A stretch of DNA of 64,000 nucleotides, from contig JAUWGH010000001.1 in assembly GCA_030606485.1 (NCBI GenBank), positions 372,001 through 436,000 of the forward strand, read 5' to 3'. The translations under genes and the position numbers were made by a program. The notes beneath the pieces were generated by a model that was not told where the DNA came from, ran no database searches, and was given only the letters and a program-made list of their open reading frames with translations. Numbering within the stretch: position 1 is the first letter of the stretch; every line of letters begins with the position of its first letter. Origin of the DNA: Promethearchaeota archaeon. GTDB taxonomy: Archaea > Asgardarchaeota > Lokiarchaeia > Sigyniarchaeales > SOKP01. Below are positions 1 through 64,000 of this stretch, one piece after another.

Positions 1-659
1 CCTCCAGATGTATATTTATAATAGGAATTAAGTCCTGTTTCATAGCCTTCTCCTTTAATTGCAGTCCAGAACGCTAAATGATAAGATTGAGATGGACCTT
101 GATATTTGGGCGTATTATTTGCTTTCATAGATTCTCGCTGAATGAATAAAGGGTCCAATAATTGGTTTTTAATAATATTATTTTGAGAATCACGATATGC
201 ACTTGTTAAAAATTCTAAAGCAATCATGCTATCAATCGTAAAATATATACTCTTATTTTTTTCACTTTCCGCTCTCAAAATTTTATGATACTTCGAAAAA
301 TTTGATTGTAATGTTGTTAATAGCTCATTTTCTGCCCATGCATATGTCATCGTAGTTCCTGATATAACATATCTATGATAAAACGCAGCTAATGTAAAGA
401 TCTTTTCTTGAGCATATGAATTTATTTGCGCTTCAATATCAATTAACCCACTATAATCATCATATCCAACTCCTTTTAATCCGTTTTCTATTTCATGCAG
501 AAATAATTTGGTCTGTAGAAAAATATTTTTTGCTCTTACATTTGCTATTGTCTCATTAATTGTTTCATTCTCATTTGCATAGACTAAATAATTTCCACCA
601 ATTAAGACATTGAAACACAGTAGAATAATAAACAAAAGAGAATTTGTATATTTTTTCAT
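1..659 (-). CDS. Partial secreted or membrane-anchored protein of unknown function
   Basis: The reading frame runs open from an ATG at 659 to the window edge, about 219 codons, so the C-terminus is missing. Residues 1-28 form a signal peptide or anchor: a KK start, a hydrophobic stretch around LLFIILLCFNVLIGG, then a polar region rich in NET sequons. The remainder looks alpha-helical with many aromatic residues, including repeated YH/YR pairs, and suggests an extracytoplasmic helical domain. I do not recognise the family. The next gene lies 300 bases away on the other strand, so the two diverge from a shared AT-rich promoter region in which I see no distinctive site. Confidence 0.7.
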   Translation of the reverse strand, partial: MKKYTNSLLFIILLCFNVLIGGNYLVYANENETINETIANVRAKNIFLQTKLFLHEIENGLKGVGYDDYSGLIDIEAQINSYAQEKIFTLAAFYHRYVISGTTMTYAWAENELLTTLQSNFSKYHKILRAESEKNKSIYFTIDSMIALEFLTSAYRDSQNNIIKNQLLDPLFIQRESMKANNTPKYQGPSQSYHLAFWTAIKGEGYETGLNSYYKYTSG

Positions 660-958
660 AATTTATTCTCAAAGATTAATAAAGCATAATATCATTCAAT
701 AGAAATGAATTGACTATATTTGCATAATAATATTTACTTTAAATTCCATTTTAAATTTAAATAAATTTACTTATCAAAAAAATATTCAAAATTCGTAACA
801 AGAAGATAAAAAAAGGCATAATATATTATTTTCATATTATACCTAAATATAAAATCAAAAAAATAAAATTTAATAGATCTTAATAGGTGTTAACATAAGA
901 GGCAAGTTCTAACTATCAAAAAATATATTAAAAATTAACTTAATTTATCAAGAAAATT

Positions 959-1513
959 ATGTCCGTTCGCTTTAAGCAATTTTTATTACGAGTTGGAAAA
1001 GATTGTGAGTTTAAACCAATAGAGAATAAGCTATTATTATTTTTAAAAAAAGAAAGCGAACAAAAGAGAAAAAATTATCCCCGATTATTTGAAGCTATGA
1101 GAGAGCATTGGCCAAAATATGCTGAGGGGTTTAAAATCTCTCATCTCTTAAAAAATCATTATCGTGAATTTTTTAATTTTTATTTATCTACACTTTTTCC
1201 TTTTCGAAAATCTGACCTTTCATATGATGATCCTGAAGCTCCAACTCCTGTAGATTTCAAACTTGTATTTTCTTATAAATATAACGAAAAAGAAATTGAG
1301 GTATTAAGAGAGGTCTTAAAGGAATTACATCTTGATGTTTCTGTCGAGAGTATCTTCAAACGACTTTTTATTTTTACAATAAGCTCCTATGGATATATGG
1401 TCGAACAAATCTTTAATCGGCCATTTGCATTTCAATTTTTTTCAATTGACGGAGAAAAGATAAATGATAATAGTTATAAAGTAACTGCAATTATTTCAGG
1501 AAGAGAGCAATAA
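959..1513 (+). CDS. Hypothetical cytosolic protein, 184 aa
   Basis: An intact frame from ATG to TAA gives a basic, aromatic-rich protein without signal peptide or membrane segment. The first 100 residues are helical, with many Lys, Phe and Tyr; residues about 110-160 form a Lys/Glu-rich helix followed by a hydrophobic stretch around LFIFTISSYGYMV; the last 25 residues look like a beta hairpin. No catalytic motif is visible and I do not recognise the family. It faces the PDCD5-family gene, whose stop lies 26 bases beyond its own, so the two are convergent. The length and codon use match neighbouring genes, which supports a real gene. Confidence 0.6.
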   Translation: MSVRFKQFLLRVGKDCEFKPIENKLLLFLKKESEQKRKNYPRLFEAMREHWPKYAEGFKISHLLKNHYREFFNFYLSTLFPFRKSDLSYDDPEAPTPVDFKLVFSYKYNEKEIEVLREVLKELHLDVSVESIFKRLFIFTISSYGYMVEQIFNRPFAFQFFSIDGEKINDNSYKVTAIISGREQ

Positions 1514-1539
1514 TTAATGTATTTTTTTTAAAAATCCAT

Positions 1540-1959
1540 CTATTTTAGATAAGATGATAGGTCAACAGCTTCCTCATCTCGTCTTTTAACTTTAATTGAT
1601 ATCTTTGTCCCTTTAAACTTTCTTTCTAGATATAAAATAGTCTCGAGAGGCATTCTTCTTAATATAGCACTTCTTTCATTGATTATCATTAATAATAAAT
1701 CAATCTTTTCTATTACACTTGGAGTCACTAATGTATTAAAGATCGCCCAATAAATTTTTGGATCTGAATTTTTTAAATTAATTAAATGATTATAAGCATC
1801 GGGGCTGAGTATTGCACGAAATACCACATCAATTTTATCATAAATCTGTTTTTGTTGTACATTTTGAAATTCATGCATCTTTTGTTTTTCCAACATCATT
1901 TTTAATTTATTCATTCGAATTGTCTCCAATTCATGTTCCTCTTTTTCATCTTCAGGCAA
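1540..1959 (-). CDS. PDCD5/TFAR19-family DNA-binding protein
   Basis: The 139 residues follow the PDCD5 plan: an acidic start leading into an N-terminal helix (ELETIRMNKLKMMLEKQ), then a three-helix core beginning ILSPDAYNHLINLKNSDP, and a basic tail containing ISIKVKRRDEE, the counterpart of the VKFNRR end of eukaryotic PDCD5. Archaeal members are small nucleic-acid-binding proteins often found near ribosomal genes; that context is absent here. The frame has no ATG before the N-terminal helix, so I take the TTG at 1959, which gives the expected acidic start; the first internal ATG, at residue 16, would cut the helix. The exact cellular role is not established. Confidence 0.8.
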   Translation of the reverse strand: MPEDEKEEHELETIRMNKLKMMLEKQKMHEFQNVQQKQIYDKIDVVFRAILSPDAYNHLINLKNSDPKIYWAIFNTLVTPSVIEKIDLLLMIINERSAILRRMPLETILYLERKFKGTKISIKVKRRDEEAVDLSSYLK

Positions 1960-2040
1960 TTTCTAATTCACTAGTTCTACAAAAAATTTATCAATATTTA
2001 ATTTAATACAATACCTTATTGGTAATTAATCTTTCCATTT

Positions 2041-2964
2041 TTACTTTGCTTTCTCAATAACTTCTAATGCAATCTTCAGGGCTCGTATTCCATCATCTAG
2101 AGTTACCTTAAGATCTTTATCCTTATCATATAGGAAATTTAAGATTTCTCTTTTTAATGGTTCTTCCAGTTTTAATGGAGAATATGTCTCATCCTTTATC
2201 TCTGGGTTATCTCCCAATAAATTCAAACCTATTCGAAAATTAAATGTTTGGGATATAAAATTTATCTCAATAGTTCCATTAACTCCATGAACATACATTC
2301 TTCGAAATTTTGTTGGAGTACACCAATTAGATTCAATTGAACCTTTTGCTTTTCCAAAATCTAATAAAATAAAAGCTGCATCCTCATGTTTGTTATCAAT
2401 AAATCGATTTACCATGCCAATAGCATTTTTTACCTCACCTAGAATTCTCTCTTGCAAATAAATATCATGAATTGATAAATCCAAAATGACTCCCATATTC
2501 CAATCTCTTTTTGGATAAAGTCCAATCCTCTTTGAGGCAATAGTAATGATCTCACCAATCTTTGGGAGATTCTCTAATAGTTTATCAAAAACGGGGTTAT
2601 ATAATTCAATAAAACCGGGCATGACACGGCAATTTGTAAATTCTTTAAATTGTTCTAAATCAGATAATTTTAATGCCATAGGTTTTTCCATTAATACATC
2701 TATACCTTTCTCAGCAAACTTCCTAGATATTGTTGGAATACTTGATGGTGGTGTAACTACACTAGCTGCATCGATATCTTCACTTTTAATCATATCATCT
2801 ACATTAGTATAAACGTTAATATTATCATATAACCCTTTTACAAGCTCTAAATTCTCTTGATTTGCATCACACACAGCAACTAATTTGGAAACCTGACTAT
2901 AATTCCTTATATGCGCTCGACCAAACCATCCCGCTCCAACAACTGCAGTTCTTTTATCTTTCAT
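2041..2964 (-). CDS. Gfo/Idh/MocA-family NAD(P)-dependent oxidoreductase
   Basis: The N-terminal Rossmann fold shows VVGAGWFGRAH near residues 8-18 and the family hallmark MEKPMA near 92-97. The C-terminal half has the alpha/beta dimer domain, with LDLSIHDIY as the usual catalytic Asp/His neighbourhood. Family members oxidise or reduce sugar or inositol hydroxyls. Those most like this one act on UDP-GlcNAc-type sugars at C3, and a UDP-ManNAc-type dehydrogenase lies 2 kb away, so a nucleotide-sugar substrate is plausible but inferred. I start at the ATG at 2964; a TTG four codons upstream (2976) is also in frame but adds only MILE. Confidence 0.85.
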   Translation of the reverse strand: MKDKRTAVVGAGWFGRAHIRNYSQVSKLVAVCDANQENLELVKGLYDNINVYTNVDDMIKSEDIDAASVVTPPSSIPTISRKFAEKGIDVLMEKPMALKLSDLEQFKEFTNCRVMPGFIELYNPVFDKLLENLPKIGEIITIASKRIGLYPKRDWNMGVILDLSIHDIYLQERILGEVKNAIGMVNRFIDNKHEDAAFILLDFGKAKGSIESNWCTPTKFRRMYVHGVNGTIEINFISQTFNFRIGLNLLGDNPEIKDETYSPLKLEEPLKREILNFLYDKDKDLKVTLDDGIRALKIALEVIEKAK

Positions 2965-3033
2965 TTCTAAAATCAATTTTTTTTAACATCTAATCTTAGA
3001 TAGTCAAATAACAAATAATTAAATAATCCTTTG

Positions 3034-3978
3034 CTAATGTTTTTTTAGCCATCCAATTAATAAATGCCATTTATCTCGAAAATTTGGATCTGTAAAAAGA
3101 CAATGATAACCTCCCTCAATTAAATACAACTCTTTCATATCTGAATTTAGTTTTTCATAAAATTCAGAAACTCCCGTTAATGAGACTTCCATATCTGATG
3201 TTCCTTGAAAAATTACAGTTGGAATATTTATTTTTGAAGCCTTTGAGACTGATTTGCGAATATATTTAAAAAGTTGAAATAAATATCGCGCTGATATCTT
3301 TTCTAAATGATTTGGATCTGTTTTATCATATTGTTGATGAATGGGGTTATTAATTCCCTCATCCTCCCTTCCTTTTGCGCCAATTACCCTAAAACTTGGA
3401 GCAAATATCCTTAATATAAATAAAGGTAACGCAAGAACAATAAGCATTAATTTTCTCTTTATTGGTAAGTTTATTTTCACCGCAGGAGAAAATAATATCA
3501 AACCTGTTAAATTTTCAGGATATTCTGCAATGTAATTTATATTGACTGCACCCCCCATACTTTCTCCCACTAAATAGATTGGTGTATTCGGATATTGTTC
3601 GTAAATGTAATTTATAAACTCATGCAAATCTTTGAGAATATGCTTAAATCTTTTTAAATCTCCTTTTTTTCCGCCCGAATGACCATGATTCCTGTAATCA
3701 GGAGCGATAACCATTATACCTTCATTATATAATTTATCCGCCAGGAGCACAAAGAATTCTCCGTGTCCCCCCATCCCATGACTTATAATAATAATCTTAT
3801 TTATCTCACTGATTGGTTTCCATACTCGATAAAAAATTTTAGTTCCATCAAAACTTGAAAAATAATAATTTTCACCATTTCCTGCGATGGGATCATCCCT
3901 AAGTTGTTGTAATAAGGGATTGATTTCTAGATGATTTATATTGATATTTTTATTGTTTTTTGAGAAGTTCGAGGTCAT
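3034..3978 (-). CDS. Alpha/beta hydrolase, monoacylglycerol lipase / lysophospholipase-like
   Basis: This 314-residue serine hydrolase has the complete triad. The nucleophile elbow is GESMGG (Ser140), the acid is Asp262 in GTSDMEV, and the base is His292 in GGYHCLF. An oxyanion-hole motif HGMGGHGE lies at 67-74. The helical lid region at about 165-235 is hydrophobic (LMLIVLALPLFILRIF), as in monoglyceride lipases. Such enzymes release fatty acid or other acyl chains from mono-acyl lipids; archaeal membranes are ether-linked, so the substrate here is uncertain. There is no signal peptide, so it probably works in the cytosol or at the inner membrane face. It lies 69 bases upstream of the oxidoreductase gene on the same strand. 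Confidence 0.85.
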   Translation of the reverse strand: MTSNFSKNNKNININHLEINPLLQQLRDDPIAGNGENYYFSSFDGTKIFYRVWKPISEINKIIIISHGMGGHGEFFVLLADKLYNEGIMVIAPDYRNHGHSGGKKGDLKRFKHILKDLHEFINYIYEQYPNTPIYLVGESMGGAVNINYIAEYPENLTGLILFSPAVKINLPIKRKLMLIVLALPLFILRIFAPSFRVIGAKGREDEGINNPIHQQYDKTDPNHLEKISARYLFQLFKYIRKSVSKASKINIPTVIFQGTSDMEVSLTGVSEFYEKLNSDMKELYLIEGGYHCLFTDPNFRDKWHLLIGWLKKH

Positions 3979-4211
3979 AACTTGAAAACTTTATGAAATA
4001 AATATAATAAAGAATAAAAAATATTTAAATAGGATTTGTAGATGGATTAATATTTTTTTTACTTAAGCACCAAAAGAGAGGTTTTGGTTTTTTCTCTATA
4101 ATATTTTTAAACAATAAAATTCAGAAAAATGTATCGAATTCTAAATAAAATTAAAAAAGATCTCAAGCATAAATATAAATTAAATAAAAAACTTTTTATC
4201 AAACGTTAAAA

Positions 4212-4712
4212 ATGTATTATGAAACTAATCAAAAATTGATTTATCGAATTCATTTAATTTTTTTTACATTTACTTTTTTTCTCTCTTGTTTTTTTAATTA
4301 TTATCCAATTTACTCATGTTATTGTCCATATATGTTGGCTTGCATTCCGATTTATCAATACTCTGTTAATGGATTTGAAGTATTCACTTTTGGTTTGGGA
4401 TTTCCATTCGGATTAATTGGACTTATCTTAATATTTTTATCAAATATATTTATTTACAAATTAAAAATAGGTAAAGCATTAATATTGGGAATAACTGGAT
4501 GTATTTTCATTGGAATTATCTTAATTTATTTACCCATTTTTATTGATAATCATTCTATTCCTAAAATATGCCCTCGAGTAACTGTTATTAATCTTATTGA
4601 ATTTGGTTATATATTAGGGTTCATAGCATGGATTGCTTTGTGTGGAACTAACATGGGACTATTAATATTTTGGGTCAAGGGAGTGAAACCTAGTAATAGA
4701 ACTAAGAAATAA
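4212..4712 (+). CDS. Small integral membrane protein, four predicted TM segments
   Basis: The 166 residues contain four strongly hydrophobic stretches, at about 12-35, 55-80, 88-112 and 130-155, with a Cys/Tyr/Pro-rich loop (YYPIYSCYCPYMLAC) after the first. The C-terminal tail is basic (VKPSNRTKK) and probably cytosolic. No catalytic motif can be seen and I do not recognise the family. The stop codon lies 15 bases from the 3' end of the oppositely oriented tRNA-Tyr. Its AT-rich codon use is like that of its neighbours. Confidence 0.6.
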   Translation: MYYETNQKLIYRIHLIFFTFTFFLSCFFNYYPIYSCYCPYMLACIPIYQYSVNGFEVFTFGLGFPFGLIGLILIFLSNIFIYKLKIGKALILGITGCIFIGIILIYLPIFIDNHSIPKICPRVTVINLIEFGYILGFIAWIALCGTNMGLLIFWVKGVKPSNRTKK

Positions 4713-4726
4713 AATATAAAAAGAAG

Positions 4727-4858
4727 TCCCCTGGGCCGGATTTGAACCAGCGACCACACGGTATCTATTCGCTTTAGCTGACGTATTTTCATTGATTCTT
4801 TTCTCAATACGCGATAAAAATCTACAGCCGTGCGCTACTACCACTGAGCTACCAGGGG
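4727..4858 (-). tRNA. tRNA-Tyr (anticodon GTA), intron-containing
   Basis: Reading the minus strand, CCCCTGG at the 5' end pairs with CCAGGGG at the 3' end, followed by discriminator A; CCA is not encoded. The anticodon stem CACGG/CCGTG closes a loop with anticodon GTA at 4825-4823, and the T arm is GCTGG-TTCAAAT-CCGGC. A first pair C1-G72 is the known tyrosine identity element of archaeal and eukaryotic tRNA-Tyr, which agrees with the anticodon and argues for an archaeal genome. The D stem has one weak pair. A 59-base intron sits at the canonical position after base 37. Confidence 0.93.
4763..4821 (-). other. tRNA-Tyr intron, 59 nt, position 37/38
   Basis: These bases interrupt the anticodon loop one base 3' of the GTA anticodon, the usual place for archaeal introns removed by the splicing endonuclease through a bulge-helix-bulge fold. 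Removing them restores a seven-base loop and a five-pair anticodon stem. The boundaries are deduced from the mature tRNA fold and could slide by one base. Confidence 0.8.
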
Positions 4859-4943
4859 TTTTTAAAATTATTTCCAATAAATATCAATTAATATGTGTAA
4901 ATTAATATTTATTTTTTAGTTTTTCTAAAAAGAGAAGTTAGGA

Positions 4944-6293
4944 TTAATTTGGTCCTTCTCCGACTTTTCTATAGATAAACCCATGGTCTTGGCATTCTTT
5001 TTTAGTAAGAATATTTCGACCATCAATAATTATGGGATGCCTCATTTTCTTTCTGAGGTCAGCTAAATCTAAATTTTTATACATACTATGATTTGTAGCG
5101 ATAATTATTGCATCAGCATCTATAACTGCTTTATCAAGATCTCTTGTTAATTCCGTAGTATTATAGTCCATCGGTTTAACATATGGATCATGAGCAATTA
5201 TTTCGATTTTATTATATGAAAATAGACGTCTAACCTCTTCAACAATCGATACTACAGGAGTATTTCTGGTATCATCACAATCTGCTTTATATGCAACCCC
5301 TAAAATTGAAATTTTAAAAGGGTTCTCATCAATACCTGTCTCCACAAAAGCCTCGTTAAGCAATTCACTTGTATGAACTGGCATAAATTCATTAACTTTT
5401 CTTGAGAGTGGAACCATTTTTGAACAATATTTCTTTTTTGTGTATTTATCATGCCCATATACTAATAACCATGGATCTTTCGTCAAACAATGACCTCCAA
5501 CGCCTGAACCTGGTATATGCATCATTCTATCTTTTCTCATATTAATAAGACTAATAATTTCGAATATATTTCGATTAAAATCTTCACATAATAATGCCAT
5601 TTCGTTTGAGAATGCAATATTTATATCTCTATATGTGTTTTCTATAACTTTAGTTAATTCTGCAGTTAATGTATCAGTAATATGAAGTTCAGATTTTATC
5701 ACACGACTAAACAATGCTAATGCTCGCTTATTTGCTTCTTCACAGCCTCCACCAATCACCCTTGGCATATTTACAATATAATCTATTAATGCTCCAGGCA
5801 TAAGTCTCTCAAATGAAAATACCAGATAGAAGTCTTTTCCCCTTTCTAAACCACTCCCCTCTTCCAAAATTGGTTTAACTAAATTATCGGTTGTTCCAGG
5901 AGCCACGGTTGATTCAATTATTATAGTAGTTCCTTTGGATAAATATTTCGATATATTTTGTGAAACTTCTCTTAAAGATTCATAACGAGGTATCTTTTTT
6001 GCATCTACGGGAGTTTGAACATCAATTAAGATATAATCTGCATCCTTGCAAACTGAATAATCATCAGTAACCCTAAATTTGTCATTCTTTACCACTCTGG
6101 CAAGCAATTCATCAAGCCCTGGCTCCTCACCCTCGAATGGATTCTTTCCAGCATTAAGGCAATCAATTTTCCAACCAGACCTTTCTGAGCGACGTTGTAT
6201 TCCTACAACCTGAAAATCTTCAATGTCCGCTAAAAGCACTGCCATTGGGATTCCAACATATCCCATTCCAATGACTACTATTTTTGTAACCAT
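4944..6293 (-). CDS. wecC: UDP-N-acetyl-D-mannosaminuronate-forming dehydrogenase (UDP-sugar 6-dehydrogenase family)
   Basis: The 449 residues match the UDP-glucose/UDP-ManNAc dehydrogenase family. The NAD site is GMGYVGIP (9-16), the middle domain has FERLMPG (161-167) and ENTYRDINIAFSNE, and the catalytic Cys269 sits in GSGVGGHCLTKDPW. The C-terminal UDP-binding domain contains GVAYKADCDDTRNTP. The enzyme oxidises C6 of a UDP-hexose(amine) twice to the uronate. The FERLMPG motif favours UDP-ManNAc over UDP-glucose by family comparison, so the symbol is a best match, not proof. The product would feed the N-glycan or surface-polysaccharide genes found further along. Confidence 0.85.
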   Translation of the reverse strand: MVTKIVVIGMGYVGIPMAVLLADIEDFQVVGIQRRSERSGWKIDCLNAGKNPFEGEEPGLDELLARVVKNDKFRVTDDYSVCKDADYILIDVQTPVDAKKIPRYESLREVSQNISKYLSKGTTIIIESTVAPGTTDNLVKPILEEGSGLERGKDFYLVFSFERLMPGALIDYIVNMPRVIGGGCEEANKRALALFSRVIKSELHITDTLTAELTKVIENTYRDINIAFSNEMALLCEDFNRNIFEIISLINMRKDRMMHIPGSGVGGHCLTKDPWLLVYGHDKYTKKKYCSKMVPLSRKVNEFMPVHTSELLNEAFVETGIDENPFKISILGVAYKADCDDTRNTPVVSIVEEVRRLFSYNKIEIIAHDPYVKPMDYNTTELTRDLDKAVIDADAIIIATNHSMYKNLDLADLRKKMRHPIIIDGRNILTKKECQDHGFIYRKVGEGPN

Positions 6294-6411
6294 TTTTTAA
6301 TAAACCCCTTTTTTAAAAATTATAAAATACTAAATTTTTGTCAGTTTATAAGTCTTTTATAAAACTTAGCTTAAAAAATATTTGTAGATAATAATCCAAA
6401 GTTTATGTTTT

Positions 6412-6849
6412 TTAATCATCATTCAGTTCTAAAACTTGAAACCTTGAATATCCCTCTTTACTTAAAGAATAATCTAAATAATCGATTTTTTCAGGAATTA
6501 TCTTCAAAAACATTTTAGCTTTCCTTTTAACAATCTTTCTCGCATGTTCATAATCATCATCCTCAGGATAAATAAACCTTATTTTAGTTGATGTTATTTG
6601 CAATCCTTGAATCTCACCTTCGGACAGTGGAGTATATATTCCTATGCTAGCTATAGGGTTCGCTTTTAGATTTTCTACTTTCGCTCCACCTGCAGGTGTC
6701 ATATATATGTCTAATCCATCATTGTAGAAATCAAGCGGAGTTGCGCGAGGAATATTATTATTGCATGTGCATAAGACTAAAACCTTCCTCTTATTCAAAA
6801 ATTTTAAAATTCTCTCCTTTATATGTTCCTTAGGTAATTCTTTTCCCAT
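6412..6849 (-). CDS. Pyridoxamine 5'-phosphate oxidase-like split-barrel flavoprotein
   Basis: About 145 residues show the FMN-binding split-barrel pattern: an N-terminal helix, then VLVLCTCNNNIPRATPLDFYNDGLDIYM as the first hairpin pair, GGAKVENLKANPIASIGIY as the flavin-phosphate loop, and two later strands. Such small proteins bind FMN or F420 and reduce unsaturated or quinone-type substrates; the exact reaction cannot be told. I start at the ATG at 6849; a TTG three codons upstream is also possible. It is a single gene, separated from the wecC-like gene by 118 bases with no visible shared function. Confidence 0.75.
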   Translation of the reverse strand: MGKELPKEHIKERILKFLNKRKVLVLCTCNNNIPRATPLDFYNDGLDIYMTPAGGAKVENLKANPIASIGIYTPLSEGEIQGLQITSTKIRFIYPEDDDYEHARKIVKRKAKMFLKIIPEKIDYLDYSLSKEGYSRFQVLELNDD

Positions 6850-7020
6850 ATTAACCAATTGGTAATAATACTAGGCTATTTATTAAATATATTCTTAAAA
6901 ATATTTCATTGGTTTATTAAATTAAATAGTAACGAAATTAACTAAACTAAAAATCTATTAAAAAGATTTATTAATAAAAATCGAGATGTATTATTGAACT
7001 TACTGAAAAATTAGTAAATA

Positions 7021-8311
7021 TTTCTAATTTTTTAGTATCACTACGAGTCCACCATCACTTTTACTACGGATAGGGCTGTGTATCGTAGCAAATCCTTTTT
7101 TTGTAGAAAGGATTCCTCGTTCAAGGAGGGTTGATGCGATAGGAATACGTAACAATGCTTATTTTTCAAAAATTTAATCATAATGTTGATCGCAGAATTA
7201 AGATCACGATCAAGATAATTTCCACAATCGCATTGAATAATTCTTTCGGAAAGACTTCTTTTTTTAAGCTTTCCACAAATTGAACATCGTTGAGTAGTAT
7301 ACGATTCGTCAATTCTTATAACTCTTTTCCCTACAAGTCTCGCCTTGTAAGTTAAGAATTCGACAAAACGACCCAACGATCCCGTATTGTTAACAGAATA
7401 GTTTAAAGTTTTGTTAGCTTTATTTTTTTGAGCATTTCCCGTAGATTTTTTCTTTTTAGCCATCTCTTTCACATTTAGGTCTCCGACAATTATTGTATTT
7501 GCTTTGGTATGTGTCACAATCTGTTTTGAAATTTTATGTTGAAAATCACGCATTTGATAAGCACACTTTTGATGCATCTTCCTGAATTTGTGATGATATT
7601 TTCTCCACTTTTTACTATATTTTTTACAGTGGTCTCGCCTTGATTGAATGTTTTCTATTTTCTTTTTCCAATAGAGATCTGCTCTTTTATTTTTAATTTG
7701 AATAAATTTAGAGTGCAAATTCACCGCAGATACAATATTTGAAACTCCTAAATCAATTGCTTGATATAGCCCATTATCTTTGTATCTTGGTGCTTGAACT
7801 TCATATGTAATAGAAATAAACCATCGATTTTGGAAATCCTTAAAAATTTCCACCTGTTTAACCATTCCAACAGCACAATAAGGATATTTAAGAGAAAATA
7901 TTAATGGAATTTTTGAAGGGTGTTTATGCGAAAATTGTATCACTTTCTTTTCTAATTTGAAACCACTCTGATTATAACAGATTGTTGTAAATTTTTTTTT
8001 TGATTTAAATTTAGGTGGTCGAGCTTGTTTATCTCCATTTATCCATTTCGTAAAAAACGATTTATAATCGGAGTTGAGTCTTTTCAATATCATTTGTAAA
8101 ACTTTAGAATAAACCCATATATATTCAGGATATTTCTTTTTAAGTAAAGGTAATTTATTTTGTTGCTCTAAAGAAGATATATATTTTTTGTCGTCTTTTG
8201 GCTTATATTTGTTTTTATTCCAATTTTCTATTCTTTCAGCTAACGCAAAATTATATATTAATCGACATTTTTACGACAAATCCCACAGAATCAGTTCTTG
8301 ATTCTTTGAGG
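7021..8311 (-). mobile_element. IS200/IS605-family (IS1341-like) element, tnpB only, probably degenerate
   Basis: The limits are approximate. At the 5' side of tnpB an inverted repeat GAATCA-GTTCT-TGATTC (8288-8304) inside CCCACA...TTTGAGGG could be the left-end hairpin. At the 3' side, CTACGA and TCGTAG (about 7032-7078) can pair, and the 3' end of tnpB (encoding QPSLNEESF) overlaps the place where the guide RNA and right end normally lie. I see no target duplication, as expected for this family. Ends were not verified against another copy. Confidence 0.5.
7041..8093 (-). CDS. tnpB: TnpB-type RNA-guided nuclease (IS200/IS605 OrfB), 5'-truncated
   Basis: The RuvC-like core is present: AIDLGVSN (Asp114), the RuvC-II strand IIVGDLNVKEM (202-211), a zinc knuckle CSIC...CDC (270-290) and DRDLNSA (295-301). 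At RuvC-II the usual Glu before the Asp is Gly204; Glu263 in IDESYTTQ is a candidate replacement, as in TnpB/Fanzor lineages with a rearranged catalytic Glu. The frame is open upstream of the first ATG to 8270 and encodes typical TnpB N-terminal sequence (CRLIYNFALAERIENW), but it holds no start codon and is preceded by an in-frame TAA, so the first 20-30 residues are lost. It may be inactive as a protein. No tnpA is present. Confidence 0.85.
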   Translation of the reverse strand: MILKRLNSDYKSFFTKWINGDKQARPPKFKSKKKFTTICYNQSGFKLEKKVIQFSHKHPSKIPLIFSLKYPYCAVGMVKQVEIFKDFQNRWFISITYEVQAPRYKDNGLYQAIDLGVSNIVSAVNLHSKFIQIKNKRADLYWKKKIENIQSRRDHCKKYSKKWRKYHHKFRKMHQKCAYQMRDFQHKISKQIVTHTKANTIIVGDLNVKEMAKKKKSTGNAQKNKANKTLNYSVNNTGSLGRFVEFLTYKARLVGKRVIRIDESYTTQRCSICGKLKKRSLSERIIQCDCGNYLDRDLNSAINIMIKFLKNKHCYVFLSHQPSLNEESFLQKKDLLRYTALSVVKVMVDS

Positions 8312-8527
8312 GAAATATTCGAATTTTTTGAGTTAGATTCACAATTATTATTCTATAAAGAATAATGACAATTTAACTCGCTTAGGGTTCTAATTTAGAA
8401 AATTTTGCCTAAAAATAAGTATGTTTATATTTAAATACATTTTTAACTATATTCTAATATAATAAAAGTACTTAACACAATGATTTTTATAATTTAATTT
8501 TAAATAGAGATTACAATTAAACTTATA

Positions 8528-8541
8528 AGGTGTAAAAAATT
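8528..8541 (+). promoter_or_regulatory. Shine-Dalgarno-like AGGTG ahead of an ATT codon (E2 gene)
   Basis: AAGGTG ends at 8532 and matches the archaeal anti-Shine-Dalgarno complement GGAGGTGA. An in-frame ATT follows at 8539, six bases after the G. The GTG inside the motif cannot start the gene because it is followed directly by TAA. This site therefore decides the proposed start of the E2 gene. Confidence 0.5.
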
Positions 8542-9048
8542 AGAGAAGAAACTGATTATGTAGAAGCAATTGAGGCATTTAAAGAAATTAATTTTGTAAT
8601 TATCGAACCTTGGGGAAGATCAATAGATCATTTAAGGCTTACTATAATTGGAAAACCAGGAACTCCATATAATGGGGGTAGATTCTTGTTTGAGATAAAA
8701 ATGCCTGAGAACTATCCTTTTGCACCTCCATATGTTTATGCCCATACTTTAATGTGGCATCCTAATATCGACTCTTCAATTCCACCAGGAAAATTGAATA
8801 TCTGTCTTGATCTTATAAATCCCGATCTTGTAGGTAAGGTTGATGCCTCTACTGGAGCTTCAGGATGGACTCCTTCTAAAACTTTAACAAATATTGTTGA
8901 ATCATTGAAGGGAATAATGCATGTGGAACCACCATTTTTTAATCCTGGCGATCCTTTAAATCATGAAGCGGGAGAACAATATTTTAGACAAAAATCGAAA
9001 TTTGATAAAAAAGCAGAGAGCTGGACAAAGAAATACGCTATGGATTAG
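8539..9048 (+). CDS. Ubiquitin-conjugating enzyme E2 (UBC fold), probable non-canonical ATT start
   Basis: Numbered from the ATT, the protein has 169 residues. The UBC fold is easy to follow: helix 1 (EETDYVEAIEAFKEI), strands WGRSIDHLRLTIIGKPGTPYNGG, the PENYPFAPPYVY turn, the HPN motif (74-76), catalytic Cys89 in NICLDLI, and SGWTPSKTLTNIVESLKGIM with the following helices. An insert of about five residues lies between HPN and the Cys. E2s receive ubiquitin from E1 on this Cys and pass it to a lysine. The E1-like gene lies 750 bases away on the other strand. No ATG, GTG or TTG exists between the in-frame TAA at 8533 and 8686; a start at the TTG at 8686 would delete helix 1 and two strands. 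Confidence 0.85.
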   Translation: MREETDYVEAIEAFKEINFVIIEPWGRSIDHLRLTIIGKPGTPYNGGRFLFEIKMPENYPFAPPYVYAHTLMWHPNIDSSIPPGKLNICLDLINPDLVGKVDASTGASGWTPSKTLTNIVESLKGIMHVEPPFFNPGDPLNHEAGEQYFRQKSKFDKKAESWTKKYAMD

Positions 9049-9159
9049 AAATTTTTTATAGAAATATCTTTAAAGACTTCATTTTTCTTTTCTTTTCTTT
9101 CAAAAATTAATCCTCCATAATAATAAATGAATAAAAAATAAAAAAAAATAAATAAATTA

Positions 9160-9783
9160 ATGTTACTAAGTGAATTATTGGATTTTCCAAAAGATTTGCG
9201 AGTAGTAGTTTTTGATTTTGATGGAACTCTAGTAAAATTACATGTTGATTGGGATGCTCTGCGTAAATTACTTAGTGATAAATATATGGATGATTTTGGA
9301 GAAGAACAAACATTTAGTAGAATTACTTTAGGTTTAGAAAAAGTTGTAGCGAGAGGAGATCCCGAATTAATTGAATCTTATATTCGAACTATTGAAAAAT
9401 TTGAAAGAGATAATATAAAAGAATATACCTTCTTTGATGAAATCGTTTTTTTTATCGAGAATTTAGAAAAGTTGGGATTGAATTCAAATATAAAATTCGC
9501 AATTTTTTCTTTAAACTTTCGTTCAACAATTTTTTCTATTTTGTCTAAACAGAATCTCTTAGGAAAATTCCAATATATTGTAGGAAGAGAAGATGTTGTT
9601 GAATGGAAACCTGATCCTGAAGGTCTTTTTAAAATTCTGAAACACTTTAATATTTCTAGCGAACAAGCTATTTATATAGGGGATTCTGAGTTTGATATGG
9701 AAGCAGGCAAAAATGCCAAAATAAAAACTTACTTGATTGATAAATTCATAGCGAATATTAAGAAAGCAAGGAGTAAAAAATAG
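9160..9783 (+). CDS. HAD-superfamily phosphatase, phosphoglycolate phosphatase-like
   Basis: This 207-residue protein shows the four HAD motifs: VFDFDGTLV with nucleophile Asp19 and acid Asp21, a Ser in FAIFSLN, a Lys in VEWKPDPEG, and GDSEFDMEAG with the metal-binding acids. A helical cap of about 70 residues (C1 type) follows motif I. Relatives hydrolyse small phosphate esters such as phosphoglycolate; the natural substrate is unknown. The gene lies between E2 and the E1-like gene and is convergent with the latter, with 16 bases between the two stops. The position may be chance, since no HAD step is known in ubiquitin activation. Confidence 0.85.
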   Translation: MLLSELLDFPKDLRVVVFDFDGTLVKLHVDWDALRKLLSDKYMDDFGEEQTFSRITLGLEKVVARGDPELIESYIRTIEKFERDNIKEYTFFDEIVFFIENLEKLGLNSNIKFAIFSLNFRSTIFSILSKQNLLGKFQYIVGREDVVEWKPDPEGLFKILKHFNISSEQAIYIGDSEFDMEAGKNAKIKTYLIDKFIANIKKARSKK

Positions 9784-9799
9784 AGTATCATTAAAAGTT

Positions 9800-11392
9800 T
9801 TACAGATAGGAAACGATTACATTATATTTTTTTATTTCTAATTCACCAATATCTTTACCTAAAGGCGTAAGTGTTACAACGTCATTACTCGTTATTTTTA
9901 GGCTTTGTAATAGAGCTTCAGGATCTTTAAAAGTGGGAATTGAGGGATGCCAAAGAATCTCTTTATTCATTGAATTCGTGATCATCCACTTTTCGGAATC
10001 TAATTTATAACCAGAAACATCCAATGCACTAAAAATGTCTTTAACCTTTGAATTAAATGGAACTACAATACTAACATTTTCCTCTCCTTCAATATCCCCA
10101 CAATCAATGCAATCTTCTCGTTTAAACACAGGAACCTGTTCGAATATCCCATAAATTCCGCTATAATTTACATAAGGAGGATCCATGGGGGGACCAATAT
10201 CCCTTCCCTTTGCTCTAAATATTAATTTTAGTGCCTCTTGGGATTGAATACTTGCGATAATTGAACTAACAGTCTGAACCGCAGCGATTTTATTTCCTAA
10301 AATATTTTCCATATCTTCAAATACATAATTTGGACCGAAAGTATCTCGAATATTAATCTTCCACTTTTGTATTTCTTCTTCTGATAATGTTGATAATTGC
10401 TCATCAGAGAGGTTTTCTTTAAAAACTCGTTCTCGTAATAATTCTAATTCCTCTTTAGCTAATTCCATTAATTTATATATATCCTCATCATTATCCAAAT
10501 CTGGCATCCATCCATATTTCTTTTCAAAATTTAACTCTGCTTTTAAAACACAATGATTTCTATTTCTCGGAATACCCTTTAATGTGCATGCTGCAATTAG
10601 TTTATCATCAGGTGGTGGAATAGGAACTAGACACCGATAACAAGCTGTTTGATCAAGATAATCTTCAGAATATTTTTCATCAAACTCATTTTCAACTTGC
10701 TGGCGAACTTTTTCAACAACCGGCTCTATAAATTGAGATTTTAATAGAGATATTCGCTCCTCAAGCTTTTCTATACTTTCTTGAGCAGCAAAATATTCAC
10801 TGTATTCTTCTTCAGATAAATCCCATAATTTTTCTTGTGCTATTTTATCTATAACTTTTTCTCTCTCATGGAATTTTATATTTGAGCCTTTTGGGATAAT
10901 GTTTTGAACATGACCCTCAAATCCTACAGTACCACCCTCAACCATTGGCTTTTTTAATCTTAAAGCAATCTTGTTTAAATCCATTCTTGCTCTAACATTA
11001 TCTAATGCAGCAATAATAACATCCGATTCTTCATACACCTTCATTGGAAGATTTTGTAATTTTTCGAAATAATACTCAACTTCGAGAAACGGAGCCATCA
11101 GTTTTAAACGCTCTGCAGCAACCTCAACTTTTGTTCTACCCTCATCTCCTGCATGAAACAACATTTGTCTTGAGAGATTTGAGGTTTCAATTTTATCCAT
11201 ATCAACTAAAATTAATTTCCCTATACCCATTAAAGCCAAATCCTTAGCAATCTCGCACCCCAAGGCTCCGATTCCAATAATTAAAGCACTGCTCCGTTGA
11301 AATGTCTCTTGATCCCAGCCTTCAACGAGCTGCTGACGAGCATACATCTTTCTTTCTTCTAAGGAAAATTCCCTTTTTTCCCTCGGTTCCAT
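9800..11392 (-). CDS. E1-like ubiquitin-activating enzyme (UBA3/Uba2-like) with C-terminal ubiquitin-fold region
   Basis: The adenylation domain begins at about residue 15 (YARQQLVEGWDQ), with the nucleotide loop GIGALGCE (40-47), VDMDKIETSNLSRQMLF (63-79) and Lys88. A helical insert of about 70 residues (175-245) is charged. The Cys domain holds CYRC (251-254) and the catalytic candidate Cys269 in AACTLKGIPR, matching the CTI/CTLK...PR segment of UBA3 and UBA1. A second pair CIDC (428-431) completes a zinc site. The last 90 residues resemble the E2-recruiting ubiquitin fold. The enzyme would adenylate a ubiquitin-like protein and hold it as a thioester for the nearby E2. Presence of the Cys and ubiquitin-fold parts separates it from MoeB/ThiF. 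Confidence 0.93.
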   Translation of the reverse strand: MEPREKREFSLEERKMYARQQLVEGWDQETFQRSSALIIGIGALGCEIAKDLALMGIGKLILVDMDKIETSNLSRQMLFHAGDEGRTKVEVAAERLKLMAPFLEVEYYFEKLQNLPMKVYEESDVIIAALDNVRARMDLNKIALRLKKPMVEGGTVGFEGHVQNIIPKGSNIKFHEREKVIDKIAQEKLWDLSEEEYSEYFAAQESIEKLEERISLLKSQFIEPVVEKVRQQVENEFDEKYSEDYLDQTACYRCLVPIPPPDDKLIAACTLKGIPRNRNHCVLKAELNFEKKYGWMPDLDNDEDIYKLMELAKEELELLRERVFKENLSDEQLSTLSEEEIQKWKINIRDTFGPNYVFEDMENILGNKIAAVQTVSSIIASIQSQEALKLIFRAKGRDIGPPMDPPYVNYSGIYGIFEQVPVFKREDCIDCGDIEGEENVSIVVPFNSKVKDIFSALDVSGYKLDSEKWMITNSMNKEILWHPSIPTFKDPEALLQSLKITSNDVVTLTPLGKDIGELEIKKYNVIVSYL

Positions 11393-11500
11393 AATACCTA
11401 CAACTTATTAGATTAAAAATAAAATTACATAATTCATATAATTATTAACTTTTATTTTTATTCAATAAGTAAATCAATTTTTTATGGATAAATGTAATTC

Positions 11501-13081
11501 ATGTTTCGCTATTCAAAGGGGTGCAAACAATTTTTAAATAAAAAATGGATTTTCTTCTGGTTAATAGTAATCTGGCTTAATTCTCCCTATCTTTTTTTAA
11601 TGAATCATTTAAATCAAATAATTTTCCCATTTAATCCAAATTATAATTTAGATCTTCAAACGGAGCAAGTACCCATTAAGGCAGCTGCTGTCTCTCAATT
11701 TCAAGTGGGCGATTTATTTGGCTTAAATAAATCTTATTACGATGGAGATTTAAGCGGAAAAAATTCAACTATTGCAATATTCGATACGGGAATTTATCCA
11801 TATCATGATGTTTTCACAAATAATGGAAATAACTCTTGGAATGAAAAAATCGTTGCGTTTTATGATGCTTTTGAACAAAAAGAAAAAAGCCCGGAAGATA
11901 TTCAGTGGCACGGAACATATGTCTCATCAATTGCAGTAGGAAATTCATCAAAATATCTTGGGATAGCCCCTGGGGCAAAGTTAGCAGGTGTAAAAGTATT
12001 TAAATTGTCTGAAGAGGGTGATGAATTAATATCATCCATAAACGCGATTGAAAATGGGATTGATTGGATTCTTGAAAATAAGAATAAATATAATATTAAA
12101 ATAATAAGTTTCAGTTTTGGATTAGAGGCTTCATCAGATAGTAATTCAATCAAACTCTTAAATTCAATCACAGAATCTCTGATTGAAGCAGGAATTGTTG
12201 TGGTAGCAGCTGTAGGAAATGATGGAGAAGAGGGAACAGGTTTTCGCACAATTACTTCTCCAGCTGATGCAAAATCGGTTATTGGTGTAGGTGGTGTGAA
12301 AAGCAACGGTATGATGTATCCAAAAAGTAGTAAAGGCCCTTCTAGTGAAGAAATTATTAAACCAGATTTATGCGCACCCGCTGTTGGTATATATGGAGCT
12401 AAAAAGGATGATTTTGGAAGTAATCATACATATATATACGCTTCAGGAACATCTGCAGCAACTCCTATGGTTAGTGGATTAGTATCATTAATGCTTGAAA
12501 AAGATCCTTCTTTAACACCCCTTGAAGTAAAAAGCATTATTTCTTTAACTTCCATAAAAACTATTTATCCAAGAGCTATCAAAGATAATTATCAAGGATG
12601 GGGAATGATTCAAGGTTATGCTGCTCTAGATGCACTAGACCAATATATAAGTTTTGAAAATAATAATAGTGTTAGTTTTTCCTTAGGAGATAATTATAAT
12701 CAAAAAAAAGTGTGGTGCAGAAAAATCAACCTACAAGGTGGAATGCATTATTTTTTTGATTTAGCCCTATTAAATGATGCAGAAGCAGAGCTTTATATTT
12801 TTGATACAACACCTAATTATTATGGAGAACCTATAATAACTGCTTCAACCATTAACCAATTCGATTTCTATAGAAGATGCGGAATTTTTATACCAAACAA
12901 TCATGAGTATTTCTTAGTTGTAAAATTGATATTTGGCAGTGGTTCAGGAAATTTTTTATTATCAATAATTTTTGATTATAGATTATTAATTATAGTAGCA
13001 ATTTCGGCTCTAATGATAGTTGGAATAATTTATATAAACCGAGATCTTAAAAAATCCATTATTGAAATAAAAAACATTTAA
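11501..13081 (+). CDS. Membrane-anchored subtilisin-like serine protease (S8)
   Basis: The 526 residues hold the whole S8 triad: Asp95 in IFDTGIYP, His137 in WHGTYVSSIA, Ser318 in SGTSAATPMVSG, and the oxyanion Asn240 in AAVGNDG. A hydrophobic segment at 14-34 acts as signal or anchor, residues 35-75 may be a short propeptide, and 385-490 form a beta-rich C-terminal domain with TTPNYYGEP. A second membrane span lies at 495-515 (LLIIVAISALMIVGIIYI), followed by a basic cytosolic tail. The protease domain therefore faces outside. It probably processes surface proteins or feeds on extracellular protein. It is divergent from the E1-like gene, with 108 bases between the starts. Confidence 0.92.
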   Translation: MFRYSKGCKQFLNKKWIFFWLIVIWLNSPYLFLMNHLNQIIFPFNPNYNLDLQTEQVPIKAAAVSQFQVGDLFGLNKSYYDGDLSGKNSTIAIFDTGIYPYHDVFTNNGNNSWNEKIVAFYDAFEQKEKSPEDIQWHGTYVSSIAVGNSSKYLGIAPGAKLAGVKVFKLSEEGDELISSINAIENGIDWILENKNKYNIKIISFSFGLEASSDSNSIKLLNSITESLIEAGIVVVAAVGNDGEEGTGFRTITSPADAKSVIGVGGVKSNGMMYPKSSKGPSSEEIIKPDLCAPAVGIYGAKKDDFGSNHTYIYASGTSAATPMVSGLVSLMLEKDPSLTPLEVKSIISLTSIKTIYPRAIKDNYQGWGMIQGYAALDALDQYISFENNNSVSFSLGDNYNQKKVWCRKINLQGGMHYFFDLALLNDAEAELYIFDTTPNYYGEPIITASTINQFDFYRRCGIFIPNNHEYFLVVKLIFGSGSGNFLLSIIFDYRLLIIVAISALMIVGIIYINRDLKKSIIEIKNI

Positions 13082-13106
13082 ACAGTTATAAATTAAAATT
13101 TAAGAA

Positions 13107-16100
13107 TTATTTTTTCTTTGATTTTTTGGCAGCATCTTTTATCCATTTATGTAGCTCTTTAAGTTCTTCCTTGGTTTTTTGTTTTTCTTTCTCTATTGCT
13201 TTTTGTTCCTTGTCCTCTTCAGCTTTTGCAATTTCTGCTACCAAATTTTGTTTAATTTTAATCATTTTTGTTAACTCTTTTGCAAAACTAGCAGCATCTG
13301 ATTTTATTTGTTCTTTAGTAACAACTTGAATACTTTCTTGTTCTAATCGTTGTTGTCTTAATGATTTGATAATGTCATCTGAAATTGCTGAAATTTCCTT
13401 AACTGATTGTATTTTCATTGTTTCTTCTTCTATTCGACGCTGTTCTTCCAATCCTTTTTGTTTTAATAGTGCCTCTTGAGCTCTTTTAATTTCTTCCTGT
13501 ACTATTATTGCATTTTCTTCTAATTTCTTAGTAGTCTCTATTTCCTTTTCAATATATTTTATCTGTTCAAACCAGCCAATACTTTTAAATTTTTCAACAG
13601 CCTGATCAAATTGTTCGTAAGCAAAATTAAACTGGTGCATTAAAACTGATTTTTTTGCATCATCAAGAAGATTAAAACCCTCTTGTTGAAGTTTTTCTCG
13701 TTGTTCTTGTTCAAATTTAAATGCTTCAAGCTTTATCCGTTGTTCTTCTTGAACTCTTTGAACTTCTAGCTTTTTTCTTAGAATTTCCTGCTTAAATTTC
13801 TCATATTCTTCAGCAGCACGAATTCGAGCCTCTTCTTCTTGTTTTTGTTGAGTGATAAATTTTTGTTTTTCTTCTCTTAAATTTCTGATTAAAGCGTCTA
13901 TATTCGCAATTTCTGGCTCCCAATTTATCTCTAAAAGAACATTTCTTGCTTCTAAATATAACTCAATTGATTTATCAAAATCAGGAGGGAATTCCTTTAA
14001 AAATTTATCAGCATTCTCCAATAAGGTAAATGCAACTTCTCTACGACTTTCTACTTTTTTAATTAATTCTTCTCTTTGCTTTAGAGCCAAATATTTTGCT
14101 CTTTTCATTTCCTCTTCTTGACGTTGACGTTCTTCAATAATTGTTCTAAGCTCGGCTTCTTCTCTTTCTCTCTGGAGTTGGGCTTCCTTTTCTTGTTGTA
14201 TAATTTGTTCTTGTTCTAACTTTCTCATTTGTACTTTTCTGATCATCTCATTGATTGACTCTAAGGGATATTGAATTTCACTTAGAATTAATGAAGCTTT
14301 TAGGTATGTTTCAATTGCTTCATCAAAGTTACCAGTCTTAATAAATTGTTCTGCTTCTTCTAGTACCTTGAATGCTTCGTTTCTTCGTTGTTCAAAACGA
14401 GTTTGTAATTTTTCACGTGATACAATAGCTTTTAACTTCTCCATCATTCTTTCTTGTTCCAATTGAACTTTTTGGGCAATCTCCCCTTCAAGGTACTTTT
14501 CTTCTTCTTCTCTTTGGAGCGCTGCTTCCATTTCTATATGTTTAAGCTGTTCTTGCTCTAATTTTTTATTCTGAACTTTTTTAATCATTTCATTAATTGA
14601 ATCGATAGGATATTGAATCTCGCTAAGAATTAACGTGGCATTTCTATAAGCACTAATCGCTAATTCATATTTTCCGGAGTTGGTTAATCGTTCTGCCTCT
14701 TCTAGCACTCTAAATGCTTCTTCTCTTCTTTGTTCGCGATAATCTTTAATTATTTCTTGTGCTTCAAGCGCAATCTTTTTTGACCTCATTTTTTCTTTCT
14801 CAAGCTTTATATGATAAACAATTTCCCTTTGAAATCCTTCTTCTTCTAATTGTTTCTGAATTTGAATCTCTCTTTCTCTTTGACGTAATTCTTCTTGTTC
14901 CCTTTGTTTTAATTTGATTTTTTGAATCATATCTTTTACAACGTTTGATGGGAATTGAATTTCACTTAAAATTATATCGACTTGACGGTATAGTCTTAAT
15001 GCTTCCTCAAAATTTTCTTCTTTCGTCTTTTCTTTAGCTTTATCTATAATGTCAAATCCTTCCTTACGCCTATTTTCACGATGAGCAAGTAATTCTTCCT
15101 GAGTCTGAATAGCAATTTTTTTTGCTAACATTTTCTGTCTTTCATTCTCAATACTTCGTGCGATTTTTACCTGAAAGTCTCTTTCCTCTGCATCACGTTT
15201 AACTGCTAACTCAATTTGCTGTTGTTTGATTTGTTCAATTTCGAGTTTGCGCTTATTTAAATTATCTAGTGTGTCTTGAATTACTTTTAGATATGGTCCT
15301 TTCCATCCTATTTCATTAAGAATTCTCATAGCAGATATGTGTATTTCAATAGCATCATCTAATTTATCTCTTTTTATATATGTATCTGCAACTTCAAGCA
15401 TTTTTAGCGTTTCATTTTGCCTTAAATAATTTGCTTCTGATAAAACCTTTTGTTGTTCTTGAATATATTGTGCCATTTTTATTTTTTCTGCGTTCATTAC
15501 CTTCATTTGCACAATATTGTATTGAAATTCTCTCGTTTCTTGTTCCCTCCTAAGCGCTTCTTCTCTAGCTTTTTGCTCCAAAAGTTCTCTTTCCTTCTTT
15601 CTCCTTTCAAGTTCCCGAATAGCATTTTGAATATTTCTTAATTCCTCAGTCCATTGAATTTCAGCCAAAATTATTGAAGCCTCGTGATATTTCTCTATAG
15701 CGGCATCAAAATTTCTCTTAATTGTAAACTGTTTTGCTATATCTAAAATATTGAATGCTTCATTCTTTCTTGTTTCTCGATATTCCATTTCTTTTTCATA
15801 TTCTCTAAGCATAATTTCTTTTTCTTTGAGTCTTTTCTCTTCTCTTTTCAATTCTTGAGTAATCTCTTCCTGAAAACGTCGGTATTCAAGCTCTCTCTGA
15901 GTAGCTGCTTCAATTTCTCTCTGTCTCATTTGCTCTTCTTCTATTTTTCTAATGTGAAGTTTTCTAATCATTTCATAAATTGCATCAACTGGATATTGAA
16001 TTTCAGTTAGATAAAGAGCTGCTTTGCGATAAGTTTCAATAGATAAATCTAAGTTTCCTCTTTTTATTAAGAGTTCCGCTTCATCTAATATTTTAAATAC

Positions 16101-19100
16101 TTCATCTCGGCGTTTTTCTCGGTATGCCCTTATATTTTCTTGAGTTTCAATCTCAATTTCCTTCACTATCATCTTCTCTCTCTCAAGTGCTACCTGATGA
16201 GCAATTTCTCTTTGAAATGCCTCTTCTTCTAATTGTCTTTTAATTTGAAGTTCTTTCTCTTTTTGACGTAATTCCACTTGTTCCTTTTGCTTCATCTTGA
16301 TTTTTTGTATCATTTCTCTTACCGCATATGATGGAAATTGAATTTCACTTAATAAAATATCAGCTTGGCGATAAAGCGTTAATGATTCATCAAATTTTCC
16401 AGATTTAGTTAGTTCTTCTGCTTTATCCATAATATCAAATGCTTCCTTACGTCGATTCTCTCGATAAGTAATTAATTCTTCCTGAGTTTGAATATCTATT
16501 TTTTTTACCAGCATCTTCTTCTTTTCAGACTCTATACTTTGAGCAATTTTGGCTTGAAATTCTCTTTCCTCTGCTTCACGTTTAGCTGCTAATTGGATTT
16601 GATGTTGTTTTATTTGTTCAACTTCAAGTTTGCATTGAGTTAAATTATCAAATGTATCTTGGATTACTTTAAGATAAGAACCCTTCCATCCTATCTTATT
16701 AAAAATTTCTACTGCTGACCTATAAATTTCAATAGCATCATCTAATTGACCTCTTTTTATATGAGTATCTGCAACTTCAAGCATTTTCAACGCTTCATTT
16801 TGCTTTTTTAGTTGTTGTTCTGATAAAACCTTTTGCTGTTCTTGTATAAATTGTGCCATTTTTATTTTATCTTCTTCACTCTTTTTCATTATAGAAATTT
16901 TTTGCTGAAATTCTCTTATTTCCTCCTCTTGTTTGAGAGCTGCCTCTCTTAGTTCTAGTTGCCAAAGATCTCTTTCTTTCTTTTTCTTATTAAGCTCACT
17001 AATTGCATTTTGAATGTGTTCTAATTCTTCTGTCCATTGAATTTCTGCTAAAATTATTGAAGATTCATGATATTTCTCAATAGCCGCATCGAAATTTCCC
17101 CTCATTGTTAAAATTTGTGCTGAATCTAAAATATGAAATGCTTCCTCTTTTCTCATTTCCCGATATTTTACTTCTTCTTTAAACTCTCTGATTGCAATTT
17201 CTTTTTCCTTTAATCTTTCCCGCTCCTTTCTTAATGCCTCAGTAATCTCAGTTTGAAATTTCTTTGCTTCTAATTCTCTCCAAATTGCATCTTCTCGAGC
17301 TTTTTGTTCCCAAAACACTCGTTCTTTCTTTTTGTATTCAAGATCGCGAATTGCATTCTGAATAAGAGCTAACTCTTCTGTCCATTGAATCTCAGCTAAA
17401 ATAATCGATATCTTATGATATTTTTCTATAGCTGCATCAAAATCTCCAGCAATAGTCAATTTTTCAGCTTTATCCATAATCTTAAATGCCTCATCCCTCC
17501 TTTTTTCTCGATATTCTTTTTCTTGTTCATATCCCCTAAGTGCAATCTCTTTTTCTCTTAATTTTTCACGCTCTTTTCTTGAAATTTCAGCAATCTTTTC
17601 TTGAAATTCTCTCTCTTCAAGCTCTCGTTTAATTGCTTCTTCTCGAGATTGTTGTTCCCAAAGTTCTCGTTCTTTCTTTCTATTTTCCAGTTGGCGAATT
17701 GTATTTTGAATAAGTGTTAATTCTTCTGTCCATTGTATTTCCGCCAATATTATAGAAGCTTCCCGATATTTCTCAATTGATGCATCAAAATCTCCTCTAA
17801 GTGTTAATAACTTTGCTGAATCTAACACATCAAAAGCTTCCTTTTTTCTATCTTCACGATATTCTACTTCAGCTTCATATTCTATGAGTGCAATTGTCCT
17901 TCTTCTTAATCTCTCACTCTCTCTTCTTAATTCCCAAGCGATTTTATCCCGAAATTCTCTTGATTCTCTCTCCCTTTGGGCTGCCAGTTCAATTTCTCTT
18001 CGTTTAAGTTCCTCTTGTTCAACCTTTTTTAACCGAACCTTTCTAATCAATTCATGAATCGAATCAACAGGATATTGTATTTTACTTAAAAGAAGCACGG
18101 CATTTCGATATGCATTAATTGCCGGCTCAAAATTCCCGATTTTAGTTAAATCCTCCGCCTCATCCAATATCTTAAATGCTTCCTCTCGTTTTTGCTCACG
18201 ATATACTTCTATCTTCTCGCGTGTTTCGATTGCTATCTTCTTCACCATCATCTTCTTTCTCTCAAGTGCTAACTGACGAGTAATCTCTTTTTGAAATGTT
18301 ACCTCCTCTAATTGCCTATGAATTTGAAGTTTTCTTTCTTTCTGTAATAACTCCTTTTGTTCCTTTTGTTTCAATTTAATTTTCTGTATCATTTCTTTAA
18401 CAGCATGTGAGGGAAATTGAATTTCACTTAAAATAATATCAGCTTGACGATAAAGCTCTAAAGCTTCATCAAAATTTCCACGTTTTGTTAAAATCTCCGC
18501 CTTATTCATTACATCAAATGCTTCAGTACGCTTTTTTTCTCGATAAGCAAGTAATCGTTCTTTAGTCTGAGCCGCGATTTTTTTAACAAACATTTTTTTC
18601 TTTTCTAACTCAATATTATGAGTAATTCTTGCTTGAAATTCTCTTTCTTCACCTTCATGTTTAACCGCTAATTCCTTCTGTCGCTGTAGCTCTTGTGTGA
18701 TTTCAATCTTACGTCTATTTAAATTTTCTAGTGTATCTTGGATTACCCTAAGATAAGGGCCTTTCCAGCCAATTTGATTAAAAATTTCTATTGCCGATTT
18801 GTGAATTCTAATAGCCTCATCTAAATTTCCTTCCCTTATATGCTCATCTGAACTCTCGAGCATTTTCAATGCTTCTTCTTGTTTCTTTAATTTCTGCTCT
18901 GATAAGATTTTTTTCTGTTCCTGAATATATTGCGCAAATTTAACTTTCTCTTCTTGCTGACTTTTGATTAAAGCAATTTCATGCTGAAATTCTCTTGCTT
19001 CTTGTTCCCTTTTGATAGATTCCTCTCTTACTATTTGTTCCCACAGTTCTTTATCTTTCTTTTGTTGCTCAAGTTTGCGTATTGCACCTTGAATAAGTGC

Positions 19101-21890
19101 CAACTCTTCTGTCCACCGAATTTCAGCAAAAATAATCGATGCCTCATGATATTTTTCAATCGTAGCATCTAAATCCCCCCTCATTATTAACATCTTTGCT
19201 GCATCTAAAATATCAAAGGCCTCATTTTTTCGATTTTCACGATATTTTACTTCAGCTTCGTATTCTCTTAGTCTAATTTGACCCTCTCTTAACTTTTCAC
19301 GCTCCGTCCTTAATTCTTCAGCAATCATATCCTGAAATTCTTGGGTTTCTTGCTCACGTTTCAATAATACCTCTCGAGTCTTCTGTTCCCATAATTCTCT
19401 TTCCTTTTTTTTATTCTCAAGTTCTCGAATCGCATTCTGAATAAGTGCTAACTCATCATCCCATTGAATTTCTGCAAAAATAATCGAAGCTACTTCATAT
19501 TTTTCTATAATATCATCAAAATCTCCACTGATTGTCAATTTTTGAGCTTCATCTAAGATCTTAAATGCTTTCTCCTTTTGTTTTTCGCGATATTTCACTT
19601 CTTTTTCATATTCTCTAACTGTAATCTCTTTTTCTCTTAACTTCTCACGTTCCTCTCTTAATTGTTCAGAAATTTTATCCTGAAACTCTTTCGTTTCCTT
19701 TTCTCTTTTTAAAGCATCTTCTCTTTCTTTTAATTTTAGAAGTCTCATTTCTTTCTTTCTGTTTTCAAGATCTCGAATAGCACCTTGAATGAGTGATAAT
19801 TCATCAGTCCATTGAATTTCTGCAAAAATCATTAATGCCATGTAATATTTTTCTATGGCAATATCAAAATCCCCGCGTAATGTGTATTCTTCTGCCTCAT
19901 CTAATATTTTAAAAGATTCAACCTTTCTTTTCTTCCGATATTCAATCTCTGTTTCATATTCCCTAATTTCGATCTTTTTCTTCTCTAACTTTTCCCTTTC
20001 TTTTCGAATCTGTTCGGCAATTGTTTTTCGAAATTTTTCATCTTCCTTAGCACGCTTAACTTTTAATTCCTTGGCTGTCTCCTCATTTTTCAAAAATTCA
20101 CTATATTTATGTTGAACCGTGTTTATTGTAGTTTCAATTGTCGCAATTTGATCAGCCCAACCTATCTCTCTAAAAATATCACGTGCCTTTTTATAATTTT
20201 TAATTGCCTTTTCATAATTGCCTTTTCTTACCAATTCATCGCCTTCATTTATTACATTAAAAGCTTTTTTCTCTTTTGCGTGATCCATTTCCCGTATCTT
20301 TTCAATCTCTTTTTGTTTTAGGGAAATTCCTTCTACTTCCTGTTCTGCTTGAATCTTTTCATGCTTTTTTATAATTTCTTGGAATTTTAAATACTCTTTC
20401 TCTCGAGCTTTTTTCTCCTCGAGAACTTTCTGTTCATTTTCTTGTCTCCTTCTAATATCCGAGATGAACTTATATATTGGCTTAACATAATCAGTCCATC
20501 CTATTGATTGTAATAAATCTATTGCTCCATTAAAATTCTCGATTGCCCCATCATATTGTTTCTCTCGTTCAAATCGTTTTGCAATATCAATCATCTTAAA
20601 AGCTTCTTCTTGAATATGCTCTTCATGCTTTTTTCGTTCTTCAAACTCTACTATTTTCTGCTTTTTAACTTCAATATCTGCTTTTGCTTTTACTGAGATT
20701 TCAGGGATTGGTGCAGTAACCGCTGCTTCTTTTGCTTTAATTTGCTGTGCTTGCAACTTTTTATAATTTACTCTATCTTTATTTATCTTATCAATGATTT
20801 TATTAATATGAACTAATTGATCAGCCCACCCAATAGATTCTAAGAGCTGCCCAGCCATACCATACTTTTCCATGGCTTCATTAAATTCCTTGACCTTTAT
20901 TAAACGCTCACCCTCATCCATCAATTCAAATGCTTTCTTTTGAACCTCATCCTCACGTCTTTTCTTCGCTTCATATTTCATTATTACTTTTGATTGTACG
21001 TCCATAATTTCTGGAACTATTTCTTTCTGAGGAGCTGTTTCCGAAGTAACGGGTTGGGGTGTAGCTCTAGCAGCTTGCTCAACTTTCTGACCTTCCACTT
21101 TTTCAAATGCTACCCTCTGCCTTTCAACCGAATCAATATCGCTATATAAATAAGACAAATTCTCGTCAGTCCATCCAATAGATCTCAATAGATCTAAAGC
21201 TTCGAGATATTTTGATTTTGCTACATCAAAATTCTTTTCCTCTAAAAGCTTTTTACCCATATCAATCGATTCAAAAGCACGATTTTGTATATCCTCTTCC
21301 CTTCGTTTTTGAGTCTCAAATTCCATTCGTAATTTACTCCGTTTATCAAGTCCTGCAGGAACAATTGTTGTTTCCGGAGCTCCAAAAGACTTTTCAACCT
21401 TGATGGGTGCCTGTTCAGCCCGTAATGCTCTTTGATGGGCCATAATTTGTTGCTGTTTGAAGATATCCACTAATTTTTCAAGTTTTAACTTGATTTGTCC
21501 TAATAAACTCTCATCCCATTTAGCCTGTTCCAATAACTTTATAGCTGATGAATAACAAGATATGGCTTCTTGATAACGACCATCGACTTCTAAAGACTTT
21601 GCTTTATCCAAAAAGTGGAATGCTTCATCTCTTAGACCAGAAAGCTCAACTTCGATTTCTTTTCGCTGCAAAGCCTTCTCTTGTTGAGTCACTTTAGTTA
21701 AATGTACTATTCGCTCATTTATATCATCAATATGAAGCGATAATAATCCACTTAGTTTTAATAATTCAACAGCCTTTGAATATTCTTCAATAGCTTTTGC
21801 CCAATTTTGCTGAGACTCATATTTTTCGGCTAAGTCTAAATGCCGAACTGCCTCCTCGGCTAATTGCTGGGGTGATGGTTTCTCGAACAT
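13107..21890 (-). CDS. Giant TPR-like/coiled-coil repeat protein, 2,927 aa
   Basis: One uninterrupted frame, without signal peptide or membrane span, carries 25 TPR-like helical hairpins of the form EAFKILDEAE..T..G.FD.AIEKY..AS.I..EIQW, each followed by a Lys/Glu/Arg-rich coiled coil of 60-80 residues. Units 1-6 have the IGW version and longer acidic linkers. Units 7-23 fall into classes A (IQWTEEL), B (IGWKG.YLKVIQDT), C (IQFPS) and D (IQYP), arranged as an exact super-repeat described separately. Units 24-25 and a Lys-rich end close the protein. It is likely cytosolic and filament- or scaffold-like, several hundred nanometres long if the coils extend. Such giants fit an Asgard cell with cytoskeleton-like parts, but function is inferred. 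It is divergent from the downstream epimerase, with 172 bases between the starts. Confidence 0.9.
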   Translation of the reverse strand: MFEKPSPQQLAEEAVRHLDLAEKYESQQNWAKAIEEYSKAVELLKLSGLLSLHIDDINERIVHLTKVTQQEKALQRKEIEVELSGLRDEAFHFLDKAKSLEVDGRYQEAISCYSSAIKLLEQAKWDESLLGQIKLKLEKLVDIFKQQQIMAHQRALRAEQAPIKVEKSFGAPETTIVPAGLDKRSKLRMEFETQKRREEDIQNRAFESIDMGKKLLEEKNFDVAKSKYLEALDLLRSIGWTDENLSYLYSDIDSVERQRVAFEKVEGQKVEQAARATPQPVTSETAPQKEIVPEIMDVQSKVIMKYEAKKRREDEVQKKAFELMDEGERLIKVKEFNEAMEKYGMAGQLLESIGWADQLVHINKIIDKINKDRVNYKKLQAQQIKAKEAAVTAPIPEISVKAKADIEVKKQKIVEFEERKKHEEHIQEEAFKMIDIAKRFEREKQYDGAIENFNGAIDLLQSIGWTDYVKPIYKFISDIRRRQENEQKVLEEKKAREKEYLKFQEIIKKHEKIQAEQEVEGISLKQKEIEKIREMDHAKEKKAFNVINEGDELVRKGNYEKAIKNYKKARDIFREIGWADQIATIETTINTVQHKYSEFLKNEETAKELKVKRAKEDEKFRKTIAEQIRKEREKLEKKKIEIREYETEIEYRKKRKVESFKILDEAEEYTLRGDFDIAIEKYYMALMIFAEIQWTDELSLIQGAIRDLENRKKEMRLLKLKEREDALKREKETKEFQDKISEQLREEREKLREKEITVREYEKEVKYREKQKEKAFKILDEAQKLTISGDFDDIIEKYEVASIIFAEIQWDDELALIQNAIRELENKKKERELWEQKTREVLLKREQETQEFQDMIAEELRTEREKLREGQIRLREYEAEVKYRENRKNEAFDILDAAKMLIMRGDLDATIEKYHEASIIFAEIRWTEELALIQGAIRKLEQQKKDKELWEQIVREESIKREQEAREFQHEIALIKSQQEEKVKFAQYIQEQKKILSEQKLKKQEEALKMLESSDEHIREGNLDEAIRIHKSAIEIFNQIGWKGPYLRVIQDTLENLNRRKIEITQELQRQKELAVKHEGEEREFQARITHNIELEKKKMFVKKIAAQTKERLLAYREKKRTEAFDVMNKAEILTKRGNFDEALELYRQADIILSEIQFPSHAVKEMIQKIKLKQKEQKELLQKERKLQIHRQLEEVTFQKEITRQLALERKKMMVKKIAIETREKIEVYREQKREEAFKILDEAEDLTKIGNFEPAINAYRNAVLLLSKIQYPVDSIHELIRKVRLKKVEQEELKRREIELAAQRERESREFRDKIAWELRRESERLRRRTIALIEYEAEVEYREDRKKEAFDVLDSAKLLTLRGDFDASIEKYREASIILAEIQWTEELTLIQNTIRQLENRKKERELWEQQSREEAIKRELEEREFQEKIAEISRKEREKLREKEIALRGYEQEKEYREKRRDEAFKIMDKAEKLTIAGDFDAAIEKYHKISIILAEIQWTEELALIQNAIRDLEYKKKERVFWEQKAREDAIWRELEAKKFQTEITEALRKERERLKEKEIAIREFKEEVKYREMRKEEAFHILDSAQILTMRGNFDAAIEKYHESSIILAEIQWTEELEHIQNAISELNKKKKERDLWQLELREAALKQEEEIREFQQKISIMKKSEEDKIKMAQFIQEQQKVLSEQQLKKQNEALKMLEVADTHIKRGQLDDAIEIYRSAVEIFNKIGWKGSYLKVIQDTFDNLTQCKLEVEQIKQHQIQLAAKREAEEREFQAKIAQSIESEKKKMLVKKIDIQTQEELITYRENRRKEAFDIMDKAEELTKSGKFDESLTLYRQADILLSEIQFPSYAVREMIQKIKMKQKEQVELRQKEKELQIKRQLEEEAFQREIAHQVALEREKMIVKEIEIETQENIRAYREKRRDEVFKILDEAELLIKRGNLDLSIETYRKAALYLTEIQYPVDAIYEMIRKLHIRKIEEEQMRQREIEAATQRELEYRRFQEEITQELKREEKRLKEKEIMLREYEKEMEYRETRKNEAFNILDIAKQFTIKRNFDAAIEKYHEASIILAEIQWTEELRNIQNAIRELERRKKERELLEQKAREEALRREQETREFQYNIVQMKVMNAEKIKMAQYIQEQQKVLSEANYLRQNETLKMLEVADTYIKRDKLDDAIEIHISAMRILNEIGWKGPYLKVIQDTLDNLNKRKLEIEQIKQQQIELAVKRDAEERDFQVKIARSIENERQKMLAKKIAIQTQEELLAHRENRRKEGFDIIDKAKEKTKEENFEEALRLYRQVDIILSEIQFPSNVVKDMIQKIKLKQREQEELRQREREIQIQKQLEEEGFQREIVYHIKLEKEKMRSKKIALEAQEIIKDYREQRREEAFRVLEEAERLTNSGKYELAISAYRNATLILSEIQYPIDSINEMIKKVQNKKLEQEQLKHIEMEAALQREEEEKYLEGEIAQKVQLEQERMMEKLKAIVSREKLQTRFEQRRNEAFKVLEEAEQFIKTGNFDEAIETYLKASLILSEIQYPLESINEMIRKVQMRKLEQEQIIQQEKEAQLQREREEAELRTIIEERQRQEEEMKRAKYLALKQREELIKKVESRREVAFTLLENADKFLKEFPPDFDKSIELYLEARNVLLEINWEPEIANIDALIRNLREEKQKFITQQKQEEEARIRAAEEYEKFKQEILRKKLEVQRVQEEQRIKLEAFKFEQEQREKLQQEGFNLLDDAKKSVLMHQFNFAYEQFDQAVEKFKSIGWFEQIKYIEKEIETTKKLEENAIIVQEEIKRAQEALLKQKGLEEQRRIEEETMKIQSVKEISAISDDIIKSLRQQRLEQESIQVVTKEQIKSDAASFAKELTKMIKIKQNLVAEIAKAEEDKEQKAIEKEKQKTKEELKELHKWIKDAAKKSKKK
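14376..15758 (-). repeat. Super-repeat copy 3, shortened: units A-B-C-D (461 codons)
   Basis: Residues 2045-2505 hold units 19-22. The copy is 232 codons shorter than copies 1 and 2, which is exactly two 116-codon A units. A further D-like unit (23) follows directly. Confidence 0.85.
15759..17837 (-). repeat. Super-repeat copy 2 in the giant gene: units A-A-A-B-C-D (693 codons)
   Basis: Residues 1352-2044 hold units 13-18 in the same class order as copy 1 and with the same spacing. Unit B of this copy is nearly identical in DNA to unit B of copy 3, which suggests that these two separated most recently. Confidence 0.85.
17838..19916 (-). repeat. Super-repeat copy 1 in the giant gene: units A-A-A-B-C-D (693 codons)
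   Basis: Residues 659-1351 hold units 7-12. Equivalent codons in copy 2 lie exactly 2,079 bases further on, measured at two separate landmarks: the EAF/ESF codons of unit A and the EAL codons of unit B. Confidence 0.85.
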
Positions 21891-22062
21891 TTAAAAATAC
21901 CTTGATTTATGAAATAATTTAGAAAAAATAATTATCTTAGTTTAAGAATAAATAACTCCGATAATATTAATATTTTAAATCTTGAATATTTATTTTTTAT
22001 AGTAAAAAACTAATCACACCGTTTATAAATTTAATAGTGCAAACAATTTTAACGATGAATCG

Positions 22063-23019
22063 ATGATAAAAAACAAAACAATCTTAATTACTGGAGCCTC
22101 TGGTTTTATAGGCTCACACCTATCGGAAAGGTTAATCGGAAACGGAAATTTCTTGATTCTAATTGATAACTTCAATGAATATTACTCCGGTAAAGAAAAA
22201 AATTTGCTCGATTTAACTCAAAAATATGAAAACGGGAAAGACTTCATTTTAATTAAGAAAGACCTCAGAGATGATTCTACTCTACAAGAAATTGACCATG
22301 ACATTGATATAATATTCCATATAGCGGCTCAAGCCGGTGTACGCTATTCAATTAAACACCCAATAGAAGTAATGGACAATAATATCAAATCAACTATTAA
22401 ATTATTTGAATTCTGCTTAAATAAAAACATAAAACAAATTGTAAATGCCTCCTCCTCCTCCGTTTATGGGAATCCAGAATATACCCCCGTAGATGAAAAT
22501 CACCCCAAAAACCCAATCTCACCTTACGCCGTATCAAAACTATGCTGCGAAAAATATGCCGAGTTTTACTATAGATTATATGGATTACCAATCACTTCAC
22601 TACGCTTTTTTACAGTGTATGGCGCCCGCCAACGCCCCGATATGGCAATTCGAAAATTTTTTGATTTCATCCTTAATGACCAAGGAATAACCATATTTGG
22701 GGATGGAGAACAACTTAGAGATTTCACGTACATCTCAGATATAATTAATGGAGTAATCGCCGCAGGAGAAATACCAGATGCAGTTGGAGAAGTGTTTAAC
22801 CTCGGCTGCTCGAGTCCGATAACCGTAAATGAATTAGTCGATCAAATGTATTCCATCGCAAGTAAACAGAAGAAAATTCAATTTATTGAGAAACAACTGG
22901 GTGATGTCGATATCACATACTCTAACGTCGAGAAAGCGAAAAAAATGTTAGACTATTCACCAAAAATAAAAGTCTCTGAAGGATTAAAACATCATTTTCA
23001 ATGGCAAATTAACTTTTAA
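22063..23019 (+). CDS. NAD-dependent sugar-nucleotide 4-epimerase, UDP-glucuronate/UDP-glucose type
   Basis: This 318-residue extended SDR has GASGFIGSHL at 9-18, the catalytic Ser triplet in NASSSSVYG, Y-x3-K in SPYAVSKLCCEKY, and the segment GARQRPDMAIRKF, typical of UDP-glucuronate 4-epimerases, followed by FGDGEQLRDFTYISD. It would invert C4 of a UDP-hexose or UDP-uronate for glycan assembly. The G+C content is clearly above that of its surroundings (45% and 47% in two 60-base lines I counted; C-rich codons such as CCC and GCC), which suggests acquisition from another lineage. It is divergent from the giant gene. Confidence 0.88.
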   Translation: MIKNKTILITGASGFIGSHLSERLIGNGNFLILIDNFNEYYSGKEKNLLDLTQKYENGKDFILIKKDLRDDSTLQEIDHDIDIIFHIAAQAGVRYSIKHPIEVMDNNIKSTIKLFEFCLNKNIKQIVNASSSSVYGNPEYTPVDENHPKNPISPYAVSKLCCEKYAEFYYRLYGLPITSLRFFTVYGARQRPDMAIRKFFDFILNDQGITIFGDGEQLRDFTYISDIINGVIAAGEIPDAVGEVFNLGCSSPITVNELVDQMYSIASKQKKIQFIEKQLGDVDITYSNVEKAKKMLDYSPKIKVSEGLKHHFQWQINF

Positions 23020-23032
23020 TCAGAAAAAAAGA

Positions 23033-23329
23033 CTAAAAAATTTGTTTTAAATTCTCATAACCTTCAAGTAAATCTTCTTTACTTATCTTAGATTTAATTC
23101 CTAAATCTATGATTAAATCCATGAATTCTGATAACGGAATATTTGCAAGATATGCAGCCTTTCCAATTGAATACTTGCCCTCAGCATAACCTTTTATCGC
23201 TAAGTATATACTTCCATTAGTGATTAAATCCCTAATTAGATCTGATTGTTCTGCTTTTTTTATTTCTGAATATCTTTTGATAATCTCTTCCAAACTTTCA
23301 TTAATTCTTACAGATATAACCCTACCCAT
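23033..23329 (-). CDS. UPF0175-family antitoxin
   Basis: The 98 residues begin with a ribbon-helix-helix-like strand (RVISVRINESLEEII), continue with a helix, and end in the UPF0175 core AIKGYAEGKYSIGKAAYLANIPLSEFMDLI. The family acts as DNA-binding antitoxin to PIN-like toxins. The start ATG lies three bases after the toxin stop, so both are on one transcript with the toxin first, the reverse of the commonest order. It probably represses its own promoter. Confidence 0.8.
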   Translation of the reverse strand: MGRVISVRINESLEEIIKRYSEIKKAEQSDLIRDLITNGSIYLAIKGYAEGKYSIGKAAYLANIPLSEFMDLIIDLGIKSKISKEDLLEGYENLKQIF

Positions 23330-23332
23330 TTT

Positions 23333-23851
23333 TTATACCTCCATATTTTCTATTCTATTTTTAAATTCTAAAATTGGCTCCTCTTTATACCATCCAAATT
23401 CTTGCAATTTTTCAAATTTTAACAAAGATATATTTTTTGAAAGTTTCTTTTTTGAATATGATCGTATAATAAATAATGGAGTCGTAAAATATTTAATCTC
23501 AAGAATTTTACAAACTTTTAATGTTCTATAGTCATCAGTTCCTAATAGCTCTGCTTTTCTTTCTAAGTATAGAATAATTGCTTCTGATTCACCTTCATGT
23601 ATATTAAAATCCTTCATAAGTTTCTTTTTTTCAGTTAAATTCTTTATATTTTCTACTATTATTTTTCCATCACTAATTTTTTTATCAATTAAAAAGGCAT
23701 CCATTTTTTTAAATTTTTTTCCTTTCTCAACAGATTCAATATAAACTGCTTGAGGTATCATTACACTCCCAAATGCTTCAATTAATAAATCCAACATCTC
23801 TAATTTTGATATAAGTATTAATATTGAAGAATCGCAAATTACAATAGTCAT
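23333..23851 (-). CDS. PIN-like toxin, DUF3368-type
   Basis: The 172-residue protein has the acidic pattern of PIN nucleases: Asp7 in VICDSSILI, Glu in IHEGESEAI (near 107-112) and Asp in LLGTDDYRT (near 130). DUF3368 proteins are the usual partners of UPF0175 antitoxins and are presumed RNases. The C-terminal 30 residues are basic and less typical. The pair lies between two epimerase genes of foreign base composition and may mark a small acquired segment. Confidence 0.78.
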   Translation of the reverse strand: MTIVICDSSILILISKLEMLDLLIEAFGSVMIPQAVYIESVEKGKKFKKMDAFLIDKKISDGKIIVENIKNLTEKKKLMKDFNIHEGESEAIILYLERKAELLGTDDYRTLKVCKILEIKYFTTPLFIIRSYSKKKLSKNISLLKFEKLQEFGWYKEEPILEFKNRIENMEV

Positions 23852-24063
23852 CTAATAATTTAATAGAGTATACATTTATAACTTTTTGTATACGACTAAT
23901 TTAAAAATTAAATGGATTTTGAGATAATATGTATAAGGAAATATTAATTAATGGTTAATAGTTCATTCAAATCACTCTCTTTAGTAAATTTTTATCTTTC
24001 CTTTATTCAAAAAGGTAAATTTATAATAATAACAATGATTTTTTCAATTAGGTGATTTTGATT

Positions 24064-25026
24064 TTGGATTTAGAAGGCACAAAAATTTTAGTGACTGGTG
24101 CTGCGGGGTTTATCGGCAGCAACTTGACCGATACATTCTTAGAGAAAGGAGCACATGTAATTGGGCTTGACAATTTATTCAACGGTCGTATGGAAAATTT
24201 AGGGATTGCGCTTCAAAATCCGATTTTCACGTTTCATAAGGCAGATATCCGTGATTATGATTTTTTATTAGAGATCTGCAAGGATATCGATATCATTTTT
24301 CATGAAGCCGCTTTTACGAGTGTTCCCCAATCTGTTAAGATGCCAATTTCTTGTAATGAGGTGAATGTCGGTGGTACGCTCAATATTTTGAATGCTGCAA
24401 GGGTTCGGGACGTGGAAGCCATCATTTTTGCCTCGAGTTCGTCGGTTTATGGGGACACACCGACCTTGCCGAAAAGGGAAGATATGAGTCTTATCCCAAT
24501 TTCTCCTTATGGCGCAGCAAAGTTGGCATGTGAAAAGTATCTTTATACATATTATAAAGTTTATGGTTTAAACACCATAGCGTTAAGGTATTTCAATGTA
24601 TATGGCCCAAGGCAGAAGGATTCAACGTATAGCGGGGTTATACCGATTTGGCTGGGGCGGATATATCGTAATGAAAATCCAATTGTGTTCGGAGATGGAG
24701 AGCAGCGCCGGGACTTTACTTATATTAAAGATGTGGTGGATGCAAATTTGCTTGCTGGGGTAGCGAAGAATATTTCAGGCGAGGTGTTCAATATTGGAGC
24801 GAGTTCTCCGATTACGGTAAATAAACTTGCAGTTATTATGAAAAAAGTATGCGGAAAGGAGCATTTAGGGATTGATTATACGGATCCCAGGCCGGGTGAT
24901 ATTCGAGATAGTTTTGCGGATATTGTAAAAGCGAAGGAAATTTTAAAATTTGAGCCAAAATTTAATATTCAAACAGGGCTTGAGGCTTATATTGAATGGT
25001 CTAAAAGTAGAAATTTTGCTCTATAA
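24064..25026 (+). CDS. NAD-dependent epimerase, UDP-glucose 4-epimerase-like
   Basis: The extended SDR shows GAAGFIGSNL near the N-terminus, ASSSSVYGD, Y-x3-K in SPYGAAKLACEKY, and NVYGPRQKDSTYSGVIP with FGDGEQRRDFTYIKD. It likely interconverts UDP-Glc/Gal or their N-acetyl forms. The frame is open from a GTG at 24052, but that GTG lies inside AGGTGA, a good Shine-Dalgarno sequence. The TTG at 24064 (eight bases beyond it) or the ATT at 24061 (five bases beyond) fits better as a start. Sampled 60-base lines reach 43-50% G+C against about 30% nearby, so recent transfer is likely. It resembles the gene at 22063 but is not a close copy of it. Confidence 0.88.
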   Translation: MDLEGTKILVTGAAGFIGSNLTDTFLEKGAHVIGLDNLFNGRMENLGIALQNPIFTFHKADIRDYDFLLEICKDIDIIFHEAAFTSVPQSVKMPISCNEVNVGGTLNILNAARVRDVEAIIFASSSSVYGDTPTLPKREDMSLIPISPYGAAKLACEKYLYTYYKVYGLNTIALRYFNVYGPRQKDSTYSGVIPIWLGRIYRNENPIVFGDGEQRRDFTYIKDVVDANLLAGVAKNISGEVFNIGASSPITVNKLAVIMKKVCGKEHLGIDYTDPRPGDIRDSFADIVKAKEILKFEPKFNIQTGLEAYIEWSKSRNFAL

Positions 25027-25040
25027 TAAACACGCTTAAT

Positions 25041-25574
25041 TTAATTTGGTAGATAGCCCATTTTTTTTAAGGATATTAGAATTGTATTTTTACATTCTTT
25101 AATCGTTTGTTTATCGGTTTCAATAATAATATTAGGATTATCTGGTTCTTCAAAAGGATGATCGATTCCCGTAAAGTTTTTTATTTCTCCGGCTCTTGCT
25201 TTTTTATACATTCCTTTTGGATCTCTCTGTTCGCACACTTCTAAAGAGCATTTCACATATACCAAAATATAATCTCCGATTTCTTTCCGAGAATATGCTC
25301 TGATTTTATTATAAGGTGAAATAAAAGAGCAGAGCACGGCTACCCCATTTCGCGTTAATAATTTTGCGACAAATGTAACTCTTTCGATATTCATATTTCG
25401 ATCTTCTTCAGTAAATCCAAGATCTTTGGTTAAACTTTTTCTAACAATATCGCCATCTAATCTTTCTACTTTCATTCCCGTTTTTTTAAGTTCCTCTGCA
25501 ACAGTATCAGCAATCACACTTTTTCCGGAGCCCGAAAGTCCGGTAAACCATAATGTAAATCCTTTATGTTCCAT
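25041..25574 (-). CDS. cysC: Adenylylsulfate (APS) kinase
   Basis: The 177 residues carry the P-loop GLSGSGKS (12-19), the segment RLDGDIVRKSL, the lid region EDRNMNIERV, and the C-terminal GIDHPFEEP with the expected downstream helices. The enzyme phosphorylates APS with ATP to give PAPS, the sulfate donor. Its length is that of a single-domain kinase. It is the last gene of a three-gene run with the phosphatase-superfamily gene and ATP sulfurylase, 25 bases from the former. PAPS may serve sulfate assimilation or sulfation of surface glycans; no PAPS reductase or sulfotransferase is seen in the window. Confidence 0.93.
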   Translation of the reverse strand: MEHKGFTLWFTGLSGSGKSVIADTVAEELKKTGMKVERLDGDIVRKSLTKDLGFTEEDRNMNIERVTFVAKLLTRNGVAVLCSFISPYNKIRAYSRKEIGDYILVYVKCSLEVCEQRDPKGMYKKARAGEIKNFTGIDHPFEEPDNPNIIIETDKQTIKECKNTILISLKKMGYLPN

Positions 25575-25599
25575 TTTTTTATCTACAAATTTATAAATT

Positions 25600-26991
25600 T
25601 TAAAATTCTATAATTTCTCCCTCTAAATCTTTAGGGATATCAACACCTAAAATATTCAGGGCAGTTGGTGCAATATCCAAAATATTTTGAGTTGGTAATT
25701 TTTTACTAATTTTTCTTTTTGGATCGGAAATAATGAATATTCCATAATAATCATGAACCGCATCATCGGGACCCGTGTCATTCTCATCAAGATACATTGT
25801 ATCATACCCTACTGTTCCTGCCGATCTCCAATTTAAATCATCAAAATAAACCATTAAGTCGGGTGCATCTCCTCGAATAGTATCATATAACTCCTCAGGC
25901 TTAAAAACCTTAGTATCCATAGAATTTCCTTTATCATCTTTTACATTTTTTAATAGATTAGCAATTTTTTCCCGCCATTTTTCATATTCTTCTGGTTTAA
26001 TAATTCCATTAGGTTCCCTTCCTTTAACGTTCAAAAATATTCGAGCGTAATAACCTCCCCAACCCCACGCATAAGTTTTTCCCCAATCAATTTCAGCATC
26101 TTCCAATCGAGTTCTTGGTTTTGGATTATTTTTAAATTTTAAGAGTCCAAGTTTTTCGAGCGCCATATTCACACATAGGCATCCTTTCATCGCTTTTGCT
26201 CCATGGTCTGAGACGATCATAATTGTAGTATTCTTCTCATCAATTAACTCTAAAATTTCTCCAACTTGTTTGTCAAGAAATTTATAAAAATTTTTTATTG
26301 CACTTTCAAACATATTACCCGGTTCATATTTGTGATGTGATTTATCGTAATATTTCCAAAAAGCATGATGAAGTCTATCCAATCCAATTATTACAAAATG
26401 GCAATAATTCCATTCTTTTGTTTTAATTAGATATTTAACTGTATTGAAGTGAATTTTGGTCATTTGGTATAGATCAATTAATAGCTGTTCTTTAGCGTTA
26501 GTTCTAAATTTTACGTCTAAGATATAATCTCCGACATTTTCACTTATTTCTTTCTTTAATTCAGGAGGATAAGTAAATTCTGATAATGTATCTGGTGCAA
26601 TAAATCCTGCTACAAGACATCCATTTAATGGTTTTACAGGATAAGTTGGAGGGATTCCTAAAATAATAGATTTTAATCCTTTTTCACTGATAATCTCCCA
26701 TATTTTTGGTTCAATAATAATCTTTGAATTTGCAACCCAATAATCTGTATAGGAGTTTTCTTTTCGATGGCGGAATCCGTAAATTCCTAATGTTCCCGGT
26801 TTTTTCCCAGTAACCATTACCATCCAAGCAGGAATAGTAATTGGGGGGTCGGAACTTCTCAGCTTTCCATAGGCTCCTTCGGCTACCATTTTCTTTATAT
26901 TAGGACAATCATCAAGAAAGTCTTTAAATAAGGTTTTTGGAGCTGCGCAATCGAGTCCAATAATCATCAATTTTTTATCGTAATTTTTCAT
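25600..26991 (-). CDS. Alkaline-phosphatase-superfamily phosphodiesterase/nucleotide pyrophosphatase-like enzyme
   Basis: The 463-residue protein has the metal-site order of this superfamily: Asp14 (GLDCAAP), nucleophile Thr52 in PPITIPAWMVMVTG, Asp205 and His208/209 (GLDRLHHAF), Asp262 and His263 (SDHGA), and a late His in AVHDYYGIF. A Thr nucleophile is typical of nucleotide pyrophosphatase/phosphodiesterases and of phosphonate and phosphoglycerate transfer relatives. The gene lies between APS kinase and ATP sulfurylase, 48 bases from the latter, so a role in handling PAPS, APS or a sulfated or phosphorylated glycan is inferred. There is no signal peptide, so it is probably cytosolic. Confidence 0.82.
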   Translation of the reverse strand: MKNYDKKLMIIGLDCAAPKTLFKDFLDDCPNIKKMVAEGAYGKLRSSDPPITIPAWMVMVTGKKPGTLGIYGFRHRKENSYTDYWVANSKIIIEPKIWEIISEKGLKSIILGIPPTYPVKPLNGCLVAGFIAPDTLSEFTYPPELKKEISENVGDYILDVKFRTNAKEQLLIDLYQMTKIHFNTVKYLIKTKEWNYCHFVIIGLDRLHHAFWKYYDKSHHKYEPGNMFESAIKNFYKFLDKQVGEILELIDEKNTTIMIVSDHGAKAMKGCLCVNMALEKLGLLKFKNNPKPRTRLEDAEIDWGKTYAWGWGGYYARIFLNVKGREPNGIIKPEEYEKWREKIANLLKNVKDDKGNSMDTKVFKPEELYDTIRGDAPDLMVYFDDLNWRSAGTVGYDTMYLDENDTGPDDAVHDYYGIFIISDPKRKISKKLPTQNILDIAPTALNILGVDIPKDLEGEIIEF

Positions 26992-27039
26992 TATTTAACT
27001 AGTCCAAATGGTTTAAAATCGATATTAAAATTATAGTAT

Positions 27040-28188
27040 CTATTCACAAAAGGGATTTTGATATTTTAATATTACTTTCGCTACTTCAGGACGCATAATA
27101 TCTGCAGAGGGTTCATTTCCAGAATTAAGCACATTCCTTATTTTTGTTCCGCTGAAGAATGTGTGAAGTTCGGGAGAGTGGGGGCAAATTTTATCATTAA
27201 CGATTGAACGACATTTATTACAGTATGAAAAGGACTTAAAGAATATTGGTTCAATACCAAAGTCGGGAAATTGTTCAAATATTTTATGCGCGTCGTATGG
27301 TCCATAATAATCTCCGACTCCAGCGTGATCCCTTCCGATTATGATATGATCGCATCCAAAATTTTTTCTTGCAATCGCATGAAATATTGCTTCTTTTGGA
27401 CCAGCGTATCTCATTTCAGTTTCAAATGTACTTAACACAACCCTATCTTTTGGATAGTATTCTTTTATTAATGTTTTATAAGTCTCAATAATCACCTCAT
27501 CTAAAAAATCTCCTTTCTTTTTTTTACCTATCACTGGGTTTATAAAAAGACCATCGCAATATGTTAATCCCGCTTTTTGGACGTATTCATGACCTAAATG
27601 AGGTGGATTTCTTGTTTGAAAAGCAACAACTTTATTCCATTTTTTTGTTTTAAATAAAACTCTCGTTTCGATTGGTTTTAAATCCAAATCCGGGAATTTT
27701 GCCATTATTTCATTTATTAAGAAAATATCTCCTCCAATGAGCTTCTCTTTTTGATTAAAAACTTTATCAACACCAGGATGATTTCGATCTAAAGTTCCAT
27801 AAACCTTTTCTGCTAAAACTTTTTTATCATAATCATAAATTTCATTAACGTTCATTAAAGCTATTGGTTTATTAGTTAAATCGGTTAAAATAATTCTATC
27901 TTCAGCTTTAATATTTTTAATTTGTTCTTCCGAAACATCTAAAACAATAGGGAAAGGCCATATAACATTATTTTCTAAACACATATGTTCGAGAACATTT
28001 ATATAATCATTCCTATGCATAAATCCTTCTAATGGGCTAAAAACACCAAATGAAATATTTTTTATAACTTTACAAGTCTCATTGTCTACTTGAATTTTTT
28101 CGAATTCATCTGCTTGTTCAATCAATCTTTTCCTTTCAAATTTAGGTAATTCTTTATTTATTAAATTACCACCATGCGGTTGAATCAT
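27040..28188 (-). CDS. sat: ATP sulfurylase (sulfate adenylyltransferase)
   Basis: The 382 residues show the catalytic FQTRNPPHLGHE (190-201) and GRDHAGVGDYYG. A zinc-binding group CNKC...CPH lies ahead of the FSGTKIRNVL C-terminal motif, as in other archaeal and thermophile ATP sulfurylases. The enzyme makes APS and pyrophosphate from ATP and sulfate. With the APS kinase downstream it completes PAPS formation. The first gene of the likely operon may be the RHH regulator 45 bases upstream, which would make the group self-regulated. Confidence 0.94.
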   Translation of the reverse strand: MIQPHGGNLINKELPKFERKRLIEQADEFEKIQVDNETCKVIKNISFGVFSPLEGFMHRNDYINVLEHMCLENNVIWPFPIVLDVSEEQIKNIKAEDRIILTDLTNKPIALMNVNEIYDYDKKVLAEKVYGTLDRNHPGVDKVFNQKEKLIGGDIFLINEIMAKFPDLDLKPIETRVLFKTKKWNKVVAFQTRNPPHLGHEYVQKAGLTYCDGLFINPVIGKKKKGDFLDEVIIETYKTLIKEYYPKDRVVLSTFETEMRYAGPKEAIFHAIARKNFGCDHIIIGRDHAGVGDYYGPYDAHKIFEQFPDFGIEPIFFKSFSYCNKCRSIVNDKICPHSPELHTFFSGTKIRNVLNSGNEPSADIMRPEVAKVILKYQNPFCE

Positions 28189-28233
28189 TTCATTTCAATT
28201 TTTTTAATGTTTTTTCTTTTTGCTTTAATAATT

Positions 28234-28473
28234 TTAATCAATATATCCTAAATCTCTTAGGCGTTGTTTAACTTTTTCTTCATCTTCTTTAGAAAATGCT
28301 TGTTTTGATTTTTCGTCTTCTTCAATAGAAGATATTACCTGTCTTAGCACATATGTTACATAACTTGAAACAGAAGGAAAACCAGTTCCTTTCATTCGTT
28401 CTTTTATTTTTTTTATTAAAGGTTTAGGAATAGACACTGTGGAATATTCAACCTTATGTTCATCTTCAGACAT
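28234..28473 (-). CDS. Ribbon-helix-helix (CopG-like) transcriptional regulator
   Basis: The 79 residues form a classic RHH pattern: strand YSTVSIPKPLIKKI, helix with KERMKGTGFPSVSSYVTYVLRQVISSI, and a charged C-terminal helix ending LRDLGYID. RHH proteins bind DNA as dimers with the strand in the major groove. The gene sits directly upstream of sat on the same strand, and its own upstream region carries a near-perfect dyad, so autoregulation and control of the sulfate-activation genes are likely. That is inferred from position. Confidence 0.8.
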   Translation of the reverse strand: MSEDEHKVEYSTVSIPKPLIKKIKERMKGTGFPSVSSYVTYVLRQVISSIEEDEKSKQAFSKEDEEKVKQRLRDLGYID

Positions 28474-28501
28474 TTTTTATTATCATCTTTATTAAAATAC
28501 T

Positions 28502-28530
28502 TAATTATATGTAATTACACATAATTATAT
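28502..28530. promoter_or_regulatory. Candidate operator dyad upstream of the RHH gene
   Basis: The two arms ATTATATGTAA and TTACACATAAT are complementary except for one base and meet in the middle, 29 bases before the RHH start. Size and symmetry suit an RHH tetramer site. Binding is inferred. Confidence 0.45.
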
Positions 28531-28610
28531 TATGATTAACACTTTTTAAACATATCTTTATAAACTTTTAAGTTTAAATCTTGATATTTAATAAATTGAA
28601 AGAATATAGA

Positions 28611-28633
28611 ACGGTATCCTTTTGATAACCGTA
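28611..28633. other. Hairpin-forming inverted repeat in the sat/TauE intergenic region
   Basis: ACGGTATC and GATAACCGT can pair around a CTTTT loop with one bulged A. It lies in the middle of the 441-base gap between divergent genes, away from either start. It could be a second operator or an RNA fold. No riboswitch class is recognised. Confidence 0.35.
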
Positions 28634-28725
28634 TGAATATAAAGTATCTACCCAAAAGTGACTATAATGGTTAAGAATACAATTTTTTCTTTTAAAATAA
28701 GAGTAATATTTATATATAAACTAAT

Positions 28726-28777
28726 TATATTTAATCATATATAATTATATTTAACTATATTTAATCATATATAATTA
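28726..28777. repeat. Two 22-bp AT-rich direct repeats, 30-bp period, upstream of TauE/SafE
   Basis: The sequence TATATTTAATCATATATAA plus three further matching bases occurs at 28726-28747 and again at 28756-28777, with a partial copy between. Each copy contains ATTATAT/ATATAAT arms like the dyad before the RHH gene. A period of 30 bp places the copies on one face of the helix. They are candidate binding sites for the RHH protein, controlling the exporter gene. Low-complexity AT sequence makes chance similarity possible. Confidence 0.5.
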
Positions 28778-28914
28778 AACATGCTATAAATTTTCTTCCA
28801 TATTAGTATTAGAATTAAAAATAATCTAATGTAATAATGTATAAAAATAAAATCTGAACTGGAGAACCGCTTTAAAGTCCATGGTAATTATAGAGAATAA
28901 TTGAAGTGAAAAAA

Positions 28915-29670
28915 ATGGAGATAATTATTTTACTTTTAATTTTTATTTTAGGGTTTTGTTGTGAGTTTATTGATAGTTCTCTTGGGATGGGATATGGAAC
29001 TTTAATGTCCCCTATTCTACTTATTCTCGGATTTGATATTTTTTTGGTTGTTCCATCAATACTCTTTTCAGAAATGCTAACTGGATTTTCAGCTTCTTTA
29101 TTTCATCATAAATTTAAAAATTTTGATTTAGTGAAGGAAGAAAAGAATAGGAAAATGGTACTAGTTCTTTCAATTTTGGGAGTTTTGGCAACTATTTTAT
29201 CCGTATTCATTGCAGTGCAGTTACCCAAAGAATTTATAAAATTATACATTGGAATACTTGTAATAATAGTTGGATTTATTTTACTCCATAGGAAAAAATT
29301 TAAATTTTCTTGGAAAAAGATGGGGATTATTGGTGTTCTTAGTGCGTTTAATAAATCAATTTCTGGAGGTGGGTTTGGTCCAGTTGTTACAGCTGGACAG
29401 TTAGTTTCCGGAAGGGATACTAAGGAGTCTATAGGAACAACTACTGCTTCAGAATTTATAATTTCTGTTGCTGGATTTTTAATGTATTTTTTGTTAAATG
29501 GATTGATTGATTTTACACTTGCTATTATTTTAGCGATTGCTGGTTTAATTGCAACTCCCTTTGGGGCTTGGGGTACTAAAAAAATTAAAAATGAAGATGT
29601 AGCTCGGAGATTAATAGGAATAATATCTATAAGCTTAGGAACTTTTACATTAATAAGGGTTTTTTCTTAG
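28915..29670 (+). CDS. TauE/SafE-family sulfite/sulfonate exporter-like membrane protein
   Basis: The protein of about 251 residues has seven to eight hydrophobic segments and two internally similar halves. The family signature is visible as FIDSSLGMGYGTLMSP in the first half and FNKSISGGGFGPVVTAGQ in the second. Members move sulfite, sulfonates or other organosulfur anions across the membrane. Divergent placement beside ATP sulfurylase and APS kinase supports a sulfur role. I prefer the ATG at 28915, which has AAGTGA five bases before it; the GTG at 28906 overlaps that motif. Confidence 0.88.
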   Translation: MEIIILLLIFILGFCCEFIDSSLGMGYGTLMSPILLILGFDIFLVVPSILFSEMLTGFSASLFHHKFKNFDLVKEEKNRKMVLVLSILGVLATILSVFIAVQLPKEFIKLYIGILVIIVGFILLHRKKFKFSWKKMGIIGVLSAFNKSISGGGFGPVVTAGQLVSGRDTKESIGTTTASEFIISVAGFLMYFLLNGLIDFTLAIILAIAGLIATPFGAWGTKKIKNEDVARRLIGIISISLGTFTLIRVFS

Positions 29671-29788
29671 AATAATTTAAGAATCCTATTTATATCAAAA
29701 ATTTCTTTTAATGACAACTAAATTAACCAAATTTAATTCAAAATTTTTACTTTTATTTTTTTCTATCTATTATATAATTCTAAATAAA

Positions 29789-30832
29789 TCATTTTTTTGT
29801 TTTATTATAATAATCTATCCAATACTCATACATATCCTGCAAAATATCTTCTATAGACTGGGTTATTTTAAATCCTAATTCATTTTTAATTTTAGAATTG
29901 TCACCTACTATTATATCTTCATCAGTTATTCTCAATTTAGAAGGTGTTTTTTCAATTACCTTGATATTTTTAGTTGAGAAACTTAAGGCAATATTTAATA
30001 CATCCCTAATTAGAACTTTTTTATTGGAACAAACATTATACGTCTCTCCAGATTTTCCTTTTGTAGATGATAGCCAAATTGCTTGTAATGAATCTTTTAT
30101 TCCAGTTATATCTCGATATGTATTCAAATTTCCTACCTCAATTATTGGTTCTTTCAAACCCATTTCGATTTCAGCTATAGCTTTTATAAAATCTGAACTG
30201 GCATCTCCGACTTTTCGATTACCTGTTTGATTAAAAAATCGAAGCATCACTGAATTTATTCCAAAATTAATGAAATATTGACGTGCAAGAAGTTCTGTAG
30301 CAACTTTGCTTATTCCATATGGATGAATTGCTAATAAAGGGTCTTTTTCCTTTAAAGGTCTATTTATATTTGTAGATAAACCATATTCCGCACTTGAGCA
30401 AGCTATTATTACTTTGGAATTAATTTTATATTTCTTTATTGATTCAAATATATTTATTGTGCCAATTACATTAGTTTGAAAAGTATAAATAGGATCCTCC
30501 CATGATGGTATAACTTGTGATTGTGCTCCAAAATGATATAAGTATTTTGGTTTTATTTCCTTGATTATTTTTTCTATTTGTATTTTATTTCTTAAATCAC
30601 ATTCAAAAATCGTTAAATTATCACAAATTGTTGGAATTTGAATAAAATCTCCAAATATTTTTTTCTTTTCATTTTTTGAAAATACTTCCTTTCCCAAGGT
30701 ATATTGATTTAGATTAATTAAGAGTTTTCCAGGTTTTATGGATGCATAGACTATAAATTTTTTATTTATTAAAAAATCTGTTAAATGGGAGCCTAGAAAA
30801 CCATTTGCACCAGTTATTAATATTTTATCCAT
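29789..30832 (-). CDS. GDP-mannose 4,6-dehydratase-like extended SDR (possible GDP-heptose dehydratase)
   Basis: The 347 residues show GANGFLGSH (8-16), the HFGAQSQVIPSWEDPIYTFQTNVIGT segment typical of the GMD/RMD group, ACSSAEYG, Y-x3-K in HPYGISKVATE, and RFFNQTG. Family members dehydrate or reduce GDP-linked deoxy sugars. It is the last gene in the run that makes heptose phosphate, so GDP-D-glycero-D-manno-heptose is an attractive substrate, as for DmhA in 6-deoxyheptose pathways. GDP-mannose itself or a 4-keto reductase role cannot be excluded. It lies 137 bases after the transketolase genes. Confidence 0.8.
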   Translation of the reverse strand: MDKILITGANGFLGSHLTDFLINKKFIVYASIKPGKLLINLNQYTLGKEVFSKNEKKKIFGDFIQIPTICDNLTIFECDLRNKIQIEKIIKEIKPKYLYHFGAQSQVIPSWEDPIYTFQTNVIGTINIFESIKKYKINSKVIIACSSAEYGLSTNINRPLKEKDPLLAIHPYGISKVATELLARQYFINFGINSVMLRFFNQTGNRKVGDASSDFIKAIAEIEMGLKEPIIEVGNLNTYRDITGIKDSLQAIWLSSTKGKSGETYNVCSNKKVLIRDVLNIALSFSTKNIKVIEKTPSKLRITDEDIIVGDNSKIKNELGFKITQSIEDILQDMYEYWIDYYNKTKK

Positions 30833-30969
30833 AATGAAAACGCTCTTCTTTCTTTAATTTATAAGTATTATTTAGTTAAGTGATAAAGGTTTTTAAATAA
30901 GTAGAAGCAATATTGTTCAATCAAATTTTCTCATTCTCTTCTTCTGAACATATTTTTCCTAAATTAATT

Positions 30970-31902
30970 TTAAGTTATTCTCAATAAATCTTTAACTTGT
31001 TTAATTATATTTTCTTTATTTAAGCCATAAAAGTTTAATAAGGATTCTCTCGTTCCGGATTGACCAAATGAGTTCTCTACTCCTATAAATTTCATAGGTA
31101 TCGAATGAGTTTCAGATAATATTCTTGCTAATATGCTCCCAAATCCACAATAAATATTATGTTCCTCAATAATAACTATTCCTTTACAATTTTTAATTTG
31201 ACTAATTAACTCTCTTTTATCAATTGGCTTAATAGTGGGAAGATTAATAACTTTGATTGATATATTAAAATATTTTTCTAATATTGAAGCAGTTTGGATA
31301 CTTAAAACACTTCCATATCCCATACCTATGAAACAAATATCTTCTCCTTCCCTTAATAAATCCGGTTTTCCTATAGAAAATCGATATTTTTTCTGGTGGA
31401 TTTCAGGAAAAGATCCTCTGGGAAGCCTAATATAAAATGGTCCTTCATTGACAATAGCGTATTTTAAGATTTGGACTAATTCGATATTATCTAATGGTAC
31501 TAATATTTTCAAATTTGGAAGTGTTGACATCAAGCTTAAATCTTCCAAAGCATGGTGTGTGCTACCATCTTCTCCCACAAAACCACTATGTGTTGTTATG
31601 ATCTTTATATTTAAATTATCATGTGCCGCTAATCGAATAAATTCCCAAGCCCTTCCAGTAGTAAATACGGAAAATCCGCTTATTATTGGAATTTTTTCTG
31701 ATATAGCAAATCCCATTGCCGTGCCAACCATATTTTGTTCGGCAACACCCATATTAAAGAACCTATTAGGAAATATTTTGGCAAATTTACTAGTTCTTGT
31801 TGAGGAAGATAAATCGGCATCTAACACAACAATATTATTATTTTTTTTGCCGATTTCGACTAAAAAATTTCCAAATGTATCTCTAAGATCAGGTTCAGAC
31901 AT
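30970..31902 (-). CDS. Transketolase, C-terminal (pyrimidine-binding) subunit
   Basis: The 310 residues cover the PYR and C-terminal domains of transketolase: DADLSSSTRTSKF, the FFNMGVAEQNMVGTAMGFA segment with the catalytic Glu that activates thiamine diphosphate, THSGFVGEDGSTHHALEDL, and the C-terminal regulatory-type domain. Split transketolases are usual in archaea. The ATG follows the stop of the N-terminal subunit directly (TAAATG), so the two are translationally coupled. With transaldolase nearby it would make sedoheptulose-7-phosphate, the entry to heptose synthesis. Confidence 0.92.
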   Translation of the reverse strand: MSEPDLRDTFGNFLVEIGKKNNNIVVLDADLSSSTRTSKFAKIFPNRFFNMGVAEQNMVGTAMGFAISEKIPIISGFSVFTTGRAWEFIRLAAHDNLNIKIITTHSGFVGEDGSTHHALEDLSLMSTLPNLKILVPLDNIELVQILKYAIVNEGPFYIRLPRGSFPEIHQKKYRFSIGKPDLLREGEDICFIGMGYGSVLSIQTASILEKYFNISIKVINLPTIKPIDKRELISQIKNCKGIVIIEEHNIYCGFGSILARILSETHSIPMKFIGVENSFGQSGTRESLLNFYGLNKENIIKQVKDLLRIT

Positions 31903-32763
31903 TTAATTTATCTTTTCTCTTAATTTATTTACAACATTATCAATTTCTTTTAAAGCGATTTCATATTCTTCTTTATTTGGAGCCCTTCCATGATATTTTC
32001 TTGAATGTTGCATAAAGGATACATCTGCTCCTTTAATTAAATATGAAATTAATACTGTAGGTTTTCCAATAACATTCTTGATTTCTTTTATTTCATTAAT
32101 TATTTCATTTATATTTGAACCATCAATTTCAATAACATTCCATCCAAACGCTTTCCATTTTTCTGCTAAAGGTTCTAATCCCATAATTTCTTCCGTAAAA
32201 CCATCAATTTGAATCCCATTTCTGTCAATAACTGCAATTAAATTATCTAATTTATAATGGCTTGCAGACATAGCCGCTTCCCAAATCGATCCTTCATTTA
32301 GTTCACCATCACCTAGAAGAACATATATAAATTTTTCCTTCTTTTTATCTAATTTTGCTGCTAAAGCACAACCAACTCCTATAGATAGTCCCATCCCTAA
32401 AGATCCAGTTGAAATTTCAATTCCTAAATCTCTATTTTTTATAGGATGTCCTTGTAATTTAGAACCAAATTGTCTTAGAGTAAAAAGATCGTCTCTTTTG
32501 ATAAATCCGATTTTAGATAAAACAGCATATAAAGCTGGAGCTGCGTGCCCTTTACTTAAAATGAATATATCTCTATTTTTCCAATTGGGTTTATTGGGAT
32601 TTATTTTCATAATTTTTAAATAAAGAAGATATAATAAAGTAGAGCAAGATAAAGATCCTCCGGGATGTCCTGATTGAGCCTTATAAATCATTTTTAAAAT
32701 ATCTTTTTTAATATCCAGGCTCTCAATTAATATTTTATTTACTTCTGATTTTGATAAAGTCAT
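31903..32763 (-). CDS. Transketolase, N-terminal (thiamine-diphosphate-binding) subunit
   Basis: The 286 residues have SGHPGGSLSC near 31-40, HAAPALYAVL, and the thiamine diphosphate/metal motif GDGELNEGSIWEAAM. The TGSLGMGLSIGVG segment matches the catalytic His-containing loops. The protein pairs with the downstream subunit to transfer two-carbon units between sugar phosphates. It starts at an ATG 23 bases after the PfkB-like gene. Confidence 0.92.
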   Translation of the reverse strand: MTLSKSEVNKILIESLDIKKDILKMIYKAQSGHPGGSLSCSTLLYLLYLKIMKINPNKPNWKNRDIFILSKGHAAPALYAVLSKIGFIKRDDLFTLRQFGSKLQGHPIKNRDLGIEISTGSLGMGLSIGVGCALAAKLDKKKEKFIYVLLGDGELNEGSIWEAAMSASHYKLDNLIAVIDRNGIQIDGFTEEIMGLEPLAEKWKAFGWNVIEIDGSNINEIINEIKEIKNVIGKPTVLISYLIKGADVSFMQHSRKYHGRAPNKEEYEIALKEIDNVVNKLREKIN

Positions 32764-32786
32764 GTTTTTTTAAAAAGAATATATTA

Positions 32787-33782
32787 TTAATTATTTGAGT
32801 AAGATAAAATATACTCAATGAGTTCTTCTGAATTATAAAATGTAACAGGTGGCAAAGAAGCTGTTCGTGCTGCACCAAATAGAGCAATTTTAGTTCCGTC
32901 TGAAACTGAAATCTTTGAAGCATAAGATAATGCTAAGTTCGCCATAATAACACTTCCAACAGCAACATAACTTCTAACAGGTTCTTTTAAGATTGGAGAG
33001 ATTGTCTCTACTTTTTCATAATCTTTAGAAAAAAGATAAGATTCTGATTCTAAATAATTTAATAACACATTTTTACATTTAGAAGAGGTTAAAATTTTCT
33101 TTCCAACAATTCTAATGCTTGTCTCATTATAACATTTAACTGATAATATTTTTAGGGCTTTTTGAAGATTTATCTTAATTAAATCGATTTCCTCATAGAG
33201 ATAATAATTGGATATATGGGGACGGGCAATAATAGGAATATTTTGATATTTCTTTTTTAATTTTAATAATAATTGTTGAATAAAAGAATCCTGAAATAAT
33301 CCACCCATCCCATAATCTAAAATTAATATCGCTTCAACACTCCGAGGTTTTGTTTCAATGAATTTAAAGAAATTTTCAACCGTATGTTTCGAGATATTTT
33401 TAGTATAATCCGTTTCTAAACGAAGAACATGCTGATTCATTGCTATTATCCGAGTAATTTGAGGTGTAGTTATATTAGCGTCTATTAAAATTCCAGAAGA
33501 GTTAATCTTTAATTCGTTAATTTTTTTTAAAAATTGTTCTCCCTCATAATCTTTACCAATAACTGTGCATATCTGAGGAACTCCCCCTAATGACTGTATA
33601 TATCGTAATACTAGTCCCGCACCTCCTAAATAATTGACTGTATTTTCAATCTTTATGTTTTGAACTGGTGCATCAGGAGAGATTCTATTTGCATAACCAA
33701 AAATATATTTATCTATTAAAGCTTCTCCTATTACTAAGATTTTCCTATTTTTAAATTTTTTTATCTCATCAACAAGTGACAT
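32787..33782 (-). CDS. PfkB/HldE-like sugar kinase homologue lacking the catalytic Asp (probable pseudokinase)
   Basis: The 331 residues align along their length with ribokinase-fold heptose kinases of the HldE N-terminal type: ILVIGEALIDKYIFG, the APVQNIKIENTVNYLGGAG substrate segment, and the C-terminal ALFGAARTASLPP. The anion-hole/catalytic motif, normally GAGD, reads VAVGS at 273-277, so the catalytic base is Ser277. The SDYxKG motif also reads LDYGMG. ATP-dependent phosphorylation is thus doubtful. Position between transaldolase and transketolase, in the heptose run, suggests a regulatory or sugar-binding role for sedoheptulose- or heptose-phosphate. The fold assignment is firm; the inactivity is inferred from motif loss. 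Confidence 0.8.
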   Translation of the reverse strand: MSLVDEIKKFKNRKILVIGEALIDKYIFGYANRISPDAPVQNIKIENTVNYLGGAGLVLRYIQSLGGVPQICTVIGKDYEGEQFLKKINELKINSSGILIDANITTPQITRIIAMNQHVLRLETDYTKNISKHTVENFFKFIETKPRSVEAILILDYGMGGLFQDSFIQQLLLKLKKKYQNIPIIARPHISNYYLYEEIDLIKINLQKALKILSVKCYNETSIRIVGKKILTSSKCKNVLLNYLESESYLFSKDYEKVETISPILKEPVRSYVAVGSVIMANLALSYASKISVSDGTKIALFGAARTASLPPVTFYNSEELIEYILSYSNN

Positions 33783-33799
33783 TTTAAGATTTTTTTTGG

Positions 33800-34459
33800 T
33801 TATTTATTTTTTAATTGATTTTGCAATTTTTCCCAATCCTTAAGAAAGGCTTCTAGACCTTTATCTGTATTTGGGTGTTTAAACATTTTTTCTAAGACAG
33901 CAAATGGAATAGTAGCTACATGAGCACCCATTTTAGCAGCTTCTACGACATGTCTTGCATTTCTAATTGAAGCTACGAGTAATTTAGATTTAAAATCATA
34001 AGCGTTTATAATTTCCATCATCTCCCAAAGCGTATCTATTTCGTTTTGACTATTATCCATTAATCTTCCGATAAAAGGACTGATATATGTAGCCCCCGCT
34101 TTAGCTGCGATTAAAACTTGATTTTGCGAAAAGACGAGTGTTACATTCGTTTTTATTCCTTCTTTATCAAGTATTTTAACAGCTTTTATTCCATCTTTAG
34201 TCATAGGAATTTTAACAACTATATTTGAAGCAATTTTAGATAATTCACGGGCTTCTTTTACCATCACTTCAGTTGTTAGTCCAATCACCTCTGCACTTAC
34301 AGGGCCTTTAACTATTTCGCAAATCTTTTTTAATTGTTCATTAGGCTCCGCTCCTTCTTTTGCCAAGAGAGTAGGATTTGTTGTGACTCCATCAATTATA
34401 CCTAATTCTTGCATTTCTTTTATTTGGTCTAAATTTGCTGTATCTATAAAAAATTCCAT
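33800..34459 (-). CDS. Transaldolase, short archaeal/bacterial type (TalB-3 / FSA-like)
   Basis: The 219 residues form the compact transaldolase barrel: [34 protein letters not shown], the Schiff-base lysine in [29 protein letters not shown], and [10 protein letters not shown]. Family members are transaldolases or fructose-6-phosphate aldolases; the sequence alone does not settle which. As a transaldolase it would share sedoheptulose-7-phosphate with the transketolase pair three genes later. A strong AGGTGA lies seven bases before the ATG. Confidence 0.92.
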
Positions 34460-34710
34460 TTATAAATCACCTATTATAATAATAATGATAAAAATAAAAA
34501 TAATGTTTAACCTATAAGTTTTAAGCAAAATCTAACATATTTTCAAAAATCAATATTTACAATTAAAATATAAACAAATTAAAATTTAATCCTATTTCCT
34601 ATTTTACAATGTAAATAAATAAAAAATGAAAAACATCATATTAAATTAAAATTAATTCTAGATAAACATATTTCATACCATAGTTAAGTGATTTTTATGA
34701 ATCTTGAATT

Positions 34711-36003
34711 TCACTTAAGATTCTCTGTTCTTTTTTTTCCAAAATCTGCATATAAAAATGCCATAGTGAGAGGTAATGCTGCGATACTTACATAATCCCT
34801 TAAAAGGGCATTCACCAGTATGAAAAGATAAAAGAACAAATAAATAAAATAACAAATTGAAATTATTAGATATAAGTGAAATTTATTCTCGCATTTTATT
34901 AACCCTAAAACCAAAGAAATGATAAGGATAATGATTGTAATAATTATACAATTGAATTCACCATAGTTTAGATATTGATTTAAAAAATCCAAAATAAACG
35001 TACCGGGAAAAATCACAGTATCTTTTGCGCGCCATTGTGTCATTTTGCAATTATGAGCAATTGGTGCAACATTAAAAAAAAAATAAATATCCGTTAGTAT
35101 AAAAGGTATCATCCAGATTAAAAATGTTACGATAGTGATTAATGATAAATAAATAGTTTTTTTTAAACCATAGATTTTCAAAATATAAAAGGGGATTATA
35201 AATGCAATTAGCCAAAAATGCATCCTGGAGGCTAATAAAGAACCAAAAAGGAATGCAAAAACAACAATTTTTCTATCGATCTTTTTTGGTTCTTTAGGTA
35301 TAATTGAAAAATATCTTAAAAATTCTTTCTGTTCAGGTACCTCATCAGATATTAAAAATAAAACTAAAAGAAAAACCATTTGTATAGTGATAAGATCACT
35401 ATTCATTGCTGCTTCAAGGAAAAAATAGTCTGAAAATATAATGAATGACAATGTAGGCAATATTAAATAAGCTTTTTCAGTATCTATGAAAGCATATGAT
35501 ATTATAAAACAGAAAAGAGCCATGATCACTATTGACATGAAATATGAATATCCACCTGTAATGATATAAACTGGAAGATATAGGAAATAAGAAAATGGTA
35601 AATTACTTGGAGAGAGTCCATCATGGGTTGTTGTATAATATGGATTTTCTCTATTTAATATTGCTTCAATACAGTTCCTTATTTCCTCATCTCTACCAGA
35701 TAACATCCAATATTCAAATGGTTGTCCTATAAGCCATATTAAAAGAATAGATGTAAATAATAAAATTCCAAAAAATAGAAACCTCCACTTCCATCCAATT
35801 ATAAATAAAAATCCAAATCCAAATATGAGTATAAGGAATAGAAAAACAACTCCAAAAGTATTCCGACTTATAGCCTTATTAGTAGAAAAAGATATTATAA
35901 ATGGTATACAAATTAAAATTAATTCTAATGGAGTAATATCATTAAAAAGAGCTTTAAATTTTTTATTTTCTTTGACATTAGAGAATTTTTCTTTTAAAAT
36001 CAT
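34711..36003 (-). CDS. Polytopic GT-C-type glycosyltransferase-like membrane protein
   Basis: The 430 residues contain about ten hydrophobic segments. After the third comes a polar stretch GRDEEIRNCIEAILNRENPYY that matches the first extracytoplasmic loop of GT-C mannosyltransferases of the GT87/DUF2029 type, where an early acidic residue is catalytic. Such enzymes use lipid-linked sugars on the outer membrane face. It is inferred to extend the heptose-containing glycan. The stop lies 251 bases from the transaldolase start; its start is 28 bases from the preceding surface-protein gene. Confidence 0.7.
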   Translation of the reverse strand: MILKEKFSNVKENKKFKALFNDITPLELILICIPFIISFSTNKAISRNTFGVVFLFLILIFGFGFLFIIGWKWRFLFFGILLFTSILLIWLIGQPFEYWMLSGRDEEIRNCIEAILNRENPYYTTTHDGLSPSNLPFSYFLYLPVYIITGGYSYFMSIVIMALFCFIISYAFIDTEKAYLILPTLSFIIFSDYFFLEAAMNSDLITIQMVFLLVLFLISDEVPEQKEFLRYFSIIPKEPKKIDRKIVVFAFLFGSLLASRMHFWLIAFIIPFYILKIYGLKKTIYLSLITIVTFLIWMIPFILTDIYFFFNVAPIAHNCKMTQWRAKDTVIFPGTFILDFLNQYLNYGEFNCIIITIIILIISLVLGLIKCENKFHLYLIISICYFIYLFFYLFILVNALLRDYVSIAALPLTMAFLYADFGKKRTENLK

Positions 36004-36031
36004 TATTAGTTTCTCGTTAAATAATTTATAT

Positions 36032-37234
36032 TTAAAGAATCTTATTATTTGTTTTTTCCATCATCTCGGTTTTGGCTTCTGACTCTTGGCTTCTAATTTC
36101 TTTAGTCTTCCTTTTGATGTTCTTTTTCAATTTTTGAAAAAGATTTTTTAATACTTGAAAAATATCAATGTCTTCTTTGCTACTTTTTATTCCAATATAT
36201 ACTAAAAATACTAATACTAAAATAAGGCTCAATTCAATAATTATAGTTATGATTAAATTTAAATAATAATCCCTCGGATAATATGGATTATTTGGATCTG
36301 AATTTAAAACAATGATCTCTTCTCCATCAAGATATCCATCTCCATCCGTATCATTAATCAAAGGATTGGTATTGTTTCCAAATTCATATAAATTAATTAA
36401 TCCATCTTGATCTGGATCCATTGAAGACTCATTTCTTCCTGTTGGGTCAAAACCGTATAAAATTTCCCATGAGTCAGGTAACCCATCATCATCTGTATCA
36501 ATTTTGGAAGGATTAGTATGAGAGATTTCAATTTCATATGTGTCACTCAAACCATCTGAATCACTATCTTTTGAATTTGGAAAAGTTCCTAAAAGAAATT
36601 CATCTAAATTTATAGTTCCATCATTATCCATATCCAAAGTTGCGTCCGTATTATTTAAGGGGTTTAATTTATATGTTATTTCCCAACCATCTTCCATTCC
36701 ATCTCCATCCGAGTCAGCACAATTTGGTAATGTACCATAGATCTTAATTTCATCTTCATCAAGAAGACCGTCCGAATCGGTATCATTATTATTTGGATTC
36801 GTTTCATAAAAAAATTCTTCAAAATTTTTTAAACCATCATCATCATTGTCGTCCATATTGTCAGTCTTATTTATAGGATTCAATCCATAATAAATTTCCC
36901 AGCCATCCCACATTCCATCTTTATCTGAATCTCTATCATTGGGTTTTGTACCATTTAAATATTCGTAATAATTTAATAGAGTATCATCATCAAGATCCTC
37001 AAATTTATCAGATGGATCATTGTATTTCAATCCATAAGTATCTTCCCAATCATCTGGCATTCCATCTCCGTCTGAATCAGTAGCAGAATAAATCTTATTT
37101 AAATCAGTATCAAAATGTTCTACCTTTTTGTTAGAAACACAAAAATAAATTAAAGAAGTGTAATTTAATAGTAAAAATGCTATGAATACGATATAGACTT
37201 TTTTTAAAAATTTATAATTACTAAGGGGTTTCAT
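36032..37234 (-). CDS. Surface protein with thrombospondin type 3-like calcium-binding repeats
   Basis: A signal anchor (about 12-35) is followed by about eleven Asp-rich loops of the form DSDGDGMPDDWE or DTDSDGLLDEDE (50-325), alternating with short GLNP/TNP turns. These are calcium-binding repeats like those of thrombospondin type 3 and bacterial TSP3 proteins. Many NxT/NxS sequons (NGT, NKT, NNT, NES, NDT) suggest N-glycosylation. A membrane span (about 333-355) and a Lys/Glu-rich cytosolic tail of 45 residues follow. The protein is thus anchored with its repeats outside. Its place inside a glycan island hints that it is a glycosylation target or cell-surface adhesin. Confidence 0.85.
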   Translation of the reverse strand: MKPLSNYKFLKKVYIVFIAFLLLNYTSLIYFCVSNKKVEHFDTDLNKIYSATDSDGDGMPDDWEDTYGLKYNDPSDKFEDLDDDTLLNYYEYLNGTKPNDRDSDKDGMWDGWEIYYGLNPINKTDNMDDNDDDGLKNFEEFFYETNPNNNDTDSDGLLDEDEIKIYGTLPNCADSDGDGMEDGWEITYKLNPLNNTDATLDMDNDGTINLDEFLLGTFPNSKDSDSDGLSDTYEIEISHTNPSKIDTDDDGLPDSWEILYGFDPTGRNESSMDPDQDGLINLYEFGNNTNPLINDTDGDGYLDGEEIIVLNSDPNNPYYPRDYYLNLIITIIIELSLILVLVFLVYIGIKSSKEDIDIFQVLKNLFQKLKKNIKRKTKEIRSQESEAKTEMMEKTNNKIL

Positions 37235-37555
37235 TCTCTATTCAATTTAATAAAAGATAATATAAAAATTATCTTTAATGTTTTTTTGAATTAATATTTC
37301 AAAATTTATGTTCATCTTGATAGAATAAAACAATAAGCTATTAATTTCTATTGTAATTGGCATTATAAAATTCACAAAAACTATAGAACCTTATTAAAAT
37401 AGTTTAATTAATCAAATGCATGAAATAATGAATTTAATACTAATTTTTCAGAAAGAGTCTATTAAGTAAATTATAATAGGCTAATATAATACAATAATAT
37501 TTTGAGAAAAAGAAATTCATTTTAACATCATTGATACAATTTCATTAAATAATTC
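37235..37555. other. Intergenic region, 321 bp, no feature recognised
   Basis: Very AT-rich sequence between the surface-protein gene and the GtrA gene, both on the minus strand. I see no open frame with coding character, no RNA fold of note and no repeat. It presumably holds the promoter of the surface-protein gene. Confidence 0.5.
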
Positions 37556-38032
37556 TTATTTTTTTGCAATAATATTCGTTGTTCCCATTTGAGAAGAAGA
37601 TTCTATCAAATTTTTATTTTGTTTTTTGAATGTCCAAAATTTATTACCCAAATAATTAATGAAAAATGAACAAATAATTGCGACTATTTCTGCTAAAATA
37701 TACCACCATCCAAAATATTCAACAAGAATAAAAAGAATACTTAAATTTATTAATAGCGATAATATACTAATCAAAAGAAATTTACTATATTTTCTAACTA
37801 TGTATTCTTGTAGTTCTTCTTTAAAAGCCCAAATTTTATCTAATAAGTAATTATTAATACCTGAAGTAATAAAGGCAATAATCTCAGAAAAAATATAGTA
37901 CATTTTAAAAATATCTGTGAATAGAAATAATATAAAAATATTAACTAATGTTCCTAAAGCACCAACTATTGCAAATTTTATAAATTCTTTTATAAAAGAT
38001 TTTGAAAATAATTTTTTTATAAAGTCTGGCAT
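37556..38032 (-). CDS. GtrA-family membrane protein
   Basis: The 158 residues show four membrane spans and the GtrA features FIKFAIVGALGTLVNIFILFLF at the start and NYLLDKIWAFKE / NYLGNKFWTFKK after the second and fourth spans. GtrA proteins are thought to help move polyprenyl-phosphate-linked sugars across the membrane. The gene is 25 bases after a GT-C gene and close to a dolichol-phosphate mannosyltransferase-like gene, the usual context. Confidence 0.88.
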   Translation of the reverse strand: MPDFIKKLFSKSFIKEFIKFAIVGALGTLVNIFILFLFTDIFKMYYIFSEIIAFITSGINNYLLDKIWAFKEELQEYIVRKYSKFLLISILSLLINLSILFILVEYFGWWYILAEIVAIICSFFINYLGNKFWTFKKQNKNLIESSSQMGTTNIIAKK

Positions 38033-38057
38033 TATATTTCGGTTTTTTTTTCTATAT

Positions 38058-39443
38058 TTAGATAAAACCAGGTGTTGTTAGAAATAATTGGGTGGTACAC
38101 ACTAATACGATAAATTCATAAATTATAATTAAAATTGCAAAAGCAAAATTTTCTATATCTTTATAATGGATGAATAAAATAATTACTGTCATGATACCAT
38201 AACCACAAAATAGAATTACATATCTTAATCTAAAAATTAAATTTAAGGGGAATTCCATTGTTATTGGCAAATATTTATTAATAGTTTCTATTGGTAATAT
38301 AAATATGATGCCAAGATAAAAAAGGATGCTTATTAATATCAATTTGTTATTTTTAATCAAATCAATAAATCTATCTTCTTTTTTTAATAAGGGTACGTAT
38401 AAAAGAAGTGAAAGCATAAGATTCATTTGACCTAACATAAAACCACTGAAATATCCAAAAAAGAGAGAAGATAATGAAAAATAACCAATTTTTAATTCTA
38501 ATGACAATTTTTTATCAATAATTAAAAGACAAGTAATAATTACTAAGATTATAGTTGAAGAATTTAATAATTTCGTGAAAAAATCTTCAGGAAGCCCAAT
38601 TAAATAGAAAGCACTATTTGCCACACTACGATGTTTTAAACTCCATTCGATTCCACTTTGCCCCAAAAAATCAAAGATTAATGATGGATATATTATAAAT
38701 AAAATATTCTGTAGTAGGAGAATTGTAACAATTAATAAGTAAATTCGAACATTGGATTTTTTAAAAATTTCTTTTAAATGAATATCGTTAGAGATGAAAA
38801 TAAAAGCCATAAATATAAGAGGAAGAGCCATACTTATTGCAAAAAATAACAAGAAATAATTTACAAAATAAAATCTTAATGTCTTTTCCTTCTCAAATAC
38901 TCTATACTCGATTTCTCGTCTTAATATAAAAACTATTATATACCCAACAATTAATTTTGTCTGACTAAAGGTAAAAACCCTATGTAAAAACCAACCATTT
39001 GAGATTAAAAATAAAAATAAAAATCGAATATATTTTTTTTCAAAATTCAATAATTTCAAAATTTTATTAAATTCTATTACAATTAAAATGCCCATAATTA
39101 TGTTAAGAATATAAAAAGTGTAAAAGGAAACATATAGTGGAAAGGGAGAAATCGTAAATGCAAAAAAGACCGCGGCAATCGGTAAATAATAAAATTCGCT
39201 AATTTCATATATTTTACTTGGATCGGTTAAGAATTGCTGACCCGCATCGTAAAAAAATCCAAAATCTAAATATCTATCCCAAGGCACCCAATGACCAATT
39301 TTAAGAAAATAATATATTGCCCAGAAAGTAACACATGCTGAAGGGATTATTAAATAAAGATTTTCTTTTATTTTTTTGAAATAGCGGTTTTCATTTATTT
39401 TTTTCAAATAAGGGCTTTCTTTTATTTTTTCTAAAATCTTCAT
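38058..39443 (-). CDS. GT87/DUF2029-like polytopic glycosyltransferase
   Basis: The 461 residues have about eleven hydrophobic segments. The first outer loop reads DRYLDFGFFYDAGQQFLTDPSKIYEISEFYYLP, the pattern of GT87 alpha-mannosyltransferases (acidic residue, then PxxIY and FxYxP). These use polyprenyl-phosphate sugars as donors. It belongs to the same transcription run as the GT2 enzyme upstream, which would make such a donor. The first 30 residues repeat ENLYLKKIKEN-like stretches and are cytosolic. Confidence 0.8.
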   Translation of the reverse strand: MKILEKIKESPYLKKINENRYFKKIKENLYLIIPSACVTFWAIYYFLKIGHWVPWDRYLDFGFFYDAGQQFLTDPSKIYEISEFYYLPIAAVFFAFTISPFPLYVSFYTFYILNIIMGILIVIEFNKILKLLNFEKKYIRFLFLFLISNGWFLHRVFTFSQTKLIVGYIIVFILRREIEYRVFEKEKTLRFYFVNYFLLFFAISMALPLIFMAFIFISNDIHLKEIFKKSNVRIYLLIVTILLLQNILFIIYPSLIFDFLGQSGIEWSLKHRSVANSAFYLIGLPEDFFTKLLNSSTIILVIITCLLIIDKKLSLELKIGYFSLSSLFFGYFSGFMLGQMNLMLSLLLYVPLLKKEDRFIDLIKNNKLILISILFYLGIIFILPIETINKYLPITMEFPLNLIFRLRYVILFCGYGIMTVIILFIHYKDIENFAFAILIIIYEFIVLVCTTQLFLTTPGFI

Positions 39444-39561
39444 TAATATTTCTATCTATAACCTAATTTTATAAATTTTATTAAAATAAAGAATAATTTT
39501 GATTCATAAGAGCAATAATCTTTTGTTTTTGAAGCAAGTTTTGCCTTATCAATTAATTTTT

Positions 39562-40293
39562 TCATTTTAAGATTTTTTTTCCTCTAAAAAAAATTTTTAG
39601 AATACCAACAAATGTAAATAAGGTTTTTTTTAAATCTAATTTTGATTCTCCTCCTGCTCTTTCATAAAAAATAATTGGTACTTCTTTTATTTTTGCTTTA
39701 GTCAGTATACATCCATACAGAATTTCTTCAGTAATAGAGTAATGAACAGAAAAAAAATTGTCCAAATTAAATTGATTTAGAATCTCTTTTTTAAAAACTC
39801 TATAACCACTTGTGCAGTCTTTTAATTTTGTTCTAAATAATCTTCTAATTATCAGATTTGCAATCAGAGTTATTATATATCGGATCATAGATCGCCTTTC
39901 TTCACCCCCGTTTTTTATTAAACGTGAACCAATAATTACATCATATTTGGGGAAATATTTTAAAAATCTAGGAATATATTTTGGATGATGTGAGAAATCA
40001 GCATCTAATTCTACTAGAATATCAAAAGATGATTTTATAAAATATTTTAATGCGACAATTCCAGCTAATCCACGACCTTTTCGATCCTTTCTTAAGATTA
40101 ATGTAATATTTTTAAATGCTCTACATTTTTCATTTATTATATCTAGAGTACCATCAGTACTATTATCATCAACTATTAAAATTTCTTTTTTAAAATTCAA
40201 ATCATTTATAACATCAATAATTTTACCAATATTATTTCTTTCATTATAAGTTGGTAAAAAAATTAAAACTCTCGTAGAAATACTTTTATTCAA
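39562..40293 (-). CDS. GT2 dolichol-phosphate mannosyltransferase-like enzyme
   Basis: The 243 residues begin VLIFLPTYNERNNI, have ILIVDDNSTDGT, the metal-binding LDADFSHHPKYIPRF and the GSRLIKNGG segment, all typical of dolichol/polyprenol-phosphate mannose synthases. A basic end (KIFFRGKKILK) may touch the membrane; no span is present. It transfers a sugar from a nucleotide donor to a polyprenyl phosphate on the cytosolic side. A heptose instead of mannose donor is possible in this context. The frame starts with TTG at 40293; no ATG precedes the first strand. Confidence 0.88.
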   Translation of the reverse strand: MNKSISTRVLIFLPTYNERNNIGKIIDVINDLNFKKEILIVDDNSTDGTLDIINEKCRAFKNITLILRKDRKGRGLAGIVALKYFIKSSFDILVELDADFSHHPKYIPRFLKYFPKYDVIIGSRLIKNGGEERRSMIRYIITLIANLIIRRLFRTKLKDCTSGYRVFKKEILNQFNLDNFFSVHYSITEEILYGCILTKAKIKEVPIIFYERAGGESKLDLKKTLFTFVGILKIFFRGKKILK

Positions 40294-40368
40294 CTCTAAA
40301 ATAGGAATTATTTTTATTATAAGATGTAAAACAATTAAAATTTGATGATATAAAAAATAATGTTAAGA

Positions 40369-40911
40369 CTATAAATTCTTGGCAAATTCTAATAAGGTTT
40401 TATAAACAAAATCTGGTTGAATAGTTCCAATTTTATTTCGTTCTTCTATACCATAACCCGTTAAAACTAAGACTGTAAAACATTGAGCTTTGTGTCCGGC
40501 TTCAATGTCTTTTAATGTATCTCCGACCATATAAGATTTTTTCAAATTAATATTATATTTGTCTCTTGCTTTAAAAATCATACCGGGTTTAGGTTTCCTA
40601 AATTCACACTCTTCTGTAAAATCTGGATGATGTGGGCAATAAAAAATATCATCTAATATAACATCATTTTCTTTTAAAATATTTATCATTTTTCCATGAA
40701 TTTTTTCCACATCTTCTTCTGTAAAATACCCTCGCGCGATTCCGGCTTGATTACTAATTACGATTAGTAAATACTTTTTATCCATTAAAATTTTTAAAGC
40801 TTCTATCGATCCCTCAATAAATTCAAAATCATCTGGATTTGAAAGGTAATTTACTTCTTTATTAATTACCCCATCTCTGTCCAAAAAAATCGCAATATTA
40901 TCTTCGGTCAT
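40369..40911 (-). CDS. gmhB: D-glycero-D-manno-heptose-1,7-bisphosphate phosphatase
   Basis: The protein has 180 residues from the ATG at 40911, which matches the usual start just before the HAD motif IFLDRDGVINKE. VISNQAGIARGYF, the loop CPHHPDFTEECEFRKPKPG and GDTLKDIEAGHKA follow the GmhB pattern. The enzyme removes the 7-phosphate from heptose bisphosphate. The zinc loop normally reads CxH...CxC; here the last Cys is Phe (CEF), so one ligand seems lost. The gene follows gmhA with 16 bases between. Confidence 0.9.
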   Translation of the reverse strand: MTEDNIAIFLDRDGVINKEVNYLSNPDDFEFIEGSIEALKILMDKKYLLIVISNQAGIARGYFTEEDVEKIHGKMINILKENDVILDDIFYCPHHPDFTEECEFRKPKPGMIFKARDKYNINLKKSYMVGDTLKDIEAGHKAQCFTVLVLTGYGIEERNKIGTIQPDFVYKTLLEFAKNL

Positions 40912-40927
40912 TTTTACATCGAATCTT

Positions 40928-41494
40928 TTAACTGAAAAGTTCCTTTTCAACTAAATAACAGATTATATGACCAACAGTTATATGGCTTTCTTGAATTCTC
41001 GGAGTATCGTTAGAAGGAATCTTAATGCAATAATCAGCGATGTTTTCAACATTATTTTCCTTTTGACCAGTCAAACCAATGGTTATTGCCCCTTTTTCTT
41101 TTGCTTTTTCTAAACCCTTAATTACATTAAGAGAATTTCCAGATGTGCTTATTCCAAAAACGATATCTCCTTCATTAACTAAAGAAGAAACTTGTCTTTC
41201 AAAAATATATTCATATCCATAATCATTTGCTATTGCGGTAACTATAGATGTATTTGTATGAAAAGCTAAGGCAGGTAATGATTCTCTATCTTTATAAAAT
41301 TTTCCAACAAATTCAGCAGCAATATGTTGGGCATCAGCAGCACTTCCACCATTACCAAATAAGATAATTTTTTTATTATTCCTATAAGCTTTTACAATTA
41401 AATTAGTTACTTCTATGATCAAAGATGATTGTTTTTTTAACTCATTTTTAACTCTAATACTTTCATCTAAAATTTGTTCAATTTGAGTTTCCAT
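40928..41494 (-). CDS. gmhA: Sedoheptulose-7-phosphate isomerase
   Basis: The protein of about 188 residues is a SIS-domain isomerase with LFGNGGSAADAQHIAAEFVGKF, ALAFHTNTSIVTAIANDYGYEYIFERQ and ISTSGNSLNVIKGLE, the GmhA hallmarks, plus the late QESHITVGHIICYLVE with active-site Glu and His. It converts sedoheptulose-7-phosphate to D-glycero-D-manno-heptose-7-phosphate. GGTGT lies five bases before the ATG at 41494, so I prefer it over the GTG at 41503. Confidence 0.93.
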   Translation of the reverse strand: METQIEQILDESIRVKNELKKQSSLIIEVTNLIVKAYRNNKKIILFGNGGSAADAQHIAAEFVGKFYKDRESLPALAFHTNTSIVTAIANDYGYEYIFERQVSSLVNEGDIVFGISTSGNSLNVIKGLEKAKEKGAITIGLTGQKENNVENIADYCIKIPSNDTPRIQESHITVGHIICYLVEKELFS

Positions 41495-41551
41495 AATATA
41501 CACCGTGTGATTTCTTATTTCTATTTTAATAATATCAATAATAATTTTAAA

Positions 41552-42565
41552 TTATTCTTTAATCTTCCAAGTTTCAAGACCTTTTGGATTATAATGAAAT
41601 CTTACTATTTTACCACCAATTTTTTCCATTTCTTGGATTATTTGGAATTTTTTATCCGGTTCACAAAATAGTAATAAATGTCCACCACCTCCAGCACCTA
41701 ACAGTTTTCCTCCAATCACACCGAATTTTCTTGAAGTGAGATAAAAATTTTCAATATTTTTATTTGATATTTTGGAACTTAGACTTTTTTTAGCTAACCA
41801 GCCTTGATGCAAAAGTTCTCCAAATTTGTTTAATCTATTGACTTCTTTAGATTCAATAATTTCTCTCATTTCATAAGCTACAAATTTTAAATCTTCCATT
41901 GTTTCTAAAAATGTTTTTTTTTCAATCTCATAACCCTCTATAACTTCTTCTTGAATTATTGAAGAAAAATGGGATCCCCCAACGAAACACAATATTAAGC
42001 GGTATTGCAATTCATTTATCATCTCATCTGTTGTTTTTATAGGCATTACTTCTACATCTTTATTAAATTTCATAAAATTAAACCCTCCATAAGATGATGC
42101 AAATTGATCTTGATAACCACCTTTTTGGTTTAATTCTATTCGCTCAATATTATATGCTTTTTGAGCAATTATATGCTTGGAAAGTCCAAGAGAAAAATAT
42201 TCATTGAATGCTCCTATAAGTGCTACTGTTAAGGCAGAAGATCCACCCATTCCAGAACCAGCAGGTAATTCTGAAAAATAAGAAATATCAAATCCTTCTC
42301 TAATGTTTAATACATTTATTACCCCCTTAAATAATTCATATCCTTCATCATAATTTTTATCTCCGACATTAAAAACAATTTCTTTATTATATTCCTCAGA
42401 AATAACCCGGATTTTTTTATCATTTCTAGGTTTTAGGGATATAAAGATATGAAGATCAATTGTTATATTAATAACACAACCTCCATGTTCAGTGCAAAAT
42501 GGAGGCATATCTGTTCCACCACCTCCAAAACTTATGCGGAATGGTGCTTTTGAACGAATAATCAT
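41552..42565 (-). CDS. hddA: D-glycero-alpha-D-manno-heptose-7-phosphate kinase (GHMP family)
   Basis: The protein of about 337 residues begins IIRSKAPFRISFGGGGTDMPPF, has the GHMP ATP loop LPAGSGMGGSSALTVALIGA and the C-terminal GKLLGAGGGGHLLLF. This is the pattern of HddA kinases, which phosphorylate heptose-7-phosphate at C1 (alpha) on the route to GDP-heptose. AAGGT lies seven bases before the ATG at 42565; the TTG at 42580 overlaps that site. It heads the thirteen-gene minus-strand run. The GDP-heptose-forming guanylyltransferase (HddC) is not in the window. Confidence 0.9.
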   Translation of the reverse strand: MIIRSKAPFRISFGGGGTDMPPFCTEHGGCVINITIDLHIFISLKPRNDKKIRVISEEYNKEIVFNVGDKNYDEGYELFKGVINVLNIREGFDISYFSELPAGSGMGGSSALTVALIGAFNEYFSLGLSKHIIAQKAYNIERIELNQKGGYQDQFASSYGGFNFMKFNKDVEVMPIKTTDEMINELQYRLILCFVGGSHFSSIIQEEVIEGYEIEKKTFLETMEDLKFVAYEMREIIESKEVNRLNKFGELLHQGWLAKKSLSSKISNKNIENFYLTSRKFGVIGGKLLGAGGGGHLLLFCEPDKKFQIIQEMEKIGGKIVRFHYNPKGLETWKIKE

Positions 42566-42973
42566 TTCTTTTACCTTCAATAAATTAAATTTTTTGCAAA
42601 AATATGTATTGTTTTTATCATTATATCATTCTATTTTACGTGGAATGTAAATTTTTCTTATACTGATTTGAAAATATAAATGACCATTTATTTGATCTAA
42701 CTTCATAATATTTCATTTTAACTCAGTAAAATGTAATAATCTTTAAAATAAAAAAAATCGTATAATTATTTATTAATAAAGGCAAAAGGAAACAATCTAA
42801 AAATTCAAAATTGATAATACTAATATAAAACTAATAAAAATCTATTTTTATATTATAGGATCTGATATAATTATTTTCATTAATGGAATTATTAAAAATA
42901 AGTAACTATTAAAAACATAAAATTTTACCTATAGCAATATTTTGGGAAATAACAATAACGAATATTTTTCAAG
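42566..42973. other. Divergent intergenic region, about 400 bp, with the first copy of the shared leader
   Basis: This AT-rich gap separates hddA from the plus-strand methyltransferase remnant and should hold both promoters. Apart from the leader copy at 42778-42858, I see no gene or strong fold. Confidence 0.5.
42778..42858 (+). repeat. Shared leader element, copy 1 (upstream of the methyltransferase remnant)
   Basis: About 80 bases from AAAGGCAAAAGG to TTTTTATATTATAGG match the segment at 44824-44901 at most positions, including a hairpin ATAAAAAT-CT-ATTTTTAT. A TATA-like TTTATTAATAAAG precedes it, so it probably spans the transcription start and 5' leader. It ends 115 bases before the start codon. 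Confidence 0.6.
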
Positions 42974-43572
42974 ATGCCTTTTAAGAACGTCACAAGAGGG
43001 TTTGGAGTATTGGAAAAATTTTTATCAATTCAAAGAATGATAATAGCGCAAAAATTAATCAAGAAATACAAAAAAAGTGGAAAAATCCTAGATATTGGAT
43101 GTGGTACTTATCCACTATTTTTGATAAACACAAGTTTTGAGGAAAAATTTGGGATTGATCAAGAGATTAAAAATATGGAAGTAAAATCATTAAAACTTCA
43201 TTTAAAAAAATCTAATCTCCGTTCTGATTTAAAATTTCCATTCAAAGAAAATTATTTTGATGTAATTACTATGTTAGCGTTTATAGAGCATTTAGGAACT
43301 AAACAATTAGAGCGAATTTTAAAAGAAAGTTACTCGTTATTAAAAAAGGATGGAGTTCTTATTATTACAATTCCTGCATCTTGGAGTGATATTCCGCTTA
43401 AAATAATGGTTAACTACATCTAGTGAGTCCTGAAGAGATTCATGAGCATAAAAATCTATATTCTTTGAAAGAATTAAATAATTCACTTATTAAAGCAAAT
43501 TTTAAGCAAACAGATGTTAAAAGTGGTTATTTTGAATTCTATTTGAATTTGTGGTGCTGTGCAAGAAAGTAA
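42974..43572 (+). pseudogene. SAM-dependent methyltransferase (class I), frameshifted near 43418
   Basis: The first frame (149 codons) has the SAM motif ILDIGCGTYP, the acidic VITMLAFIEHL post-I region and LLKKDGVLIITIPAS, then stops at TAG. The next frame continues directly with LVSPEEIHEHKNLYSLKELNNSLIKANFK and ends FEFYLNLWCCARK, the normal C-terminus of this family. One missing base near 43418 explains the break. It is either a decayed gene or a sequencing error; no slippery site for programmed shifting is visible. Family members of this type often methylate small molecules or glycans. Confidence 0.8.
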
Positions 43573-43693
43573 ATCTATATTTTTATATCAAAATTTAAAG
43601 TTTTACGTTTGTTTTTAATGGATTGTTATTTTTTAATATCTATTATTTTAAAAATTTCTATAAATTTATTTATGACTTTTAATTTTAAATCTA

Positions 43694-44737
43694 ATGCAAA
43701 CTAGAATAAGACGCATTCTTTTTGGCATTTCTACTATTATCCTCGTTTTTATAATGGTTATTTTTGTTGATTTTAAAATAATTTTAGATAACCTAACTAA
43801 AATCTCTTTAAATGGTATTTTATTATTTGCTTTAACCTATACAATAGCTTTTTTATTTCGAACTTATAAATTGAAATTAATCTTTCAAGGAATTAATCTA
43901 AATCCACCTTATTTAACATTATATGGGTCTATTGGAGCTGGATGGGCAATAAATGAATTAACTCCTGCAAAAATTGGAGACTTAGCAAAAATTGAATTTA
44001 TTCATGAAATGGAACATGATATTAGTTTAAGTAAGAGTAGTTGCGCAGTTGCTATTGAACGTTTTTTTGATTTAATTATATTATTCTCCATCACATGCTT
44101 TACAATGCTATATTTATATTTAAACAATATAACTGGAACAACGCAATTAAATTTACATTTTTTTATTGGATTAGGTGTTTTAATTTTAGGGGGAGGATTA
44201 GCTGGTTTAGTAATTCTTTTCTTTAAGACTGACTGGATTTTAAATTTAATTGGGAAATTTTCAACAAAACTTAGAAATTACCTAGAAATTTTTCTTGAAA
44301 ATTTTATCGAAGGAATGAAGGTTTTTAAAAAAGATAGAAAGAAAATATTTATGGTTATTATATTAAACATACCTACATGGTTTTTTGAAGCTCTAACGTT
44401 AGTAATATTTTTCTATTTAGCTGGTTATGAAATTAATGTATTTGTCATTATTTTAGCACAACTGGTTACATTTTTTACTAAGACAATTCCTATTACACCA
44501 GGAGGATGGGGCGTATCTGAAATCGCTGGTGCTATAATTATTTCTTTACTTTATCCAATAATTCCATATAATGAAATATTATCAATATTTATTTTAGATC
44601 ACATAATCCGCGTAGCCTATGTCCTTATATATGGAGGAATTTCAACATTTTCATTTAATTTTAAATTCATAGATATTGATCTGCAACGTTTAGATGAAGA
44701 AGAGATAAAATTAGATGAAAAATTACAAAAAAAATAA
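43694..44737 (+). CDS. UPF0104 / lysylphosphatidylglycerol-synthase-TM-like (AglD-type) membrane protein
   Basis: The 347 residues contain about seven to eight hydrophobic segments and the family motif YGSIGAGWAINELTPAKIGDLAKI, with TPGGWGVSEIAGA near the C-terminus. Archaeal relatives such as AglD take part in N-glycan assembly; others move lipid-linked sugars or lipids. The C-terminal tail is Glu/Lys-rich and cytosolic. It begins about 120 bases after the methyltransferase remnant on the same strand. Confidence 0.82.
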   Translation: MQTRIRRILFGISTIILVFIMVIFVDFKIILDNLTKISLNGILLFALTYTIAFLFRTYKLKLIFQGINLNPPYLTLYGSIGAGWAINELTPAKIGDLAKIEFIHEMEHDISLSKSSCAVAIERFFDLIILFSITCFTMLYLYLNNITGTTQLNLHFFIGLGVLILGGGLAGLVILFFKTDWILNLIGKFSTKLRNYLEIFLENFIEGMKVFKKDRKKIFMVIILNIPTWFFEALTLVIFFYLAGYEINVFVIILAQLVTFFTKTIPITPGGWGVSEIAGAIIISLLYPIIPYNEILSIFILDHIIRVAYVLIYGGISTFSFNFKFIDIDLQRLDEEEIKLDEKLQKK

Positions 44738-44823
44738 CATTATAAAATAAATATTTTAAAAATTATTAAGAGAAAATAAGGATGGTAAATTTTTAATTCA
44801 AAAGCGAATCTATATATATTTAT

Positions 44824-44901
44824 AAAGGCAAAATGAAATAATTTAAAAATTCGAAATTGATTATAAGAATATAATTCTAATAAAAAAGTATTTTTATATT
44901 G
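44824..44901 (+). repeat. Shared leader element, copy 2 (upstream of the Rab-like GTPase)
   Basis: It is homologous to 42778-42858, with AAAGGCAAAATG at the start and TATTTTTATATTGGGG at the end. A TATA-like TATATATATTTATAAAG lies directly upstream. The second half can form the same hairpin with one mismatch. It ends 54 bases before the GTPase ATG. Confidence 0.6.
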
Positions 44902-44954
44902 GGGTATAATTTAAATAATAACATTATAACTTAATTCATAGGAATTGGTTAATT

Positions 44955-45485
44955 ATGTCTTCATATAAACTTAAGGTTCTTTTATGCGGTGCTGCCGCAG
45001 TGGGAAAGACCGCATTAGTTCAGCGTTTTATTAAGAATCGATTCGCTACTAACTATAAACTAACTGTTGGTGTGGATATTTTAACAAAGGACGTTAATTA
45101 TGAAGGAGACGAGATTGCAACGTTAAGTATATGGGATATTGGGGGACAACAAAGATTTGAATTCATTAGAAGCACGTTTTATAAGGGTGCAGCGGGAGTT
45201 CTTCTAGTTTTCGATCTCTCAAGGGCGCAGACTTATGCCGAAATCCGAAAATGGTTAGCGGAGATTCGACAATTTGCTGGAGAACATATACCTTTTGTTC
45301 TAGTAGGAAATAAAGTTGATTTAATTGAGGATGTTGGTGAAGTTATTGACAGGGAGGAAGCAAAAAGATTTGGGGAATCAGAAAATTCGATTTACATTGA
45401 AACATCTGCGAAGACTGGAGTGCATGTTGAGGAGTCTTTTGGTGAATTGACCAGACGAATTATTAAATCTCGTTCAGGCCAATAA
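44955..45485 (+). CDS. Rab/Ras-like small GTPase
   Basis: The 176 residues hold all five G motifs: GAAAVGKT (12-19), switch-I Thr37 in LTVGVD, WDIGGQ (60-65), NKVD (119-122) and ETSAK (149-153). The overall pattern is Rab-like (KTALVQRFIKNRF, STFYKGAAGVLLVFDL). G3 has WDIGGQ where Rabs have WDTAGQ, and no C-terminal prenylation Cys is present, so membrane attachment by lipid is unlikely. Asgard genomes encode many such GTPases, thought to relate to the origin of eukaryotic membrane traffic. Codon choice is a little richer in G+C than its neighbours. It appears to be a single-gene unit with its own TATA-like promoter and leader. Confidence 0.95.
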   Translation: MSSYKLKVLLCGAAAVGKTALVQRFIKNRFATNYKLTVGVDILTKDVNYEGDEIATLSIWDIGGQQRFEFIRSTFYKGAAGVLLVFDLSRAQTYAEIRKWLAEIRQFAGEHIPFVLVGNKVDLIEDVGEVIDREEAKRFGESENSIYIETSAKTGVHVEESFGELTRRIIKSRSGQ

Positions 45486-45730
45486 TTTATAGATTCAGTC
45501 TTATCTTTTTAAAATTTAAAATTTTAGGTCATTATATTTTACGTAATCTAATTTTTTTAATTAATTTATTTTTAATTCAATTAGTGAGGAAATTCTTACA
45601 TTAATTTAAATATTTATAAATTTGAAGTAATAATTAGAAAATATCTTTGTTTAAATGGTTTCTACTCTTACATCTTTAATTCATTACTTTAAATTAATTG
45701 AGATTTTTGAAAAATAAGTTGGGAAAAAGA

Positions 45731-45862
45731 TTAATCTTCTCCCAATGCATCAAGAACATCTTTATGTTCTTTTATTATATCATCTATTATTGATTTTGTT
45801 ATTTCTTTATCATTTAACTTTTTAATTTCTTTTTTTTCCTTTTCAATAGTCTTTTCTGTCAT
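45731..45862 (-). CDS. Small 43-aa protein, candidate antitoxin to the Doc-like gene
   Basis: The frame runs from an ATG (rc of 45860-45862) to TAA and encodes a highly charged peptide, MTEKTIEKEKKEIKKLNDK followed by EITKSIIDDIIKEHKDVLDALGED. It starts 34 bases after the end of the frameshifted Doc/Fic gene on the same strand. Size, charge and position suit a toxin-neutralising partner, but I do not recognise the family, and antitoxins usually come first. The pairing is inferred. Confidence 0.5.
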   Translation of the reverse strand: MTEKTIEKEKKEIKKLNDKEITKSIIDDIIKEHKDVLDALGED

Positions 45863-45896
45863 TTTCAACTCAAATTGAATATAGTATGGTCTTTAT

Positions 45897-46405
45897 TTAT
45901 AATTTTTCATAATTTTTTCTAATCCATCTAGAAATTTCGTTTTGATCAATTTCTTCTCTTGCAATTTTTAAACAAAATTCGATAATTTTTTCTTTAGTAG
46001 TTTTTTCTGAAGATTTTAAATGATACCCATTTTGTTTAAGGAATAATTGCGAAGCAATAAATCCAATCCTTTTATTTCCATCTGAAAAATGATGTTTTGG
46101 GTAAGATCAAACCATAAGATTGCCACTTTTTCCCAAAAACCAATTTTTTTAAAAGGTAATCCAAATTTTACTTTATCTAAAATGCTTTTTACTCCTTTTT
46201 CATTTAGTAAAACAACATTTCTCAAATTTTTATATTCCTTTTGCAAAATCTTAAAAATTAATATTATATCTTCAAAATCGGGATACCACATTAATATATC
46301 GTTGTTATTTCCTTTAACTATAAAAATTTGAAAAGCACCAGATGTAAGAATAATAAATTTTTCTCCAATTAAAACATTATTTTTCTTGTGTTTTAAGGAA
46401 TCCAT
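45897..46405 (-). pseudogene. Doc/Fic-family toxin, frameshifted near 46100
   Basis: The first frame from the ATG at 46405 reaches VAILWFDLTQN and would then run on as an unrelated sequence to 46016. In the next frame the protein continues HHFSDGNKRIGFIASQLFLKQNGY and ends KNYEKL at 45897. HHFSDGNKR fits the Doc signature HxFx(D/N)(A/G)NKR. A single base seems to be missing in the run ACCCAAAACATC, so this is either gene decay or a homopolymer error. Doc proteins inactivate EF-Tu-like factors by phosphorylation. The first 85 residues are less typical. Confidence 0.75.
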
Positions 46406-46517
46406 AAATTAAAACAACGTTAAAGAAATTTGTAAACTTGAAAATTTATTTTTTAAAAAATCCAATTATTTAAAATTATAATATTAAAAGGGCAAATTAT
46501 TTTTTCTAACTTAATTG

Positions 46518-47921
46518 CTAATGAAATTCTTCATGGAGTGTATTTACAGCTTTTTCGATATCTTCCTTACTAATAACTAATGATATATTTAATCCTTCGG
46601 AGGATTGAGAAATTGATTTAACATTGATATCATTTGAACTAAGAGCATTAAAGATGCGTGCTTTAATTTTTGTATCAAGAACTTGTAATCCGATGACTGC
46701 AAGTATTCCGACATACTCAATTTTGATATCAAAGAAATTTTTAAAGAAATCATTTTCTTTAATTAAATTTACTGCCTTTTCTCCTTCATTCATATTTACA
46801 ATAAATGTGGTATTAATTTCGCTGGAGCTTTGAGCGACTAAAGAAACATTTATTTTATTATCTCCCACAATGTTAAATATTTTGGCAAGAACACCGGGAA
46901 CTTCAACCATACTTCCTGAAGAAACAGTTATCATCGCAACTTCTTCGACAGTAGAGATTCCTTTTATGTTTGATTTATCGGTTTTTTCAGATATTATAGT
47001 AAATTGGGATTTTTCGAGAGGTTTATTAAAATTTCTAATCTCTAAGGGAATTTTATATGGTTCTATTGCTTCCAGACATTTCGGGTGCAGAATTTTTGCG
47101 CCGAAAAATGCCATTTCTTTTGCTTCGTTATAATCTAGAATTTTCACTAATTGTGGCTCGCAATTATTTATATATTTTGGGTCAGAAACAAGCAGTCCAT
47201 CAACATTCTTCCAGAGAATAACTTTGATATCTTTAAATTGACAAGTATTATAAATTACATGGGCGAGAATTGTCGCTGTATAATCAGATCCACCTCGACC
47301 TAGCGTAGTTATGTAACCAATTTTATTTCTACCAATAAACCCGGTAATACAAAATATTGTAATGTCATCTGGATTATCCAAGAGTGGGACCATTTTCTTC
47401 CTAATTCGGTTTTGTGTATATTTATAAAGTGGAAAAGCATTCCCGAAATTATCATCAGTTATTATTAATTCAGTTGAGGGGATAAATACTACATTATATC
47501 CGTTGATTTTGAGATATAGATGTAAAATATAAGTAGAGAAAATCTCTCCAAAACTTAGAACATAATCTTGATAATATAGCTCAAATCCAAACTCATTAAT
47601 GTCAATTAACGCATCTTCGAGTTCGCTAATTTTTTTATCAATATATTCTTTAGCGACATTTGCATATTCTTCATTATCACCAAAAATTTCATCGATTATG
47701 TCATAATTTTTTTTTTCGATAAAGGCAATATTTTTATCAATATCAATTCCCTTTTCTGCTTTATTGCCCATATCTAATAATAAATCAGTGATCCCTTTAA
47801 ATGCGGATGCTACATAAACTTTTTTATAATCTTTATAAATTTCCGTAATATTCAGAATGTTTTTAAATGACTCTTCGTCTTGTAAGCAGCTACCACCAAA
47901 TTTCATTATAACAATTGCCAT
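46518..47921 (-). CDS. Aspartate kinase with two C-terminal ACT domains
   Basis: The 467 residues begin VIMKFGGSCLQDEESF (kinase nucleotide site), with TLGRGGSDYTATILAHV as the second substrate loop and the regulatory half showing SGSMVEVPGVLAKIFNIVGDNKINVSLVAQSSSEINTTFIV and a second ACT repeat. The enzyme phosphorylates aspartate at the start of the lysine/threonine/methionine pathway, and the ACT pair implies feedback control by an amino acid. It stands alone, without other pathway genes beside it. Confidence 0.93.
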   Translation of the reverse strand: MAIVIMKFGGSCLQDEESFKNILNITEIYKDYKKVYVASAFKGITDLLLDMGNKAEKGIDIDKNIAFIEKKNYDIIDEIFGDNEEYANVAKEYIDKKISELEDALIDINEFGFELYYQDYVLSFGEIFSTYILHLYLKINGYNVVFIPSTELIITDDNFGNAFPLYKYTQNRIRKKMVPLLDNPDDITIFCITGFIGRNKIGYITTLGRGGSDYTATILAHVIYNTCQFKDIKVILWKNVDGLLVSDPKYINNCEPQLVKILDYNEAKEMAFFGAKILHPKCLEAIEPYKIPLEIRNFNKPLEKSQFTIISEKTDKSNIKGISTVEEVAMITVSSGSMVEVPGVLAKIFNIVGDNKINVSLVAQSSSEINTTFIVNMNEGEKAVNLIKENDFFKNFFDIKIEYVGILAVIGLQVLDTKIKARIFNALSSNDINVKSISQSSEGLNISLVISKEDIEKAVNTLHEEFH

Positions 47922-48038
47922 TTATCAATATACCCCGCTTATTCTAATAATTAATAATTTAAAATAAATAATCCTTTTGTTTTCAAAATTTTAAAAAAAA
48001 GAAATGAGAGAAAAAATAAAATAAATGCTATTTTTTAT

Positions 48039-48245
48039 TTATTTCTCAAGTTCAAAATTTATTTGCATTCTTACTCGATAGATTAGTTCATCTTTATCTT
48101 CTTTTACCTTAACATCAGATTGAATAATAGATATATTTCTAATACCCTTTAAACTCTTTTTTGCTACTTTATAACCTTCTTTTACGGCTTCAGCCCAATT
48201 TTTTTCTGATGTTGCTACTATTTCAATTGATTTATAAACAGGCAT
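48039..48245 (-). CDS. Dodecin, small flavin-binding storage protein
   Basis: The 68 residues match dodecin throughout: VYKSIEIVATSEKNWAEAVKEGYKVAKKSLKGIRNISIIQSDVKV and a C-terminal strand RVRMQINFELE. Twelve subunits form a hollow shell that binds flavins in pairs. GAGTGA lies seven bases before the ATG. It is a single gene between aspartate kinase and the longin-GTPase. Confidence 0.93.
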   Translation of the reverse strand: MPVYKSIEIVATSEKNWAEAVKEGYKVAKKSLKGIRNISIIQSDVKVKEDKDELIYRVRMQINFELEK

Positions 48246-48451
48246 TTTAATATCACTCTTTTATTAGAATTTTATGGTAATGTTAATTTTTATTTTCGAA
48301 TATTTAAATATTTGGAAAGTTGCAAATTGAAAACATAATTTCAAGGCATAAAAAAAAATTTGAGAATCTTCTGAAAAATTATTAGAAAGAAAAAGTGTTA
48401 TGAAAATATTTCTGCTAATATGTAATTTTAAGGAATTTATTCTATAATCCT

Positions 48452-50368
48452 TTATACACCAAAGCTATTTAAAAGATTCTGAATATCATCAATTTGTTTT
48501 GATATGTTAGCTTTTATGGCTTTTATCTTTTGTGATTTCTTATTAAACTCTTCTGAGGTTATTTCTCCTGAAATTTCTTTTATATCAAGGTCGAGTTCCA
48601 TTTTAGAAATATTTGCAAATTTAATCTTTAAATCCATTAAGGTTTTTTCAAGTTCATTTTTTTGTGTGCCTTCTTGATCACTTACGGTTGTTGTTGGGGG
48701 TTTGGTTGGGACTGGTGTTGGTTGAGTTAAAGGCTTCGGAATAGAGGGTTGAGGTGGAGCTTTCGGTGGGGCGGGTGGTTGTGGTGGTTTTTTAGAATCA
48801 GGTAAAGGCTGTTGATATGGTGATTTAGCTTTAGTAGTGTATGGTTTTGATTTTTGTTGAGGTTGAGGTTCTTCTTGTTTTATAGCACTAAATGGACTAA
48901 TTGTTAATGAGGGTTTAGGTCCGGTGGGTTTTGCGGATAAGATATTTGTTGGACGAGGTTTAATTTTAAAATCTTCGAGATTAATTGTTAATTTTGGTTG
49001 TGTGGATTGTGATTTAGGTGAAGTTGGCTTTGGAGTAGCTTTAGGTTCAGGTATAGTTGTTTTTTTTATTGCTGGTGGTTTAGCAATCGCTGGTTTCGGA
49101 GCTGTTTTAGGTTCAAGCACAGTTGGGATTTTTTTTGCTGAAGGTTTAGAAATCGCTGGTTTTGGAGGGGCTTTAGGTTCAGGTACAGTTGATTTTTTTA
49201 TTGCTGGTGGTTTAGGAATTGCTGGTTTTGTAGCAGCTTTAGGTTCAGGTGATGTTGATTCAACCGATGCAGGTTGAGCTTCTTCTTTTTGTTTAACAAT
49301 TTCAACTGGGGTTGTTTCCATCTTTATTAAAATTTCTTTAATCTTCTGGGCTTTTTCATTAAATTCATTTCCTAAACTATCATCACCTAAATCAAGACAT
49401 AAATCTGCAATTTTTTCAAATAATATTAAAGCATTTTGGAAATTGCCTTCATTAAGTGATAATTCAGCTTCTTGTAATAATTTATCTCTCTCAATCAATG
49501 GTTTCAATAAGGGACTTACTTCTGCACTCATTTCAAGGATATCAGCAATTATTGTAATCATTTTATCACGATTTTCACTTCTATTTGCAATCATCTTATA
49601 AGTTTTTAAACCTAAAATGTTCTCAATTTCTGATACAGGAAGTGCAGGTGAAAGATCTTGTTTGTTTCCAATTATTGCAGTATGTGCATGGGGTGCTTCA
49701 TCTTTTATTAAATCGAGGAAAAATCTACTTTTTTCTATATTTTCTAAAGTGGAATCTGTAATGAGAAGAACTGCATCGCTACCTTTAACAAAATTATTCC
49801 ATAAATAGCTAAACTGTTCTTGTCCTGCAAAATCCCACAAATGAAAGTGTAATTTCCCTATCTTAATAGTTGCTATATCTCCAGTTATAGTAGGAATATG
49901 TTCCATCGGTATTTCTTCAGCCCTAATTAATCTAGTTATTGTTGTTTTTCCAACACCAGAAAATCCTACGAGTGAAATTTTGGGGCGTAAATTTTTATGA
50001 ATTAAGTCAATTGTTGGGTCAAATACTTCAAAAGTTTTAGAATCAAATTCAGTTTTGATTATATCCCCAAAAAGATTAAGAAATTCCCTTTTACACCTAA
50101 GCAATTCATTTTTAATATCCTTGGATGAATCAGTTAAACCTGTTACAAATAAGAACATTAAATCTAAATTTTTTTCCGTAGCGTATGTGATTCTATATTT
50201 ATAATAATCATGATATTCAATTTTATCACTTGGTGCAGCTAAAGCATCTTTACATAGTTGTTTGAACAAACTATCAAAATCATCTTGTGTTAATGCCTTA
50301 CCAAATTGACAGGAATATATCAATTCCCCCTCTTTATAAATATAAACTTGCCTTAGAATAATATTCAC
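48452..50368 (-). CDS. Longin-like domain fused to ARF-like GTPase with proline-rich tail
   Basis: The 638 residues have five parts: a longin-like alpha/beta domain (1-115: RQVYIYKEGELIYSCQFG...), an ARF/SR-beta-like GTPase (128-280) with GFSGVGKTT (135-143), PTITGD switch I, WDFAGQ (178-183) and NKQD (235-238), a helical hairpin like one TPR (292-345), a Pro/Lys-rich low-complexity region (about 355-565) with repeated EPKA.PKPAI.KP units, and a C-terminal helical segment (EISGEITSEEFNKKSQKIKAI). The normal SAK motif is replaced by ANRSENRDK. The Roadblock gene lies 59 bases upstream on the same strand. It starts at GTG 50368, which lies in AGGTGA, or at the ATT five bases after that motif (50359). 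Confidence 0.9.
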   Translation of the reverse strand: MNIILRQVYIYKEGELIYSCQFGKALTQDDFDSLFKQLCKDALAAPSDKIEYHDYYKYRITYATEKNLDLMFLFVTGLTDSSKDIKNELLRCKREFLNLFGDIIKTEFDSKTFEVFDPTIDLIHKNLRPKISLVGFSGVGKTTITRLIRAEEIPMEHIPTITGDIATIKIGKLHFHLWDFAGQEQFSYLWNNFVKGSDAVLLITDSTLENIEKSRFFLDLIKDEAPHAHTAIIGNKQDLSPALPVSEIENILGLKTYKMIANRSENRDKMITIIADILEMSAEVSPLLKPLIERDKLLQEAELSLNEGNFQNALILFEKIADLCLDLGDDSLGNEFNEKAQKIKEILIKMETTPVEIVKQKEEAQPASVESTSPEPKAATKPAIPKPPAIKKSTVPEPKAPPKPAISKPSAKKIPTVLEPKTAPKPAIAKPPAIKKTTIPEPKATPKPTSPKSQSTQPKLTINLEDFKIKPRPTNILSAKPTGPKPSLTISPFSAIKQEEPQPQQKSKPYTTKAKSPYQQPLPDSKKPPQPPAPPKAPPQPSIPKPLTQPTPVPTKPPTTTVSDQEGTQKNELEKTLMDLKIKFANISKMELDLDIKEISGEITSEEFNKKSQKIKAIKANISKQIDDIQNLLNSFGV

Positions 50369-50427
50369 CTAAATTAAATATTGAACTTTAAATTCATAAT
50401 ACACGTTTTGAATTTATTTATACAGAT

Positions 50428-50922
50428 TTATGAAATATATTTAATTAAATCTTTAATAATCTTAAATTTTTGTAGTCTATCTTCATCTGTTTTTAATGAA
50501 TCATCTAACTTAATTATTTCTTTTACGAATTCAAATTTTGTAAATTCATCAATTTTGAGTTTTTTTGAAATACCCTTTGCTAGTTTTTCAAGAAACTTTT
50601 TTACACTTGGAATAAGGTTTGATAAATCTACACTTTTTTTTAATTGTGCTAGTAAAATTAATTCACTAGTTTTAGTGATTAAAAAAAAGTATTTTTCGCT
50701 TTCTAAAGTTATTGAATCTATTTTTTTCAATTTAAGACTTTTAGCGAATATCGCTCTCTGATTTATCAAATCCGAAATTTCTGGCGGAATAATTTTTCCT
50801 TTATGCAAATCTTCAATTTCAGAACCTAATATTACACCATATTTATTTGCGATTAATGTATTGGTTTTCAATTCTGATTTAATTTGTTTTACAATTTTGC
50901 TATATTTGTCTTCTTCGGACAT
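50428..50922 (-). CDS. Roadblock/LC7-domain protein
   Basis: From the ATG at 50922 the protein has 164 residues. The frame is open a further 32 codons upstream, but that stretch (HDYAIRINYFYCLYF) does not look like part of the domain. Residues about 22-115 show the Roadblock pattern: ANKYGVILGSEI, a helix ending NQRAIFAKSL, IDSITLESEKYFFLITKTSELILLAQL and a last helix. About 50 further residues form charged helices. Roadblock proteins act as GTPase regulators or platforms, for example MglB and the Ragulator; the next gene encodes a longin-GTPase, so a regulatory pair is likely. Confidence 0.75.
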   Translation of the reverse strand: MSEEDKYSKIVKQIKSELKTNTLIANKYGVILGSEIEDLHKGKIIPPEISDLINQRAIFAKSLKLKKIDSITLESEKYFFLITKTSELILLAQLKKSVDLSNLIPSVKKFLEKLAKGISKKLKIDEFTKFEFVKEIIKLDDSLKTDEDRLQKFKIIKDLIKYIS

Positions 50923-51207
50923 CTGGGAATCATTCTGTGGAATATTGAAATATAAGCAATAAAAATAATTTATCCTTATAGCATAATCATGTAAACATAA
51001 TATTATAAATTTTTTCACAAAAAATAATTTCTCTTTCTATAAACAAATCAAATTTTTTACTATAATTTTTATTTTAATTTGTTTCACTGTTCTTTAAAAA
51101 TTTATAAATAATTAGAAGGTTGTATTACTTTTATACACAAGATTATTAAGAAATTTTTCTGTATTATTAAAAATCTAATTTAAAATTATTATATACGATG
51201 AATAATA

Positions 51208-51603
51208 ATGTTTGATTATAATGAATATAATAGATGGATGAATGAAGCAGACAACACATTAAAATCAGCAGAAATAGATAAGAAAAATGGATTTTTCAAT
51301 TGGAGCTGTTTTAAATGTCAACAAGCTGCTGAGTTTTCATTAAAAGCGATTTTATATGGTTTAGGATCAACTCCTTTTGGTCACTCTTTAACAAAATTAA
51401 CTAGCGACCTAAAAAATCATGATATTAATGTTTCTTCAATATTAACTGCTTGTAAAAAGTTAGATTTACATTACATTCCCTCTCGATATCCAAATGCATA
51501 TTCCACAGGGGCACCATTCGAATATCATGATGAAGTTATTGCTGAAGAGGCTTTAAATAATGCGTCAATAATATTTAATTTTATTAAAGGTATTAAAAAA
51601 TGA
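51208..51603 (+). CDS. HEPN-domain protein, partner of the following nucleotidyltransferase
   Basis: The 131 residues form a helical bundle with WMNEADNTLKSAEIDKKNGFFNWSCFKCQQAAEFSLKAILYGLG and the segment LDLHYIPSRYPNAYSTGAPFEYHD, characteristic of archaeal HEPN proteins paired with MNT genes. I do not see the RX4-6H motif of HEPN RNases, so toxicity by RNA cutting is uncertain. The stop overlaps the next ATG by four bases (ATGA), so the two are coupled. Confidence 0.87.
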   Translation: MFDYNEYNRWMNEADNTLKSAEIDKKNGFFNWSCFKCQQAAEFSLKAILYGLGSTPFGHSLTKLTSDLKNHDINVSSILTACKKLDLHYIPSRYPNAYSTGAPFEYHDEVIAEEALNNASIIFNFIKGIKK

Positions 51604-52022
51604 ATACTTCCTTAAAAACTATTAATTATGGCATTAAAAAATTTTGTGAAAATATTATTAAAAAATTAAATCCCAAATGCATTATTTTATACGGATCACT
51701 GGCAAGGGGGGATTTTAACGAGCGAAGCGATGCTGATCTAATTGTGATATCTTCGAAATTACCTAAAAATTATTATGAAAGGGCACAATTACTTTATGAC
51801 TTAATCGAAACTCTTGACCCGATTGAACCTATTGGTTTTACTCCCGATGAATTCATCAATATGATCGAAAACCGGCATTGCACAACCTTATTTGCAATGG
51901 AAGAGGGAAAACCTTTATTTGGAAAAAAATATTTTTCTTTTTTAAAAAAAATTCATAAGAAAATATTCAATAAGTACAAAATCATCAAAGGGAATTCATC
52001 TTGGATTGCCAAAATAGGATAA
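51600..52022 (+). CDS. MNT-type minimal nucleotidyltransferase
   Basis: The 140 residues contain the polymerase-beta fold core LYGSLARGDFNERSDADLIVI, with GS followed by two catalytic Asp residues. In HEPN/MNT toxin-antitoxin pairs this protein modifies and neutralises the HEPN partner by adding nucleotides. The C-terminal 35 residues are basic. Stop-start overlap with the HEPN gene shows that they form a unit. Confidence 0.9.
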   Translation: MNTSLKTINYGIKKFCENIIKKLNPKCIILYGSLARGDFNERSDADLIVISSKLPKNYYERAQLLYDLIETLDPIEPIGFTPDEFINMIENRHCTTLFAMEEGKPLFGKKYFSFLKKIHKKIFNKYKIIKGNSSWIAKIG

Positions 52023-52091
52023 TTCTAACGATGATTTTAAATTGAATCTTATCAAATCAAATAAATCTTTCAATGGTTACATATTTAAAAG

Positions 52092-52883
52092 ATGGTATTT
52101 TTAATGAATAAATTCTCGTATCACTTCATTGAAAAGGAATCAGATGTCACTATAATCTCTGAGTCAAAAAAAGCAATTAAATTAGCTATTAAATCTTTTT
52201 ATAAACATAGAACGATTCTTGAGAAATTTGTGTATAAAAATGAAATTTTCTTAAAATCTCTTTCACCAATAAAAGTCAAAAATCCTCCCAAAATTATTAA
52301 ACTTATGGTTAAATATTCAGCAATATGCGATGTTGGTCCGATGGCTACAGTTGCTGGCGCTCTTGCTGATATAATGGTAAAAGAAATAAAGATGAATGAG
52401 AAATTATACCCATTGAAAATTGCAGTTGTGGAGAATGGCGGTGAAATCTCAATTAATTCTGAAGAATCTATTAAAGTAGGGTTATATGCAGGAAAAAATT
52501 TGCTGGGTGGAAAATTAGGCTTTCTTATAACTGAAAAAGATTCTCCTTCGGGTATTGGCTCAAGCTCCGCAAAAATTGGTCATGCAATAAGTTTCGGAGA
52601 AGCTGATGTCGTAACTATTTTCGCAACAAATGCCACACTTGCAGATGGAGCAGCAACAAGAATTGCCAATGCCGTAAAAGGGAGAGATATTGAAAAGTCA
52701 ATAAAAAAAGGTTTAGATCTTGTGGATGATCTCGAAGGTGTATTCGGAGCTTTTATTAGTAGGGAGGAAAAAGTAGGACAAGTTGGAAAAATACCAAAAA
52801 TTGTTAAGATTAAAGGTGATGAATATTCATTATTAAAAAAAAAATTAGAGGATTTTTATCCAAACTATGAATTTTTTTACTAG
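52092..52883 (+). CDS. UPF0280-family (ApbE-like fold) protein
   Basis: The 263 residues match UPF0280: VGPMATVAGALADIMV (the flavin-transferase-like loop), KIAVVENGGEISINS, SPSGIGSSSAKIGHAISFGEADVVTIFA and LADGAATRIANAVKG. The family is common in methanogens and Asgard archaea and is structurally related to ApbE; its reaction is not settled. The frame has two nearby ATGs (52092 and 52104), either of which would do. It follows the HEPN/MNT pair by about 70 bases. Confidence 0.88.
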   Translation: MVFLMNKFSYHFIEKESDVTIISESKKAIKLAIKSFYKHRTILEKFVYKNEIFLKSLSPIKVKNPPKIIKLMVKYSAICDVGPMATVAGALADIMVKEIKMNEKLYPLKIAVVENGGEISINSEESIKVGLYAGKNLLGGKLGFLITEKDSPSGIGSSSAKIGHAISFGEADVVTIFATNATLADGAATRIANAVKGRDIEKSIKKGLDLVDDLEGVFGAFISREEKVGQVGKIPKIVKIKGDEYSLLKKKLEDFYPNYEFFY

Positions 52884-52916
52884 AATTTCCTAACTTTAGT
52901 AAATATAGTAAATATT

Positions 52917-53603
52917 TTATTCTTCTTGAAGCCATACACGGAAGTGAGTAAAGTTTACATTATATTCCATAAATTTGTTCTCTATTAACCACAAACATTT
53001 TTCAGGAATAAGAAAAGCTCCTCGCCCCAATTTAAATCCTTTTATTTCTTGTACTAATCCATCTTTTTGATATTGATATACTTTTTTAAAATATCTCTTT
53101 TTAGTTTGATAACCATACAATATTCTTTTTATTTTCATTTTAGAAGATTTATCTAACTCTCTTAAATTGAATTTTATAATTAAATATGGTTTTAATTTCA
53201 AAGTTTTAAAGGGAATCTCCAAAAAATTCGAAGATCCATATATTAGACGACCTTCAGCTAAAATATTTTCAATAAAATTTGAATCCCATTTTTCAATTTC
53301 TTCAGGATAAATAAAAATACATTGGACTAATCGATCTATTTTTTTTTCTAAATCTAAGAAATTATTAAATACATTATTTTCTATAGATTTCGGAGTATTT
53401 TTTTTAAAAAATATACAAATATCAATATCACTCTCATCAGTAAAAGTTCCAGAAGTTAAAGAACCAAAAACCAATATGGAATCAATATTTTTAAATTTAG
53501 ATTGATTTTTTTTTATAAAATTTTTAGTATATTTTATTATTTTTTCTTGTTTTTCGTTTTTTTTAATGAATTTAATATTTTCTTCTTCTAATCTAAGATT
53601 CAT
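52917..53603 (-). CDS. Nucleotidyltransferase-domain protein, stand-alone
   Basis: The 228 residues hold a polymerase-beta-type core, ILVFGSLTSGTFTDESDIDICIFF, at about 45-68, with GS and DxD intact. A C-terminal part of about 110 residues (LKPYLIIKFNLRELDKSSKMKIKRILYGYQTKKRYF) is basic and helical. It is not the minimal MNT type, and no HEPN partner adjoins it. The target is unknown; an antitoxin-like or nucleotidylating defence role is possible. It is convergent with the UPF0280 gene, with 33 bases between the stops. Confidence 0.75.
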   Translation of the reverse strand: MNLRLEEENIKFIKKNEKQEKIIKYTKNFIKKNQSKFKNIDSILVFGSLTSGTFTDESDIDICIFFKKNTPKSIENNVFNNFLDLEKKIDRLVQCIFIYPEEIEKWDSNFIENILAEGRLIYGSSNFLEIPFKTLKLKPYLIIKFNLRELDKSSKMKIKRILYGYQTKKRYFKKVYQYQKDGLVQEIKGFKLGRGAFLIPEKCLWLIENKFMEYNVNFTHFRVWLQEE

Positions 53604-54317
53604 TTTCTAAAACCTTTAGGCAGGTTATCAAGACTAGTAAAAACCCAACAAATCTTGTTTAATTCTGTTATCCATTTTATTAAATAATAACACAATATGG
53701 GCATAACCCTATGCCCTCTATCCCATCTACCGAAGATTTTGGGACTGCTTTTCCACTGCGTATGCTGTATCTACTCTAACCAATTGTTTCCCTCGGTATG
53801 AAGACTCTTTTTTCTCCCCTAACTATGATAGCTATAAGGCAACATTGAGCGGAAGTGAGCGTGGAGTTGCACCACATTCTTTATACCTCATAGAGACTTG
53901 TAAATACAATAATTCATAATAATTTTTAACTTATAAATTATGAAACTCCTATGATTTTCAATAAAATATTATATTTTTAAGATGGTATAAATAACTTTAA
54001 TTAGTTTTTGTGTTATTTCATTCTTTTCGTAATATAATAATGCGAATTTATATTAATAAAATTTTGTTTTCTATATTAATCTTTATCTTTTTATTGGGCG
54101 TTATGATTTTTAATTGATCTTCATCGATAAATGTATTTATGTGTTTTTCAGGTTCTAATTATTTATAAAATCATATGAGACTTTACCTTTAATTTTGAAT
54201 ATTTGATTGGACTATTGTGGAAAATATAATTATTATGGTCTATTTTAATTTCTATAATTAAGAAAATTGATTAATTTAATAGTAAACCTAATAATATAAA
54301 GTGAATTTTTTTTAAAA
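53604..54317. other. Intergenic region, 714 bp, containing hairpin element A
   Basis: Apart from element A (53699-53888), the stretch holds only AT-rich sequence. A 25-codon frame at 54040-54117 encodes a hydrophobic peptide but has no other support. Confidence 0.45.
53699..53888 (-). repeat. Hairpin-bearing element A, possible IS200/IS605 right-end or RNA remnant
   Basis: The region is richer in G+C than its surroundings. A perfect 7-bp stem, GGGCATA/TATGCCC with loop ACCC (53699-53716), is followed at once by TCTATCCC and, 35 bases later, by GGGACTGCTTTTCCAC. All three parts recur in element B at 54874. On the minus strand the hairpin stands at the 3' end, the layout of IS605 right ends and guide RNAs. 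A short frame there reads FGRWDRGHRVMP, similar to GGRDRGIRT in B, like a transposase tail. No transposase gene adjoins. Confidence 0.5.
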
Positions 54318-54800
54318 ATGAATCAAATCGTTGTTACTGGCGGTGGAGGATTTATTGGCTCACATGTTGCCAAATATTATGCAAAACAAAAGGAAAACCA
54401 TGTTATAATAATTGATAATTTATCTCGTGCGAAATTATTGCATAGAGATGATAAAAATGCAATGTATAACTGGAAATATTTACATCAGTATAAGAATATT
54501 ACATTTTATCAAGAAGATATAAAAGATTTTAACTTTTTAAAGGATTTATTTAAAAAAAATGAAATTGATACGTTAATTCATACTGCAGGACAAACTGCTG
54601 TAACCACTTCAGTAACCAATCCGAAAGAAGATTTCGAGAATAATTTAATTGGAACTTATAATCTATTGGAAGCTGTGAGAATTTCGAAATCAAATCCTGC
54701 AATAGTATTTTGTTCTACAAATAAAGTATTCAGAAATAACGTTAATAAATGTGATCTTGAGGAAAAAGAAACAAGATATCTGATTTAATTGATGCAGACT
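54318..54800 (+). pseudogene. Decayed duplicate of the CDP-paratose 2-epimerase-like gene
   Basis: About 150 codons are nearly the same as the start of the gene at 55307 (GGGGFIGSHVA, NLSRAKLLH, TAGQTAVTTSVT, CSTNKVF). At ACAAGATAT the sequence jumps to CTGATTTAATTGATGCA, which in the complete gene lies about 285 bases further on. The join sits on a short shared ATAT and puts the rest out of frame, so a stop follows at once. Homology then fades. The second Gly of FGDN is also changed (FRNN). The gene lacks the YxxxK active site and is surely inactive. Confidence 0.88.
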
Positions 54801-54873
54801 ATTAAAATGAATAAAATTGTATTCAAATTATTTCAAATAATATTATCAAACAAATTTTGACTAATTATTTGTG

Positions 54874-55008
54874 GCATTAGTCCTAATGCCTCTATCCCGT
54901 CCGCCATAGGAGCTTTCGGGAATACTTTCCAATTTTCCCGATATGGGAATTCTTTTCCACAGTTGAGGGATATCCTCGGAGATGATCCGATGCAAAAACA
55001 ATTCTTTC
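54874..55008 (-). repeat. Hairpin-bearing element B, homologous to element A
   Basis: A 7-bp stem GGCATTA/TAATGCC with loop GTCC (54874-54891) is followed by TCTATCCC and later by GGGAATTCTTTTCCAC, as in element A. The stem bases differ from A on both sides in a compensating way. An inserted second inverted repeat (CGGGAA...TTCCCG) distinguishes it. It lies between the decayed and the intact epimerase, as element A lies before the decayed one. Confidence 0.5.
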
Positions 55009-55306
55009 TTATATAAATAAACAGAATATGTATTTAAATTTAACAAGTCAACAGATTTTCTATTAAAGTGAAAACTATAAAGAATTCAATGATATTATCA
55101 AATGGTATTAAACTTAATATGTTTTATTATTTTTTCTAACTATATTCGATCTCGATTCAATAAGATCAAAAAAAACAAATATAGGATTTAAATTTTTTAT
55201 AGATGGTTTTCTAGGTAGAATGTCGGATTAGAAAAGAATAAAAATTATTAGAAAAAAATTACTTCATTAGATACTGATAAATATTAAAAAAATAAACAGT
55301 TTAAAA

Positions 55307-56362
55307 ATGACTCTAATCGTAGTTACTGGTGGTGGAGGCTTTATAGGTTCTCATGTTGCAGAACATTATGCAAAACAAAAGGAAAATGAAGTTATAATAA
55401 TTGATAATTTGTCCCGTGCGAAATTACTCCATAAAGATGATAAAAATGCAATGTATAACTGGAATTACTTACATCAATATAAAAATATAGAATTCTTTCA
55501 AAATGATATAAGAGATTTCAACTTTTTAAAGAATTTATTCAATAAGATAGAAATTGATGCAATAATTCATACAGCCGGACAAACTGCTGTAACCACTTCA
55601 GTAACTGACCCAAAAGAAGATTTTGAAAATAATTTAATTGGTACATACAATATATTGGAAGCTGTGAGAATTTCAAAGTCGAATCCTGCAATAGTATTTT
55701 GTTCTACTAATAAAGTATTTGGAGATAACGTTAATAATTGTAATATTGAGGAAAAAGAAACAAGATATGTATTTACTTCAGAATATAATAATGGAATTTC
55801 AGAAAAATTTTCTACGGATTTATGCGAACATACTCCATACGGTGCTTCAAAATTTTGTGCCGATGTTTATGCCCAAGAATATGGACACATATACGGGTTA
55901 AAAACTGGCGTCTTCAGAATGTCGTGTATCTACGGAACTAGACAATTTGGTTTTGAGGATCAAGGTTGGGTAGCGCATTTTGTAATTTCAGCAATATTAG
56001 ATAAAAAAATCAATATATTTGGAGATGGAAAACAAGTTCGCGATTTATTATATATATCAGATTTAATTGATGCAAATGATAAATTCATTAAAAACTCTCA
56101 AAAATTAAAACATGATGTATTTTGTATGGGTGGTGGAAAGGAAAATACGCTTTCTTTACTTGAGTTAATCTCAATACTTAAAAATAAATTAGATAAAAAA
56201 ATAAATATAGAATTTTTTGATTGGAGACCAAGTGATCAAAAAGTCTACATCTCTGATATATCCAAAGCAAAACAAAAACTCAATTGGAACCCAAAAATAA
56301 ATCCTCAAGAAGGAATAGAAAAATTAATTAATTGGACAAAAAAAAAAAAAATAATCTTTTAA
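55307..56362 (+). CDS. rfbE: CDP-paratose 2-epimerase (tyvelose epimerase)-like SDR
   Basis: The 351 residues match RfbE throughout: TGGGGFIGSHVAEHYAKQ, AGQTAVTTSVTDPKEDFENN, CSTNKVFGDN, the RYVFTSEYNNGISEKFSTDLCEHTPYGASKFCADVYAQEYG block with YxxxK, RMSCIYGTRQFGFEDQGWVAHFV and GDGKQVRDLLYISDL. RfbE inverts C2 of CDP-paratose to make CDP-tyvelose, a 3,6-dideoxyhexose of surface polysaccharides. The other CDP-dideoxy genes are not in the window, so the real substrate may be a related CDP- or GDP-sugar. It precedes a glycosyltransferase by 70 bases. Confidence 0.85.
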   Translation: MTLIVVTGGGGFIGSHVAEHYAKQKENEVIIIDNLSRAKLLHKDDKNAMYNWNYLHQYKNIEFFQNDIRDFNFLKNLFNKIEIDAIIHTAGQTAVTTSVTDPKEDFENNLIGTYNILEAVRISKSNPAIVFCSTNKVFGDNVNNCNIEEKETRYVFTSEYNNGISEKFSTDLCEHTPYGASKFCADVYAQEYGHIYGLKTGVFRMSCIYGTRQFGFEDQGWVAHFVISAILDKKINIFGDGKQVRDLLYISDLIDANDKFIKNSQKLKHDVFCMGGGKENTLSLLELISILKNKLDKKINIEFFDWRPSDQKVYISDISKAKQKLNWNPKINPQEGIEKLINWTKKKKIIF

Positions 56363-56432
56363 TTGTTTTAAATTAATTATTCCCTTCCAACAATTAAATA
56401 AATTAATAGAAATATAGAAAATTTGATATCAA

Positions 56433-57224
56433 TTGAAATTAAGCATTATTATTCCATGTTATAACGAAGAAGAAACAATAAAAGATCTATTGGATTGCCT
56501 TTTTAAAGTTAAATTTCCAATTGAGCGTGAAATTATAATTGTAGATGATGGTTCGCGTAGAAATCATCGAGAAATTATTAAAGAAGAAATTAAAACAAAT
56601 AAAATAAAATTTATTAGATTACCCCGTAATCAGGGAAAGGGTGTTGCGATAAGAGTAGGTTTAAGATATGCAACTGGTGATATCTTTATAATTCAAGATG
56701 CAGATTTTGAATATTTTCCAACAGACATCCCGAAATTATTAGAACCTATTTTGAATAAAGAAGTAAATGTTGTATATGGATCTAGATTTACAACAAAACC
56801 AAAAAATATGGCTAAAACCCATTATTACGCAAATATGCTTTTAACAAAAATAACAAATTTTATTTATAATGTTAATCTCACGGATATGGAAACTGGATAT
56901 AAATTATTTACAAAAAGCGTCTTAAATAATATTACTTTAAACACTCGAGAATTTGAATTTGAGCCCGAAATTACGGCGAAAATAATTTTGAATGGATTTA
57001 AAATTAAAGAATTACCCATTCAATATCATTACCGACAATTTGGTGCCTCAAAAATAAATTGGCTTGATGGTCTCGAAGGAGGTTTAATTCTTTTGCAACA
57101 TAGATTTTGTCCCAATTCAAAACTCTACCAATTTATTTATAATACCTATAAATTTCACATTAAAAAAATTGTTAATAAACTAACGAGATTTATTTCTAAA
57201 ATCATTTACATGCGGAGAATTTAA
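56433..57224 (+). CDS. GT2 glycosyltransferase, dolichol-phosphate-sugar synthase-like
   Basis: The 263 residues begin SIIIPCYNEEETI, with IIIVDDGSRRNHREII, the DXD-like IQDADFEYFPTDIP and the YGSRF segment; METGYKLFTKSVL and FEFEPEITAKI match polyprenyl-phosphate hexosyltransferases. The C-terminus is basic and hydrophobic and may lie on the membrane. It starts with TTG at 56433; no ATG occurs before the first strand. The substrate is unknown. Confidence 0.88.
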   Translation: MKLSIIIPCYNEEETIKDLLDCLFKVKFPIEREIIIVDDGSRRNHREIIKEEIKTNKIKFIRLPRNQGKGVAIRVGLRYATGDIFIIQDADFEYFPTDIPKLLEPILNKEVNVVYGSRFTTKPKNMAKTHYYANMLLTKITNFIYNVNLTDMETGYKLFTKSVLNNITLNTREFEFEPEITAKIILNGFKIKELPIQYHYRQFGASKINWLDGLEGGLILLQHRFCPNSKLYQFIYNTYKFHIKKIVNKLTRFISKIIYMRRI

Positions 57225-57242
57225 ATTAAATTAATTAAATGT

Positions 57243-59444
57243 CTAATTATTATTAAACCAATAAACCTGAATTGATTGATTTTTTATATTTTTTGATGTA
57301 AATACTCTATTTAAATAGGGCAAATTATAATATTCTTCTAAAATAGTAGAATTTAACTTTCCTATATTAATTCCAATTACATCACCAAATATTCCTTCCG
57401 TAATTTGCTTATCATCTAACAATAAATATAAATTATTTTCGTTTTTTTCTTGTTGAAATTTCCTTAAATTGTTAAAACCAGTTTCATTTATTTGATTAGA
57501 TGGAAGTAAAAGAAATGCTTCATTAAAGTAAATAGACTGATTTTTTCCTGAATAATAATCCAAAATATAATTCCATCTAAACCCGGTTAGATAAGAACTC
57601 TCTTTACTTGAATAAATACCAAACCATTGGGCACCCGATATTTCATAATTTTTTTTAAACTGAGTAACATTTATCGTTGTAAATAAAGAACTGAGAAATG
57701 TTAAAATAAAAACAAATAAATAAAATTTTTTGTAGATTTTAGGCTGAAAAAATTTATCTTTATATAAATAAAATAGATAAGCCATTTCTGCGCAAATAAA
57801 TCCAATACTGGAATATGTAACCATTCGCATCCATAACATATATTTAAGAAATAGTAAATCATAAATCAAAAAAATTACAAGAATTAGAAGTGAATAATAT
57901 GTCCAAAGATATATTAATGTCCCATCTAAATGCTTCTTTCGATAAACCAATACTCCAAAAATTGATAAAATCAATGAAACCACAAAAATTGTTATAGGAA
58001 TCACTATATATGTAAATATATATAAGTAATCATAAGATGTTTCAAAACTGATAGATATTAAAAAAAAAATTAAAATGGGAAGTACCAAGATTAATATGAC
58101 TAAAATTGGTTTCAAATAAACCACTCCAACCCTTTTCAAACTACTTTCTTTAAGTTCTTTATTTAACCAAGCTTTAAATTTTCCTTTTGGTTCAGCTGAA
58201 TATTTGTTAATCAAAATTATTAGACTAATCCCAATCACACCAAGAATTGGGAATATATATATGGGTAATGATAAATCCACTAAGAAACTTTCAAAAATAA
58301 TAGTTTGAAAACCAATGATATTATAAACTCCATAAATTAAAAATAAGAAAGCAAAAAATCCTAAATCTATTATTTTTTTCCTATCAAGAATTGCAAAAAA
58401 AAATGAAATAAAAAGAAATAAACCTAAAAATAAAATAACACTTATATCTGAAATAAAGACCATTGCAGAAAAACCAATACTAATAAAAAAATATATTATT
58501 ACCGTTTGTTTTATTTCAAATTTAAAATTTTTAATTCGCTCGATATAAAAAAACATCATAAATAGAAATACTACTAATCCTAATGCTGTAGGGAAATATT
58601 GACTCTGTGGAAAATCAAAACGATATGGACTAATTAATAAAAGAAATGCCCCTAGTATTCCAATTTGGGCGTTATTAAAAATCTTTTTAAAAACAACAAA
58701 GCTCATCAAACCAGAAATTAAATAATTTAAGATAGGAAAATATCTTACAATAAAAATTGTAGGATGTCCAGAAAATAAATGAATAACTGCTCCCAAAAGA
58801 TGTAATCCATTTAATCCTCTGTATGATTCAAAAGGTATTATTCCTGTTTGAATAATCTCATTAGTTAAAATTAGATGAAACCAAGGATCATCTCCAAATA
58901 ATACGGGATATCGAAAAATTGCAAATAATGCATATAATATAAGAAATACGATATATAGTAAGAAATTTTTTGGAATTAGGCTCTCAATTTTAATCAAATT
59001 GAATTTTTTAATATAAGTAGTATTTTTAAAGTATTTATTCAAAAACATAAACAAAAAGAAAATAGAATATATACAAATCAAATAAAAATAAACCGTGATT
59101 GGCACACCTAAAAATCCCGCAATTATTCCAGTTAAAATATTAAAAATCATGCTAAATAAAATTGTTAATACCATTTTTTCTATGAAGTTATATTTTGTTT
59201 CAAAAATTTTAAAGAAAAGTTGGTAACCTGGAATAAAATAGATAAGAAATAAACTTGGGAACAAATTTAATATAGAATTTAAAGTTAAACCAATTGTATT
59301 GAGGATTATAAAAATTGAACTTACAATCAGTAATATATTAATTAATAAATCTAAATTTCTAAAAATAAAAATTAAAACTTTCTGCGATTTACTTATAATT
59401 TGATTTAAAATTCTTTCCTTGGTTATGCGTTCATTAAAATCCAT
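57243..59444 (-). CDS. Large polytopic GT-C-like membrane protein, 733 aa
   Basis: About 14-16 hydrophobic segments precede a soluble C-terminal part of about 120 residues. After the fifth or sixth span comes FGDDPWFHLILTNEIIQTGIIPFES, a DDPW motif in the first outer loop like the acidic metal-binding loop of AglB/PMT-type GT-C enzymes, followed by GLHLLGAVIHLFSGHP. The outer C-terminal domain begins YSSKESSYLTGFRWNYI. It may be an oligosaccharyl- or mannosyltransferase of the surface-glycan locus. The WWDYG motif of AglB is not seen, so the class is tentative. Confidence 0.7.
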   Translation of the reverse strand: MDFNERITKERILNQIISKSQKVLIFIFRNLDLLINILLIVSSIFIILNTIGLTLNSILNLFPSLFLIYFIPGYQLFFKIFETKYNFIEKMVLTILFSMIFNILTGIIAGFLGVPITVYFYLICIYSIFFLFMFLNKYFKNTTYIKKFNLIKIESLIPKNFLLYIVFLILYALFAIFRYPVLFGDDPWFHLILTNEIIQTGIIPFESYRGLNGLHLLGAVIHLFSGHPTIFIVRYFPILNYLISGLMSFVVFKKIFNNAQIGILGAFLLLISPYRFDFPQSQYFPTALGLVVFLFMMFFYIERIKNFKFEIKQTVIIYFFISIGFSAMVFISDISVILFLGLFLFISFFFAILDRKKIIDLGFFAFLFLIYGVYNIIGFQTIIFESFLVDLSLPIYIFPILGVIGISLIILINKYSAEPKGKFKAWLNKELKESSLKRVGVVYLKPILVILILVLPILIFFLISISFETSYDYLYIFTYIVIPITIFVVSLILSIFGVLVYRKKHLDGTLIYLWTYYSLLILVIFLIYDLLFLKYMLWMRMVTYSSIGFICAEMAYLFYLYKDKFFQPKIYKKFYLFVFILTFLSSLFTTINVTQFKKNYEISGAQWFGIYSSKESSYLTGFRWNYILDYYSGKNQSIYFNEAFLLLPSNQINETGFNNLRKFQQEKNENNLYLLLDDKQITEGIFGDVIGINIGKLNSTILEEYYNLPYLNRVFTSKNIKNQSIQVYWFNNN

Positions 59445-59475
59445 TAATGATTATTAAAACTTCCCATCTTAATAA

Positions 59476-60306
59476 TTATCTTATTTTATTAATTTTAGAA
59501 GTCAGAAATCTAAGGATAAATTTAAACTTCTTAGGAAAAATTCCACTAAAAAAAGTAAGCCCAATTTTTAGACTATCTAATACAAGATTCATATATGAAT
59601 CTCTGAAAGATACTCCATTATTAATCGGAACTTCTTTAATTGTATAACCTTTATTTAATGCTTCAATTATTATTTCTGTTTCAATTTCAAACCCCGAAGC
59701 CTCAAGATTCAAATTATTAATTACATTTGGTTTAAAAGCTCTAAATCCACTTTGAGTGTCAGTAATATACTTTTGAGTCACCACAGTGCCAAATATTGTA
59801 AATATTTGGTTTCCAACTTTTCTCATTTGAGAAAGATATTTCCTATTATTTAAATAACTCCCATTTGCATTCTGTTTAATTAAAAAGCGTGATCCAATAA
59901 CCATATCTGTTTCTCCATTAAATATTGGTTTTAATAGCTCTGGAATATCTTCTGGACAATGTTCTCCATCTGCATCAATAGTAATTATAATATCGGAGGG
60001 GGAACAATACCCAAAACCATTTTTTAAAGCCTCTCCTTTTCCTAAATTTTCCTCATGATATAAAAGAGTTATATCTGGTCTGTTTAATATCTCTCTTGAA
60101 TTATCAATTGAACCATCATCAATGCAAATTATCTCGGCTTTTATATTCAATTTAGAAAATGTTTCTAAGATTCTCTTAATCAATCCAGTTATCGTATCTT
60201 CCTCATTATACACTGGAATTATAACCTTAACCGGGGAATTGATGTTTTCTAGGTCGTCTGTAATGCTTTTTGGTATCGCTATTGGCTGATATAGTTCCTT
60301 TGTCAA
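59476..60306 (-). CDS. GT2 dolichyl-phosphate sugar synthase-like enzyme
   Basis: The 276 residues have VIIPVYNEEDTITGL, IICIDDGSIDNS, IDADGEHCPEDIPELLKPIF, and GSRFLIKQN with DTQSGFRAFKPNV, the common pattern of archaeal DPM-type GT2 enzymes. No membrane span is present beyond a weakly hydrophobic end. It likely charges a polyprenyl phosphate with a sugar for the adjacent GT-C protein, whose start lies 31 bases after its stop. A TTG at 60306 is the only good start. Confidence 0.88.
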   Translation of the reverse strand: MTKELYQPIAIPKSITDDLENINSPVKVIIPVYNEEDTITGLIKRILETFSKLNIKAEIICIDDGSIDNSREILNRPDITLLYHEENLGKGEALKNGFGYCSPSDIIITIDADGEHCPEDIPELLKPIFNGETDMVIGSRFLIKQNANGSYLNNRKYLSQMRKVGNQIFTIFGTVVTQKYITDTQSGFRAFKPNVINNLNLEASGFEIETEIIIEALNKGYTIKEVPINNGVSFRDSYMNLVLDSLKIGLTFFSGIFPKKFKFILRFLTSKINKIR

Positions 60307-60438
60307 ATTTTAAACTCTGTTTTGTATTAAAAACATTTGATTAAATAAATAAATATTTATAATATTATTATATATCTGTACCATTTTTTTATTAAAATCT
60401 TTTCTTTTTTTTATTAAAGAAAATTTTATTTAACCTAA

Positions 60439-61578
60439 TTATGATTCTATTAAATCATTATAGACTCTAATCATCTTCTTTGTGATTATTTCCCAAGAAA
60501 AGTTCTTTTTTAGATATTCTCTTAACTTTTTCGAATTTGATTTTCCCTCTTTTTGATTTTCTATTGATTTTAAACAAATCTCGGAAACACTACTCAGATT
60601 ATTAAGTTTAAACAATCTCCCATGATCTTCATTTCGGATTACTTCTGGAATTCCCCCAACATTAGAGGCTATAACGCTAATGCCGCAAGCCATTGCCTCC
60701 AACATTGTTGTAGGCATTCCTTCATATCGGGATGTAATTAATAAAATCTTTGATTGGTTATAAATTTTAATCATTTGCTCATGTGGAATTCTGTAATAAT
60801 GCCTAATAGGAATCTGCTTTTTAAAATCTTGGAGCATATAATATAACGGTCCATCTCCCACAACAAGAAATTCAATATCTTGATTTTTTTTATAAATTTT
60901 TTCAGCAATTTTTAAGAATAAGTCAAAACCTTTAATGTAACTTAAACGGCCAATAAATGTAATATATTTTTTTTCCACATCATCAATTTTTATGAATTTA
61001 GAGAGATTAACTCCATTCGGAATCCAATAATTTTTCTCACGCTTTATTTTAAATCTCTTTAAAACAGTTAGTAAATCCATATATGAAACAGACACCAAAG
61101 AATCAGGAATCGTTAAAGTAAATTTTCCTACAACGGGATCAAATATTATCTTTTTGACTAATAATTGAAAATTTTCAAATAAATTTGATGTGTAAAAAGC
61201 ATCAGTTTGAATTCCACCATGTAATTGAAGTATTAAAGGGAATTTACGAATCTTTCTTAATAAAGCAGCATGAATTGAACTAAAAAAAATATAAGAATGA
61301 GCATGAATAATATCATAATCTCTATAATGCTTGTTTAAAAAAGGTATTATATTAAAGAGTGGATTAATTCCAAAAAGATTTCCATAATATCTTCTATTAA
61401 TAATTCTAATCCCTTCAGAATTATAGTATTCTCCACTTTTAGATATACGATTATAGTTTGAAGTTAAAATTTCACATTCTAACCCATGAGAATTTAAATT
61501 TCTTATTAAATTTTGACAATATATCGAATAACCACCTATATGATCAGGTGGATATGCCATAATATGTAGAATTTTCAT
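60439..61578 (-). CDS. GT4 family glycosyltransferase
   Basis: The 379 residues show the GT-B fold: ILHIMAYPPDHIGGYSIYCQNLIRNLN at the start, YITFIGRLSYIKGFDLFLKI before the donor site, and the retaining-transferase signature TSRYEGMPTTMLEAMACGISVIAS with its Glu pair. It transfers a sugar from a nucleotide donor in the cytosol during assembly of the surface glycan. The next gene upstream is another GT4, 32 bases away. Confidence 0.92.
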   Translation of the reverse strand: MKILHIMAYPPDHIGGYSIYCQNLIRNLNSHGLECEILTSNYNRISKSGEYYNSEGIRIINRRYYGNLFGINPLFNIIPFLNKHYRDYDIIHAHSYIFFSSIHAALLRKIRKFPLILQLHGGIQTDAFYTSNLFENFQLLVKKIIFDPVVGKFTLTIPDSLVSVSYMDLLTVLKRFKIKREKNYWIPNGVNLSKFIKIDDVEKKYITFIGRLSYIKGFDLFLKIAEKIYKKNQDIEFLVVGDGPLYYMLQDFKKQIPIRHYYRIPHEQMIKIYNQSKILLITSRYEGMPTTMLEAMACGISVIASNVGGIPEVIRNEDHGRLFKLNNLSSVSEICLKSIENQKEGKSNSKKLREYLKKNFSWEIITKKMIRVYNDLIES

Positions 61579-61610
61579 GAGTTCTTAAAAAAAGTTCCAA
61601 TTTATTTTAA

Positions 61611-62720
61611 TTATAATAGTTTTAAGAAAAGTTTTTTTAAATCATTTCCTAATTTTTGAGGCGTTAAATATCTCTCAAATAATTTATATCCATTCCGAGC
61701 AATTTTATCTCTTAAATTTTTATCTTCATACAATGTAGTGATCGAATTAACCAATGACTCAACATTTGCATTTTTACATAAATAAACATTTTTCTCATGT
61801 GTAAGAAGTTCCCTTACTGCTATTGTATTTGCGGTTATTATCGGTTTTTTCATCGCTAACGCTGAATAAACTTTATTAGGTATTACAATATTTGATTTTA
61901 ATGTACCCCCAAAAATTCCGAGTTGGATATCAGAATGTTCAATTTTTTCTGGTAATTGACTTAAAGGAATATGTGGTATCAAATCAACGTTATTTAAATT
62001 ATACTTTTTTCTAAATTTAATTATCTCTTGAAATAAAACATTTCCTGGTTTCCCACCAACAATCTCAAATTTAAGTTCAGGATAACTCTTTAGAATTTTA
62101 GCTGCTTCCATTATAACTTTTATACCTTGTAATGGTATATATGTGCCATAAAAACCAATAATGAATTTGCTTTTCTCTCTATTATACTCTCGGGGATAAA
62201 AAATTTCAGGATCAGAACCTACTAAAATTATCTTAATTTTACTTGGCTTTTGATAAAATAACTTAGAAAAGATCTTTCCATGAATTTTAGTATCCGATAA
62301 TATTAAATCTGCTTTTTTAAATGAATAATAATCAATAAAATAAGAAATTTTTGCTAATATTGACTTCTCATTAATATATTTATAATCATAAACATATGAC
62401 AAATAAGAAGAAATAAATGGATCATAAATAATGGGTTTATTAGTTAATCGCTTCACTTGAAGCACAGAATCGAACCCAGGATATCCAACTATTACTAAAT
62501 CAAAATCCTGTGAAATTATTAATTTTTTTAATAATTTTAAACTAGTCTTAAATGAGTTAATTATATATCTTCCTTTATTAACTTCAATAAAAGTTGCACT
62601 TTTTTCATTACATTCAATAACATTTATGCCATTATTAATTAAGCCTTTGATTAATACTCTATTTCGAATTGCTCCTCTGGAATAGGTCCCAAAATAACAA
62701 ATGTTTATTGAATTAGTCAG
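61611..62720 (-). CDS. GT4-like glycosyltransferase, probable CTG start overlapping the previous stop
   Basis: From CTG at 62720 the protein has 369 residues, the usual GT4 length. The start NSINICYFGTYSRGAIRNRVLIKGLINNGINVIE is the normal first strand and helix of the fold; IIGFYGTYIPLQGIKVIMEAAKIL and PNKVYSALAMKKPIITANT mark the donor half. The Glu of the EX7E motif is weak (FGGTLKSNIVIPNKVYSALAM), so the sugar donor class is uncertain. No ATG, GTG or TTG lies between the in-frame TAA (rc of about 62726) and the conserved sequence; the first is GTG at 62465, which would cut off 85 residues. The flippase stop TGA overlaps the CTG as CTGA, like common ATGA overlaps. Confidence 0.85.
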   Translation of the reverse strand: MTNSINICYFGTYSRGAIRNRVLIKGLINNGINVIECNEKSATFIEVNKGRYIINSFKTSLKLLKKLIISQDFDLVIVGYPGFDSVLQVKRLTNKPIIYDPFISSYLSYVYDYKYINEKSILAKISYFIDYYSFKKADLILSDTKIHGKIFSKLFYQKPSKIKIILVGSDPEIFYPREYNREKSKFIIGFYGTYIPLQGIKVIMEAAKILKSYPELKFEIVGGKPGNVLFQEIIKFRKKYNLNNVDLIPHIPLSQLPEKIEHSDIQLGIFGGTLKSNIVIPNKVYSALAMKKPIITANTIAVRELLTHEKNVYLCKNANVESLVNSITTLYEDKNLRDKIARNGYKLFERYLTPQKLGNDLKKLFLKLL

Positions 62721-64000
62721 ATTTTAAACCCTTTTTTTTTAAAAATGAATATCCTTAAATCATTTAAAAATCTTTTTAATTCCTTAAATTTTAAAATCCT
62801 AAATCCAAATAAAAGAATAAAATACGACCCTAGACATAATAAGCCTATAAAATAAGCATTTAACCCAAAACTCAGTTTTAAAATAAAAAATTCAAAAATA
62901 ATTATGAGAATAGATATGACTAACTGAATTAATTTAAATTGCCATAAAGAAAGTTCAATAATCCTCGATAAACTATAAAAATATAAAATAAATATTACAG
63001 CCATGGATATAATAAATGCTGATGTTGCCGAATATATACCAAAATAAGGGAGGAAAATTACAGTTAATAAAACGTTTATCAAGGCTCCTATTACCTGAAT
63101 AATCAAAAATCTAATAGTTAATCCTTTTGCCACAAGAAATTTTGCTGTGAATTGATTCAAACTATAAAATAGACCACCTATTAAAATCAATTGAAAAACA
63201 TCTGAAAAGCTTGGATATTGACTTAGAATGCTTGAATAAAGAATTCCAAGAATTAAATTCGACATAATTATACATACCAACAATAAGGGAATAATTATAA
63301 CAACAACAAAAGTGAAAATCAACTTATAAATCGCCTTTATTTTATTTTGATCATTATGATAAAAAGCATCTGATTCATAAGGTAATAATAAATCATTTAC
63401 CGTTACTCCAAGCAACCCAATTAAATATATTGTTAAAGATAAAGATAAACCAAAAATCAGTGAAGCCTCATTACCTAAACTACTCAGTAATAATGGACCA
63501 ATCCGAGTATTTAAATAATAAAAAATATTACTTGCTAAAAGTGGTAAGCAGAATAAAATCAACTCCTTTTGTATTTTTAAATCTATAGATCCTTTAATTC
63601 TAAAATTCTTATTTGGATTCTTGTTTCGGTTTAATCCACGAAAAATAAAAAAAATAGCCACTCCATCTAATAAAAAATATGCTAAAATATAACTCAATGC
63701 CGCACCGATAAATCCGAGATTAAGAATCGCAACTAAACTAAATCCAAGTATTAAAAAAATTATAGATAAAAAAAAAATAACTGTTGCAACTCTACTTGAT
63801 AATTTTAATCCATACAAAACACCTTCAAAAAAACGATAAAATTCATAACCAATACCTCCTAATAAAAAAATAACCATGATCTCAGAATTTGGAAGCGAAA
63901 CTCTATAATCATAATTAAATATAAATGTAAAAATTACAATACCTAAGATTATTATTATAAGATTAACGAGTAAAAGAATCGTTCCATTATATAAATATCT
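62717..64000 (-). CDS. Polysaccharide flippase (Wzx/MATE-like), N-terminus beyond the window
   Basis: The frame is open to the window edge, so the N-terminal part is missing. The 427 or so residues seen contain about twelve hydrophobic segments, with the flippase-like pattern of LLASNIFYYLNTRIGPLLLSSLGNEASLIFGLSLSL in the middle and GGLFYSLNQFTAKFLVAKGLTIRFLIIQVIGALINVLLTVIFLPYFGIYSATSAFIIS near the end. Such proteins flip lipid-linked oligosaccharides across the membrane. Together with the GT4 and GT2 genes it makes this a surface-polysaccharide export locus. An ATG at 63877 is internal rather than the start. Confidence 0.88.
   Translation of the reverse strand, partial: RYLYNGTILLLVNLIIIILGIVIFTFIFNYDYRVSLPNSEIMVIFLLGGIGYEFYRFFEGVLYGLKLSSRVATVIFFLSIIFLILGFSLVAILNLGFIGAALSYILAYFLLDGVAIFFIFRGLNRNKNPNKNFRIKGSIDLKIQKELILFCLPLLASNIFYYLNTRIGPLLLSSLGNEASLIFGLSLSLTIYLIGLLGVTVNDLLLPYESDAFYHNDQNKIKAIYKLIFTFVVVIIIPLLLVCIIMSNLILGILYSSILSQYPSFSDVFQLILIGGLFYSLNQFTAKFLVAKGLTIRFLIIQVIGALINVLLTVIFLPYFGIYSATSAFIISMAVIFILYFYSLSRIIELSLWQFKLIQLVISILIIIFEFFILKLSFGLNAYFIGLLCLGSYFILLFGFRILKFKELKRFLNDLRIFIFKKKGFKI

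What the first reader, a model, noticed from the sequence alone, without database searches (positions are those of the whole stretch)
8520..9048. Asgard E2 gene with no canonical start codon; AGGTG followed by an in-frame ATT
The UBC domain is complete only if translation begins near 8539. Between the in-frame TAA at 8533 and the TTG at 8686 there is no ATG, GTG or TTG, yet 49 codons there encode helix 1 and strands 1-2 of the fold. AAGGTG (8527-8532) stands six bases before ATT at 8539. Either ATT starts this gene, or a base error or mutation has destroyed the start. The predicted short form from 8686 would be a broken E2.
Basis: partly seen in the sequence, partly recalled or inferred. Interest (0 to 1): 0.8.

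Follow-up and report, generated by a model that had tools for sequence, protein, structure and literature searches.

The report
Asgard E2 gene starting at ATT
A ubiquitin-conjugating-enzyme gene of a Lokiarchaeon starts at ATT instead of ATG, helped by a strong ribosome-binding site; the same start is kept in related species and about 1.5% of genes in sampled Asgard genomes seem to start this way, so standard gene finders shorten them.

Summary
The E2 frame (8539-9048, +) has an in-frame TAA at 8533-8535 and no ATG/GTG/TTG before TTG 8686, yet residues 1-49 hold helix 1 and the first strands of the UBC fold. It is neither a base error nor a dead start. All 62 orthologues whose start is present begin at the same codon of [M/I/V/L]-R-E-[E/D]: 27 ATG, 8 TTG, 2 GTG, 15 ATT, 10 ATC. 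ATT is fixed in three species of the window's genus; nine loci in four genera have no canonical codon between the upstream stop and the ATT/ATC. All 25 ATT/ATC starts sit 6-7 bases after a 5-7 base match to the 16S anti-SD; ATG starts mostly have weaker ones. The E2 is not alone: four more genes on the same contig have conserved ATT/ATA/ATC starts where relatives have ATG. In 2.2 Mb of four Asgard genomes, in-frame SD-positioned ATT/ATC/ATA is enriched 4.6-fold (p=4e-9), with no enrichment out of frame. So AUU initiation, SD-compensated, is the best reading; the wet evidence is missing. Precedents: bacterial infC (AUU) and one predicted Asgard tubulin. In passing: several sister E2 genes carry ~30-nt bulge-helix-bulge introns.

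The parts
8527..8532 (+). Shine-Dalgarno AAGGTG (AGGTG core 8528-8532), six bases before ATT
   Evidence: complementary to the genome's own 16S 3' end ...GGATCACCTCCTTT; position agrees with the G enrichment at -13 to -7 of this contig's ATG genes
8533..8535 (+). in-frame stop TAA that rules out an upstream in-frame start, including GTG 8530
   Evidence: same TAA in two sister species
8539..8541 (+). ATT start codon, expected to be read as Met by the initiator tRNA
   Evidence: Homologous codon is ATG/GTG/TTG/ATC/ATT in 62 orthologues
8539..9048 (+). full-length E2 ubiquitin-conjugating enzyme, 169 aa, stop TAG 9046-9048
   Evidence: Pfam PF00179 E=7.2e-26; UbcH5/Ubc1 fold; orthologues 65-97% identical
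8686..8688 (+). TTG, first canonical start codon, giving the wrong 120-aa short form
   Evidence: no orthologue shows a start here; SD match of 3 only
8758..8766 (+). HPN motif (residues 74-76)
   Evidence: Invariant in 22 orthologues
8803..8805 (+). putative catalytic Cys89
   Evidence: Invariant in 22 orthologues

Best explanation
Translation of this Lokiarchaeal E2 starts at the ATT at 8539. The SD AAGGTG pairs with the 16S tail (AUCACCUCC) and holds AUU in the P site; the ordinary CAU initiator tRNA pairs with its first two bases, so the protein should begin Met-Arg-Glu-Glu and be a complete 169-aa E2. The strong SD compensates for the weak third-position mismatch. This is one case of a low-frequency use of AUU/AUC/AUA as start codons in Asgard archaea (about 1.5% of genes sampled). 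Shown from sequence: the position, its conservation, the SD and the in-frame-only enrichment. Inferred: initiation itself, Met as first residue, and the compensation mechanism.
For: Start codon homologous in 62 orthologues, 25 with ATT/ATC in at least five genera of the family plus other families; nine loci with no canonical codon between stop and ATH. On the E2 tree at least 9 changes between ATH and canonical and 19 changes of codon. All 25 ATH have SD match of 5 or more vs 5 of 27 ATG (Fisher p=3e-10, not corrected for relatedness); in independent pairs where SD strength differed it never went the other way (too few for significance). Four further genes of the same contig, with ATT/ATA/ATC kept in the genus and ATG at or near the homologous codon elsewhere. 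Enrichment of SD-positioned ATH in frame 31/743 vs 41/4342 (OR 4.6, p=4e-9), frames +1 and +2 OR 0.68 and 0.50. Conserved families begin at such codons: NifU/IscU (ATT), Hel308 (ATA), MoaD (ATT). Initiator tRNA with anticodon CAU, A1:U72 and GGG/CCC stem is present.
Against: No proteomic, ribosome-profiling or reporter data. Of the 25 ATH orthologues, 16 also have an in-frame GTG/TTG three codons upstream, but there it is (L083 excepted) part of the SD (spacing 6), and ATG genes show the same GTG. The SD-codon association is partly phylogenetic.
Confidence: 0.93

Rival explanations
1. A sequencing error or a recent mutation destroyed an ordinary start codon, so the gene is a damaged copy.
Against: Same TAA-AAA-ATT in three separately assembled species of the genus; ATT/ATC with other upstream sequences in at least four more genera; the protein is intact and conserved.
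Confidence: 0.01
2. The AUU start is a regulatory device specific to the E2: a weak codon that makes E2 output depend on initiation fidelity (aIF1), as IF3 controls infC and sigR in bacteria.
For: ATT/ATC persists in E2 across genera with no ATA seen; aIF1 discriminates against non-canonical starts in Sulfolobus (cited in PMC6237735); IF3 represses sigR GTC and infC ATT/ATC starts (PMC5472188).
Against: AUH starts are found in genes of many unrelated functions; other E2 genes in the same family use ATG; strong SDs counteract rather than enhance the weakness.
Confidence: 0.12
3. A small bulge-helix-bulge intron at the 5' end joins an upstream ATG to the E2 frame.
For: Orthologous E2 genes do carry ~30-nt BHB introns inside the gene.
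Against: A scan for BHB introns joining an upstream start to the frame gives none in the window and none in L031, one weak hit in L032; the SD lies directly before ATT; ATG takes the place of ATT in relatives.
Confidence: 0.01
4. Translation starts at GTG 8530 and reads through TAA 8533, or starts at TTG 8686.
For: GTG and TTG are canonical codons.
Against: GTG 8530 is the SD itself; the stop is TAA or TGA at -2 or -3 in different genera, with no shared context; the short form lacks helix 1 and strands 1-2 and is not supported in any orthologue.
Confidence: 0.02

Closest known systems
AUU start of bacterial infC (IF3), ATC in Streptomyces infC; GTC start of sigR (PMC5472188)
   Same: AUU/AUC used as start codon in a conserved way, missed by annotation programs
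   Different: Those are single regulated genes in bacteria, controlled by IF3; here an E2 in an archaeon, and a set of genes of diverse function; no regulation shown
Predicted ATT start of Kariarchaeaceae AtubA tubulin (PMC13394414, 2026)
   Same: Asgard gene in which the deposited protein was too short and an upstream ATT with an RBS restores the fold
   Different: One gene in one genome, noted in a methods section; here a conserved series of orthologues, further genes and a statistical test
Compensation of weak starts by stronger SD in prokaryotes (Belinky et al., PMC5622118)
   Same: Non-AUG starts go with stronger SD
   Different: That study considered mainly GUG/UUG and found AUG to AUU switches almost never (1 of 61,358 ancestral AUG starts)
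Eukaryotic UbcH5/UBE2D and yeast Ubc1 (PDB 2c4p, 1fzy, 1fxt)
   Same: UBC fold, HPN motif, active-site Cys position
   Different: About 27-32% identity in the structural alignment, with an extra loop after Cys89 (residues about 95-112)

Membership tests
E2 ubiquitin-conjugating enzymes (UBC, PF00179) | Sequence match to the family over its cut-off | tested here: met
   E=7.2e-26, 90.9 bits, cut-off 27
E2 ubiquitin-conjugating enzymes (UBC, PF00179) | HPN motif and catalytic Cys | tested here: met
   H74-P75-N76 and C89 invariant in 22 orthologues
E2 ubiquitin-conjugating enzymes (UBC, PF00179) | UBC fold including N-terminal helix and strands | tested here: met
   AlphaFold2 model; UbcH5 best matches, TM 0.7-0.75
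E2 ubiquitin-conjugating enzymes (UBC, PF00179) | Thioester formation with ubiquitin | not testable with these tools
   needs an in vitro assay
Genes with a non-canonical (AUH) start codon | No canonical codon in frame between upstream stop and the homologous start | tested here: met
   Window and eight further loci
Genes with a non-canonical (AUH) start codon | SD at proper spacing | tested here: met
   AGGTG, spacing 6; 16S tail read
Genes with a non-canonical (AUH) start codon | Protein N-terminus observed | not testable with these tools
   no proteomic data available here
infC-type autoregulated AUU genes | Gene encodes the initiation fidelity factor that represses it | tested here: not met
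   Gene encodes an E2
BHB-intron-containing archaeal mRNAs | Intron with BHB at splice sites in this gene copy | tested here: not met
   Window copy is continuous and has no 5' BHB; met in relatives

The most novel reading that the evidence does not exclude
Asgard archaea use AUU, AUC and AUA as a regular, SD-dependent fourth class of start codons, and this class forms a regulon whose output follows initiation stringency (aIF1 level), with the ubiquitin E2 among its members.
Probability: 0.12. Interest if true: 0.82.

Novelty: new variant of a known kind. Interest (0 to 1): 0.63.

Why it matters
Reviews of archaeal initiation state that AUG, GUG and UUG serve as starts (PMC7531240). If about 1.5% of Asgard genes start at AUU/AUC/AUA, annotated Asgard proteomes hold many proteins with missing N-termini, including eukaryotic signature proteins such as this E2, which affects fold, function and phylogeny claims. 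It also makes a testable question of how strict start selection is in the closest archaeal relatives of eukaryotes, where eukaryotes rely on eIF1 for the same choice.

Tried and rejected
Candidate upstream coding extensions at C10 -552070 (aminotransferase), -489827 and +321119 had no convincing SD-positioned near-cognate codon and look like decayed or frame-broken genes. C10 +519086 has no relatives to test. A first BHB search used a wrong helix register and was redone. A variant initiator tRNA reading AUH was looked for: the tRNA-Ile(GAU) has G1:C72 and looks like an elongator, and only a CAU initiator was found, but only 30 of the 31 tRNA hits were read. The 16S gene is split across contig ends; the 3' end was found by pattern. 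The upstream TnpB insertion is not the cause: L031 lacks it and has the same ATT.

Full report
What is there. The E2 frame on the + strand runs 8539-9048. AAGGTG lies at 8527-8532, an in-frame TAA at 8533-8535, ATT at 8539-8541, and the first ATG/GTG/TTG in frame is TTG 8686, 49 codons downstream. Pfam UQ_con covers model positions 25-139 from ATT and only 49-139 from TTG 8686. A model from 22 orthologues (mean pLDDT 83.5) puts helix 2-14 and strands 20-25, 28-37 and 48-54 in or at the edge of the stretch the short form would lack; its best structural matches are UbcH5 enzymes. HPN 74-76 and Cys89 are invariant.

Orthologues. Whole-genome and GTDB searches gave 62 orthologues with a readable start, identified by record titles as Lokiarchaeota, Prometheoarchaeum, Harpocratesius, Sigynarchaeota and Helarchaeota. 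All begin at the homologous codon, before an R-E-[E/D] motif. Codons: 27 ATG, 8 TTG, 2 GTG, 15 ATT, 10 ATC. Three species of the window's genus share SD, TAA and ATT. Nine loci (L001, L031, L032, L050, L054, L063, L067, L069, L086; genera g1, g3, g4, g8) have no canonical codon between the upstream stop and ATT/ATC. In the other 16 an in-frame GTG or TTG stands at codon -3; with one exception (L083) this GTG is the end of the SD at spacing six, and ATG-start genes show the same thing, so it is best read as SD and not as start. On the E2 tree there are at least nine changes between ATT/ATC and canonical starts and 19 changes of codon. An error or a lone mutation cannot explain this.

Shine-Dalgarno. 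The genome's 16S ends ...GGATCACCTCCTTT, complementary to AGGAGGTGAT. All 25 ATT/ATC orthologues have an exact match of 5-7 bases at spacing 6-7; ATG orthologues average 3.9 and only 5 of 27 reach five. The association is partly shared ancestry; phylogenetically independent pairs never went against it but are too few to be significant. Compensation of weak starts by stronger SDs is known for GUG/UUG (PMC5622118).

Not only the E2. In 519 genes called by a coding model in 800 kb of the same contig, other genes had coding sequence reaching up to an SD-positioned ATT/ATA/ATC. For four of them relatives were fetched: a 2-hydroxyglutaryl-CoA-dehydratase-like protein (ATA; name from recall, not tested by family search), a lipocalin-like protein (ATA; likewise), a TPR protein (ATT/ATC) and a coiled-coil protein (ATT/ATA). 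In each the ATH codon and an SD containing GGTG are kept within the genus; ATG stands at the homologous codon in other genera for the lipocalin-like and coiled-coil genes and at or near it for the other two. In 2.18 Mb from four Asgard genomes (1,434 genes; the window's genome, G016, G042 and G056, a genome of another family in the phylum), SD-positioned ATH codons lying upstream of the first canonical start are enriched over other codons in frame (31/743 vs 41/4342, OR 4.6, p=4e-9) and not in the +1 or +2 frame (OR 0.68 and 0.50). Taken singly the enrichment is clear in G000 (p=2.5e-5) and G016 (p=4e-4), marginal in G042 (p=0.04) and not significant in G056 (p=0.07). They fall in 29 genes (2.0%); subtracting background leaves roughly 1.5%. 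Conserved families make single cases convincing: NifU/IscU from ATT in G016 aligns to model position 1 at residue 2; Hel308 from ATA and MoaD from ATT in G056.

Mechanism. Shown: position, conservation, SD, in-frame enrichment, a normal initiator tRNA gene (CAU, A1:U72, three G:C pairs). Inferred: SD pairing puts AUU in the P site, the CAU anticodon pairs with A and U and tolerates the third-position mismatch, Met is inserted. aIF1 discriminates against non-canonical starts in archaea (cited in PMC6237735), so such genes could respond to aIF1 levels; that is not shown. Because genes of many functions share the feature, general tolerance with SD compensation is more likely than an E2-specific switch.

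Known or new. AUU/AUC starts are classical in bacterial infC and GTC in sigR (PMC5472188). An ATT start was inferred for one Asgard tubulin (PMC13394414). No paper found here reports conserved AUH starts in archaeal E2 genes or a lineage-wide use; the library holds only open-licence papers. I file it as a new variant of a known kind.

Side finding. At least 11 sister E2 loci carry 29-39-nt insertions, at four places in the gene (one locus carries three), that break the frame or add a stop. For 11 insertions the BHB model (four-base-pair central helix between exon 1 and intron 3' part, three-nt bulges, cut after the second bulge base) gives exactly the conserved protein (MMHV-E-PPFF, PPYAYAV, FPENYPF, EAGEQYF), and shuffled introns almost never match it (P 0.001 or less each); the central helix covaries (ACGT/GCGT, ATGT/GCAT, ATAT/GTGT). 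Experimentally confirmed archaeal mRNA introns are known for cbf5 (PMC2738675). Both insertions of L084 and the middle one of L093 do not fit the strict geometry. The window's own E2 has no intron.

Noticed in passing
L061:3001-3537, L065:1643-2179, L067, L085, L086, L088, L089, L091, L092, L093:3001-3597 (three insertions); orthologues of the window's E2: E2 genes of sister Lokiarchaea carry 29-32-nt insertions at four positions with canonical bulge-helix-bulge geometry; predicted splicing exactly restores the conserved protein. Looks like tiny archaeal-type introns in an Asgard mRNA, gained several times in one gene.
   Followed up: partly
L084:1-489 and middle insertion of L093: Three insertions in E2 genes at similar places that do not fit the strict BHB rule; relaxed BHB or another mechanism.
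   Followed up: no
window 61611-62720 (-): Glycosyltransferase gene whose conserved frame extends 85 codons beyond the first canonical codon (GTG 62465) to a stop just before CTG 62720; same frame length in two sister species. A second window gene lacking a canonical start; CTG after AAGGG or an ATA 12 bases on are candidates.
   Followed up: partly
window 6996-8409: TnpB-like (IS200/IS605 OrfB, named from its sequence and not family-tested) insertion, about 1.4 kb, with a seemingly decayed 5' end, 130 bp upstream of the E2; absent at the same site in L031, present in L032.
   Followed up: partly
window 9800-11392 (-): ThiF-domain E1-like gene (PF00899, E=3.7e-56) close to the E2 in the opposite orientation, likely its partner E1.
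   Followed up: no
G000 tRNA loci L305-L334: A large share of this genome's tRNA genes have introns, including the initiator and Ile-GAU tRNAs, so a BHB splicing endonuclease should be active.
   Followed up: no
L248:11316-11675 (-), L293:12836-15052 (+), L292:16702-16980 (+): NifU/IscU with ATT, Hel308 with ATA and MoaD with ATT as apparent starts in other Asgard genomes.
   Followed up: partly
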